A stretch of 38,006 nt of DNA from a virus. Below, one piece after another: positions 1-38,006 of the stretch. A program made the position numbers and the translations under genes. The stretch spans positions 1-38,006 of the IMG/VR virus record IMGVR_UViG_3300006876_000002. One strand, written 5' to 3'. Every line of letters starts with the position of its first letter. Within the stretch, counting starts at the first letter, position 1. A model generated the notes under the pieces. The model had not been told where the DNA came from. It saw only the letters and a list, made by a program, of their open reading frames with translations, and ran no database searches.

Positions 1-186
1 GTGACAGCGTGGTCGCTCGGCCGCTCGCGACGAATTCCCGACCAAGTCGGTCGGGTTTGTGGGGTAGGGGGTATGCCACCTACCGCAGCACCTGCCTACT
101 ACGCAGCTGCTGTGTCGCAGCGCTGTGAGCAGGGCTTATGCCCCATCATCGCAGGTGGAGAGAGTGCGAGTGATGTGGATACCCCA

Positions 187-232
187 GGGGGGTAGGGGGA
201 TGGGGGTCGGGGGGGATGTAGGGGGGTGGGGG
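187..232. other. G-quadruplex-like G-run tract
   Basis: Six runs of 5 to 7 guanines lie on the + strand (187-192, 195-199, 202-206, 209-215, 221-226, 228-232), separated by 1 to 5 nt. This is more than the four runs needed for an intramolecular G-quadruplex. No convincing gene covers it. It lies just left of an AT-rich stretch and a DnaA box, so a role at an origin or as a barrier to transcription or replication is plausible. That role is inference; the G-run pattern is directly visible. Confidence 0.7.
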
Positions 233-245
233 CGGCGCGCGTGCG

Positions 246-297
246 TATATATAATTCTTAGTTAGCCGATGTGTGTTATTGGATTGGGTTATCCACA
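246..297. other. candidate replication origin: AT-rich stretch plus DnaA box
   Basis: An AT-rich segment at 246-265, rare in this GC-rich genome, is followed by a perfect DnaA-box consensus TTATCCACA at 289-297. I saw no second box nearby. The genome encodes a primase and a DnaB-like helicase but no DNA polymerase or initiator that I recognise, so host DnaA loading is plausible. Sampled base composition supports an origin here: 601-660 has 27 G and 4 C, whereas 37561-37620 has 17 G and 25 C although it codes rightward. The origin is an inference from these three facts. Confidence 0.45.
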
Positions 298-305
298 GGT
301 TATGG

Positions 306-491
306 TTAGAACGCCCGTGGACTGTCGAAGTTTAAGAAGTGTACTTCGGGGACGTTGTTTTCTGAGTCGAGCCAGTAGGCGACTCTGGCCCCTAGTTCTG
401 CGGCGTCCATTAGGACATTGTGGAAGCCGTTGCTGCGGAAGGCTCGGCAGGGGTGGCGTTCTTCGAGGATGTCTTCGTAGGGGTCGGTCAT
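306..491 (-). CDS. small hypothetical protein, 61 aa
   Basis: I do not recognise the family. The protein is acidic and soluble-looking, begins MTDPYEDILEERHPCRAF and has no membrane segment or clear motif. Its ATG overlaps the stop of the upstream leftward gene by 4 nt (ATGA type), which is the best support that it is real. It is the last gene of the leftward cluster 1342 to 306 and ends 9 nt from the DnaA box. The + strand here is very G/T-rich, so this gene uses mainly A- and C-rich codons. Function unknown. Confidence 0.65.
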   Translation of the reverse strand: MTDPYEDILEERHPCRAFRSNGFHNVLMDAAELGARVAYWLDSENNVPEVHFLNFDSPRAF

Positions 492-703
492 GGGGTTTTG
501 GGTTGGAAGCCTTCGCTTCTGATGATGATGTGGAGGCCGTCGGGTTTGTTGTGGAGGAATCCTTTGCGGCCTGCTAGGCGGAGGATGGCGTGTAGGGGGA
601 GCCAGATGGGGGTGGTGGCTATGATGATTGTGATGAAGAGGATGAGTAGGAGGACTTTGGCGGTGGGGTTGTGTATTTGGCGGTTTTGGAGGGTGACTCG
701 CAT
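488..703 (-). CDS. small membrane protein, 71 aa
   Basis: A hydrophobic segment rich in Leu, Ile and Val spans about residues 17 to 40 and is preceded by Arg and Lys residues, which predicts one or two membrane passes with a cytoplasmic N-terminus. The C-terminal part is basic and soluble. It overlaps the next gene by 4 nt, so the two are probably translationally coupled. I do not recognise a family. It lies in an early-side cluster of small genes, where phages often keep host-modifying proteins, but that role is only inference. Confidence 0.65.
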   Translation of the reverse strand: MRVTLQNRQIHNPTAKVLLLILFITIIIATTPIWLPLHAILRLAGRKGFLHNKPDGLHIIIRSEGFQPKTP

Positions 704-725
704 TGGGGTTACCAGACTCTGTTAG

Positions 726-965
726 TCATTTGATCTGTGCTGGGCGTTGGCACCAGTGGCAGTCTTGTTCGGGCCAGTGGGAGCAGTGGTCGCAGGGGGC
801 GGGTCGGGGGACGATGGCTACGTCTTGTCCTTTGGCGTGTAGGTTGGTGATGATGAGGAATGCGAGGTGGGGGGCTTGCCAGGTGTGTTTTTTTAGGACG
901 TCTACGAGGTCGTTGTAGGCGGGGTGGGTTTCCCACCATCGGCCCATTTGGGGTAGGTCTGCCAT
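726..965 (-). CDS. small zinc-ribbon-like protein, 79 aa
   Basis: The C-terminal third carries two CxxC pairs (CDHC and CHWC, about residues 57 to 72) with an intervening His, which predicts a zinc ribbon. The N-terminal part is a soluble helical region. The ATG overlaps the stop of the upstream gene by one base (TGATG), so the start is well supported. Such mini zinc ribbons in phages often bind host proteins or nucleic acid, but the target here is unknown. It could equally be a structural Cys-rich accessory. Confidence 0.7.
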   Translation of the reverse strand: MADLPQMGRWWETHPAYNDLVDVLKKHTWQAPHLAFLIITNLHAKGQDVAIVPRPAPCDHCSHWPEQDCHWCQRPAQIK

Positions 966-1342
966 CAGTTGTTCATCATGTGGGTAGTGACTTCGACTAG
1001 TGCTCTGTGTCCTTCGATGGCTTCGGCTTCGGTGCCGTACTGCTGGGTTTCACCGTTGAGGGGGCCACCGAAGACGCAGCTTTCAAACAGGGCTATGGGT
1101 GGGCCTTCACGGTTGAAGACTGCGCTGGTGGCTTCCATATCGATGCCGAACCAGATGGTTGATACTCGGATGTCGCCGATGTAGTCGTTAGCTACAAAGT
1201 GGTAGTTCTCGTCGCGGTGTAGGTTGGCGTACGTCCAGAGGTCGATGCGTTGGCCTTGGCGGTTGTAGTAGGCGGTGCCGTCTGCGGGGCGGTGGGCGCC
1301 TAGTGGTTCGTCTAGGGGTTTGGGTGTGTAGGGCTCGGTCAT
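965..1342 (-). CDS. conserved-type actinophage hypothetical protein, 125 aa
   Basis: The central part (WTYANLHRDENYHF, then DYIGDIRVSTIWFGIDM) followed by FESCVFGGPLNG and a YGTEAEAIEGH tail resembles a small protein I recall from many actinobacteriophages, with no established function. It is soluble, without membrane segments. It is first in a leftward four-gene cluster with 1 to 4 nt junctions, and its promoter must lie in the 130-nt gap shared with the divergent gene at 1475. Family recognition is from memory and not from a search. Confidence 0.75.
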   Translation of the reverse strand: MTEPYTPKPLDEPLGAHRPADGTAYYNRQGQRIDLWTYANLHRDENYHFVANDYIGDIRVSTIWFGIDMEATSAVFNREGPPIALFESCVFGGPLNGETQQYGTEAEAIEGHRALVEVTTHMMNN

Positions 1343-1474
1343 GAGGGTCGCGAGGCTATCAGCACGGTTCGTTGCAGGTTGGTGACGGGGCGTGACCTAC
1401 TGGGGGTAGGCGGGTAGCTTGCCCCGCTTCGGGCGGTGCGGGCGGTTTGTATCCCCAACGATGGAGAAGGACTA

Positions 1475-1795
1475 GTGGAACGTCCTGTGGAAGGGCACGA
1501 CTTCCGTGTCGAGGACGACCTAGTGCAGATGCTGCGCCGGCTGACGTGTGTTCGTTGCTGGGCGTCGTGTCTGTTCCCGTTGACGGTGTACGCCGAGGCG
1601 GAGACACGTCACTACGAGCTGGTGCATGTGTGTGTCCGTGTGGCGCTCCCGTGGACGGGAGGCACCGAGGAGCTGACCGAGTTCCTCAGTGGCGTTGTGA
1701 GGCATCTGAGGGGGGTTTCACGGCACGCCAGACGTGATGTTGGGGTGCGTGGTCAGGTGGCGTCGTTGATCCGAGCGGCTCATAGTTTGTTCTGA
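1475..1795 (+). CDS. hypothetical protein, 106 aa, divergent from the left cluster
   Basis: A GTG start at 1475 is chosen because a strong ribosome-binding site (GGAGAAGGA) ends 3 nt before it; a GTG at 1436 in the same frame would add 13 residues but lacks such a site. The protein has a Cys cluster, CVRCWASC, near residue 26, which could be metal-binding or structural, and an Arg-rich C-terminal helix. Third codon positions look like coding sequence. It is the only rightward gene in the first 3 kb, transcribed away from the cluster at 1342, and ends 8 nt before a strong hairpin. I do not recognise it; a small regulator is possible. Confidence 0.55.
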   Translation: MERPVEGHDFRVEDDLVQMLRRLTCVRCWASCLFPLTVYAEAETRHYELVHVCVRVALPWTGGTEELTEFLSGVVRHLRGVSRHARRDVGVRGQVASLIRAAHSLF

Positions 1796-1802
1796 GACGC
1801 GC

Positions 1803-1855
1803 CGAACCCCCGCCCAGGGGGGAGGGCCACATGTGGTCCATAGGGCGGGGGTTCG
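1803..1855. terminator. 13-bp stem hairpin, likely terminator
   Basis: CGAACCCCCGCCC at 1803-1815 is exactly complementary to 1843-1855. The 27-nt loop contains a further palindrome around CCACATGTGG. There is no T-tract, as is common for actinobacterial terminators. It follows the rightward gene ending at 1795. Confidence 0.75.
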
Positions 1856-1949
1856 ACACGCTTGCGCTATACGGCCCAGTTCTCTCTATCGACTGCTCAT
1901 GACGACCGAGGGTTTGCTGGACCTATGTTGGTGTTTGCGACGGTGGGTG

Positions 1950-1992
1950 TCCCCCACCCGCCAGGACAGGATTGACCAAAGCGGGTGGGGGA
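1950..1992. terminator. 12-bp stem hairpin, likely terminator of the lipoprotein gene
   Basis: TCCCCCACCCGC at 1950-1961 pairs perfectly with 1981-1992 across a 19-nt loop. It lies between the rightward gene ending at 1795 and the leftward lipoprotein gene ending at 2106, so the two hairpins of 1803-1992 can insulate converging transcription. The rest of 1856-2105 shows no gene that I can support. Confidence 0.6.
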
Positions 1993-2105
1993 TCCCGTCC
2001 CCGTCGCGTGCCCCATGTGGGTGGAGCTGCCCGACGTGAACATTGACCGCCGCTTTGAGTGACCGAAGCCACGAAGGTCGCTGCTCACGTCGAGCAAGGG
2101 AGACA

Positions 2106-2528
2106 CTACTGAGCGTGGTCGGGCGAGTCAAGCACCCCCTCGGGAACGGGCGGAAGTTCCTGCGGCCAGAGATCGACGGGGCACTCCGCCGTGACCGTGA
2201 GCAGGGTGTCTTCGAACGGCTCGCCGTTCTCGAGCTTCTGGGCCAGCTGGTGGGCTGCGTCACCGAGAGCAGTCCCCTCGGACATGAGGGACAGGTCGAA
2301 GGCGTAGGCGGCGGCCGACTGCGGCTGGTTGTGGTAGATCGCCTCGTAGATCGGCGGGACCAGCTCGCAAGCCTCGTAGGTCGCTTGCAGCGCGGCCAGC
2401 TCGGCGTCGTCGGGCGACAAGGTTGTGCTGGTGGTCCCAGCAGGAGCCGTCACGTTCAACTCGCGGTCGTTGCCGCAAGCCAACAGGGATAGGACGAGCC
2501 CGCCAATCACTGCTGTTGTTCTGAGCAT
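2106..2528 (-). CDS. predicted lipoprotein, 140 aa (lysogenic-conversion candidate)
   Basis: The N-terminus is a lipoprotein signal: Arg after the first two residues, a hydrophobic core to residue 16, and a lipobox LLAC with Cys at residue 18. It is followed by a Thr/Ser/Pro linker (TAPAGTTSTTLSPDD), then a helical domain with Cys residues at about 54 and 115. The mature protein should sit on the outer face of the cell membrane. Phage lipoproteins are known in superinfection exclusion, so that is a reasonable guess. It stands alone, leftward, behind a palindrome-rich upstream region (2552-2688), which suggests expression separate from the virion genes, perhaps in the lysogen. The Thr/Ser linker style fits actinobacteria. 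Confidence 0.75.
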   Translation of the reverse strand: MLRTTAVIGGLVLSLLACGNDRELNVTAPAGTTSTTLSPDDAELAALQATYEACELVPPIYEAIYHNQPQSAAAYAFDLSLMSEGTALGDAAHQLAQKLENGEPFEDTLLTVTAECPVDLWPQELPPVPEGVLDSPDHAQ

Positions 2529-2551
2529 CAGGGCAAGCTAACAGCCGCACG

Positions 2552-2688
2552 GGGTCGCCTGGGCGACCCGCCCGCCGGCTGCGTGTACCCCACCCCCACA
2601 GGTGGGGTACCAGCTTCCCCCTGCTCGTTCGGGAACGTCCGTTGTCCGTTCCCTCACTCGCGTCCCCCTACATGTAAACGGTAACCGT
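2552..2688. promoter_or_regulatory. palindrome-rich control region
   Basis: Four inverted repeats lie in the gap upstream of the lipoprotein gene: GGGTCGCC/GGCGACCC (2552-2569, 2-nt loop), GTACCCCACC/GGTGGGGTAC (2585-2610, 6-nt loop), GGGAACG/CGTTCCC (2631-2653) and the near-perfect 11-mer ACGGTAACCGT (2678-2688). The first two could be terminators of the leftward mini-operon ending at 2717; the last two look like operators. No protein-coding reading is convincing here. Binding proteins are unknown. Confidence 0.5.
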
Positions 2689-2716
2689 CCACCCACTACC
2701 GACCTGCCCTGATGTC

Positions 2717-2872
2717 CTATTCTTCCTGGTCGTCCCCCTTTGTTACAGTTTCGTTACGATCGTGGTGGGCGTTGAACGCGTATACCACCAACGTCGCACA
2801 GGACATCGTTAGGACGACGATGGTTGCGCCCATGCTGATCATGGGGGCGATGAGTTCATCGCAAGCGATCAT
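2717..2872 (-). CDS. small single-TM protein, 51 aa
   Basis: The protein begins MIACDELIAPMISMGATIVV and has one hydrophobic segment at about residues 9 to 33, followed by a charged tail ending in DDQEE. The ATG overlaps the stop of the upstream gene by 4 nt (ATGA), which argues strongly that this short frame is translated and coupled. It forms a two-gene leftward unit of membrane proteins divergent from the terminase genes. Function is unknown; the membrane location and position outside the virion operon suit a host-interaction role. Confidence 0.6.
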   Translation of the reverse strand: MIACDELIAPMISMGATIVVLTMSCATLVVYAFNAHHDRNETVTKGDDQEE

Positions 2873-3090
2873 ACCTTCGGCCCGTCCCCGAGTAGTCGCT
2901 GCAACTTTTCTTTGCGGTCAACAGCTCTGGCATCAATGTCAGAAAAGACGTAACCCAGCAGGCCAGCAAAGGCCAAGCCGTACCAGAGCGGTGCGCCCGC
3001 CAGAAAGTTGGCAACGCAAGCAATGACGATGGCGGCCGCTAGGCGCAGCACGCTCCGCCACCCGTCGCAGAACATTTGATTCAGGCTCAT
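2869..3090 (-). CDS. small membrane protein, 73 aa
   Basis: The start at 3090 (MSLNQMFCDGW) is chosen because an upstream GTG-type extension would run into the divergent terminase gene. Two hydrophobic stretches, about residues 13 to 28 and 30 to 45 with a short turn, predict a hairpin through the membrane, followed by a basic cytoplasmic tail (RAVDRKEKLQRLLGD). It is divergent from the small terminase with only 28 nt between start codons. I do not recognise the family. Confidence 0.6.
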   Translation of the reverse strand: MSLNQMFCDGWRSVLRLAAAIVIACVANFLAGAPLWYGLAFAGLLGYVFSDIDARAVDRKEKLQRLLGDGPKV

Positions 3091-3094
3091 GGGG

Positions 3095-3121
3095 TGGACA
3101 GTGTAGCTCAGTTGGTAGATG
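3095..3121 (+). promoter_or_regulatory. bipartite late-promoter-like element, site A
   Basis: TGGACA (3095-3100), 14 nt, then GTAGATG (3115-3121). The same arrangement precedes three other rightward gene blocks (6235, 9751, 15845). If GTAGATG holds the -10 element, the transcript would begin near 3128 and small terminase translation would begin at the ATG at 3182 instead of 3119. Confidence 0.5.
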
Positions 3122-3568
3122 CAACTACGCAACACAGGCCCCGAAACCCGTTGGCGCAAAGACGACTCAGGGCAACTCGTCATGCCCGACGCCCAATCCG
3201 ACTACCTCGACTGGCTCATCACCGACGACAAGATGCCAGACACCGAGGCCGAATGGTGCCGCCTCCACGGAGTAGCGCGAGACACCGTCCGCAAATGGCG
3301 ACAAGACCGACGCTTCAAAGAAGCATGGGAACGGCGCAGCGTCGAAAAGCACATCTCCCCCGACCGCCTACACAAAGTCATCGATGTCCTTTATCACTCA
3401 GCAGTCGGCACCGGCGACGTTGCTGCGGCTAAGCAGTATCTGCTTCACACGGAGAAGTACATGCCGCCGCGTGAGGTTAGGCGGGACGCGTCGGTTGCGC
3501 ATCTGACTGATGCGGAGCTGGTGGCCGAGGTCGAGGGCATCCTTGCCGCAGGGTTCGGTCGCACGTGA
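3119..3568 (+). CDS. terS: terminase small subunit
   Basis: This subunit recognises phage DNA and recruits the large terminase. The protein is 149 aa from the ATG at 3119; an in-frame ATG at 3182 gives 128 aa. A helix-turn-helix typical of small terminases lies near residues 40 to 65 (TEAEWCRLHGVARDTVRKW), followed by helical oligomerisation and a C-terminal large-subunit-binding part. Order (terS then terL, with a GTGA overlap) supports the call. Codon use is uneven: up to about 3410 it prefers A- and C-ending codons (aaa, gaa, cac), then changes to the G/T-rich style of the late genes, a sign of mosaic recombination inside the gene. The ribosome-binding site for 3119 is poor. Confidence 0.8.
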   Translation: MQLRNTGPETRWRKDDSGQLVMPDAQSDYLDWLITDDKMPDTEAEWCRLHGVARDTVRKWRQDRRFKEAWERRSVEKHISPDRLHKVIDVLYHSAVGTGDVAAAKQYLLHTEKYMPPREVRRDASVAHLTDAELVAEVEGILAAGFGRT

Positions 3569-4746
3569 GCGCCCCCGAGGACGCCACCCTCAGCGGGCAG
3601 GGGGCTGGTCGTCCTGCTGACCAGTGCGTTCCCCCGTCTTCGGGTGGCGCCCCTCAGGGCGGCGATTTGGTGGAAGCCCCCCCGCCCCCGTCAAGCAGGC
3701 TGCGGGAGGGCCTCCGAGACGAGAGCGTAGCACCGCTCTCGGGTACTAGTGGGGGGCGGGGGGTTACAGCCGGCTCGGCCGACGGCGGCGGTGCCCCCGC
3801 CCCCATGACGGACCCCCAGGCCCCGTCTGCGACCAGGGCGTCTGCGTCGGCTACAGAACGTAGCACCGTCTCAGGGGACCGTGCACGCCTGGAGGAGCTG
3901 CGGGCCGAAGCACTGTGGCGGTGGTACGCCCGCGATGAGGTGGCGTTCCTTGAGCGGGAGTGGTCGATCGCCACGCCCTCAACGGGCAGGCAGCTCTTTA
4001 CCCTCAGGGATGCTCAGCGCTACGCGCTTAACCACTTCAACACGCACCGTTATTCCCTGACGCTTAAGGCTAGGCAGATTGGGTGGTCAACGCTGGTTGC
4101 TGCCCACGCGTTCCATTCGGCGTTCTTCGGTGAAGCCAGGGAGATCATCTTTCTCTCTCGTGGTGAGCGTGAAGCTACGCAGTTGATGACGAAGGTGAAG
4201 TATGGGTACAAGCATCTCCCCCAGTGGTTGCTCGATAAAGGGCCGAAGATTAGAGCTGACCACCAGCAAAGAATGCTTTTCGACAACGGGTCGAGCATTG
4301 TATCTATGCCTTCCGCCAGTGATCCTGCCCGAGGTTCCACGGCGTGGCTGGTGGTGGTGGATGAATGGGCGTTCTTACCCAATGCCGAAGAGGCGTGGGC
4401 GTCTATCGAGCCTGTTGCGGACATCGGGGGACGCATCATCGGTCTGAGTACCGCTAACGGTTCGGGTAACTTCTTCCATCAGCTGTGGGTGGATGCTGAG
4501 ACGGGCAACAACAACTTTGCCACGATGTTCTTTCCGTGGTCAGCTAACGAGGATCGTGACGCCGACTGGTATGAGGCTAAGCGCTCGTCTATGTCGGATT
4601 GGCAGCTGTGGCAGGAGTACCCGACGAATAGCGATGAGGCGTTCGTGCGGTCGGGTAGGCCCTACTTTGACCTAAGCACGATTCAGCGTAGGTCGGCTGA
4701 GGTCAAGCAGCCGAAGCTGGGACACCTGGTGGACGTTCCGACCTAA
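3565..4746 (+). CDS. terL: terminase large subunit, ATPase half
   Basis: This 393-aa protein is the ATP-driven motor half of terminase. The Walker A motif KARQIGWST is at about 168-176, Walker B LVVVDEW at 262-268 with the catalytic Glu, and the coupling motif STANG at 295-299. It ends at residue 393, just after the hinge, without the nuclease fold; the RuvC-like nuclease is encoded 312 nt downstream in the same reading frame. The first roughly 100 residues are a Pro/Gly/Ser-rich low-complexity region unusual for terminases; a start at the ATG at 3805 would remove most of it, while the GTG at 3565 overlaps the terS stop by 4 nt. See the separate entry on the split. Confidence 0.85.
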   Translation: MSAPEDATLSGQGAGRPADQCVPPSSGGAPQGGDLVEAPPPPSSRLREGLRDESVAPLSGTSGGRGVTAGSADGGGAPAPMTDPQAPSATRASASATERSTVSGDRARLEELRAEALWRWYARDEVAFLEREWSIATPSTGRQLFTLRDAQRYALNHFNTHRYSLTLKARQIGWSTLVAAHAFHSAFFGEAREIIFLSRGEREATQLMTKVKYGYKHLPQWLLDKGPKIRADHQQRMLFDNGSSIVSMPSASDPARGSTAWLVVVDEWAFLPNAEEAWASIEPVADIGGRIIGLSTANGSGNFFHQLWVDAETGNNNFATMFFPWSANEDRDADWYEAKRSSMSDWQLWQEYPTNSDEAFVRSGRPYFDLSTIQRRSAEVKQPKLGHLVDVPT

Positions 4747-4750
4747 GGGC

Positions 4751-4864
4751 ATGGAAACGCTTCTCGCACATACCGACGACACCATGATCCCTGGCGGGTT
4801 CTGGTGGGTCATCATTGTCCTTATCGCTGTTGTCATTCTGCTCAAGGTGCTGGACCGCATCTAG
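4751..4864 (+). CDS. 37-aa single-TM protein inside the terL split
   Basis: The frame begins METLLAHTDDTM and has one strong hydrophobic segment at about residues 14 to 34 ending in KVLDRI. It starts 4 nt after the stop of the terL ATPase half. Its TAG stop at 4862-4864 lies in the palindrome CTAG, whose other strand is the stop of the opposing 60-aa gene, so the two convergent genes share four bases. It is too small for recognition. The TM prediction and the neat fit suggest a real gene, but there is no experimental support. Confidence 0.5.
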   Translation: METLLAHTDDTMIPGGFWWVIIVLIAVVILLKVLDRI

Positions 4865-5043
4865 CGATAGCCCTCGTGCCGCAGCACGATCGCATCACGT
4901 CCGTGCCATTCGTGCTCTAGCAGAAAATCGATCCACGCTTGGTTATCGCCGTTGAAGCAGATGTCATGCGGGTGGCTATAGATGCGGATGTCAGGACCAT
5001 CTTCGCCACACTCATTGCATCGGACCGTCCAGTGAATACTCAT
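4861..5043 (-). CDS. 60-aa Cys/His-rich protein, antisense within terL split
   Basis: The protein has CNECG near the N-terminus (residues 9 to 13) and a downstream IYSHPHDIC block, giving three Cys and two His that could bind zinc. The C-terminal part is a short helix (WIDFLLEHEWHG). It resembles small Cys/His actinophage proteins seen from memory, but I assign no function. It runs leftward against the late operon, with its start 16 nt before the start of the terL nuclease half and its stop shared with the convergent 37-aa gene in CTAG. An independently transcribed accessory gene (moron) is the simplest reading. Confidence 0.6.
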   Translation of the reverse strand: MSIHWTVRCNECGEDGPDIRIYSHPHDICFNGDNQAWIDFLLEHEWHGRDAIVLRHEGYR

Positions 5044-5058
5044 GACAGGGCAGTATAG

Positions 5059-5766
5059 ATGATCCGCTTCGAAGCGAACGAGGGCGGTAAGTCGCCCGTG
5101 CAAATATGGGTACTCCCCGACGCGCAGCACAGGTACTGCATGGGCGCTGACGTCGCTGAGGGCCTGGACCACGGGGACTACAGCGACGCCAGCGTGCTTG
5201 ACGCTAACACTGGCGAGCTGGTCGCCAAGTGGCACGGCCATATCCCGCCTCGGGAGTTCGGCCATCAACTGGCGCTGCTCGGTCGCTTCTACAACAACGC
5301 TCTGATCGGGTGCGAGGCCAACAACCACGGGTTGTCGACCATCGACGCTTTGAGGGATTTGAAGTATCCGAGGCTGTACCGTCGCCGTTCGCTTGACTCG
5401 ACGTCGAAGAAGGCGACGCTCAAGTGGGGTTGGTACACGAACAAGCAGACCAAGCCTTTGATGATTGACGGTTTGGATCAGGCGCTCAGAGACGATGCAA
5501 TCATCGTGTATGACCGCAACACCTTCGGGGAACTGCGGACATACATCCGTGATGAGAAGGGCTATCTGCACGGCTCACCACACGACGACCGCGTGGTGAG
5601 CCTGGCTATTGCTGTGCAGATGTTGGACTACGTCAACTCAAGTGAGGTTGACGAGTTCCAGATCAAGGACGATCGTGGAACATTTGATTGGTGGTTGCGT
5701 CAGGCGAATGCGGCGGATGCGCCTGACATTCAGCCGATCGGCTACCACCAGCGACGCAACCTCTAG
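5059..5766 (+). CDS. terL: terminase large subunit, nuclease half
   Basis: This 235-aa protein has the RuvC/RNase H-like nuclease of large terminases, which cuts concatemeric DNA. Acidic residues expected for two-metal catalysis are visible: Asp31 in GADVAEG, Glu86 in GCEANNHG, and Asp176/177 in HDDRVVSLAIA near the end. It starts directly at the strand preceding the first catalytic Asp (PVQIWVLPDAQHRY), exactly where the ATPase half stops. A stop codon (TAG at 5056-5058) immediately precedes the ATG, so the halves cannot be one frame without splicing. The two halves most likely assemble as separate chains. Its stop is in a CTAG shared with the opposing gene. Confidence 0.85.
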   Translation: MIRFEANEGGKSPVQIWVLPDAQHRYCMGADVAEGLDHGDYSDASVLDANTGELVAKWHGHIPPREFGHQLALLGRFYNNALIGCEANNHGLSTIDALRDLKYPRLYRRRSLDSTSKKATLKWGWYTNKQTKPLMIDGLDQALRDDAIIVYDRNTFGELRTYIRDEKGYLHGSPHDDRVVSLAIAVQMLDYVNSSEVDEFQIKDDRGTFDWWLRQANAADAPDIQPIGYHQRRNL

Positions 5767-5921
5767 ATGTCGTCGGTTCCCGTTAACAGCAGGAAACCGC
5801 CCGCTAGCTCGATGCCGACGGCCAACGCCCAATGGGTCAGGTCGTTCCAGGCCAGGAACACGGCGGCGCCAATCAGCAGAGCGCCGAGTGAGCGGAGTCC
5901 GTAGGTCAGTGCTCGTCGCAT
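5763..5921 (-). CDS. 52-aa membrane protein, antisense in late operon
   Basis: The start at 5921 gives MRRALTYGLRSLGALL and two hydrophobic segments (about 9 to 25 and 31 to 48) separated by WNDLTH. The basic N-terminus predicts an N-in hairpin. The stop codon lies in CTAG 5763-5766, which also holds the TAG of the terL nuclease half on the other strand. It is the second case of a CTAG-shared stop in 1 kb. It is 13 nt downstream of another leftward gene, so the pair may be one transcript. Function unknown. Confidence 0.6.
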   Translation of the reverse strand: MRRALTYGLRSLGALLIGAAVFLAWNDLTHWALAVGIELAGGFLLLTGTDDI

Positions 5922-5934
5922 CGTGCGACTGTAC

Positions 5935-6207
5935 TCACGGTGGCGTGATCTTGTAGCCCATCTGCCGCAACGTCTGGACCGCGATGCCCCTGGTTTCGGG
6001 ATCGGCCACCAGGACTTCAACGTTCTCTTGGGCCTGTACCCGCAGCTGCCTGACGATGTCGTCCAGGCCATCGTGCGGGTGCATGATCCCTGGTTCGGGC
6101 AGGCCCCTGGCGGCGTTGGCGATGCGGTCCAGGTAGGCCAGCTGCTCGTCGAGGTCTTTCTCAGCCTTGACGAGAGCGTCGGACAGGATGGTCTTGCAGT
6201 TGGTCAT
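5935..6207 (-). CDS. hypothetical helical protein, 90 aa
   Basis: The protein is predicted to be mostly helical and acidic in its first two thirds (DALVKAEKDLDEQLAYLDRI), ending in a short domain with ETRGIAVQTLRQMGYKITPP. No membrane segment or catalytic motif is visible. It is the first gene of a leftward pair in the middle of the rightward virion operon, so it must be expressed from its own promoter near 6210-6250. I do not recognise it. Confidence 0.6.
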   Translation of the reverse strand: MTNCKTILSDALVKAEKDLDEQLAYLDRIANAARGLPEPGIMHPHDGLDDIVRQLRVQAQENVEVLVADPETRGIAVQTLRQMGYKITPP

Positions 6208-6234
6208 GGCCGGCGAGCATACCGACCCCGTAGG

Positions 6235-6270
6235 TGGACATTGCGGACCCTCTAGTAGAGACGTCTCTAC
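6235..6270 (+). promoter_or_regulatory. late-promoter-like element, site B, with 16-bp palindrome
   Basis: TGGACA at 6235-6240, 14 nt, GTAGAGA at 6255-6261. The second half is also the left arm of a perfect 16-bp palindrome, GTAGAGACGTCTCTAC (6255-6270), which could be an operator laid over the promoter. A start near 6268 would leave a 17-nt leader with a good ribosome-binding site (GGAGAA) before the ATG at 6285. Confidence 0.55.
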
Positions 6271-6284
6271 GCAACGGAGAACCG

Positions 6285-6575
6285 ATGAAGTCGATGAACA
6301 AGGGTTCGTACAATTCGTCGGGGTCGGGTGCGAAGCCCAGCCTCGGCCTCAAGTCCTCGGCCAGCGGCTTTGCGCGGCCTGGGAAGCGGGCGGTCAAGAG
6401 CGCTGCCGCAGCTCCTGTTAGTTCTGCTAACGGTAAGATCGCTCGTCCTGGGTTCGCTCAGAAGGCGCCTAAGACAGCTGCTGGTCGAGGTTCTATCGCT
6501 CGCCCTGGTGGTGCTGAGAGCATCAGTGGGGGCAACGCATCTGCGGGGGCTAGCCGTCCGAAGACCACGGGGTGA
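6285..6575 (+). CDS. small basic Gly/Ala/Ser-rich protein, 96 aa
   Basis: The ATG at 6285 has GGAGAA 6 nt upstream. The protein is low in hydrophobics and rich in Gly, Ala, Ser, Lys and Arg, with imperfect internal repeats built on ARPG (FARPGKRA, IARPGFAQ, IARPGGAE). The repeats suggest a flexible, possibly DNA- or capsid-binding chain. It opens the portal gene block directly behind promoter-like site B. No family is recognised; a minor head protein is a guess from position. Confidence 0.65.
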   Translation: MKSMNKGSYNSSGSGAKPSLGLKSSASGFARPGKRAVKSAAAAPVSSANGKIARPGFAQKAPKTAAGRGSIARPGGAESISGGNASAGASRPKTTG

Positions 6576-6581
6576 TCCCCT

Positions 6582-6800
6582 ATGTCTACGGAGTGGCTGC
6601 ACACTGAGTGTGTTGACGATCCTCACCCCTGCTTTGCGTGTAAGTCACGCTATTGGAAGCAGCATGGAATGAACCTTTCCATCCCTCAGGACTGGAATAA
6701 CCGTCCGACTGTTAGGGAGATGGAGAAGGAAGCGATTTCTGACGCTAAGGCTACGGGTAGACCCTTCGAGCTCGCTGACGATAAGTACCGTTGGATGTAG
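6582..6800 (+). CDS. Cys-rich small protein, 72 aa, before portal
   Basis: The N-terminal half contains CVDDPHPCFACKSRYW, a Cys/His cluster that predicts metal binding, followed by a helical segment (REMEKEAISDAKATGR). Small proteins with a CFxCK motif just before the portal gene are something I recall from other actinophages, without known function. It lies 6 nt from both neighbours, so it is in one operon with the portal gene. Confidence 0.65.
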   Translation: MSTEWLHTECVDDPHPCFACKSRYWKQHGMNLSIPQDWNNRPTVREMEKEAISDAKATGRPFELADDKYRWM

Positions 6801-6806
6801 GTAGGG

Positions 6807-8711
6807 ATGCCTAGAGAGTCAAAGGCTAAGGCGCTTGAGCGGTACCGCGGTCTAGTTGATAACGCTATCCGTTTTCGGGATGAGCAAGGCTACGATGAGT
6901 TGTGGTGGCGGCTCATTGACATGTACCGCGGTAAGCAGGTTGTTGAGCTGACACCTGAGGACCGCATTACGGTCAACATTTCTTTCGGTACTATTAATGT
7001 GATCTTTCCTTCGGTGTCGGTGAACTATCCGAAGATCACTGTGTCACCGAATCAGCCTGAGGACGAAGACGTTGCTGTCATCGTGGAGCAGCTGATCAAT
7101 TGGCAGTGGAAGCACTTTGGGTTTCAGCCCGAGTTCCGTGAGGCGGTCAAGGACTGGTTGGTCCTCGGTCATGGGTGGATCAAGGTCGGGTACGCCTTCA
7201 AGGAAGCTGCTGTCCCTCTGACGGGTGACGATCTTGAGGCGGAGTACGGTCGGCGGATCGAGGAGGCCGACGAGTACGCGGCTGCCTATCCCGAGATGGC
7301 TGGCGATCTGCCTACCGATGAAGAGATTCGTGCGGGTCTGACTACGTCGCAGATGGCGGTGGTGGTTGATCAGCCGTTTGTTGAGCGGGTGTCGCCGTTT
7401 GACATGTTCGTTGATCCTGCTGCTACTCGGTTGCAGGACGCTCGTTGGATTGCTCAGCGGATCGTTCGGCCGCTCAATGAGGTGAAGGCGGACAAGGACT
7501 ACAAGAAGAGTGTTCGGGAATCTGTCAAGGCTGACATGCAGTCGTACACGCAACGTGACGACAAGATGTGGCGCCGCAAGGAGAACCTGAACAACCCCGA
7601 CATGTCCTATTGCACTATTTGGGAATTCTATGACCTGGGTGCGCAGACGATGTGTGTATGGGCCGAGGGCGCCGATCAGTACCTGGTTGACGCTGAGCCG
7701 ATGCAGTTCGCCTACGGGCATCCATTCGTGATGATTCGGAATTATGACATCCCCGAATACTTCTATCCGATGGGTGACCTTGAGAGCATCGAGTCGTTGC
7801 AGCAGGAGTTGAATAAGACTCGTTCGCAGATGATGCAGGCTCGTAAGAAGTTTGCTCGTAAGTACCTGTACAAGGAATCGGCGTTTGACAAGACGGGGCG
7901 GCAGGCCCTGGCGTCGGACATCGATAACACATTCGTTCCTGTGTCGGATGAGGGTTCACCTCTGCAAGAGACTGTTGTGCCTCTGCCACAGGTCCAGTTC
8001 CCACCTGAGATTTACAATCATTCGGAGATCGTCGAGCAGGACATCGCCACGGTCACGGGCGTTAGCGAGTATCAGCGGGGTCAAATCTCCGAGACTCGCC
8101 GTACCGCTACCGAGGCGGCGATCATCTCGGACTCGATTAGCGCTAGAGCGGCGGACAAGCTGGCTGTCGTTGAGACGACGTTGTCGCTTGTGGCTCGCCG
8201 TGTGGTTCAGGTGACCCAGCAGTTCACCACTGGGGATCAGGTGTTCCGTGTGGTTGGCGCTGACGGCGCGATGTTGTGGGTGCCGTGGAGCCGCGACGAG
8301 ATCCAGGGTGAATTTGACTTTGAGGTCGAGGCTGGTTCTACCCAGCCGCTGAATGAGACGGTGCGCCGGCAGACTGCTGTTGCGGTCAGTCAGGCGCTGG
8401 CGCCGTTTATTCAGATGGGTGTGGTTAACCCTCAGTCGATGGTCCGTTACCTGTTGCAGTTCGGGTTTGGGATTAGGGATGCGAACAAGTTCTTGATGCA
8501 GCCCGATCCGATGATGATGGGCATGGGTGGTGCCCCTCCGCCTGGCGCTCCGCCTGGGGTTGGTGGCGGGCAGGGGCCGCCCATGGGTGACGGCTATATC
8601 GATCAAGAGACTGGCAATACCGCCAACCAGGAGCTTGAGCAGCAGGCGATGATTCCGCCTGAGCTGCTCAATCAGCTTGCTGGGCAGGTGGGCCTGGGGA
8701 TGTCGGGATGA
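6807..8711 (+). CDS. portal protein (head-tail connector)
   Basis: At 634 aa this is the right size for a podovirus portal, the dodecameric ring through which DNA enters and leaves the capsid. The N-terminal part (RFRDEQGYDELWWRLIDMYR, then VNISFGTINVIFPSVSVNYP) and the central LVLGHGWIKVGY region match portal proteins; the long helix near residues 415 to 450 (ISETRRTATEAA) fits the portal stem. The C-terminus has a Met/Pro/Gly-rich tail. It follows terL and precedes scaffold and capsid, as expected. The stop overlaps the next ATG by 4 nt. Confidence 0.88.
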   Translation: MPRESKAKALERYRGLVDNAIRFRDEQGYDELWWRLIDMYRGKQVVELTPEDRITVNISFGTINVIFPSVSVNYPKITVSPNQPEDEDVAVIVEQLINWQWKHFGFQPEFREAVKDWLVLGHGWIKVGYAFKEAAVPLTGDDLEAEYGRRIEEADEYAAAYPEMAGDLPTDEEIRAGLTTSQMAVVVDQPFVERVSPFDMFVDPAATRLQDARWIAQRIVRPLNEVKADKDYKKSVRESVKADMQSYTQRDDKMWRRKENLNNPDMSYCTIWEFYDLGAQTMCVWAEGADQYLVDAEPMQFAYGHPFVMIRNYDIPEYFYPMGDLESIESLQQELNKTRSQMMQARKKFARKYLYKESAFDKTGRQALASDIDNTFVPVSDEGSPLQETVVPLPQVQFPPEIYNHSEIVEQDIATVTGVSEYQRGQISETRRTATEAAIISDSISARAADKLAVVETTLSLVARRVVQVTQQFTTGDQVFRVVGADGAMLWVPWSRDEIQGEFDFEVEAGSTQPLNETVRRQTAVAVSQALAPFIQMGVVNPQSMVRYLLQFGFGIRDANKFLMQPDPMMMGMGGAPPPGAPPGVGGGQGPPMGDGYIDQETGNTANQELEQQAMIPPELLNQLAGQVGLGMSG

Positions 8712-9742
8712 GCATTAACACTCAAGAGGCGCTGGCGCGCCATTACGCCGATTACGGGGATATCACTTGCGGGTGGGTGCCAACCGATGCGGTGGGCACT
8801 GATGCGTGGACGCCGTATGACATGCGGTGGGTTGCGACGACTGACTCGGACCCCGTCACTGTTACTAACTCCACCGAGGTTGATGCTGGCTCGGGTATCC
8901 GAGTCATGAAGTCCACGGCGAGCGCTAGCGGTACTGGCTCCCATCGAGAGTGGATGCTGCGCTCGGACAAGAACTATGTGCAGTCGGAGATTCGTTCCGT
9001 CATTTTCGGGCATGGTACGTGGGCGGACTCCGACAACATGACCCAGCAGGGTCATGTTCATCGTGCGCAGCGGCACGGCTCTGACCGTATGCGGGCGTTC
9101 GTGGCGTGGCACGATGCGTTTGTTGGTCTTCCGTCGTTGATCAACGTTGGCTTGTGGAATGCCAGGTTCAACGCTGACGATCTCAAGCTCCACAGCAAGA
9201 ACGCTGCACTGACGCTCTCCCCTGTCAAACGTCATCCTGTGACGTACTCGAATCGGGCTGGCAACGTTGTCACTGCTCACGTCCCGTCAGAGCACGGCCT
9301 CGATGTCAACTCGCACATCGATATAGTTCTGCCGACTGGGGATCTTGGTGCAACGAATGTCGCTGTTACGGGTGTCAACGGGTCAGTCATCACGTATACC
9401 GATAACGGGGCAGACGGGGCAGGGGGTGGGGGGTATGTGCAGAAGCACAGCAGCACCAATCCCTACGGGCCGCTCAGCACGTTCCCGTTCATCATGGCGT
9501 CGCGCTTGCTTGGTAACAACATGTTGCAGGCGAAGATTTGGCGGCTGGGCGACGCTGAACCTGCTTGGTCCGCCGGCGTGTCCTATGTGGCTGGGGAGCT
9601 GACGGGTCAAGAGGCGCTGACACCTTTTGATCCTGAGTCGGTGCCGAGCGGGCCTGGTGTTAGCGGTTTGCTTGTGGCTCACCTCAACGACTCAGAGGCT
9701 GTCCGTTACGGCAACCCGCAGATGCGGGAGCTTTCGCTCTGA
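8708..9742 (+). CDS. putative virion protein, 344 aa
   Basis: The protein is rich in beta-prone and polar residues, with repeated aromatic/Gly segments and a Gly-rich loop (GADGAGGGGY near residue 238). No transmembrane segment or known enzyme motif is visible. Its ATG overlaps the portal stop by 4 nt and it precedes scaffold and capsid, so it is most likely a head-associated or decoration protein, perhaps with a lectin-like beta-sandwich. The position is solid evidence of a virion role; the fold is a guess. Confidence 0.65.
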   Translation: MSINTQEALARHYADYGDITCGWVPTDAVGTDAWTPYDMRWVATTDSDPVTVTNSTEVDAGSGIRVMKSTASASGTGSHREWMLRSDKNYVQSEIRSVIFGHGTWADSDNMTQQGHVHRAQRHGSDRMRAFVAWHDAFVGLPSLINVGLWNARFNADDLKLHSKNAALTLSPVKRHPVTYSNRAGNVVTAHVPSEHGLDVNSHIDIVLPTGDLGATNVAVTGVNGSVITYTDNGADGAGGGGYVQKHSSTNPYGPLSTFPFIMASRLLGNNMLQAKIWRLGDAEPAWSAGVSYVAGELTGQEALTPFDPESVPSGPGVSGLLVAHLNDSEAVRYGNPQMRELSL

Positions 9743-9750
9743 AGTCCTGG

Positions 9751-9777
9751 TGGACAGTTTGCCTCTCCTAGTAGAGA
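9751..9777 (+). promoter_or_regulatory. late-promoter-like element, site C
   Basis: TGGACA at 9751-9756, 14 nt, GTAGAGA at 9771-9777. A start near 9784 lies downstream of the possible TTG start at 9790 by only a few bases from it, and favours the ATG at 9805 for the scaffold gene. Confidence 0.55.
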
Positions 9778-9804
9778 GCAACCATCTACTTGGACTCGGA
9801 GACT

Positions 9805-10551
9805 ATGGAAGTAATCGATACCGAGGCTCCTAGCGGAACCCCCGACGAGGGTGGCAATCCGACTGAGCCTGTTGAGGCAGCTACAGATACTAACCCGACG
9901 GCCGAACAGCTCGACTTGAGTCAGTTCGATAACCATGTGGTGAAGATCACGGTAGACGGCAAGGAAGAACTTGTCCCTGCCAAAGAGCTGCCGAGTATGG
10001 CTATGCGTCAGAAGGACTACACCCGAAAGACGCAGGAACTAGCCGAACTGCGTAAGCGTTTGCAGAACGCTGAGGCTTTGGCTGAGGCCCTGGACAACGA
10101 CCCTGTCAGTACTTTGAAGGCTCTCAACGAGGTCTATCAGACGGCCCCGAACGATGACCCTAAGTGGGATGACATGGACCCCCAGGAGCAGCGGGTCGTA
10201 AGACTTGAGCAAGAGCTGCAAGGGATGCGTGCGCAGGCAGTCCGACAGGAAATTGAGAACGAGTTCAGTCAGCTTGAGGAAGCTTACGGGGACATTGACC
10301 GCAACGAAGTGCGCAACTTCGCTATTCGGAACGGTCTGAGAGTTACCGACGCCTACAGGATCATGAACTTCGACAACGTGCGGGCTGAACAGCGCCGTCT
10401 TGCCGAAGAGGTCAAGGTCGTGGATAGCAAGCGTCAGCTTCCGCAGTCGCAAGGGGGCACCCAGCGGGGTGCGGTTACGCCTGCGACGAAGGGCAAGATG
10501 CTGGATATTCGTGAGTCCTATCAGGCTGCACTCAAACAGGCGGGACAGTAA
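9805..10551 (+). CDS. capsid scaffolding protein
   Basis: This 248-aa acidic protein is predicted to guide procapsid assembly and then leave the head. It has a disordered acidic N-terminus (EAPSGTPDEGGNPTEPVEAA), a short beta unit (HVVKITVDGKEELVPAKEL), and a long coiled-coil (about residues 70 to 195). This is the usual scaffold layout. It lies directly before the major capsid gene. The ATG at 9805 has GGAG 3 nt upstream; a TTG at 9790 would add five residues. Confidence 0.82.
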   Translation: MEVIDTEAPSGTPDEGGNPTEPVEAATDTNPTAEQLDLSQFDNHVVKITVDGKEELVPAKELPSMAMRQKDYTRKTQELAELRKRLQNAEALAEALDNDPVSTLKALNEVYQTAPNDDPKWDDMDPQEQRVVRLEQELQGMRAQAVRQEIENEFSQLEEAYGDIDRNEVRNFAIRNGLRVTDAYRIMNFDNVRAEQRRLAEEVKVVDSKRQLPQSQGGTQRGAVTPATKGKMLDIRESYQAALKQAGQ

Positions 10552-10583
10552 GTCCCATAATTTGCAGCTAGGAGTTACGCGAG

Positions 10584-11516
10584 ATGGCTCTGCCTCTTGA
10601 TACCATTCTCGCTACCACGCTTGCGAACTACCTGCCCAAGCTTGAGGATAACATTTTCAGCGCACGACCGCTGGTGTTTTTCCTCAAGGAAGCGGGCCAG
10701 GTTCGCACCATTAGTGGTGGCGCCCGAATTCAGCTTCCCCTCATCTATGCCGTTAATAGCACGGCCGGCTCGTACGCTGGTTATGACGCTATTCCGACCA
10801 CGCCTCAGGATGGCATTGGTGCGGCCGGCTATGACTGGAAGCAATACGCCGTTAGCATTTCGATCTCTGGTATCGAAGAGGCTAAGAACAACGGCGAAGA
10901 GGAAGTCATCGACCTGCTTGAGGCAAAGATCATGCAGGCCGAAGAGACTACCTATGAGAAGATGGACCAAATGTTCTTCGGCGATGGCACGGGGAACGGC
11001 GGTAAGGACTGGAACGGCCTCGGTAATCTGGTTAACCAAAATACCACGACCGTTGGCGATATCGATCCTGCTGCGCAGACTTGGTGGCAGTCCTATCGTG
11101 AGACTACGGCCGAGGTGCTGGGTCTTGCCAAGATGACTACTGCTTATAACACGGTGTCGGTTGGTAATGATCGCCCGAATGCGATTATCACCACTCAGAC
11201 CCTGTTTGAGAAGTACGAGTCACTGTTGCAGCCTCAGCTTCGTTTCAGCGATTCGAAGACTGCTGATGCTGGTTTCCAGAACTTGCTGTTTAAGGGTACG
11301 CCGATCACGTATGACACTTATGTGGGTACGGGTATTATGTATTTTCTGAATACCAAGTACCTTCGGCTCACGGGTCATAAGGATGTCTGGTGGAAGCCGA
11401 CTCCCTTTGTCCGCCCCGAAAATCAGGACGCTCGCTATGCGCAGATCCTGACCTACGGCAACCTGTGTGTCAGCAACCGTAAGCGTCAGGGCGTCCTGAC
11501 CGCTAAGACGGCTTAG
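10584..11516 (+). CDS. major capsid protein (HK97-like fold)
   Basis: At 310 aa it fits the compact HK97-fold capsid proteins of small phages. Visible landmarks are the N-terminal arm and E-loop region (VFFLKEAGQVRTISGGARIQ), a spine helix (EEVIDLLEAKIMQAEETTYEKM), and a late P/A-domain part (KGTPITYDTYVGTGIMYFLN). An AGGAG ribosome-binding site precedes the ATG. It follows scaffold and precedes head fibre and decoration-like genes. The call rests on order, size and these landmarks. Confidence 0.88.
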   Translation: MALPLDTILATTLANYLPKLEDNIFSARPLVFFLKEAGQVRTISGGARIQLPLIYAVNSTAGSYAGYDAIPTTPQDGIGAAGYDWKQYAVSISISGIEEAKNNGEEEVIDLLEAKIMQAEETTYEKMDQMFFGDGTGNGGKDWNGLGNLVNQNTTTVGDIDPAAQTWWQSYRETTAEVLGLAKMTTAYNTVSVGNDRPNAIITTQTLFEKYESLLQPQLRFSDSKTADAGFQNLLFKGTPITYDTYVGTGIMYFLNTKYLRLTGHKDVWWKPTPFVRPENQDARYAQILTYGNLCVSNRKRQGVLTAKTA

Positions 11517-11524
11517 GAGCACCG

Positions 11525-11758
11525 ATGTCTGACGTTAGTAAGAGCCCTACCCATTGGCTTGAGAGCATTGTCCTCGGTGATCCTGCGGCCGTTGCGCTGC
11601 TCACCGACAACACGGGTGGTACGGCTTCGTCCACTCTGGCCGATGTCCCTGCCGCCTATACCGAGGCGACGTTGGCTAACCAGCTTGCGAGCCTCGCTGC
11701 CAAGATCAACGCGATCTTGGGAGTGATGCACACCTACAACATGCTGGACGCCAGCTAA
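11525..11758 (+). CDS. head fibre-like protein, 77 aa
   Basis: The pattern DNTGGTASSTLADV, then NQLASLAAKINAIL, matches the short repeat module of phage head fibre proteins such as the phi29 gp8.5 type family. This module decorates the capsid surface. The protein here is one module long. It sits 8 nt after the capsid gene with a good ribosome-binding site (AGGAG) and before a transcriptional hairpin, consistent with high co-expression with capsid. Confidence 0.7.
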   Translation: MSDVSKSPTHWLESIVLGDPAAVALLTDNTGGTASSTLADVPAAYTEATLANQLASLAAKINAILGVMHTYNMLDAS

Positions 11759-11774
11759 TCCCCGTTCGGGAGCT

Positions 11775-11811
11775 GCGGGCGGGGGGACGCTCGGTTTCCT
11801 CGCCCGCTTTT
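11775..11811 (+). terminator. intrinsic terminator or attenuator after capsid block
   Basis: GCGGGCGGGG (11775-11784) pairs with CCTCGCCCGC (11798-11807) as a 10-bp stem with one G-T pair, followed by TTTTGTT. It is the only U-tract terminator I see in the late operon, and would reduce expression of genes after capsid and head fibre. Confidence 0.8.
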
Positions 11812-11830
11812 GTTGAAAGGAATCTTCTGA

Positions 11831-12190
11831 ATGGGTGCAGTAGCTTTCACCAAGGCCGCCGCTGGCGACCTCCACATGCTGGGCCGTTCGCCCGTCAACG
11901 TGATTGATAACAAGCGTGTCGTGGCTGGCACGTTGGTTTTCAGCTCTAGTTATGCGACGGGTGGCGACACCCTTGATCTCAAGACCACGGGCCTGACCGA
12001 GGTGACCAGCCTTCTGGTTGAGGGCGTGTTCATGCTTGGTTTCGGCAACACGGGCGGTCTGAGCATTGTTCTGCGGGGCACGAAGAACGCGCCGCTGATC
12101 CAGGCGTTTGACACCAACGGCGCCGAGGTCGCTAACACCACGAACCTGAGTGGCCGCATCGGTTCCCCTGTGTTTCTCCTGGGGGCGTGA
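11831..12190 (+). CDS. putative head decoration or structural protein, 119 aa
   Basis: A small beta-rich protein with KRVVAGTLVFSSSYATGG and DLKTTGLTEV, a pattern I recall in uncharacterised structural proteins next to capsid in many phages. It has no membrane segment. AAAGGA lies 8 nt before the ATG, and the gene follows the hairpin at 11775, so its level is probably lower than capsid. A capsid-surface or head-completion role fits the position. Confidence 0.65.
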   Translation: MGAVAFTKAAAGDLHMLGRSPVNVIDNKRVVAGTLVFSSSYATGGDTLDLKTTGLTEVTSLLVEGVFMLGFGNTGGLSIVLRGTKNAPLIQAFDTNGAEVANTTNLSGRIGSPVFLLGA

Positions 12191-12457
12191 GTGTCCGCCC
12201 ACTACCCCGCTCACGCTTGGGGAGGCATCCAGGTTGATGCCTACATCAACGGGGCCGCACCGTCGAGCACTCTTGCTCCTACGGGTGCGGTCGCCGTTGG
12301 TGGCGCCTGGGATGAGGCGGAGGTGCTGGACGAGCGGTTCTGTCAGAGCATCAGCATGAAGACCGAGAAGCAGTGTCGCGCATATCCGAAGAAGGGCAGC
12401 GCTCATTGCATCTATCATTCGCCGAGGGTGAGCGCTGACGATGGCGCTAACTCTTGA
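12191..12457 (+). CDS. small Cys/His protein, 88 aa
   Basis: GTG start immediately after the upstream stop. The C-terminal half carries FCQSISMKTEKQCRAYPKKG followed by AHCIYH, a CxnCxnCxxxH arrangement that suggests a small zinc-binding fold. The N-terminal half is rich in Ala, Gly and Pro. It overlaps the adaptor gene by 17 nt. It lies between head and adaptor genes, so a head-completion function is possible, but I do not recognise the family. Confidence 0.6.
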   Translation: MSAHYPAHAWGGIQVDAYINGAAPSSTLAPTGAVAVGGAWDEAEVLDERFCQSISMKTEKQCRAYPKKGSAHCIYHSPRVSADDGANS

Positions 12458-13124
12458 CCAGATAAGGACGTTCGTCCGCAGCCACCTTGACCTTGATGTC
12501 GAGGACATGCCTGACGCTCTCATCGATGTGTTCATTCGTGAGGGCAGCAAGAGGGTGGAGAAGGCGTCATCGCGGTGGCCGTTTTACGAGAACGTCTGGA
12601 CGTTCACGACTGTTCAGGGTCAGCGGTCGTATCCGTTTGCGACGATCGGCGTTGATCTCGATCAGATCAGTGCAGTGCAATCGGATGACAGGTTGCTGGA
12701 ATGGGTCGGCACGGACCTCTACACGGTCCTGAATCCGTCGAACACCACAACGACGTCTAAGCCCACGCAGTACGCCTGGTGGGCTGATGTCCTGTACCTG
12801 GTGCCTACGCCTGATGCTGCGTACACACTGACAGTCTATGGCTATCGGACCCCGATTGACTGGGTTGCGAACGGTGCGGGTGCGACTCCCGACCTTCCCG
12901 ACGAGATGCACAACACTGTGGCTACCTGGGCGCTGGCTAAGTGCTATGCGCAGCAGGAGGACCCTGAGCTTGCTTCAGTGTACGAAAGGCAATTTGCCGA
13001 CGAGTTGACTGAGTTCAAGCGGCGTATCGCTGAGACTCCGCATCCTCAGCCTTTGGTGCTGAACAGTCAGAGGATGTCTCAGCGTTCGCCGTTCGGTCGA
13101 ATGCGTTATGACTGGGAGGGCTAG
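12441..13124 (+). CDS. head-to-tail adaptor (T7 gp11-like)
   Basis: This 227-aa protein resembles tail tubular protein A-type adaptors, which form the ring below the portal. The N-terminal helices (LTLDQIRTFVRSHLDL, LIDVFIREGSKRVEKASSRWPF) and the central beta part with VQGQRSYPF and YLVPTPDAAYTLTVYGYR are characteristic, as is the late helix with ATWALAKCYAQQEDPELA. It directly precedes the nozzle gene with a one-base overlap, as in T7-like phages. Confidence 0.78.
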   Translation: MALTLDQIRTFVRSHLDLDVEDMPDALIDVFIREGSKRVEKASSRWPFYENVWTFTTVQGQRSYPFATIGVDLDQISAVQSDDRLLEWVGTDLYTVLNPSNTTTTSKPTQYAWWADVLYLVPTPDAAYTLTVYGYRTPIDWVANGAGATPDLPDEMHNTVATWALAKCYAQQEDPELASVYERQFADELTEFKRRIAETPHPQPLVLNSQRMSQRSPFGRMRYDWEG

Positions 13125-14704
13125 TGCCTCCCCGCATTGAGCTTGAACACCAACGGGATTTCACTGGCGGGCTCAACATCGCCGTTGACCCGTACGATCT
13201 AGAACCGAACGAGACGTTTGCTTGCGTTAACGTCGACATTGGTAGGGCTGGTGGGTTTCAGCTACGGCGTGGTTCGCGTAGGTGGATCGACACTACGACG
13301 GGCCTGACAGCTGATGTCGACTCGCTCTACACCTACACGGACAGCTCGGGGGTGCAGCACCTCCTGGCCGCCGGTAGAGGTCAGGTGCGGCGCTGGGATG
13401 GCGCCGCGTGGCAGGCGGTCCAAGCTGCTGTGGCCGATGGCACGACGAGTTTTGTAGAGATGAACGGCGATCTGTACATCGTCCACGAGTCTCGCAACAT
13501 CACCCGTTGGACGGGTGCGGGTGCTTCTGCCGCGATCGTTGCTGCTGGGTATAACGACAACCTCGGTGCCCCTGCCGACAACCGAATGGTCATGGGCACA
13601 TGTGCCGCTGTACACAACGGTGTCCTATTCGTCGCGAACATTAACGACAGCCTCGACGCAGCAGTCCATCCCAGCCGTATCCGTTGGTCGCATCCTGGCA
13701 AGCCTCGGGACTGGCGTACTAACGACTGGATCGACATCGACCCTGACGACGGTTCGGGTGGCATCAACGCTTTGGTGCCCATGGGTGATCGGTTGATCAT
13801 CTTTAAGGACCGTGCCATCTACGCTCTGCACGGGTTCCCGCCCGAGGGTTTCAGCGTCACCAACCTGACGCATGAGATCGGGACGCCTTCTACTCAGTCG
13901 GTGTCTGCGACGGAAGAGGTTGTCTATTTTTGGGATGCTAAGCGGGGCGCCTACGAGTTGACGTCAACGCAGGTGAAGTGGATCTTCCGTTCCCTGTATC
14001 CGTACATCGATGAGAACTTTATCGATAAGAACGGCTCGGACGATGTGGTCTGTCAGGTCCATGATGACAGGGTGTGGTACTCGGTGCCGTGGCTTGAGGA
14101 GCCTTACGCCAACACCACAGTTGGCCTCATCTACGCGCCCAACGTTGGCAAGCAGGGTGCTTGGACATTCCACGATTTGGCTCTAGTCGCCTACCACGAG
14201 CATCTGGCGACAAACAACTCTGACACCAACCTCTTGGCTGGTGATGGCCTGTTCGTGATGGAACTGGACGTCGACAACTACTACTTGGATGAGGACACTG
14301 CTGGTGCCGAATCGATGATTCGAGGCTCGTATACCACCAGGTGGTTTGATGCCAGTAAGAACGCTGCTTTGAAGAAGCGTTGGAAGCGGCCTGTGGTGGT
14401 CGTTAGCCGTAACGCTGAGCAGGAGTTCAAGGTCGACGTGTTCTCTGATTATGACCCGACGACTGTTAAGCGCACGTTTTCCATGTTTACGACATTGGAT
14501 GTCGATGAGGGCATTTGGGATGTGGATGACTGGGATGACGTCATGTGGGCAGGCGAGTACGGCGAGGCCGCCATAGTGCTACGGGGTTCACCTCTGAGCG
14601 GCGGGGTGGCGAAGGCGTTGCGGTTTAGCAATGTGACGTCGGGTGTCAACTGGCATATCCATGGACTCACTATGAAGTGGGTACCTAAGCGAATTCGGAA
14701 CTAG
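13124..14704 (+). CDS. tail nozzle / stabilisation protein (T7 gp12-like)
   Basis: This 526-aa protein has the features of podoviral nozzle or stabilisation proteins: an N-terminal FTGGLNIAVDPYDLEPNE segment, then beta-propeller-like repeats (YTYTDSSGVQHLLAAGRGQV, NRMVMGTCAAVHNGVLFVAN, DRLIIFKDRAIYALHGF). It extends the adaptor ring and closes the DNA channel. GTG start overlapping the upstream TAG by one base. The order adaptor, nozzle, fibre supports the call. Confidence 0.78.
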   Translation: MPPRIELEHQRDFTGGLNIAVDPYDLEPNETFACVNVDIGRAGGFQLRRGSRRWIDTTTGLTADVDSLYTYTDSSGVQHLLAAGRGQVRRWDGAAWQAVQAAVADGTTSFVEMNGDLYIVHESRNITRWTGAGASAAIVAAGYNDNLGAPADNRMVMGTCAAVHNGVLFVANINDSLDAAVHPSRIRWSHPGKPRDWRTNDWIDIDPDDGSGGINALVPMGDRLIIFKDRAIYALHGFPPEGFSVTNLTHEIGTPSTQSVSATEEVVYFWDAKRGAYELTSTQVKWIFRSLYPYIDENFIDKNGSDDVVCQVHDDRVWYSVPWLEEPYANTTVGLIYAPNVGKQGAWTFHDLALVAYHEHLATNNSDTNLLAGDGLFVMELDVDNYYLDEDTAGAESMIRGSYTTRWFDASKNAALKKRWKRPVVVVSRNAEQEFKVDVFSDYDPTTVKRTFSMFTTLDVDEGIWDVDDWDDVMWAGEYGEAAIVLRGSPLSGGVAKALRFSNVTSGVNWHIHGLTMKWVPKRIRN

Positions 14705-14707
14705 ATC

Positions 14708-15325
14708 ATGGCTACCGCTAGCGTCACTTACAGCTTTTCGCCCAGCACGCTCATCCTGTCAAGCGAGGTCAATACCAACTTCGCCGACCTGGTGTCCTTC
14801 CTGAACGGCGATGTTATCCATAGTGACGGTTCTGTTGCTGCTACGGCCCACCTAAGCGGTCCGTCAACGGATCCGTCGTCGTCTACCCAGTACGCCAATA
14901 AGCAGTATGTTGACAAGCTGGGCATTGTTAGGCAGGAGTCGTTGACGTCTAACTCGGCGTCGTGGGCAGCGTCGACTACTACCGACATGAACCTTGACAA
15001 CGTGTCGGTGATTGCTGGTCGCACGTATGGCGTTCACTTGCACACCCAGTATTCGTTCACGTCGGTTGATCTTGATGCGGCCTGGTCTGTCAACCTGTTG
15101 CTGAATGGTGCGGCGTTGGACCGTTTCGAGTACATTGCCCCTCGGATCACAGGCGTTCTCACGAGTCACGTTGACGCCACTGTGTACTGGACTCCTTCGG
15201 TGACGGCGGCCACGGATGACCTTGCGGTCAACGTGACGTTGCAATCGGCGGGTGCCCCGATCCAGTTCCTGGCGAGCGCTACGGCGCGGCGGACGTTGAC
15301 GCTGATTGACCTCGGGGTCCTGTAG
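14708..15325 (+). CDS. tail fibre protein with T7-like N-terminus
   Basis: The first 80 residues (FSPSTLILSSEVNTNFADLV, FLNGDVI, TQYANKQYVDK) follow the particle-binding motif seen in many tail fibre and tailspike N-termini. The remaining about 125 residues are beta-rich and end in LIDLGVL, perhaps a trimeric jelly-roll. At 205 aa it is short for a fibre. It likely attaches at the nozzle and contacts the host surface. Together with the following 172-aa protein it could form a two-part fibre. Confidence 0.72.
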   Translation: MATASVTYSFSPSTLILSSEVNTNFADLVSFLNGDVIHSDGSVAATAHLSGPSTDPSSSTQYANKQYVDKLGIVRQESLTSNSASWAASTTTDMNLDNVSVIAGRTYGVHLHTQYSFTSVDLDAAWSVNLLLNGAALDRFEYIAPRITGVLTSHVDATVYWTPSVTAATDDLAVNVTLQSAGAPIQFLASATARRTLTLIDLGVL

Positions 15326-15843
15326 TGCTGAGGAATGCCCGTATCGGCTGGCATGACGCTCTGCCCAACTTGATCGGGCTACCGAACGCTGACGCTTTGC
15401 GTCGGACGTTTCAGTCTGTGCAGAAGTGGTTCGATTTCCCGATCGTTGGTCTACAGGGGTCGGTGGCGGCGTTCGCTGCTGGCAATGCCAACGTTGCTTG
15501 GGCGACCGAGGTGTATGACGACTACTCGCTGCATGATGCGGCGTCGGCAACTATTCGGGTGCCGCAGCAGGCTCAACAGTATTTCGTTGTTGGGGCTGCG
15601 ACTGGCACTTTCACTGGTGCTGGTGCGGGGCGTCGTGTGCTTGCGTGGCACAAGAACGGTGTGACTACCCGTTGGCGTGACTTCAACGATACGGCGACGA
15701 GCAACAACTATGTGACGTCGCCGTTCATGGGGATCGTGTCCAGGAGCGACACTCTCGCTATCAATGTCAGCCACAACGTGGCGGCGAACCTGTCAGTTGA
15801 CGAGATGGAGTTGTGGTTGTTGTTCCTCCCCATGGGTGGGTGA
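15325..15843 (+). CDS. putative receptor-binding or fibre protein, 172 aa
   Basis: A short helical start (NADALRRTFQSVQKWFDFPI) leads into a beta-sandwich-like domain (ATEVYDDYSLHDAASATIRV, YFVVGAATGTFTGAGAGRRV, LAINVSHNVAANLSVDEMEL), which resembles C1q/TNF-type trimeric fibre tips. GTG start overlapping the previous stop by one base. The location after the fibre gene makes a second fibre or tip protein likely. Fold assignment is by eye. Confidence 0.6.
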   Translation: MLRNARIGWHDALPNLIGLPNADALRRTFQSVQKWFDFPIVGLQGSVAAFAAGNANVAWATEVYDDYSLHDAASATIRVPQQAQQYFVVGAATGTFTGAGAGRRVLAWHKNGVTTRWRDFNDTATSNNYVTSPFMGIVSRSDTLAINVSHNVAANLSVDEMELWLLFLPMGG

Positions 15844-15844
15844 C

Positions 15845-15870
15845 TGGACAACCTGGCGTTTAGGTAGAGG
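15845..15870 (+). promoter_or_regulatory. late-promoter-like element, site E (13-nt spacer)
   Basis: TGGACA at 15845-15850, 13 nt, GTAGAGG at 15864-15870, directly upstream of the internal-protein genes. The second part could also simply be the ribosome-binding site of the ATG at 15881, so this member is weaker than sites A to C. Confidence 0.4.
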
Positions 15871-15880
15871 TTACAAGCTC

Positions 15881-16309
15881 ATGGCTATGCAAGGTCTTTC
15901 TCCGCAACAGTTGTTTGACTTTCAGAACCAGCGCAACACGTATGGTCAGAACCTTGCGCGTTCGAAGGCTGGGAATGTTTATCAGCAGCAGTTGTCAAAC
16001 ATGCAGGTTGGCCGCAATACGCGGAACTACAACCGCATGTGGGATCAGCGTCGGACGCAGTTGCCGACTAGCTATTTGCAGCGTGGCGTAGGTCGTTCAG
16101 GGATCTATCAGGGTGCGCTACAGAACTATGCGACTGACAGGATTTCGGGCATGTCTGACATGCTGCTGAATCATCAGCTCGCCCAGCAGGGCATGGTCTT
16201 CCAGGACCGCGGGTTTGAGGACGAGTACGCGCAGCAGATGACCAATAACTATTCTCGGCAGTACGCCACCCAGGCGCAGATTGCCGCTGCTTTGAGAGGG
16301 GCGCTGTAA
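15881..16309 (+). CDS. putative internal virion protein, 142 aa
   Basis: ATG at 15881 (MAMQGLSPQQLFDFQNQRNT). The protein is highly enriched in Gln, Asn, Tyr and Arg and is predicted helical, with no membrane segment or enzyme motif. Such Gln/Asn-rich helical proteins precede the ejection proteins in short-tailed phages. It overlaps the next gene by one base (TAATG). The role is inferred from position and composition. Confidence 0.62.
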   Translation: MAMQGLSPQQLFDFQNQRNTYGQNLARSKAGNVYQQQLSNMQVGRNTRNYNRMWDQRRTQLPTSYLQRGVGRSGIYQGALQNYATDRISGMSDMLLNHQLAQQGMVFQDRGFEDEYAQQMTNNYSRQYATQAQIAAALRGAL

Positions 16310-17094
16310 TGCCTCGTAGCCCTAACGAACTGAATGCTGGTTACAAGAAGCCGATCAGGCGTTTGCAGAAGGGAAATCCGCCGTCGAACACTCGGTTCAG
16401 TGGTCGTAGCGACGCGGAGCTGCTTGCTGGTGCTGGGCATGGGTCGGGCGACACGATGTCGTATGTTCCTCCGCCTCGGGACAATACACCTATCAAGGAT
16501 CTTCGCCCCGACCTGTTCGGTGGCGGAGGAGGCGGTGGTGGCGGGGGCGGGTATGACCCGTATGCGGCGCAGCGGGCGGAAGAGGAACGTCGACGTGCCG
16601 CTATGCGCAAGGCGATCCAGGACCAATACTCGCGGTCTATTGGGACGTTGCAGGGTTTGAACCGTGACACAACCCGTGGCCTTAACCAGGGATACACGGA
16701 CGCTCGAAATCGGATGAACCCGATTTACGATCAGAACCAGCGGCTGACTGGCGACTACTCGCGTCAGCTGGCGTCCGTCGCCCAGAACGCTTCCCGCGGC
16801 GTCCTCGACCAGGGTGCGCTGCTGTCTCGTGACCTACAGGGCCAGGGCGGCTACGGCATGGCGGGGCTACAGGGGCAGATCAGCGGCGACGTTCGGGACA
16901 TCCTCGGGGCTCGGGCGGCGGGTGATCAGTACAACACTCGGCTTGCGCAGGTGATGGGGCTGTCTCGTCAGGACAACTCTGCGATGCTCAGTGCGATCCT
17001 TCAGGGTGCGCAGGCGCAGCGGTCCAATTCGTATCAGCAGCAATACAACCAAATGCTTTCTGAACAGGCCCTCAAGCTGGCGGAGCTGGCCTAA
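16309..17094 (+). CDS. putative internal virion protein, 261 aa, with polyglycine run
   Basis: The protein has a basic Pro-rich N-terminus, an 11-residue glycine run near residues 71 to 81, and a long helical Gln/Arg-rich C-terminal half (TRGLNQGYTDARNRMNPIYD). It shares composition with the preceding 142-aa protein and may be a paralogue of its helical part. It is likely packaged in the head and ejected with DNA. The polyglycine run may be a flexible hinge; it is encoded by repeated ggN codons, so length variation between isolates would not surprise. Confidence 0.62.
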   Translation: MPRSPNELNAGYKKPIRRLQKGNPPSNTRFSGRSDAELLAGAGHGSGDTMSYVPPPRDNTPIKDLRPDLFGGGGGGGGGGGYDPYAAQRAEEERRRAAMRKAIQDQYSRSIGTLQGLNRDTTRGLNQGYTDARNRMNPIYDQNQRLTGDYSRQLASVAQNASRGVLDQGALLSRDLQGQGGYGMAGLQGQISGDVRDILGARAAGDQYNTRLAQVMGLSRQDNSAMLSAILQGAQAQRSNSYQQQYNQMLSEQALKLAELA

Positions 17095-18143
17095 TGCCTT
17101 CCGATGACTACTGGGGTGACCTGACGGTTGCTGATCTTGAGGATATGGGTCTGACCCTTGAGGATCTTGACGCCATCATGGCGGAGCAAGGTGGCGGGGG
17201 TATGGACTACGGGCAGTACGGTGTCCTAGACCCTATTGACATCAGCCCGCAGGCTACCCAGTGGGATATTCTTGATGCTCAGAAGACGAGTCGTGCGGCG
17301 ATGGCGCCGCCCTCCCCCACTGAACGTCGACTTACCCGTAACTTTATCTTTCCCAAGCCTGACGAGTTTAGCTATGACGCTGCGCTTCAAAGCAACCCGT
17401 ATATTCGGCAGTTGCTTGTTGATGCTGTGGCGGGGGCTGGGCCTGATAATCCTTATGGGGCTAATGCGTGGTTGGCTGGTGAGGATCAGGAGGACGATTG
17501 GGAGAAGGCGGTCGAGGGCGCCCTTCCTGACTTTGAGCGCATTGCCGATGACATCATGTTTGATGATAAGCGGTGGGCGACTGAGGACGAGGACGAGCGG
17601 CGCGAGCTGATGCGTTCGTATCTACAGCGTGAGGGTGAGAACTGGCTCGCGGGTGCGGCGCCTAGCGCCTCCCGCAACACGAACTGGGCTGATTGGGCGG
17701 AGAACCGTCGGCCTGGTTCGGGTGAGCAGTTCCCCGCATATGAGGGCGCCGGCTTTGACGGCGGCGGCGGTCAGCCGCAGCAGCAGGCTGGCCCCCAGGT
17801 GCAGGTGGACCCCGCTCGGTTTGCTCGGGGTTCGTCTCGTGATGCTGAGGCTCAGATGAGCATGAGTGATTTCCGTAAGACGTACCATGATCTTCTGCGT
17901 AGTGATGCGCTGGTTGAGGTTGGGGACCGTTACGAGGACCCTGACAGCGGCGGCTACTGGGTTGTTGAGAAGAACAAGCCTGGGCAGACGGCGGTGCAGC
18001 GGCAGCGGCGTAGGAACGCTACGAGTGAGCGGCGTGAGCGGCTACGTGAGCGCAACCGCTCCCCTCGTCCGAGTCTGCTGAGCCAGCTCAAGACGCGGTG
18101 GCAGAGGGCTCTACCCGACTGGTCGCCTGGTCGGTACCTGTAA
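17094..18143 (+). CDS. putative internal virion protein, 349 aa
   Basis: The N-terminal part is acidic (LTVADLEDMGLTLEDLDAIM), the middle contains a helical region with DEDERRELMRSYLQREGENW, and the C-terminus is strongly basic (RQRRRNATSERRERLRERNR). Charge segregation of this kind suggests DNA contact at one end and protein contact at the other. It overlaps the previous gene by one base and abuts the next, so it belongs to the internal-protein block. No family recognised. Confidence 0.6.
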   Translation: MPSDDYWGDLTVADLEDMGLTLEDLDAIMAEQGGGGMDYGQYGVLDPIDISPQATQWDILDAQKTSRAAMAPPSPTERRLTRNFIFPKPDEFSYDAALQSNPYIRQLLVDAVAGAGPDNPYGANAWLAGEDQEDDWEKAVEGALPDFERIADDIMFDDKRWATEDEDERRELMRSYLQREGENWLAGAAPSASRNTNWADWAENRRPGSGEQFPAYEGAGFDGGGGQPQQQAGPQVQVDPARFARGSSRDAEAQMSMSDFRKTYHDLLRSDALVEVGDRYEDPDSGGYWVVEKNKPGQTAVQRQRRRNATSERRERLRERNRSPRPSLLSQLKTRWQRALPDWSPGRYL

Positions 18144-21100
18144 ATGCCGTCGCCGTCTCGCCTGCCTCCTTGGCTGACGGTTCTCACCCGACGCCAGATC
18201 AACCCGAACCGAGGCATTCCGCTGCGTCGGTCTGCCCTCGGGCGCCTGCCCAGCTCCCTGTCGAACGATGACATCGGCGGGCGGCGTAGGAGTAGCAGTA
18301 GTCGAGGCGGCAAGGGCAAGAACGAAGAGAAGACTCCTGAGGCTGTCCTTAACAAGCTGCGAGACTATGGGCTGTCCGAGGATCAGATCAGCAAAGTCGT
18401 CAATGATGACAAGCGGGATTCGTTTGATCCGCTGTCCCCTTCGGATTGGCTTAAGGGTGGCGGTGACGCTCTCAGCACCGTTCTAGACAAGCTCGATGCG
18501 CCACGGGCTTACCTGCTGTCGGGGCTCATGGAAGCCCACGATGCGTTCGGTGAGGCGGGCGAAGCGATCGGGCTCGGTGAAGCTAACCCTCTCAAGGAAA
18601 CTGAGCGGGTTAAGCAGAGCGGTGTGTCGTGGCGGGATTTCATTGAGAACGCTCAGAACCGTGTCGGCTTTGCCGATGTCCTTGAGGCTAACCCTGATGA
18701 GGATGTCTTTGGGGTTTCAACTAAGAACCCTGTGGTGCGGGCTGGGCTCGGTTTCGCTGTAGATGTTGCGAGCGATCCGCTCAACTATCTCGGCGTCGGC
18801 CTGGCGGACGATGCGCCTAAGGTCGCTGCCCTGTTCCGTGACCCTGGGGCTATTGCTGCGTTGGGTAAGGCGGGTGCTGACGATGCAGCTGAGCGGGTGT
18901 TGCAGAAGGGTGTTACGTCTCTAGCGGAGGACGAGCTGGCGGCGATCGGCCGCAAGGGCGGGTTGTATTTCAAGACGCCTGGGACAGGGGCGATCGGGCG
19001 CACGCTGCGGTTGAACAAGCTGGCGGGCAACCCCGAGCGGTACACGACACTGGCCCGTAAGGGCGCGAAGCTTGGCGACCTGGCCCAGGGCGCCGCTCAG
19101 CTCACACGCCGTGCAAGCGGCCTCAACTGGGCTATGCGCCGTATCGGGGGCGGGGCAGCTGCCAGGGGCCTGGCGGGCAACCTGGGGCCTCTGAGGGCCG
19201 CTATGAGGGGCGCTAACGACATCGCCAAGCCGTTGGACGCTCTGGTCACGCTGCGGGCGGATTCGCAGGGTCGTGGTGTGGCGAATGCGTTCAAGGCTCG
19301 GATGATGAACGAGTACAAGCGTCTGCTGTCTTCGGCCCGTGCTGCGGGTGTCAACGGCGAGGACTTGTTCAACGCCATCGGTGCAGGCAACCCGACGGGT
19401 GATCCTGTTGTTCAGATGTTCGCTGACTTCCTTGAGGTTGCCAGGACGGAGGCGAACAAGCTGGCTGGGCGCGAGTTCATTCCTGCCCAGGCGAACTATG
19501 TGCCTCGGGTGTGGACTGACGAGGCGCGAGAGAGGTTCGGTGTAGCTCAAGCTCGCGGCAGGGGTGGCACACGCTCGATGACGCGTGGCCGTAAGTATGT
19601 GGCTGGGACGTCGCACAAGATCGGCAAGAACGTCTATGACCTTCTTGACCCGTTGGACCCTGCTAGCGGTGGGCTCTCGGTGGAGCAGCAGATTGAGAAC
19701 GCTCTTGCTGCTGAGGGGATGACCAACTGGTTTAAGAGCGATGCCCTTGACGTGGTCCCTGACTACATCGAGAAGCTGTCTCGTCAGCTCAAGGACGAGT
19801 ACATGGGCAGCGAACTCAAGCGGCTCGGTGTGGCTGAGGATATGTGGATCGAGCGGGACGACGTTCCGTTTAAGTCGACCCCTAGCGCTCCTGGGTGGGC
19901 GGCGGTGTCGAAGATTGAGCGTGAGGTCAAGTTCGCTGAGGATGTCGTCCGCACGTTTGGTGCGGACTCGGCGTTGGCTAAGTCGTTGAACTGGTCTGAC
20001 CTGTTCGCTAAGGCCAAGTCGGTCGGGGCCAAGTGGGAGGCTGAGACTGGTCCTGCGCTCAATGACCTGTTGAAGGCTACTGGTGAGAAGTGGGCGCAGT
20101 TCGGCACGGCGGCGGCGCTGCCGGCGGACATCGTGCCTATCCTCCGTGATGTCGGTCGGATGGCTGAGCCTGGGGCGTTCCCTAAGGTCATGGCGATCCA
20201 TGATCGGCTGCTGAATGGGTGGAAGAAGCTGGCTCTGTTGACGCCTGGCTATCACTGGCGGAACAGCTTTGGCGGCGTGTTCATGAACTGGTTGGCTGAT
20301 GTCGACGAGGGCCGTTACGCGCAGCTTGAGCGTCTGATCGCCAACGATGCTGACGCTGCTCCGTTCTTCCGTCAGACAAAGACGGTCACACGTTCCGCTC
20401 CTGCTATCAACGACCCTGAGCTGGTTGCTGCTTACGATGAGGCTAAGCGCTTGGGTGTGTTTGGTGGCGGTCAGTCGCTTGACGAGATCGAGCAGTCGGT
20501 CGACAGCCGTAACCCGCTGTCGAGGCTGTCGCCAATCCGTGCTTCACGCAAGCTGGGTGGCGCCATTGAGAACCGTCTGAGGGGGGCGTTGTTCATTGAT
20601 GAGTACATCAAGAACGGCGGCGACTCTGCGTCAGCGCTTGAGAAGATGTACAAGTACCACTTTGACTATCAGGCGTTGGGCACTGGGCCGCATCGCTTGA
20701 ACGAGGCGTCGATCCGTCGTTTGGGTATTCCGTTCTACACGTTCACCCGACGCAGTATCCCTCTGATGCTTGAGATGATTGTCCGTAACCCTGGGAAGAT
20801 CAATCGGTACTTCCAGGCCAAGGACAACATCGAGCGCATGTCTGAGGAAGAGGGCATTGTCCCTGAGTATTTCACTCGGAACTTTGCTATCAGGATGCCG
20901 TGGACCGACGACGGCAATCAGACGTACTTGATGCCTGACCTTCCGATCTTCTCTCTCATTGAGGGCTCCGATCCTAACCAGGCACTTGGTCAGGTCAGCC
21001 CTTTCATTAAGACACCGTTTGAGTTGGGTACGGGTCAACAGGTTTGGAAGGGCATCCCTCTTGAGAACCGACCTGTAGAGATACCGTCAGCGGTTGGGTT

Positions 21101-21428
21101 CCTGACCCCTGCTCTTAGGGCTATGGGTAGGACGAGAACGGATGCTGAGGGCAACGAGCGCATGTCTGATCGCGACCTGTATGCGATCATGCAAGCTTTG
21201 CCTCAGATCGGACAATTCAGGCGGCTGTTCCCGAGTGAGGACAAGTACGAGGAGCGGCGCATGACGTCTGTGCTGTCGTTCCTGTTTGGTGTTGGGTCTA
21301 GGACTAACACGGAGCAGGAGCAGTACAACGAGCTGTGGAATCGTTACGACCCCTACTCGGATGACATCGACGAGAACCGTGAGCTGGGCTTTGATGCTGA
21401 TGAGGCCCGCGACATGGCGTTTGAGTAG
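18144..21428 (+). CDS. large internal virion / DNA-ejection protein, 1094 aa
   Basis: The largest gene of the window. It is mostly helical with Ala/Gly-rich stretches, has a basic Ser/Arg/Lys-rich start, and amphipathic or weakly hydrophobic segments (GLGFAVDVASDPLNYLGVGL, MAIHDRLLNGWKKLALLTPG). A late region with IPFYTFTRRSIPLMLEMIVR resembles large internal proteins of other podoviruses. In that group the largest internal protein enters the cell envelope with the DNA. I see no lytic transglycosylase Glu motif that I would defend. The absence of a tape measure elsewhere fits a short-tailed phage. Confidence 0.68.
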   Translation: MPSPSRLPPWLTVLTRRQINPNRGIPLRRSALGRLPSSLSNDDIGGRRRSSSSRGGKGKNEEKTPEAVLNKLRDYGLSEDQISKVVNDDKRDSFDPLSPSDWLKGGGDALSTVLDKLDAPRAYLLSGLMEAHDAFGEAGEAIGLGEANPLKETERVKQSGVSWRDFIENAQNRVGFADVLEANPDEDVFGVSTKNPVVRAGLGFAVDVASDPLNYLGVGLADDAPKVAALFRDPGAIAALGKAGADDAAERVLQKGVTSLAEDELAAIGRKGGLYFKTPGTGAIGRTLRLNKLAGNPERYTTLARKGAKLGDLAQGAAQLTRRASGLNWAMRRIGGGAAARGLAGNLGPLRAAMRGANDIAKPLDALVTLRADSQGRGVANAFKARMMNEYKRLLSSARAAGVNGEDLFNAIGAGNPTGDPVVQMFADFLEVARTEANKLAGREFIPAQANYVPRVWTDEARERFGVAQARGRGGTRSMTRGRKYVAGTSHKIGKNVYDLLDPLDPASGGLSVEQQIENALAAEGMTNWFKSDALDVVPDYIEKLSRQLKDEYMGSELKRLGVAEDMWIERDDVPFKSTPSAPGWAAVSKIEREVKFAEDVVRTFGADSALAKSLNWSDLFAKAKSVGAKWEAETGPALNDLLKATGEKWAQFGTAAALPADIVPILRDVGRMAEPGAFPKVMAIHDRLLNGWKKLALLTPGYHWRNSFGGVFMNWLADVDEGRYAQLERLIANDADAAPFFRQTKTVTRSAPAINDPELVAAYDEAKRLGVFGGGQSLDEIEQSVDSRNPLSRLSPIRASRKLGGAIENRLRGALFIDEYIKNGGDSASALEKMYKYHFDYQALGTGPHRLNEASIRRLGIPFYTFTRRSIPLMLEMIVRNPGKINRYFQAKDNIERMSEEEGIVPEYFTRNFAIRMPWTDDGNQTYLMPDLPIFSLIEGSDPNQALGQVSPFIKTPFELGTGQQVWKGIPLENRPVEIPSAVGFLTPALRAMGRTRTDAEGNERMSDRDLYAIMQALPQIGQFRRLFPSEDKYEERRMTSVLSFLFGVGSRTNTEQEQYNELWNRYDPYSDDIDENRELGFDADEARDMAFE

Positions 21429-21616
21429 GGGGCGACCGCCGTGCCCGCACGTCGCCATACGGGGCCACCCCTCACACGGATCACGGCCGATTACGTGAGT
21501 GTTGGAAGTGCGGGTTTGCCTGGTCACGTTCACCAGCGCTGCCGCCGACGGTCGCCAGTTCGGCAATCTAGCAGGCCGACAGGCGTCCAGTGGTGGACAT
21601 TCGGGGGTTATGGGTG

Positions 21617-21730
21617 ATGGAACCTACATCGAAACATGAGTTTGAGTGGTCGTACGACGACTACGACGACGGCGACGAACCCCCCGAGGGCGAAGCTGAG
21701 GACGGCGAAGACGATGGCGACTCTCGCTAA
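21617..21730 (+). CDS. 37-aa very acidic ORF overlapping endolysin start
   Basis: The frame begins MEPTSKHEFEWSYDDYDDGD and ends in an Asp/Glu/Gly-rich tail; about half its residues are acidic. It overlaps the endolysin ATG at 21714 by 17 nt in another frame. The corresponding region in the endolysin frame would read as an odd Thr/Arg-rich extension, so this frame may be the real one. A second TGGACA (21594-21599) lies just upstream, but without a good GTAGA partner. Existence is moderately supported; function unknown. Confidence 0.4.
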   Translation: MEPTSKHEFEWSYDDYDDGDEPPEGEAEDGEDDGDSR

Positions 21731-22364
21731 CGCACGCGGTTGGGGGGCAGCGCCAGCCTCCCGCAGCAGTATCGTGACGCTGCGCCGCCACGATGGCATG
21801 GCGCTGCCCGTCCACAAGGATATCGCAGAGCTTGTCCGTGTCCTGTGCGATGTGACTGAATGGCGTGGCTACAACCTGCTGCCTGGGCAGTGTTGGGGCT
21901 ATGCCCCTCGCCTTGTACGGGGTAGCAAGTCGACGTGGTCTAACCACGCTTGGGGTCTGGCCGTTGATTTGAACGCTCCCAGTAACCCGATGACGGATAA
22001 CGGGCGACTGGTGACGAACATGCCTAAGTGGATGTCGCAGCTTTGGAAGTCGTACGGGTTCCGTTGGGGTGGCGACTACCCAGGTGCCCGCAAGGACGCG
22101 ATGCATTTCGAGTACATGGGCACTCCTGCCTCGGCCCGTCAGCACACCGAGGACATCAAGGCCCCCAGGCCAGTTGTACGGCAGGGCGTTAAGAGTGAAG
22201 CGGTAGCGCTGTTGCAGCGACGCCTCAATGCCAACGGGGCGGGCCTCAAGGTGGATGGCGTGTTTGGTCCCAAGACCCATGACGTGGTGCGTTGGGTCCA
22301 GGGTTCCCGAGGGTTGGCGACTGACGGAGTCGCAGGCCCTGACACGTGGAACGCTCTCGGTTGA
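21714..22364 (+). CDS. endolysin: M15 peptidase plus peptidoglycan-binding domain
   Basis: A zinc peptidase predicted to cut peptidoglycan stem peptides at lysis. The M15 signature is visible: HAWGLAVDLN (His and Asp zinc ligands), then DAMHFEYMG (catalytic region and last His). After a linker (KAPRPVVRQG), a peptidoglycan_binding_1-like repeat follows with VALLQRRLNAN, VDGVFGPKTHDVV and TDGVAGPDTWNAL. I favour the ATG at 21714 (216 aa); an in-frame ATG at 21636 adds 26 residues of unlikely Thr/Arg-rich sequence. No signal peptide, so a holin is needed; small membrane proteins follow directly. Confidence 0.88.
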   Translation: MATLANARGWGAAPASRSSIVTLRRHDGMALPVHKDIAELVRVLCDVTEWRGYNLLPGQCWGYAPRLVRGSKSTWSNHAWGLAVDLNAPSNPMTDNGRLVTNMPKWMSQLWKSYGFRWGGDYPGARKDAMHFEYMGTPASARQHTEDIKAPRPVVRQGVKSEAVALLQRRLNANGAGLKVDGVFGPKTHDVVRWVQGSRGLATDGVAGPDTWNALG

Positions 22365-22375
22365 GACGGTGCTAG

Positions 22376-22555
22376 GTGTGGGCGAGCTGGGAACGTTGGG
22401 AACGGGCCACCAAGTACATCGTCGCGTTGGCTTGGGGGTCATGCGAGCTGGCGTTCTGGGGCGCACGCCCTCAGGCCCTCGCGTTCATTGGGACCACCCT
22501 GGGCGCTACCGAGGCGGTACGCGCTCTTGGGAAGCTGAGAGAGGCAACCCGATGA
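22376..22555 (+). CDS. 59-aa membrane protein, holin candidate
   Basis: GTG start at 22376, protein MWASWERWERATKYIVALAW, with hydrophobic stretches at about 12 to 23 and 31 to 42 and a basic C-terminal tail. It starts 11 nt after the endolysin stop and overlaps the next start by 4 nt (ATGA), so it is the first of three linked small membrane genes. Size, position and charged tail fit a class II-type holin. There is no sequence signature to prove this. Confidence 0.55.
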   Translation: MWASWERWERATKYIVALAWGSCELAFWGARPQALAFIGTTLGATEAVRALGKLREATR

Positions 22556-22650
22556 CGGACTGGCTGATCACTTACAGGGACCGTATCGGGTTGGCAGTTC
22601 TGGCGGGTGGGATGCTTATCAGTTATCTCACGACGGTGGTGACACGATGA
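22552..22650 (+). CDS. 32-aa single-TM peptide, lysis cassette
   Basis: The frame MTDWLITYRDRIGLAVLAGG has AGAGAGG 9 nt upstream and one hydrophobic helix at about residues 12 to 29. It overlaps the genes on both sides by 4 nt, which is strong evidence for translation despite the size. It may be a holin component or an antiholin-like partner of the 59-aa protein. Confidence 0.55.
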   Translation: MTDWLITYRDRIGLAVLAGGMLISYLTTVVTR

Positions 22651-23099
22651 GAGGTCTTCGACACGTGCGTGAGTTGTGGAAGAACCTTGACAGTGCCAGG
22701 GCTGCGATATGGGGTGTCCTTCTCGGTTTCGCGATCCTTGGGGCTGCCGTGATCCACGGGTTTGAGCGACAGGACGACACGAACGAAACCCTAGAACGGA
22801 ACCGTATCGCTAACGCACAGGCTGCCTGTGAGACAGGTGACGAGTTGCGGGCCATCATCAGAGACAAGCTGATTGAGGCACCGTTGGAAGTTGGCGAGTC
22901 ACTGATTGACGTGTTGTCGTCTGGTCGCAGGCCACCCAATCCTGAACGGGTTGCAGAGTTCCGCCGCATTGAACACGATCGGCTTACTCGTATCGCCAAC
23001 GATATTCCCGAGCGTCGCTGGGATGCCGACTCGGCCATGTGCGTCGATGTCGTGACCGAAACGGAGAGCAATGAAGGTCAAGAAGAATTCGAAGGCTAG
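22647..23099 (+). CDS. membrane-anchored protein, 150 aa, lysis region
   Basis: A basic N-terminus and one TM helix at about residues 20 to 38 (AIWGVLLGFAILGAAVIHGF) are followed by a helical, probably extracytoplasmic domain with two Cys (near 61 and 138) that could form a disulphide. It overlaps the preceding 32-aa gene by 4 nt. The layout, one TM plus a helical periplasmic-type domain, recalls spanin-like or lysis-accessory proteins, but actinobacteria without a Gram-negative outer membrane would not need a classic spanin. Function open. Confidence 0.65.
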   Translation: MRGLRHVRELWKNLDSARAAIWGVLLGFAILGAAVIHGFERQDDTNETLERNRIANAQAACETGDELRAIIRDKLIEAPLEVGESLIDVLSSGRRPPNPERVAEFRRIEHDRLTRIANDIPERRWDADSAMCVDVVTETESNEGQEEFEG

Positions 23100-23202
23100 C
23101 AAGCCCAACGCTATGCCTAAGCCCATCACTAAGACGGGCAAAAACCTGTCGAAGATGAACAAGCTGACGGCTACGCGGATCAAGCCGCGTTTCCCCCGAT
23201 AG
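23071..23202 (+). CDS. 43-aa Lys-rich basic peptide
   Basis: ATG at 23071 with GGAGAG 4 nt upstream; protein begins MKVKKNSKASKPNAMPKPIT. About a third of residues are Lys or Arg and there are almost no acidic residues. It overlaps the previous gene by 29 nt and abuts the next ATG at 23203 exactly. It could bind nucleic acid or membranes. Short basic peptides of this type are easily missed; the strong ribosome-binding site makes it likely real. Confidence 0.55.
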   Translation: MKVKKNSKASKPNAMPKPITKTGKNLSKMNKLTATRIKPRFPR

Positions 23203-23409
23203 ATGTCGAGCACCAACGACGAGATGTCGCGGGCGTTGCTCGCGATTTACCCAGGTGATCCCGAGACAAATGTCGGGGCACTGTTCCGACGTTACCTAAC
23301 GGATAACGCTTGGACGACTTGGGAGACATGGGTTGACGAATGCACGTCGACCGCTGGTGTCGACCACTACGGCGACGCGGCGTTCGTGTACTGGTCTGCC
23401 CTACCGTAG
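23203..23409 (+). CDS. hypothetical protein, 68 aa
   Basis: A small acidic protein (MSSTNDEMSRALLAIYPGDP) with several Trp residues (WTTWETW, YWSALP) and one Cys. No membrane segment. It begins right at the stop of the 43-aa basic peptide gene, so the two may be coupled. No family recognised. Confidence 0.6.
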   Translation: MSSTNDEMSRALLAIYPGDPETNVGALFRRYLTDNAWTTWETWVDECTSTAGVDHYGDAAFVYWSALP

Positions 23410-23427
23410 AAGAAGGAAGAGAGTTAG

Positions 23428-23703
23428 ATGGAATTTAATGAGACGATCGAAGAGTTCTTCTGTGTTAACGACCCTGACCTCGGCCCCGCGGTGGATCGTG
23501 CAGTCCGTCTTGAAGGTAAGACGCTTGCTTCGCTCCTGGGCGTCGAGGGCGGAGGCGCTGTTGACGAGAGTGATAGCGGTGCTGACGAGCCTTCGGGAGA
23601 CGATCAGGACCAGGTCCAGGAAGTTGTAGATGTTGAGGTGGACGAGGACAGCGTGGATGACTTCCCGACTGGTTCCGAGTTTGACCCCGATCAGGCCGAC
23701 TAA
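23428..23703 (+). CDS. very acidic hypothetical protein, 91 aa
   Basis: The N-terminal half (residues 1 to 42) could form a small fold (IEEFFCVNDPDLGPAVDRAV); the rest is an Asp/Glu/Ser/Gly-rich disordered tail. AAGGAAGAG precedes the ATG. It is the last clear gene of the rightward operon. Acidic phage proteins of this size are often DNA mimics or chaperone-like, but nothing here proves either. Confidence 0.6.
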   Translation: MEFNETIEEFFCVNDPDLGPAVDRAVRLEGKTLASLLGVEGGGAVDESDSGADEPSGDDQDQVQEVVDVEVDEDSVDDFPTGSEFDPDQAD

Positions 23704-23717
23704 CAAAGGATAGATAG

Positions 23718-23795
23718 ATGAATACCGTTGTGTCAGTTGTTATGACTGTTTGCGACCTGTTTGCCATGCTTGCGGGCAGCGTCAGCGCTCTGTAG
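23718..23795 (+). CDS. 25-aa hydrophobic peptide (doubtful)
   Basis: AAAGGA lies 8 nt before an ATG that opens a 25-codon frame, MNTVVSVVMTVCDLFAMLAG, ending in SVSAL. It is hydrophobic enough to be a mini membrane peptide. It overlaps the end of the convergent leftward gene at 23733, and one of the two may be spurious. Included because the ribosome-binding site is good. Confidence 0.3.
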   Translation: MNTVVSVVMTVCDLFAMLAGSVSAL

Positions 23796-23948
23796 TTGTA
23801 CGCTCCGAGCGCGTGCCCGCCGCAGCCTGTCAAGGGCTGCGGCGGTGTCGCGTCTGGATAGGTCTTTGATTGCGTACCCGACTTGTTCTCTCAGGTGGGT
23901 GAGAGCGATGAGGCGGGCGGTGTGTTTGTCACGTTCGTCTTTGTACAT
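23733..23948 (-). CDS. hypothetical helical protein, 71 aa
   Basis: Start at 23948 (MYKDERDKHTARLIALTHLR) chosen for the GGGAG just upstream and to limit overlap with the previous gene. The protein is helical and rich in Arg and Ala, with a basic second half. It is the last gene of the long leftward operon and carries within its frame a perfect 11-bp hairpin at 23817-23845. Function unknown. Confidence 0.55.
   Translation of the reverse strand: MYKDERDKHTARLIALTHLREQVGYAIKDLSRRDTAAALDRLRRARARSVQLQSADAARKHGKQVANSHNN
23817..23845. terminator. perfect 11-bp hairpin at operon convergence
   Basis: CCGCCGCAGCC (23817-23827) pairs exactly with 23835-23845 across a 7-nt loop. It lies where the rightward late operon and leftward early operon meet, so a bidirectional terminator is likely even though it is inside the 71-aa leftward frame. 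There is no T-tract. Confidence 0.65.
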
Positions 23949-23964
23949 CAGCTCCCAGGAGCGT

Positions 23965-24495
23965 TCAGCACTGGGTGAAGGAGCCACGGAGCTTGAGCGG
24001 TGTCTTCGTGAGTGCTCGGGTCCCAAAGACGTAGTTCTCAGTGCTGCGAAGGTACTCCTTCTCGATCGCCCTAGAGTATGCCGACATGGTGTCGTCTAGC
24101 AGTTTGGTCCACTTGTCTTGAGGGACGACGGGGGGCTTACTGATGATGTCACCGAGGCCGCTAAACTCAGCCACCTTCTTGCGTGGCACCATGCTGATGT
24201 TGACGAACTTCTTGATGTGAGCGTCATAGGCGTCACGCACATTCAACTGCGGATCGGGCGCCATAGGGTTGAGCTTGCCCACACGCACCACACGGGTCTT
24301 CCCGTTATGTCCGTGGATCTTCTCCACAGCGTGCATCGACTCCCAACAGACAGACGATCTGTGATCGCCCACAAGCCATCGCATGACGACATGGCCGTCA
24401 GGGAACTCCATGCCAGCGGCGACAACGCCCTCGCCGCTGACGCCTGTCTCGTCTTCGTCTCGGACGAGTAGGAACACGCTGATCACTTGCCCCAC
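23965..24495 (-). CDS. hypothetical protein, 176 aa
   Basis: A soluble protein with a beta-rich first half (ISVFLLVRDEDETG, HVVMRWLVGDHRSS) and a helical second half (KLLDDTMSAYSRAIEKEYLR). One Cys each near the middle and the end. No motif I can name. It follows the 66-aa membrane gene with a short overlap (13 nt), so it belongs to the leftward operon. Confidence 0.6.
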   Translation of the reverse strand: MGQVISVFLLVRDEDETGVSGEGVVAAGMEFPDGHVVMRWLVGDHRSSVCWESMHAVEKIHGHNGKTRVVRVGKLNPMAPDPQLNVRDAYDAHIKKFVNISMVPRKKVAEFSGLGDIISKPPVVPQDKWTKLLDDTMSAYSRAIEKEYLRSTENYVFGTRALTKTPLKLRGSFTQC

Positions 24496-24683
24496 CTCTC
24501 ATCAGCGGCCTGGCAAAGACCAATAACCAACACGATCAGCATCGACACAGGCCACGACACAGACATCATCGTCTTGAACGACCGTCCCGCAGGCACGTGG
24601 GGGTGCACCAAGGGCAAACATCCGAGAAACGCATAGGTGACGCAGAGGCCAACGAAGTACAGGTGAACCTGGGCATAGGTCAT
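24483..24683 (-). CDS. small membrane protein, 66 aa
   Basis: ATG at 24683 (MTYAQVHLYFVGLCVTYAFL) gives two hydrophobic segments, about residues 8 to 25 and 43 to 58, separated by a Pro/Lys-containing loop. The start overlaps the stop of the upstream gene by 4 nt. Function unknown. Confidence 0.6.
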   Translation of the reverse strand: MTYAQVHLYFVGLCVTYAFLGCLPLVHPHVPAGRSFKTMMSVSWPVSMLIVLVIGLCQAADERWGK

Positions 24684-24895
24684 CGTCCCTTGTCCTCCAT
24701 GTACACGCCCTTGTGCGACATGACGTCTTCCACGTCGGGGTCCTCGCATTGGTACCCCGCCTCACTGATCGCCTCGGCCAGGCGGAACGTGATCGGGCTG
24801 TATCTCACCTCAGCGCAATGGACCGCTGCGTTGCTGTGGTCCAGGCCGTGGAAGTGGTAAAAGCAGTAGAACAAGAGGCTGGTGTCAACGCTCAT
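24680..24895 (-). CDS. hypothetical protein, 71 aa
   Basis: ATG at 24895 (MSVDTSLLFYCFYHFHGLDH). The sequence continues with AVHCAEVRYSPITFRLAEAI and an acidic tail. Two Cys and several His could bind metal, without a clear pattern. It overlaps both neighbours by 4 to 11 nt, placing it firmly in the leftward operon. Confidence 0.6.
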   Translation of the reverse strand: MSVDTSLLFYCFYHFHGLDHSNAAVHCAEVRYSPITFRLAEAISEAGYQCEDPDVEDVMSHKGVYMEDKGR

Positions 24896-25103
24896 CGTCG
24901 TAGAACACCTCATCCGCATACCACTCGTCCTCCTCAGGCCAATAGCCCTCAAGCGTGTCGCACAACCCGCCGCACTGCACCTTGCCAGGACGAACAACCT
25001 CAAGGTCACACTCGGGATCACACTTCGCCCAGTAGCTACCGAATGTGTCCGTGACGTACTCCGTGCCAGGCGTCTCGGTGTAGTCGATCATGACGGCGCT
25101 CAT
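24885..25103 (-). CDS. acidic Cys-containing protein, 72 aa
   Basis: Start at 25103 (MSAVMIDYTETPGTEYVTDT) overlaps the stop of the upstream gene by 4 nt. Cys residues occur as KCDPEC and QCGGLC, possibly a zinc site, and the C-terminus is an acidic aromatic tail (WPEEDEWYADEVFYDD). An acidic tail with a metal knuckle could mimic nucleic acid. No family recognised. Confidence 0.6.
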   Translation of the reverse strand: MSAVMIDYTETPGTEYVTDTFGSYWAKCDPECDLEVVRPGKVQCGGLCDTLEGYWPEEDEWYADEVFYDDER

Positions 25104-25417
25104 GACTCGTCCTGCTTCCCCGCCAACCACTCCTCCAGTTCGACAACGAGCTGTTCACCCGTGTCCTTGAGCAGCTGCTCACATTCCTCGGCCGTGACAC
25201 GCAGGTGACGGCGCCGTGAGTGATGGTCGGCAATCATCGAGGCCAGGTCGGCCATGACTCGGTTGCCGTGGGCGACGACCTGCTGTGCTCGGTCGATCAG
25301 CACCTCTAGTTCTTGCTCAGCGTCAGTAGCGGTACCAATGCTGGGTACCAAAGAGAGCAGCCTTTGCGATGAGCTGGGCTCTGGCGGTTCGGCTGCGGCC
25401 AATGCTGTGATGGTCAA
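25100..25417 (-). CDS. hypothetical helical protein, up to 105 aa
   Basis: The C-terminal 75 residues are clearly helical (TDAEQELEVLIDRAQQVVAH, RVTAEECEQLLKDTGEQLVV). The first 30 residues overlap the upstream gene by 95 nt, which is too long to be comfortable; a TTG start near residue 23 would reduce the overlap. The helical part suggests oligomerisation. Function unknown. Confidence 0.55.
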   Translation of the reverse strand: MTITALAAAEPPEPSSSQRLLSLVPSIGTATDAEQELEVLIDRAQQVVAHGNRVMADLASMIADHHSRRRHLRVTAEECEQLLKDTGEQLVVELEEWLAGKQDES

Positions 25418-25646
25418 TTGATCGTTCCTCGTCGTAGACGTACATGAGCGGCCATCGTTTCCTCTCTGGTAGTTCGGTGAGGAAGTAGACCGACCCGTTT
25501 AGTTCCAACCTCTTAGGTAGAGGTTCGCTCAGTCGATACTTGATGTAGTCGTATGGGCCACCTTTCAGCGGGAACTGCCACGACTTGCGTTGATGATCAG
25601 GGATCGGACACTTCTGTACGTTGCACACCCGTTTCGGGTTCATCAT
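25323..25646 (-). CDS. hypothetical protein, 107 aa
   Basis: The N-terminus holds VCNVQKCPIPDHQRK, two Cys and a His that could be part of a metal site, followed by a beta-like region (GSVYFLTELPERKRWPLMYV). It overlaps genes on both sides (50 and 95 nt). The start could be the GTG about 7 codons in. No family recognised. Confidence 0.5.
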   Translation of the reverse strand: MMNPKRVCNVQKCPIPDHQRKSWQFPLKGGPYDYIKYRLSEPLPKRLELNGSVYFLTELPERKRWPLMYVYDEERSIDHHSIGRSRTARAQLIAKAALFGTQHWYRY

Positions 25647-25812
25647 GTCGGGTACGCCACCACCCTTCGATATCGAGCAGAGCGTCCAGCACGTAGTCAG
25701 GTGCCCGCTCTCTGGTGGCCTCTTCGTTGAGGAACCTCAGGGCGTTGAGCGTGCCCAGTTCAATAGCACGAACTCGGCCAGGCTCCCGATGATGATTCCC
25801 AAGTAGAGACAT
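25597..25812 (-). CDS. hypothetical protein, 71 aa
   Basis: Helical N-terminal half (RVRAIELGTLNALRFLNEEA) and an acidic tail. It has no membrane segment or recognisable motif. It overlaps the next gene by 50 nt and lies 19 nt after the previous one in the leftward operon. Confidence 0.55.
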   Translation of the reverse strand: MSLLGNHHREPGRVRAIELGTLNALRFLNEEATRERAPDYVLDALLDIEGWWRTRHDEPETGVQRTEVSDP

Positions 25813-25831
25813 GCGGTACGGTCCTTGGGGA

Positions 25832-26086
25832 TCACGCCAACGAGAGTTGGCCTGGGACTTGCTTTGCCAGGAGCTTTGCTCGCGCTAGCTCCGACTCCGC
25901 CTGGTCCAGCACCTGGGCCAGCTTCTGTTCCCATTCCATCTCGTATTCCTCACGGCTGGGCGTCTTGTCACCAAAGAACGTTTCCTCTAGGTGCAGTAGC
26001 CGTGATGCGGTCAGGTTGTTGATGCCGACGCCCTGTTGTGCCAGGTCTTGCAGGCGTCGAGCGTTGGACTCCTTTAGATCACTCAC
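25832..26086 (-). CDS. coiled-coil hypothetical protein, 84 aa
   Basis: Strongly helical throughout (SNARRLQDLAQQGVGINNLT, then a Glu/Lys/Ala-rich coiled coil to residue 76). ATG overlaps the upstream stop by 4 nt. A structural or oligomerisation partner is plausible. No family recognised. Confidence 0.6.
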   Translation of the reverse strand: MSDLKESNARRLQDLAQQGVGINNLTASRLLHLEETFFGDKTPSREEYEMEWEQKLAQVLDQAESELARAKLLAKQVPGQLSLA

Positions 26087-26472
26087 GAGAACAAGCCGTC
26101 ACGCTTCGCTGCCTTGAGCGCTGCACGCCACGTCGGGGTGGCCTCTGTGTCGCCGTCGAAGAAGCCTTGAAGGCGGCCCAGCCACTCCGCCGTCGTGCTG
26201 CTCATATACCCCTTGTTGATGTACGGGTAGGCCACCCCGCTGTCACCGTACGCCTCAAAGGCACCGTTCCACTCGGGCGGGGGCATCTTCATTCGGTGAA
26301 GAACCTCACCGACAATGCAGCGGTGACCCTTGCTGTCGAGGTAGGTGCAGGTGCTGCCAGACATGGCATTGCGAGTGCCAGGCGCCGAGGTGGTGACGAT
26401 CTCTTCGACCAGTGCTTTCGCCCGCCCCAGTGATATGTATGATTGGGACATACCGTCACTGTTCCCATCCAT
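26083..26472 (-). CDS. hypothetical protein, 129 aa
   Basis: A soluble protein with a helical start (ISLGRAKALVEEIVTT), a central CTYLDSKGHRCIVGEVLHRM segment with two Cys and two His, and a C-terminal helical end (WRAALKAAKRDGLFS). It resembles small proteins in other actinophage early regions by eye, without a function. It overlaps the sigma-like gene by 17 nt, so the two are co-expressed. Confidence 0.6.
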   Translation of the reverse strand: MDGNSDGMSQSYISLGRAKALVEEIVTTSAPGTRNAMSGSTCTYLDSKGHRCIVGEVLHRMKMPPPEWNGAFEAYGDSGVAYPYINKGYMSSTTAEWLGRLQGFFDGDTEATPTWRAALKAAKRDGLFS

Positions 26473-26839
26473 GGTCTATATATGCAAACATGTCTGAGTT
26501 TGTTTGCAGATGTTCCCGCATCTTGCCCAGTGCGCGGTCACGTAGATGGGCAATCCATGTCTTGCCGTAACGGCCCTCGTAACGCGCAGCTATCTTCCTC
26601 AAGCTCACGTGCTCAAAGAAGTAGGCGTCAATGATTTCACGTTCGATTGGGTCGAGCTGGTCCCAAGCGTCATCGACCAGCTTTAGGACGGTTTCGCGAC
26701 GTGAGAGGATTTCCTCGTTTGATTCTTCTACCGCTTCCCCAGGCGGGGCACGCATCAGTGCCTCTAGTGCGGTGTTGGGTGTGTCGGTTGCTCGCATGTC
26801 GAGCGATGTTGGGGTTACGGAGATGACCTCTGTGCCCAT
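26456..26839 (-). CDS. sigma-70 region 4-like protein, 127 aa
   Basis: Residues about 65 to 113 match sigma region 4: LDPIEREIIDAYFFEHVSLR, then KIAARYEGRYGKTWIAHLRD and a final RALGKMREHL helix, that is, the helix-turn-helix that reads -35 elements. There is no region 2 to melt DNA, so it cannot be a complete sigma factor; it may act as an appropriator with host RNA polymerase. The N-terminal 50 residues are flexible and acidic. It lies late in the leftward early operon, the right place for a switch to late genes. An alternative is a simple HTH repressor. Confidence 0.7.
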   Translation of the reverse strand: MGTEVISVTPTSLDMRATDTPNTALEALMRAPPGEAVEESNEEILSRRETVLKLVDDAWDQLDPIEREIIDAYFFEHVSLRKIAARYEGRYGKTWIAHLRDRALGKMREHLQTNSDMFAYIDHGWEQ

Positions 26840-27273
26840 TCGGCGTCCAGTTCTTCTACGGGAATTGCCCAGTACGGGGTTCCCTCAGGGAAGTGGTCAA
26901 CGGACGCTGCGGCTACCGCGTCGGTGACCTGTTCGATTGTCATTGGTGGCAGCGTGTACCTGTTCTCTGGCGAATCCCAAATGAACAAGTAGGTTGGCAT
27001 TTCTTGGTTCCACTGCAACAGGGCGATGTGCTTCGCGACCTTGAGCTTGAGCACTCGCTCCGTGAAGACTGACGCAACCTCAATGAATCCATCACTGGTG
27101 ATGTAGTCGGGGCTAAACCTGATCTTCGGTGCAAGAGCTGCGACGCGAATCGGGGGGCGCCGCAGCCCGTACACCGCCCACCCCTTGGGGTAGACCTCTT
27201 CGAACACTGACTCGGCCTCGTCGCCCAGGGCGCCGAGCCGAGATGCGAAATCCTTGTCAGCGAACCTGGTCAC
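26815..27273 (-). CDS. possible PD-(D/E)XK-like nuclease, 152 aa
   Basis: The central region RFSPDYITSDGFIEVASVFT followed by RVLKLKVAKHIALLQWNQEM has a PD, then Glu after about 10 residues, then Lys-rich helix, as in PD-(D/E)XK nucleases found in actinophage early genes. The exact E-x-K is not clean, so the fold is uncertain. Neighbours are RusA resolvase and sigma-like protein, consistent with a DNA-processing role. Confidence 0.45.
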   Translation of the reverse strand: MTRFADKDFASRLGALGDEAESVFEEVYPKGWAVYGLRRPPIRVAALAPKIRFSPDYITSDGFIEVASVFTERVLKLKVAKHIALLQWNQEMPTYLFIWDSPENRYTLPPMTIEQVTDAVAAASVDHFPEGTPYWAIPVEELDAEWAQRSSP

Positions 27274-27622
27274 GTTCGCTGTCCGTTCCGAACATCACCG
27301 TCAGCGACTCAACCTGCTTGTCGTTTGAGTAGGCGACTCCTTGCAGTCCGTCCATGACTAGCTTTGCGTAGTTGTCTAGGTCGCCGTGCAGCCCTTGTCG
27401 TCCGCCTCCCGCATCCCACAGGGCAACGAATGTCTCACCTGGGAACAGACAGATGTGCATACCGACGGGGCCTTCAAACCGTGGACCTTCGTAGGCTGCT
27501 GCTAGCGACGCCTCGGCGTCGAGGGTGGCTTTAGGGGTGTAGAGCTTACGGCCACCGACCTTTCCGCTACGGGGCCGCTCCTTGACCTTTGGCTTTGCGT
27601 CATGCCAAAAGCTGTAGCGCAT
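27257..27622 (-). CDS. rusA: RusA-like Holliday junction resolvase
   Basis: A 121-aa protein of the RusA size. The conserved region HGDLDNYAKLVMDGLQGVAY, followed by SNDKQVESL, carries the catalytic Asp residues of RusA nucleases (D-x-D-N and later ND). RusA resolves branched DNA from replication and recombination, which is needed before packaging. ATG at 27622 overlaps the stop of a 35-aa membrane gene by one base. Placed with primase and helicase. Confidence 0.8.
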   Translation of the reverse strand: MRYSFWHDAKPKVKERPRSGKVGGRKLYTPKATLDAEASLAAAYEGPRFEGPVGMHICLFPGETFVALWDAGGGRQGLHGDLDNYAKLVMDGLQGVAYSNDKQVESLTVMFGTDSERDQVR

Positions 27623-27729
27623 CAGTGTCGGTCCCTGACGAACATGGCGGCCACCGATAGGCACACCACAGCGATACCAACCATGGCGAAGAACGCCCTG
27701 GTTGTTTCCCACATTGTGTATGCTGTCAT
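27622..27729 (-). CDS. 35-aa single-TM peptide between primase and rusA
   Basis: The frame MTAYTMWETTRAFFAMVGIA continues to a TM helix (about residues 13 to 30) and a basic end. Its start overlaps the primase stop and its stop overlaps the rusA start, each by one base (TGATG). This perfect fit at both ends strongly supports translation. A membrane peptide between replication genes is curious; function unknown. Confidence 0.6.
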   Translation of the reverse strand: MTAYTMWETTRAFFAMVGIAVVCLSVAAMFVRDRH

Positions 27730-28697
27730 CAGTACAGGGCGTCTCTCTCGGTAAGGACCTTGTTGACTATCTCAGCTATTCGGATATCAGCATCGCCTCT
27801 ATCGGTGTACTTTCCCCAATCAGCGTCTGCTTTATGCAATACATGAACTATTTCTTCTGGCTCATGTGTGCGGTCGCGAGCAATGCGACCACCCAGTGCA
27901 ACTAATGCAGATGACCTGTCTGCGTCTTTGGGTCCGTTGTCGAAGAGGCGACGGGCGTCTTTGCTCAGCTGTTCGATGAGTGCGTCGGTTGATTCGTAGC
28001 TCTCATCGATGACGTAGTTCACCTGCGGGGCATAAGCACGGTGCTTATACTGGGGCCTTGGCTTATACCTTGCGGCCAGGTCTTCTAGCATTGAGGGTTC
28101 GCATCGGTTGTCCCATGCGTCCATGACGAATGCCTGCACGGTGATCGGCATACCTGTGTCCTGGTCGATCATCACTCGGCGTTCGTCTGGTCCGTCGTTG
28201 CACAGTGCAGCTGGGTATGGGAGACGGACATAGTTGCCGACCTGGCCGTCATCTAGGTGGGTCTGCTTAGGGTTGATCTCCTTGGTTGGGGCGTCGCAGA
28301 ACTCGCAGGCGTACAGCAGCGCGTTGCGCATGATCTCAGGGAGCAGCCACTCTTTGCAGAAGACCCACACGTGATAGCCCTTGGACCGTGAGCGCTCCAC
28401 CCACGCTTTGATGTCGTGGTATTCGAGGAGGTAGGCGACGTTCTGCGCATGTTGACGTGAGGTCTCTTCGCCTTCGTCAAAGTCGATGCAGCCCCACTTG
28501 ACCTTCATGTCGCGAGGATCGATGGGATAGACACCGATGAATTCGATGCCAGAGAGGTGGTCGGTGGCTACGTCTATCCACCAGTCCCCTACCTCGACGC
28601 TGCCACCGTCCTCCGTGCCGAAGCGCTCCTGGTTGCCCTCGTAGAGGGCAGCGAAGAGGTCGATGACTAGTTCGTCATTGATCGCCGAAGTAGCCAT
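27729..28697 (-). CDS. AEP-superfamily DNA primase
   Basis: Residues near 75 to 130 show archaeo-eukaryotic primase motifs: CIDFD (catalytic Asp pair), RSRSKGYHVWVF (the sxH-like motif) and later VGNYVRLPYP. The family makes primers on single-stranded DNA, here probably for phage replication alongside the DnaB-like helicase. The start at 28697 is chosen for its GAAAGA ribosome-binding site; GTG at 28721 or ATG at 28718 would add 7 to 8 residues. The C-terminal 100 residues are helical and may bind the helicase. No DNA polymerase is encoded nearby, so elongation must use the host enzyme. Confidence 0.75.
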   Translation of the reverse strand: MATSAINDELVIDLFAALYEGNQERFGTEDGGSVEVGDWWIDVATDHLSGIEFIGVYPIDPRDMKVKWGCIDFDEGEETSRQHAQNVAYLLEYHDIKAWVERSRSKGYHVWVFCKEWLLPEIMRNALLYACEFCDAPTKEINPKQTHLDDGQVGNYVRLPYPAALCNDGPDERRVMIDQDTGMPITVQAFVMDAWDNRCEPSMLEDLAARYKPRPQYKHRAYAPQVNYVIDESYESTDALIEQLSKDARRLFDNGPKDADRSSALVALGGRIARDRTHEPEEIVHVLHKADADWGKYTDRGDADIRIAEIVNKVLTERDALY

Positions 28698-29019
28698 CGG
28701 TCTTTCGGCAACAGCCATCACAACCGTGCACGCTCCACTCGCCCGTGGGGTTGGTGAGCATCAGGTAGTCGAGGCAGTCGGGGTCAGGGTGGCCGACGCC
28801 GTGACGGCAAATGCGTTCCATCAGCGGGGCTCGGTCGGCACGGAAGTGGAGTCGCCACATGGTCATGTGGTGCGGGCTCGGCTTATGGATGCAGCAGTGA
28901 CGGCCGGCGCAGTCCTTGTAGCTGTGGTGCTGGATACGTTGCCCAGTACCCGTATACGAGTACTCGTACTGTTCGTCTTCGATCAGGTCTTTGACGGTGG
29001 TTTCAATCGTTGCAGACAT
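28675..29019 (-). CDS. Cys/His-rich protein, 114 aa, actinophage type
   Basis: The central block CAGRHCCIHKPSPHHM, then MERICRHGVGHPDPDCLDYL and GCDGCC, is rich in Cys and His and predicts one or two zinc sites. I recall similar proteins (HPDPD motif) from many actinobacteriophages, where they have no known function. It overlaps the primase start, so the two are translated together; this may mean a role at the fork. Confidence 0.65.
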   Translation of the reverse strand: MSATIETTVKDLIEDEQYEYSYTGTGQRIQHHSYKDCAGRHCCIHKPSPHHMTMWRLHFRADRAPLMERICRHGVGHPDPDCLDYLMLTNPTGEWSVHGCDGCCRKTDGYFGDQ

Positions 29020-29152
29020 AGATCACCGTCTTTCCTGTTGGGATGTACATGGGGTCTTCGCAGCTCTCGCCGTTGGCTACAGCAAGGATGACGATGCCAA
29101 CGACGATAAGGAGGAACGACACCAGCGCGATGAGCAGAGGGCGGTCCATCAT
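29003..29152 (-). CDS. 49-aa single-TM protein
   Basis: The frame MMDRPLLIALVSFLLIVVGI has one TM helix (about 5 to 27) and a short outer tail with two Cys (ESCEDP, VYVCND-type end) that could form a disulphide. ATG overlaps the upstream stop by 4 nt, supporting translation. Function unknown. Confidence 0.58.
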   Translation of the reverse strand: MMDRPLLIALVSFLLIVVGIVILAVANGESCEDPMYIPTGKTVIYVCND

Positions 29153-29547
29153 GCGACCTTCTCGATCACATACGTAGGCACCTTCGCCCCGATGGCTCGT
29201 TGCACCATGTCATTGGTTCCCCTCGACTCAGCGAGGGGCTTGTCAACGATGGCAATAACCACGTGCGGTTCGGTCACCGCCAGCATCAGGCCGTTACGGA
29301 TGGGGCCAGCGGCGTTGCCATGGGTTTCCCAGTCGGCACGGAATCGGGTAGCTGCGGGGAGATCAGACGCTTCTACAGCGTCGTCTATGAGCTGGTCGGT
29401 GCCTGTGGGGCAGGCGCCATGGAAGACATGGATGGGTTCACCGAATTTGTGATAGTTGTAGGTCAGTCCTTCGATGAGGGTTCCTGTTAGGTCGAAAGCG
29501 TGCGGCGGTTCCTTGTAGGTGCGGCTGCCGCAGAAGATGATCCTCAC
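29149..29547 (-). CDS. SLOG-family (YspA / DUF2493-like) protein, 132 aa
   Basis: The motifs MRIIFCGSRTY, HGACPTGTDQLIDDA and NAAGPIRNGLML are those of small SLOG-superfamily proteins of the YspA/DUF2493 type. They have a Rossmann-like fold and are thought to bind nucleotides or nucleotide-derived signals. They are common in actinophages with no settled function; roles in nucleotide metabolism or in sensing host defence signals have been proposed for SLOG domains. MazG-like enzyme in the same operon fits nucleotide handling. Confidence 0.78.
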   Translation of the reverse strand: MRIIFCGSRTYKEPPHAFDLTGTLIEGLTYNYHKFGEPIHVFHGACPTGTDQLIDDAVEASDLPAATRFRADWETHGNAAGPIRNGLMLAVTEPHVVIAIVDKPLAESRGTNDMVQRAIGAKVPTYVIEKVA

Positions 29548-29780
29548 GTGACTTCCTCGTACATGACGTCATGTATTGCAGGGTCAATCGGGTAGGGGTA
29601 GCCGTCAGGGTCGACTGCAAGCCACCCGTCGCGGCGCTCTAGAGTGCCCTCTCGGGTTTCCACCATGAACGGTCCCTTGACCTGGAACATGCGGGTGGCA
29701 CGCGTCTTGCGGAACCGACGCCAACCCTCCCAGTCCCTGGGAGGTACGTTGTCTTTGGTGTAGATCATCATTGTCGTCAT
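29544..29780 (-). CDS. small PGDYG-type hypothetical protein, 78 aa
   Basis: Residues FQVKGPFMVETREGTLERRD and DGWLAVDPDGYPYPID resemble a small beta domain seen in phage and bacterial proteins next to SLOG proteins (PGDYG-type). It overlaps genes on both sides by 4 nt. The link to the following SLOG gene suggests a shared pathway. Function unknown. Confidence 0.58.
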   Translation of the reverse strand: MTTMMIYTKDNVPPRDWEGWRRFRKTRATRMFQVKGPFMVETREGTLERRDGWLAVDPDGYPYPIDPAIHDVMYEEVT

Positions 29781-30727
29781 GACGCTTTCCTCAAGTCATC
29801 CGCCCGCTTCGGACGGATACGACCAGTAGCCCCATCGAAGAACAGGTCAACAGTGGTCGTCTCACCACGCTTGTTCTTGCACAATGACAACGTGATGGTG
29901 TTCTTGTACTCCTCACGGGCACGTTGCGGTAGCGACTCGTTGTCATAACGCTGGACAACTTCGACCATGAACGTTGCTTCGTTCTGGCCGCCGTACAACA
30001 TGCCGTGAATCCCACGCAGCCTTCCGCGAAACTCTTGACTCTTTGCTGACTGCTGGATGCACATGATTGGCAGTCGCTCGATCTTCCCGAACGCCTTGAG
30101 TCCTTTGGCGGCTGCGGCCTCGTCCGTGAACCCTGGGATTGAACCGAGGTAGTCGATCATCACTATGTCGATCTCTCGTTGACGGACATCCTCCAGCTTG
30201 TGTCGGATCTCAGCCAACGTCTTGAGCGACAGAGCTGTGTCGATAATTGATAGGTGCGGGAACTCCTTGGTAGCGGCTTTGCGCAGCAACTTGACCGCTT
30301 CGTTGTCTTTCGCTTTGATGCGATCCTCAAACTCGGTACGGCGGATACCGTGCTTGATGCACAGCAGCTTTACCAACACATCCTCGGCCACTTCGTCGGG
30401 AGTCAGGTACAGGATGTGCTTGTCTCTGTTGTGCACCACCGATTGCAGCATGACCCACGTCTTGCCCTGTTGCACCTGCCCAAAGATGAAACACAAGTCA
30501 CCCTTGCCTGTGCCCCGCATCATGACATCGATTTCGTGGATACCGAGCATGATTCTGTTCGACGGGTTCTGAATATATTCGACATAGTTATCGGCTACAT
30601 CGCTGAGGGGTCGTATCTGCGGTACGAGCTGCTTGAGTTGCGCGGCGGAAGCTTTCGCCTCCGCCGCGTCTCGTTGCGCGATCCGCTCCCTGATCTCTTC
30701 GACATCGGGGAGGGTCGCTACCGTCAC
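29777..30727 (-). CDS. DnaB-like replicative helicase
   Basis: A 316-aa RecA-fold ATPase. Walker A is GQVQQGKTWV (after IMLGIHEIDVMMRGTGKGDL), Walker B is DIVMIDYL, followed by a Gln-containing sensor region (MCIQQSAKSQEF) and an Arg-finger part near KNKRGETT. The N-terminal 60 residues are helical. It is shorter than bacterial DnaB (about 450 aa) and lacks the full N-terminal domain. GTG start at 30727, 2 nt after the preceding TAG. With the AEP primase it forms the phage replisome core. Confidence 0.78.
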   Translation of the reverse strand: MTVATLPDVEEIRERIAQRDAAEAKASAAQLKQLVPQIRPLSDVADNYVEYIQNPSNRIMLGIHEIDVMMRGTGKGDLCFIFGQVQQGKTWVMLQSVVHNRDKHILYLTPDEVAEDVLVKLLCIKHGIRRTEFEDRIKAKDNEAVKLLRKAATKEFPHLSIIDTALSLKTLAEIRHKLEDVRQREIDIVMIDYLGSIPGFTDEAAAAKGLKAFGKIERLPIMCIQQSAKSQEFRGRLRGIHGMLYGGQNEATFMVEVVQRYDNESLPQRAREEYKNTITLSLCKNKRGETTTVDLFFDGATGRIRPKRADDLRKAS

Positions 30728-30729
30728 GC

Positions 30730-31071
30730 CTAGACCAGCTCCTCGATGATGTCGACCAGGCGGCGGACGAGGGCACGCTCCTGCGACAGGAGCGCCTCGG
30801 TGTCCCACAGGCGGTCGCGCAGATCGTCTTGGGCAAGCTGCCGGTCCATCTCGGCAATCATCAAGTCTTGGTCGGTGGGCTCCCGACCGAGGAAGCGGTC
30901 AACACCAGCGGGCTCATCCTCGAAAGGCACACCGCCGAAGTCGTCCAGGGTCGTGAGAAGAAGATCCCACTCATCGTTGGTGAAGTTGACGAACTTGCCG
31001 CCGTTCTCGTACTTGAAATGGAGAGCGACGCGGTCCTTGTCAGCAGTTGACAGGCGCTCAAGGATGGTCAC
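30730..31071 (-). CDS. hypothetical protein, 113 aa
   Basis: GTG start at 31071 (TILERLSTADKDRVALHFKY) overlapping the previous stop by 4 nt. The first half (KFVNFTNDEWDLLLTTLDDF) looks globular and the second is a charged coiled coil (DLMIAEMDRQLAQDDLRDRL). Immediately upstream of the helicase, so a helicase loader or partner is possible but only by position. Confidence 0.6.
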   Translation of the reverse strand: MTILERLSTADKDRVALHFKYENGGKFVNFTNDEWDLLLTTLDDFGGVPFEDEPAGVDRFLGREPTDQDLMIAEMDRQLAQDDLRDRLWDTEALLSQERALVRRLVDIIEELV

Positions 31072-31538
31072 GGGGTTACCTCGTTGTTGAGTCGGTTGGA
31101 TTCGAGGATCGGGATACCGCCCTCGGTCGGTACATAAATCAGCTGATTGTCTTTGTCGGTCAGCTGGTCGATGTAGTGCCACCTGATGTACTCGGGCGTG
31201 AGCGAGTCACTGATCAGGCGGTTGCTGTCAGCAACACCCTGAGCACGGATTCGATCACGGTCCGCTTCGTGGTTGGCCTTGGTGACCTCAGCCCTGGCGG
31301 TGTGCTCAGCAGCTTCTGCTTTGGCGCGGGCCTCGCTGACCATGGTCCGCTTCTCGATGTCCGCTTTGTACAAGCGGTACTTGGGCATACCGCCCATGCA
31401 ACCGCCGACCAGCAGCAGGACAACAGCCAGGACAAGGCAAACGACCTTAACCCAGAAGCGTCCTTCTGCACGCTGCTCTGCGAGCAGGGTCGCCTCTACT
31501 TCCTTGCGGCGAAGGTTGTACTCGTCCGTCGGGCTCAC
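31068..31538 (-). CDS. membrane protein with SPFH-tail-like coiled coil, 156 aa
   Basis: A TM helix at about residues 29 to 46 is followed by KYRLYKADIEKRTMVSEARA, a long Ala/Glu/Lys/Arg coiled coil, and then RLISDSLTPEYIRWHYIDQL and IYVPTEGGIPIL. The last part matches the region that follows the coiled coil in stomatin/prohibitin (SPFH) proteins, but the SPFH globular domain itself is absent. The protein may join or disturb host SPFH membrane assemblies, or be a degenerate phage version. A Cys after the TM (GGCMGG) could be a lipid site. The SPFH link is by eye. Confidence 0.6.
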   Translation of the reverse strand: MSPTDEYNLRRKEVEATLLAEQRAEGRFWVKVVCLVLAVVLLLVGGCMGGMPKYRLYKADIEKRTMVSEARAKAEAAEHTARAEVTKANHEADRDRIRAQGVADSNRLISDSLTPEYIRWHYIDQLTDKDNQLIYVPTEGGIPILESNRLNNEVTP

Positions 31539-31840
31539 TTGTTGTTGTACTCCTTCATGACGGCCCGCACTCTTTCAGCAAGCCAGGCGGCCGCTGAGTT
31601 CAAGTTCTCATCATTACCTTTGATCGTCCACGAAACCGTCGGCCAATGCGTAGCACCGAGGCTGTCGAGGTAGCGCTTGGCAGGTTCGACTAGGTCTTTG
31701 GTCTTAGGCACAGGCTTGCCTGCACGCAGGTGGTCGATGGTGTCGATCAGGTCGATGATGTGTTGACGTGTGAATCGGAAGTCGAACTTGTACCTGATGT
31801 GGCGTAGACCGTTGATGGTCTGTTCAGACAGGACTGACAC
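31535..31840 (-). CDS. hypothetical protein, 101 aa
   Basis: Helical protein (LIDTIDHLRAGKPVPKTKDL, SAAAWLAERVRAVMKEYNNK) with a basic N-terminus (RHIRYKFDFRFTRQH) that might bind nucleic acid. It overlaps its neighbours by 4 and 17 nt. No family recognised. Confidence 0.58.
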   Translation of the reverse strand: MSVLSEQTINGLRHIRYKFDFRFTRQHIIDLIDTIDHLRAGKPVPKTKDLVEPAKRYLDSLGATHWPTVSWTIKGNDENLNSAAAWLAERVRAVMKEYNNK

Positions 31841-32138
31841 TTGGCTTCATCCGTCGAGCCTCAAGCTTCGCCATGTGCATCTGCATCACGTCATCGATGC
31901 CGCTACCGAGCACCAGGGCCAGGCGGGTCAGGTAGTACTGGGTGTCACCCAGTTCGTCCAACATCTCAAACCTGTTCATCGGGTACGGCGTGTGTGCGCC
32001 ACGGAGGTACTTCTTCACCTCACCAGCGAACTCGCCAGCTTCGCCCGTTAGACCGAATCCGCTGTACATCAGCTCTTGGTATGTATCACCCAGTGATACA
32101 TTTCGAGTGACGGCTTGCTCGTAGATGTTTGTGTCCAT
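31824..32138 (-). CDS. MazG-like nucleotide pyrophosphohydrolase
   Basis: This 104-aa protein shows GLTGEAGEFAGEVKKYLRG (metal-binding EXXE-type helix) and DELGDTQYYL (EXXD-type helix), the signature of MazG-like enzymes. They hydrolyse nucleoside triphosphates, and in phages may alter ppGpp signalling or clean the nucleotide pool. It is the first protein gene after the tRNA on the leftward transcript. SLOG protein in the same operon supports nucleotide metabolism. Confidence 0.82.
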   Translation of the reverse strand: MDTNIYEQAVTRNVSLGDTYQELMYSGFGLTGEAGEFAGEVKKYLRGAHTPYPMNRFEMLDELGDTQYYLTRLALVLGSGIDDVMQMHMAKLEARRMKPSVSPV

Positions 32139-32141
32139 GAG

Positions 32142-32216
32142 TTGCGGGGGCAGGATTCGAACCTGCGTCTGCCCTGATCATGAATCAGGTGAGCGACCAG
32201 ACTGCTCAACCCCGCA
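32142..32216 (-). tRNA. tRNA with CAU anticodon (tRNA-Met, or Ile2)
   Basis: The cloverleaf is complete on the - strand: acceptor TGCGGGG/CCCCGCA (7 bp), D stem GAGC/GCTC, anticodon stem CCTGA/TCAGG around loop TTCATGA (anticodon CAT), T stem GCAGG/CCTGC with loop TTCGAAT, discriminator A, 3' CCA not encoded. The first pair T-A rules out the usual C-A mismatch of bacterial initiator tRNA but it also lacks a G-rich anticodon stem, so elongator Met or lysidine-modified Ile2 are the options. It sits 4 nt from the MazG start, in the leftward transcript. Confidence 0.88.
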
Positions 32217-32225
32217 AGGGTGTTG

Positions 32226-32304
32226 GTGGGTTCGCCACCTTGGACACCACAGAAACATGGAACTGCTTTATGAGTTTCTGTCGTCTCCGAGAGGGCGAAC
32301 CCAC
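32226..32304 (-). ncRNA. structured RNA element 1, nested hairpin
   Basis: GTGGGTTCGCC (32226-32236) pairs exactly with 32294-32304 (11 bp), enclosing an 8-bp stem ACAGAAAC/GTTTCTGT (32249-32256 with 32274-32281, 17-nt loop). The region codes for no protein I can support and lies in the leftward operon between the 180-aa gene and the tRNA. It could be a processing signal, terminator or riboregulator. Only the base-pairing potential is seen; transcription is inferred. Confidence 0.5.
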
Positions 32305-32311
32305 GATTGTC

Positions 32312-32356
32312 GGGTTAGTCGGAGAAGGCAGGAGGAGAAACCTTCTCCGCTAACCC
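32312..32356 (-). ncRNA. structured RNA element 2, 16-bp hairpin with SD/anti-SD loop
   Basis: GGGTTAG and CGGAGAAGG (32312-32318, 32320-32328) pair completely with 32341-32356, leaving one bulged T and a 12-nt loop. The + strand loop contains AGGAGG; on the leftward transcript the loop therefore exposes CUCCUCC, the anti-Shine-Dalgarno sequence. The stem is far longer than chance would give. A sequence that binds ribosome-binding sites, or a mimic of the 16S rRNA tail, is possible. Confidence 0.5.
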
Positions 32357-32420
32357 TTACCGCTACACCTACTAACCCCCGAAGCAACTTAAGAGGGTTG
32401 CATTCAGCGCAACGGTAGAC

Positions 32421-32963
32421 CTAGTCCAACCAAATCCCGATCCCGCTGCTCTTGTGCTTGAGATCAGGGGAGTTGGGGTTGGTCTTGTCGCCCCGATTGT
32501 CGTAGAACTCATCGGGAGCGAAGTCGTAGCGGTCCTTCGCCCACTGCGTGTTGGCGTTGGCCTGCGCCTTCTCAATGTCGTTCATCTGCTTGCGGGGCTT
32601 CCGCAACGACGACGGATCGTACGGCGGCTCAGCAGGCACCGATGCATCCGCTGGGGGATCGCTCGGCCGAGACGGAGCAAGCTCCACCACTTCCGATCGA
32701 CCGCCGAGCACATCATCAACCACCTGATGGGCAACACCGTCCGACACCATGAAGTCCAAGCCGAACTGATCGAACACAGCCGTCTTGCACTTGATGAAAG
32801 CGTCACGCAGACCAGCGATCGCAGACTCGGGGTCATCGGGGTCGAACCCGAAATCGATCTCAGCAGCAGCGACAGCAGGCTCATAGTTCCGAACCTGGAT
32901 CGTCTGCTGCCAGCGGGCACGACCCCGATACGGCGTATCCGTATCGATGACTGCGCTCACCAC
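32421..32963 (-). CDS. hypothetical protein, 180 aa
   Basis: The N-terminal half (RARWQQTIQVRNYEPAVAAA, then DDPESAIAGLRDAFIKCKTA) looks globular; the C-terminal third is low-complexity, Asp/Asn/Pro/Lys-rich. The layout, a globular domain with a flexible tail, next to a RecB-like nuclease and coiled-coil protein, might suggest a single-strand-binding or recombination partner, but I do not recognise the fold. It overlaps the next gene by 7 nt. Confidence 0.58.
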   Translation of the reverse strand: MVSAVIDTDTPYRGRARWQQTIQVRNYEPAVAAAEIDFGFDPDDPESAIAGLRDAFIKCKTAVFDQFGLDFMVSDGVAHQVVDDVLGGRSEVVELAPSRPSDPPADASVPAEPPYDPSSLRKPRKQMNDIEKAQANANTQWAKDRYDFAPDEFYDNRGDKTNPNSPDLKHKSSGIGIWLD

Positions 32964-33202
32964 ACATCCTCAGGGTTGACACCAGTGAGGGCCAGCATGT
33001 CCTCGTTGAACTTGCGCTCACGGGCCAGGCTCTTGTGGCGATGGGCAGTGCTGATGTCCGAGATCCGCTGAACGATCTTCTGCCGCTCCGCATCCATGTC
33101 GCGGTGAGCGTCGTTGAACTCCTGGTTCAGCGCCTTCGTGTCAGCCTGGTACTCCTCGCGGAGAGCGGCTACAGCGTCAGCGGTTTCGGGGATGGTGCTC
33201 AT
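32957..33202 (-). CDS. coiled-coil protein, 81 aa
   Basis: ATG at 33202 (MSTIPETADAVAALREEYQA). Nearly the whole protein is a charged coiled coil (RDMDAERQKIVQRISDISTA), with a C-terminal LALTGVNPEDVW. No family recognised. An imperfect direct repeat GGCTAA(A)GG occurs twice in the 58-nt gap upstream (about 33222 and 33248). Confidence 0.6.
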   Translation of the reverse strand: MSTIPETADAVAALREEYQADTKALNQEFNDAHRDMDAERQKIVQRISDISTAHRHKSLARERKFNEDMLALTGVNPEDVW

Positions 33203-33260
33203 TGCGGTTGGTTTTCCTCTTTGGCTAAGGCCCGCCGTTCGCTTGTGGCTAAAGGGTTCC

Positions 33261-34151
33261 CTAGCTTGAACCCAACAAAACCGCTTCACCCTCGTTCACC
33301 CCTTGGGGGTGACCCGCCACCACGGACCCTTTGCACCCGTTCCACGCAGGACACCAGTCAGGCGAACAGAGGGCGTGTTGATCGTTGATCGGCCACGTCG
33401 GGGCATCACGCAACACAGTGTCGATCACGTTCTTGCACATGACCTGTAGCCACGACCAATCCTCAGGGCCACGTGTCGTTGACAGCCATGCGTGCTTGCC
33501 TGTGCTGCGTTCGATGGCGCACCACGAGAACGTGACAGGGGGCTCGGCGTACCCGAGCTTGAACGCAGCCCACGTGTACGGGCCTGGCTGCACCCCCCAG
33601 CGCTTGAGCTGCCAGCCGTCAGTCGTGTACTTGGTCAGCCGGCTACCCGTCTTCCAATCGATGACGGTCCCTGGGTCTTCGATCATGTCGATCATCCCCG
33701 CCAGGCGCACGTTCACGGGAACCAGCGACGTGGCGTCGCACTGTCCGTCGTCGTGGATGTAGTCGAAGAACGGGAGGTCGAACTTCTGCTCGACCGCCGA
33801 GGGCCAGCCGAGCACGGGGTACACGTCCTCGTACCAAGCCCGCCAACAGGTGGCTAGGTGCTTCTGCGCTGTCGCCTCCGTCTTGACCTTCACCCACCTG
33901 AACCTGGGAGACGTGCAGAGGGCGCTCAGACGCTCTCTGGCGGCCTCCAGCGCCTCCTGTGGGGGGTAGCCGCCCAGGAAGTGCTCTACGGCGTAATGGA
34001 AGGCTGTTCCGATGGCGGCCTCCCCTGTCGTGAAGTCCTCAGCTTCGCCGTGCCACAGCTGGCGAGCTTGCTCAGGACACAGGAGGTACTTCGCTAGATC
34101 GGATTGGTGAAGGGTGACGGTAAACTCGCCGCCCGTGTAGATGACGTCCAT
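33261..34151 (-). CDS. RecB/Cas4-like PD-(D/E)XK exonuclease
   Basis: A 296-aa nuclease with PD-(D/E)XK features: an early His region (GTAFHYAVEHFL), LAGMIDMIEDPGTVIDWKTG (the catalytic D and D-x-K), and QPGPYTWAAF (Q-x3-Y motif IV). One Cys near the start (LLCPEQARQLW) and three near the end (CSPDWCPAWNGC) could hold an Fe-S cluster as in Cas4/AddB-type nucleases. It probably processes DNA ends for recombination or replication. First gene of the leftward operon. A GTG at 34178 is an alternative start. Confidence 0.8.
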   Translation of the reverse strand: MDVIYTGGEFTVTLHQSDLAKYLLCPEQARQLWHGEAEDFTTGEAAIGTAFHYAVEHFLGGYPPQEALEAARERLSALCTSPRFRWVKVKTEATAQKHLATCWRAWYEDVYPVLGWPSAVEQKFDLPFFDYIHDDGQCDATSLVPVNVRLAGMIDMIEDPGTVIDWKTGSRLTKYTTDGWQLKRWGVQPGPYTWAAFKLGYAEPPVTFSWCAIERSTGKHAWLSTTRGPEDWSWLQVMCKNVIDTVLRDAPTWPINDQHALCSPDWCPAWNGCKGSVVAGHPQGVNEGEAVLLGSS

Positions 34152-34178
34152 GGGCGCTACCAGATGCCCGTACGTCAC

Positions 34179-34566
34179 GTCAAGTATGCGTCACAGATTT
34201 CTCGCGCCAGCGGTTAGGACACCCGTCGTCGTGGTAGAGACATGGCTCCCCCGCAATGACGGAGAGTGAAGGCTGCGGGCCGACCCCCAGTGTCGGCCAG
34301 TCTGTGAAGCTGTGGGCCGCAAAGCCTCGGGGCGGCGACCTTTTGTTTGAGCCTTTGCGCGGAGTCTAATGCCCGTGTCAACCCCCCTTGTTTTAGCTGC
34401 TCAGAGTGGTTGTGCCAGCTCAAACCCGTCGGGGTGTGTGACGTATGTCACATAATGAAGCGGCCCAACCCACCGAGCTGGCAGGTCGGGCCGTCTACTG
34501 TCTTGGTCAGCGCCCACCTGGGCGGGGTTCATACCGCCTCACCCGCTCAGGTGGGTTCTTCGCGTT
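34179..34566. promoter_or_regulatory. 388-nt control region between the early operon and integrase
   Basis: No gene is convincing here. Visible elements are GGCCGAC/GTCGGCC (34278-34298, 7-nt loop), a GCCGC/GCGGC hairpin with TTTTGTTT after it (about 34316-34356), the CRP-type site at 34437-34452, CGGCCC/GGGCCG flanking 20 nt (about 34463-34494), and a CCCACCT/AGGTGGG repeat ending near 34556 that probably terminates integrase transcription. The promoter of the long leftward operon must lie in the left part. Confidence 0.5.
34437..34452. promoter_or_regulatory. CRP/GlxR-type binding site
   Basis: TGTGACGTATGTCACA matches the TGTGA-N6-TCACA consensus shared by CRP-family regulators, including actinobacterial GlxR/Crp, at all ten defined positions. 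It lies between integrase and the leftward early operon, with an AT-containing ATAATG just after it. The match is direct; regulation by host cAMP is inference. Confidence 0.55.
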
Positions 34567-35517
34567 TCAGGCCAGGCGGTCCCCAACCTGCAACTTGCGC
34601 TGCGCCTTGCGTGCCCGCTCGCTGGCCGCCGAGCGGCCATAACGGTCGACCATCTGTCGTGACGTCCAGCCCATTGTCCGCACCAGGTCCCCCTCCTCCC
34701 CGCCTTCCATCAGGAAGTTGTGAGCGTGAGTGTGGCGGAAGTGCTGCGGCTTCAACCGATGCGGCAAACCCGCTAGCCGGCGGCGCCGATCGATCGCCTG
34801 GTTGATACCTGACTCGCCCAACGGCTTGCCGTTGCGGTTCACCCACAACCTGTCGTGTTCGACACCCAGGCGACCGACGAAACGATCCCGCTCTCGGACA
34901 TAGCGGATCAGCGCTACGGCCGTCTTGGGTGACACCACAAGGTCACGGCTGTAGGTCTTCGACTGACGCACGTGGACCTCATCGATGTCCCGCCGCCAAT
35001 CCTCGGCCAACATGCCATGCAACTCCCCTCGACGGACGCCGATCCCGAAGAACGTACGGATCATCGCCTCGTCACGGAGGTTGACGAGCCTCCGCCACCC
35101 CGTGTCCATCTTGGTGACAGCGCACGCAGCGATGAGCTGGTTGACGACGTCATCAGGTTGCACGGGTACAGGCTTGTCGGGCTCAGGCGGTTGCTGCGCC
35201 TTGTAGAACGGACTGACCCTGTCCTCTTCGTCTGCCCACCACGTGAACATCGGGCGAGCTGTGCGAAAGTAGATGCACAACGACTGCGGGTCCAGCCGTT
35301 GTTCGTCCCGCATGTAGGCCACCCAGCTGTGCACGTGTGCCCTGGTCACGTCCTCTATGTCCGTGATCTCGTGCTCGGTGACGACGTAGCGCACCAGGCG
35401 CTCCCAGCCGTCACGGTTCATGTCGAGCGTCTTCTGCTTGCGGCCCACCTTGCGGGCCTCCCGCTCGTACAGGTCCCATCCGTCCTCGAACGAGTCGGGT
35501 GCGGTCCACCTGCCCAT
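34567..35517 (-). CDS. int: tyrosine integrase
   Basis: A 316-aa site-specific recombinase of the phage integrase family. The N-terminal SAM-like core-binding region (about 60 to 130) precedes a catalytic domain with Arg in GIGVRRGELHGM, His-x-x-Arg in LKPQHFRHTHAHNFL, and the nucleophile Tyr in MVDRYGRS. The gene ends with a basic tail. attP lies about 75 nt upstream of its start, the usual arrangement for excision control. It is the only integrase in the window. Confidence 0.92.
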   Translation of the reverse strand: MGRWTAPDSFEDGWDLYEREARKVGRKQKTLDMNRDGWERLVRYVVTEHEITDIEDVTRAHVHSWVAYMRDEQRLDPQSLCIYFRTARPMFTWWADEEDRVSPFYKAQQPPEPDKPVPVQPDDVVNQLIAACAVTKMDTGWRRLVNLRDEAMIRTFFGIGVRRGELHGMLAEDWRRDIDEVHVRQSKTYSRDLVVSPKTAVALIRYVRERDRFVGRLGVEHDRLWVNRNGKPLGESGINQAIDRRRRLAGLPHRLKPQHFRHTHAHNFLMEGGEEGDLVRTMGWTSRQMVDRYGRSAASERARKAQRKLQVGDRLA

Positions 35518-35590
35518 TTTGGGCTCCCTTCACAGCATCTGTCTTTCGGACTGCGGCAACTGCTGCCGTGCTGCAAAAGTCCTGGTCAGG

Positions 35591-35648
35591 GGTGGTAGTG
35601 GGCCATGAGGGATTCGAACCCCCGACCCCCTGCGCGTCATGCAGGTGC
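35591..35648 (-). other. attP core: 3' part of tRNA-Val(GAC)
   Basis: On the - strand the sequence runs from AGCACCTGC through anticodon loop ATGACGC (anticodon GAC), variable region, T arm GGTTCGAATCC and acceptor strand ATGGCCCA. The D arm and 5' acceptor strand are missing (upstream sequence shows no TAGCTC), so this is not a functional tRNA. Integrases of this type use tRNA genes as attB, and the 3' end carried here would restore the host gene. The core is intact inside the window, so the genome is not integrated. A CGCCAC/GTGGCG hairpin at 35665-35679 may be an arm or accessory site. Confidence 0.85.
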
Positions 35649-35763
35649 TGGTCGCACGCTCCCCCGCCACTCCGTGGCGCTAGCCCTGACCTGGGCTTTA
35701 GCAGCAATCCGCAGTGTACCAGCCCAACGGACATACCGTCGCAGCATCTGCGTGGGGGGTGGT

Positions 35764-35791
35764 GGGCGGAGGGGCCTGGCCCTCCCTCCGC
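35764..35791 (-). terminator. 9-bp GC hairpin, terminator of the leftward pair
   Basis: GGCGGAGGG (35764-35772) pairs with CCCTCCGCC (35783-35791). It lies 18 nt downstream of the leftward gene ending at 35810 and before attP. The remainder of 35518-35809 holds attP and no gene that I can support. Confidence 0.7.
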
Positions 35792-35809
35792 CGCACAACC
35801 CGACCCGTA

Positions 35810-36166
35810 TCAAGCAGCCCTGAGCCTGCCAGCCTTCGGCCCCTGGCGCTCCTTGCGCCGCTCCGCCCGTGCTTGCAGCTTGAGCTGCTCGACGTGCTCA
35901 TGCACCGCCCACAGGTCCCGCACAGCGAAGTCGGTACGAGACGACGCCCAGTAGACGGGCATGTACTCACGGGCGCCGATCAAGTAGCAGCGCCACAACC
36001 CGCACCCCCCGTGGCGGGGGTCGCAGTAGTCGTAGCGGCGGCCGTACACGTTGAACTTCTGCGTGTTCGGCTTCCACTCGGGCGGTCCCGCCACGTCCAG
36101 GCCGAGCGGGAACTTGTGCCCGTAACCCATGCCACGAACTGCACACGTACTGACTTCACTCACCGT
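35810..36166 (-). CDS. hypothetical protein, about 118 aa
   Basis: A GTG at 36166 overlaps the stop of the upstream gene and gives the likely start; ATG at 36178 or 36130 are alternatives. The centre has YDYCDPRHGGCGLWRCYLIG, three Cys with a His, possibly metal-binding, and the C-terminus is a basic helix (QLKLQARAERRKERQ) that could bind nucleic acid. It is coupled to the coiled-coil gene upstream, so the two may act together in lysogeny or its control. No family recognised. Confidence 0.55.
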   Translation of the reverse strand, partial: TVSEVSTCAVRGMGYGHKFPLGLDVAGPPEWKPNTQKFNVYGRRYDYCDPRHGGCGLWRCYLIGAREYMPVYWASSRTDFAVRDLWAVHEHVEQLKLQARAERRKERQGPKAGRLRAA

Positions 36167-36803
36167 CGTTCTCCTCATCGCTGTAGTAGGTGTCTGTCAT
36201 GTAGAAGGACAGCAGCCGTTCAGCGGCCTCTGACCTTGTCCGCCACTTCTTGTTGTTCCTGACCAGCTTTGCGTTCTCTTCGGTCAGTTCTTCGTTAGCT
36301 TCCTCCAACGCTGCGTTGGTTCTCGCCAGTTCTTCGGCGGCCGCCTTGTAGCTCTCAACCTGGGCGATCAGCTCGCTGTGGTCGATGCCCAGCTGGTCCA
36401 GGTTGGCGCCGCCCCGCTGGGCGTACACGGCCATCACATCATCGAGCGAAATGTTGGCGTGGTCTTCGGCGTTGTCGATCGGGACTGCCCGCTGCGGCGG
36501 CACGACGGGGGTGGGGGCAGGCAGCAGCGAGCCTTGCCCTTCGTCCTCGTCCTTGGGTGGGCGGATGATGCACCCCTCAACCGTTGACGCCGCCCGCAGC
36601 AGCTCCGCTTGACGCGCCTCAGGAACGGGCGGTGGCACCCATCCCCTGTTCCGCGACTTCTCAAAGGAGCCGACCGAATGCTCCCCCGCCAGCCCAGGCA
36701 GAAGTGCTGCTATTGCCGAACGGGCGAGCGTTGTGCGTTCCCGAAGGAACAGGGCCTCGGCCCGCAGTTCGTCGGGGTACTCGGACTGCCCGACCCGCCG
36801 CAT
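36156..36803 (-). CDS. putative DNA-binding coiled-coil protein, 215 aa
   Basis: The first about 45 residues (YPDELRAEALFLRERTTLAR, then AIAALLPGLAGEHSVGSFEK) look like a helix-turn-helix of the kind found in phage terminase-small and KfrA-type proteins. A Pro-rich linker follows, then a long coiled coil from about residue 130 to 195 (AAAEELARTNAALEEANEEL). It is transcribed divergently from the TPR-like gene. A repressor or partition-like protein is plausible; the HTH is suggestive and not certain. Confidence 0.58.
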   Translation of the reverse strand: MRRVGQSEYPDELRAEALFLRERTTLARSAIAALLPGLAGEHSVGSFEKSRNRGWVPPPVPEARQAELLRAASTVEGCIIRPPKDEDEGQGSLLPAPTPVVPPQRAVPIDNAEDHANISLDDVMAVYAQRGGANLDQLGIDHSELIAQVESYKAAAEELARTNAALEEANEELTEENAKLVRNNKKWRTRSEAAERLLSFYMTDTYYSDEENDGE

Positions 36804-36840
36804 CAGCGGCGTCCACTTCGTGCGTTTGCCATGTCACACA

Positions 36841-36918
36841 CAGTAGCCAGAGGCGACCCCTAGCAGGGCGAACCGTCCTGAACTACGGTCAGTAGCCAGC
36901 GTTTCACGCGTACGCTGG
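36841..36918. promoter_or_regulatory. operator-like repeats between divergent genes
   Basis: CAGTAGCCAG occurs at 36841-36850 and again at 36890-36899. CCAGCGT (36896-36902) is the perfect inverted complement of 36912-36918 with 9 nt between. The second repeat and the hairpin touch the start of the TPR gene at 36923, the first lies towards the start of the 215-aa gene. This is a typical arrangement for a regulator binding both promoters. Confidence 0.55.
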
Positions 36919-36922
36919 GGGG

Positions 36923-37960
36923 ATGGAACGCCGCAACTTCCTCCTCGCACTGATAGCAGTCCCTGCGGTACCTCTGGTGCCTGACCTCACGGGAGAGCAA
37001 GTGACGCAGACAGCAACAGTGACACCCCAAACCATCAACGACCTGCACACACGGGCGAGAACGCTCAAGTCCATGGACCTCGCACGCGGTGGCGGCGCCA
37101 CCCCCACTGTCGCCCTGACGGAGGGCATGGCCGCCCTCGGGCTGCTCGACGCAGACTGCCCGCCCGAACTCGTCAAGCCGCTAGAGCTTGCGGTCGGGCA
37201 CATGGCGCTGAACGTGGGGTTCGGGCTCCACGACGAGCACGACGACGTGTCCGCCGCCCGATGGCTGGACATCGCTCTACTGCACGCCGAGACTGCCGGC
37301 AACGCATCGATGCAAGCGCGGGTACAGGGCGTGCGTGCTCGACGACTGATCGCACTCGGCCAGCCCATCGAAGCGGCAGCGCTTCTCGGGGCCACGCTGG
37401 CGAGCTTGGGCGATCGGTTGATGCCGTTGGAGCTGGCGTCACTCCACTCGCTACGGGCACGGGCCTACGCCCACGTGGTCGGGTCGGAGTACAGCGCCCG
37501 TGAAGCGATCGACAACGCCAACGCCTACTGGGTAGACCACGCCACCAGCAACGCTGACGAAACCGCCGCCGCTCTCGATACCCGCCCCTGGGTGACGTAC
37601 AGCCAGGGGCACCACTACGGCGACATCGGGGCCGCGTGGCGAGAGCTGGCCGCCAGAGGCGTTGACTGCGCCTCTGCCGCCCTCGGAGCCTACGACACGT
37701 CCCTAACCGCCCACGGCGGCTCTACGGGCACCAGGCGGTCACAGGCGCTTGTCCTGTGCTCCGCTGGTCGCCTTGAGGCAACCGAAGGCGAACCTGAGCG
37801 GGCCGCCGTCTACGCAGCCGAAGCGCTCGACGTCGGCGCAGAAGTCACCTCCGCCCGCCTCACGACGCACTACAGGCAACTGTTCCACGCGCTGAGCGGC
37901 TACACGCACATCAACAGCGTTGACATGGTGGTGCGTCGCCTCAGGGCGGTAACCGCCTAG
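36923..37960 (+). CDS. TPR-like protein with Tat-like N-terminus, 345 aa
   Basis: The start MERRNFLLALIAVPAVPLVP has a twin-Arg followed by a hydrophobic stretch, then a long helical repeat region (pairs such as ASMQARVQGVRARRLIALGQ, ASLHSLRARAYAHVVGSEYS) like TPR repeats. In actinomycetes the same linker-plus-TPR arrangement follows an HTH in a class of regulators; here the HTH is missing. It may thus be a signal sensor acting with another DNA-binding protein, or a Tat-exported protein. It is the only rightward gene right of 23.8 kb and is C-rich on the coding strand. AimR-like peptide sensing is one possibility, with no direct evidence. Confidence 0.6.
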   Translation: MERRNFLLALIAVPAVPLVPDLTGEQVTQTATVTPQTINDLHTRARTLKSMDLARGGGATPTVALTEGMAALGLLDADCPPELVKPLELAVGHMALNVGFGLHDEHDDVSAARWLDIALLHAETAGNASMQARVQGVRARRLIALGQPIEAAALLGATLASLGDRLMPLELASLHSLRARAYAHVVGSEYSAREAIDNANAYWVDHATSNADETAAALDTRPWVTYSQGHHYGDIGAAWRELAARGVDCASAALGAYDTSLTAHGGSTGTRRSQALVLCSAGRLEATEGEPERAAVYAAEALDVGAEVTSARLTTHYRQLFHALSGYTHINSVDMVVRRLRAVTA

Positions 37961-38006
37961 CGACCTTCGATCGCATAGCCGATACACACGCGGAAACGGG
38001 GAGCAC

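What the first reader, a model, noticed from the sequence alone, without database searches (positions are those of the whole stretch)
3565..5766. Terminase large subunit split exactly at the ATPase/nuclease hinge by a 312-nt insert
The ATPase half stops just after the motor fold and the nuclease half begins just before its first strand, in the same frame and with almost nothing missing. The insert holds two opposed mini-genes (37-aa TM and 60-aa Cys/His). Options are two separate chains that assemble, or a small intron. Two convincing mini-genes favour the first; the preserved frame and the lack of loss keep the second open. A two-polypeptide TerL would be an unusual packaging motor.
Basis: partly seen in the sequence, partly recalled or inferred. 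Interest (0 to 1): 0.75.

Follow-up and report, generated by a model that had tools for sequence, protein, structure and literature searches.

The report
Two-gene DNA-packaging motor in phages
In this phage and in a large group of uncultured relatives, the DNA-packaging motor protein that is normally one chain (ATPase plus nuclease) is encoded as two separate, conserved genes, so the motor is probably built from two kinds of chain; split motors were already annotated in a few actinobacterial phages.

Summary
The split is real: TerL ATPase half at 3565-4746, nuclease half at 5059-5766, 312 nt between. It is not an intron and probably not a gene broken by its insert. Relative L006 (85%/82% aa) has the same split with only 140 nt between, the nuclease in another frame, the TM mini-gene kept and the Cys/His gene absent. 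A large clade of uncultured phages at about 65% identity (70 contigs examined in detail) has terL as two genes with little or no insert: the nuclease start overlaps the ATPase stop by 4, 7 or 20 nt, usually behind a GGAG-type ribosome site inside the ATPase gene. A sister group (19 of 19) and all more distant relatives are intact. Both halves keep catalytic residues and are under strong purifying selection; seven split records searched hold no second TerL. Hence two separately translated chains that must assemble; small genes (TM, Cys/His, elsewhere ferredoxin) lodge at the junction. The break is about 28 residues inside the nuclease domain, between two strands, not at the hinge. Two-gene TerL is already annotated in Arthrobacter cluster AY and Gordonia Nyceirae phages: a new variant of a known kind, much broader than I found documented.

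The parts
3119..3568 (+). probable terminase small subunit (HTH), stop overlaps the start of the ATPase chain
   Evidence: PHROG terminase small subunit 1.2e-4; homologous gene in the same place in L003/L006
3565..4746 (+). TerL ATPase chain (393 aa from GTG 3565; conserved part starts about 3862). Walker A KARQIGWST, Walker B LVVVDE. Its last ~29 residues belong, in intact homologues, to the start of the nuclease domain
   Evidence: Terminase_6N 5e-11; alignment to intact TerLs; dN/dS 0.09 against L006
3565..3861 (+). 74% GC low-complexity N-terminal extension, absent from L006; coding status unsure
4747..5058 (.). junction between the two TerL genes (312 nt here, 140 nt in L006, none or an overlap in most relatives)
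4751..4864 (+). 37-aa single-TM protein gene (METLLAHTDD...KVLDRI), 4 nt after the ATPase stop
   Evidence: 59% identical homologue at the same place in L006; dN/dS about 0.15, excess of synonymous changes p=0.001; best-scoring codon frame
4861..5043 (-). possible 60-aa Cys/His protein gene, convergent with the TM gene; only in this phage; weakly supported
   Evidence: no relative beyond the identical contig, absent in L006; best codon frame of its stretch, but weak score and no clear ribosome site
5059..5766 (+). TerL nuclease chain (235 aa, own ATG); catalytic D31, E86, D176/D177 kept
   Evidence: model pLDDT 84, T4 gp17 nuclease Z 22.5; dN/dS 0.12
6807..8711 (+). portal protein (context: normal head-packaging order)
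   Evidence: SU10/P22-type portal 6e-27

Best explanation
terL exists here as two cistrons, an established trait of this phage lineage. The ATPase chain carries the motor fold, the hinge and the first strand of the nuclease domain; the nuclease chain starts at or near the next strand and holds the RNase-H-like domain. They are translated separately but coupled (in most relatives overlapping or adjoining stop/start, usually with a ribosome site inside the ATPase gene), and (inferred) rejoin without a covalent bond, the last strand of the ATPase chain completing the sheet of the nuclease chain, to give a packaging motor of two kinds of chain. Once the gene was in two, the junction became an ordinary gene boundary in which small genes (TM gene, then Cys/His gene; ferredoxin in L121) could lodge. 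Shown by sequence: two genes, conservation, selection, position of the break. Inferred: assembly through the strand, and function in packaging.
For: Same split in L006 with a different insert and frame. Of the best 80 hits of one scan, all that hold both halves are split except one intact lineage; the intact sister group is 19/19 intact, 28/28 further loci of the large clade are split, 23/23 distant ones intact. In 70 split contigs the nuclease start lies at -4 (43), -7 (10), -20 (13), 0, +2 or +274; GGAG-type site in 47, weaker in 20; frame offsets 2, 1 and 0 all occur; no in-frame slippery heptamer in 70. dN/dS 0.04-0.12 for both halves where dS was not saturated. Catalytic residues of both halves conserved. 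One TerL set per record in 7 split records and no second TerL in the window. Structure: the break lies between strands of the nuclease domain; the first 9 residues of the isolated nuclease model have pLDDT<50, the matching strand in the intact model is confident. Cultured phages with the same gene state exist.
Against: No protein or transcript data. For T4 gp17, separated domains keep ATPase and nuclease activity but lose translocation (PMC9958956), though they were cut elsewhere. The strand-completion idea rests on one model of an intact homologue and on low confidence at the end of the isolated chain. Whether the window pair and the large clade share one split is unresolved (AU p=0.228); their break positions differ by one strand.
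Confidence: 0.87

Rival explanations
1. A small intron (group I/II) interrupts terL and is spliced out, as in the terL genes of Jug phages.
For: Same frame and almost nothing missing in the window; terL introns of ~200 nt are documented in Jug phages with splicing seen in RNA (PMC12363816).
Against: No Rfam intron match at permissive thresholds in the window or L006; insert folds no better than shuffles (z +1.4 and -0.9); L006 insert of 140 nt is nearly filled by a conserved TM gene; most relatives have no insert and overlapping ORFs.
Confidence: 0.02
2. Programmed frameshifting or stop bypass makes a full-length TerL from the two frames.
For: In most relatives the ORFs overlap by 4-20 nt or more, which frameshifting needs; the overlaps in AY and Nyceirae phages (17-20 nt) leave it open there.
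Against: Both frame directions and frame 0 occur; no slippery heptamer in 70; own start codon and usually ribosome site; hardly possible across the 140-312 nt with other genes in the window, L006 and L121.
Confidence: 0.06
3. An insert broke an intact terL in this phage's own lineage, separately from the large clade: the TM gene is the cause of the split, and TerL is damaged or tolerates it.
For: The window and L006 break lies one strand upstream of that of the large clade, so their split may be a separate event, and a TM gene is present in both members.
Against: L006 is 15-18% diverged and both halves are under strong purifying selection, so the split is neither recent nor decayed; the Cys/His gene came after; the large clade is split without an insert.
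Confidence: 0.1
4. Sequencing or assembly error creates the stop.
For: Metagenome contig.
Against: A second identical contig (L002), L006 independently, and tens of split relatives.
Confidence: 0.005

Closest known systems
Arthrobacter cluster AY phages (BillyTP PP978841, BlueShadow) and Gordonia phage Nyceirae (KX557282): TerL ATPase and nuclease domains in two consecutive genes
   Same: Two adjacent genes, TerS upstream and portal downstream, break between ATPase and nuclease domains; grown in culture, so the state is viable
   Different: TerL not among the relatives of this one found here; ORFs overlap by 17-20 nt with nothing between, so frameshifting is not excluded there; here other genes lie between the halves, which argues strongly against it
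T4 gp17 (TerL with Terminase_6N and 6C)
   Same: Closest solved fold for both halves; same catalytic residues
   Different: One chain; its separated domains lose translocation in vitro (PMC9958956)
Genes-in-pieces of T4-like phages: Aeh1 nrdA, phage 25/44RR gene 43A/43B, T4 topoisomerase 39/60
   Same: Essential enzyme in two chains that reassemble; in phage 25 the insert may have come after the split (PMC2988022)
   Different: Associated with homing endonucleases or an untranslated spacer; no endonuclease gene at this junction
Jug phage terL with group I introns (PMC12363816); TerL inteins (Mic1, PMC7156551)
   Same: Interrupted terL
   Different: Restored to one chain by RNA or protein splicing; neither intron nor intein sequence found here

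Membership tests
TerL, T4 gp17-like (Terminase_6N + RNase-H nuclease) | ASCE ATPase with Walker A/B | tested here: met
   Terminase_6N 5e-11, above cut-off; KARQIGWST and VVVDE conserved
TerL, T4 gp17-like (Terminase_6N + RNase-H nuclease) | RNase-H-like nuclease with D, E, D | tested here: met
   D31, E86, D176/177 invariant in 29 rows, aligned with the catalytic acids of T4 gp17 (triad named in PMC9958956); Z 22.5 to 3cpe; Pfam 6C itself below cut-off
TerL, T4 gp17-like (Terminase_6N + RNase-H nuclease) | both domains on one polypeptide | tested here: not met
   separate ORFs in window, L006 and the large clade
Two-gene (split) TerL as in cluster AY phages | ATPase and nuclease domains in two neighbouring genes, TerS before, portal after | tested here: met
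   likeness of gene state, not of descent
Two-gene (split) TerL as in cluster AY phages | two chains work together in packaging | not testable with these tools
   needs protein work; inferred from selection and lack of another TerL
Group I/II intron | intron core structure | tested here: not met
   no Rfam match
Intein or split intein | intein sequence at the joint | tested here: not met
   the halves align to intact TerLs up to the joint with no extra residues left for an intein; no Pfam intein match in either half
Homing-endonuclease-split gene | endonuclease gene between the pieces | tested here: not met
   only 37-aa TM and possible 60-aa Cys/His genes; no endonuclease family match

The most novel reading that the evidence does not exclude
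A large, so far uncultured phage clade packages DNA with an obligate two-chain TerL whose chains are joined only by strand completion across the nuclease sheet, showing that the covalent hinge linkage held essential in T4 is dispensable, and making the joint a site where extra genes, perhaps motor- or membrane-related, are added.
Probability: 0.45. Interest if true: 0.8.

Novelty: new variant of a known kind. Interest (0 to 1): 0.62.

Why it matters
Models of headful packaging couple the ATPase to the DNA-gripping or nuclease domain through a covalent hinge; T4 domains cut apart stop translocating. A lineage that has run its motor as two genes through deep divergence is a natural test of that coupling and a source of two-part motors for structural work. 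It also warns annotation and TerL-based phylogeny pipelines, which may score such phages as having a truncated terminase.

Tried and rejected
Intron: Rfam permissive searches and RNA folding, nothing. Inserted Cys/His gene as the cause of the split: absent from L006 and not found in other viral contigs or phages. The first scan with the L006 half alone brought, besides the split pair, intact relatives at 45-57%, which for a while suggested that the split was confined to two phages; the scan with both ATPase halves overturned that. Frameshift signals: none. One shared origin for all splits: not rejected, AU p=0.228, so I claim neither one nor two. Host: one genome-collection hit, distant, not informative. 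Paper searches for 'split terminase' found nothing; the AY papers turned up through domain wording.

Full report
Observation. The window holds terS (3119-3568), an ORF of 393 aa (3565-4746) with the TerL ATPase domain, a 312-nt gap, and an ORF of 235 aa (5059-5766) with the TerL nuclease domain, then the portal gene. Contig L002 is identical through the split.

Nearest relative. L006 has both halves at 85% and 82% identity, each ended or started at the same place, but with 140 nt between them, the nuclease half in another frame, a 35-aa homologue of the TM mini-gene behind a good ribosome site, and no Cys/His gene. dN/dS is 0.09 (ATPase), 0.12 (nuclease) and about 0.15 (TM gene; synonymous excess p=0.001). 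So both halves and the TM gene are maintained, and the Cys/His gene is most simply a later arrival.

Wider relatives. About 40 TerL loci at 25-57% identity, and the complete genome MW202803, are intact. A scan with both ATPase halves then found more than 550 relatives, of which the best 80 were kept, most at 63-67% identity. Nearly all that hold both halves are split; the exceptions, L135 and L136, belong to one intact lineage. A scan from that lineage gave 19 intact of 19 in it, 28 split of 28 in the large clade and 23 intact of 23 farther off. Some of these contigs recur between scans. The closest record in the phage collection is the intact MW202803 at 52%, so I find no cultured member there. 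I have no habitat data for these contigs.

How the two genes are read. In 70 split contigs (33 distinct at 93% identity in the ATPase half) the nuclease start lies 4 nt (43), 7 nt (10) or 20 nt (13) inside the end of the ATPase gene, at 0 (1) or +2 (2), or +274 (L121). It is ATG in 46 and GTG in 24; a GGAG-type site stands before 47 and a weaker one before 20, written into the codons of the conserved ...VVEFR tail. All three frame relations occur and no in-frame slippery heptamer is present. That is the signature of coupled translation of two cistrons rather than frameshifting. In L121 the gap holds a ferredoxin gene (Fer4_15, 4.6e-17) overlapping both neighbours by 4 nt. Seven split records searched contain one ATPase half, one nuclease half and no other TerL; the window likewise. 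Records may be fragments, so this is not proof for whole genomes.

Where the break is. In the model of intact L003 (pLDDT 86) solved ATPase domains align to residues 5-258 and solved nuclease domains start at 256-260. The window break falls at 286/288, in the turn between strands 277-285 and 288-293; the large clade breaks about 12 residues later, before the strand at 299-301. So the ATPase chain keeps the hinge and one or two strands of the nuclease domain. The isolated nuclease chain folds confidently (pLDDT 84, T4 gp17 Z 22.5) except for residues 1-9 and its C-terminal tail, which fits, without proving, that the N-terminal residues need the strand of the other chain. This may explain how natural splits could work although T4 domains, cut apart, do not translocate DNA (PMC9958956).

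History. In the combined tree the large split clade (100/100), the intact L136 group (100/99) and the pair window+L006 (100/100) are each solid; the intact group sits between the two split groups with weak support (83/71), which would mean two splits, and the differing break points agree; but one origin is not rejected (AU p=0.228).

Known or new. Two-gene TerL is described for most Arthrobacter cluster AY phages (PMC11920828, PMC12820723) and annotated in Gordonia Nyceirae, with 17-20 nt ORF overlaps. Split enzymes that reassemble are known from T4-like phages (PMC2988022). Searches of an open-access library found no report of this clade; most subscription papers were not searchable. Hence: a new variant of a known kind, with the extra weight of clade-wide conservation and of inserts that argue against frameshifting. 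The working of the two-chain motor is inferred.

Noticed in passing
3565-3861: Low-complexity, 74% GC stretch at the start of the ATPase ORF, absent from L006, with a 12-nt perfect inverted repeat (3678-3689/3752-3763) and a 14-nt repeat (3722, 3855); may be an insertion read in frame, or the true start may lie inside it (ATG 3805).
   Followed up: partly
5763-6207, minus strand; L006 1894-2423 minus: Small minus-strand ORFs, one with a TM-like stretch, sit between the nuclease half and the portal in both phages but seem unlike each other: a zone of small-gene turnover to which the Cys/His gene may belong.
   Followed up: partly
L121:1761-2042: A ferredoxin gene (Fer4_15, 4.6e-17) lies between the two TerL genes of a distant relative, overlapping both by 4 nt.
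   Followed up: yes
34567-35517 (-): Tyrosine integrase (Phage_integrase 4.7e-16): the phage may be temperate.
   Followed up: no
27729-28721 (-) and 29777-30808 (-): Archaeo-eukaryotic-type primase (AEP-TOTE 5e-16) and DnaB-like helicase as separate genes.
   Followed up: no
L066:600-2259; L067:1339-3010: In BillyTP and Nyceirae the two TerL ORFs overlap by 17 and 20 nt in different frames; whether these are two chains or a frameshift product seems untested.
   Followed up: partly
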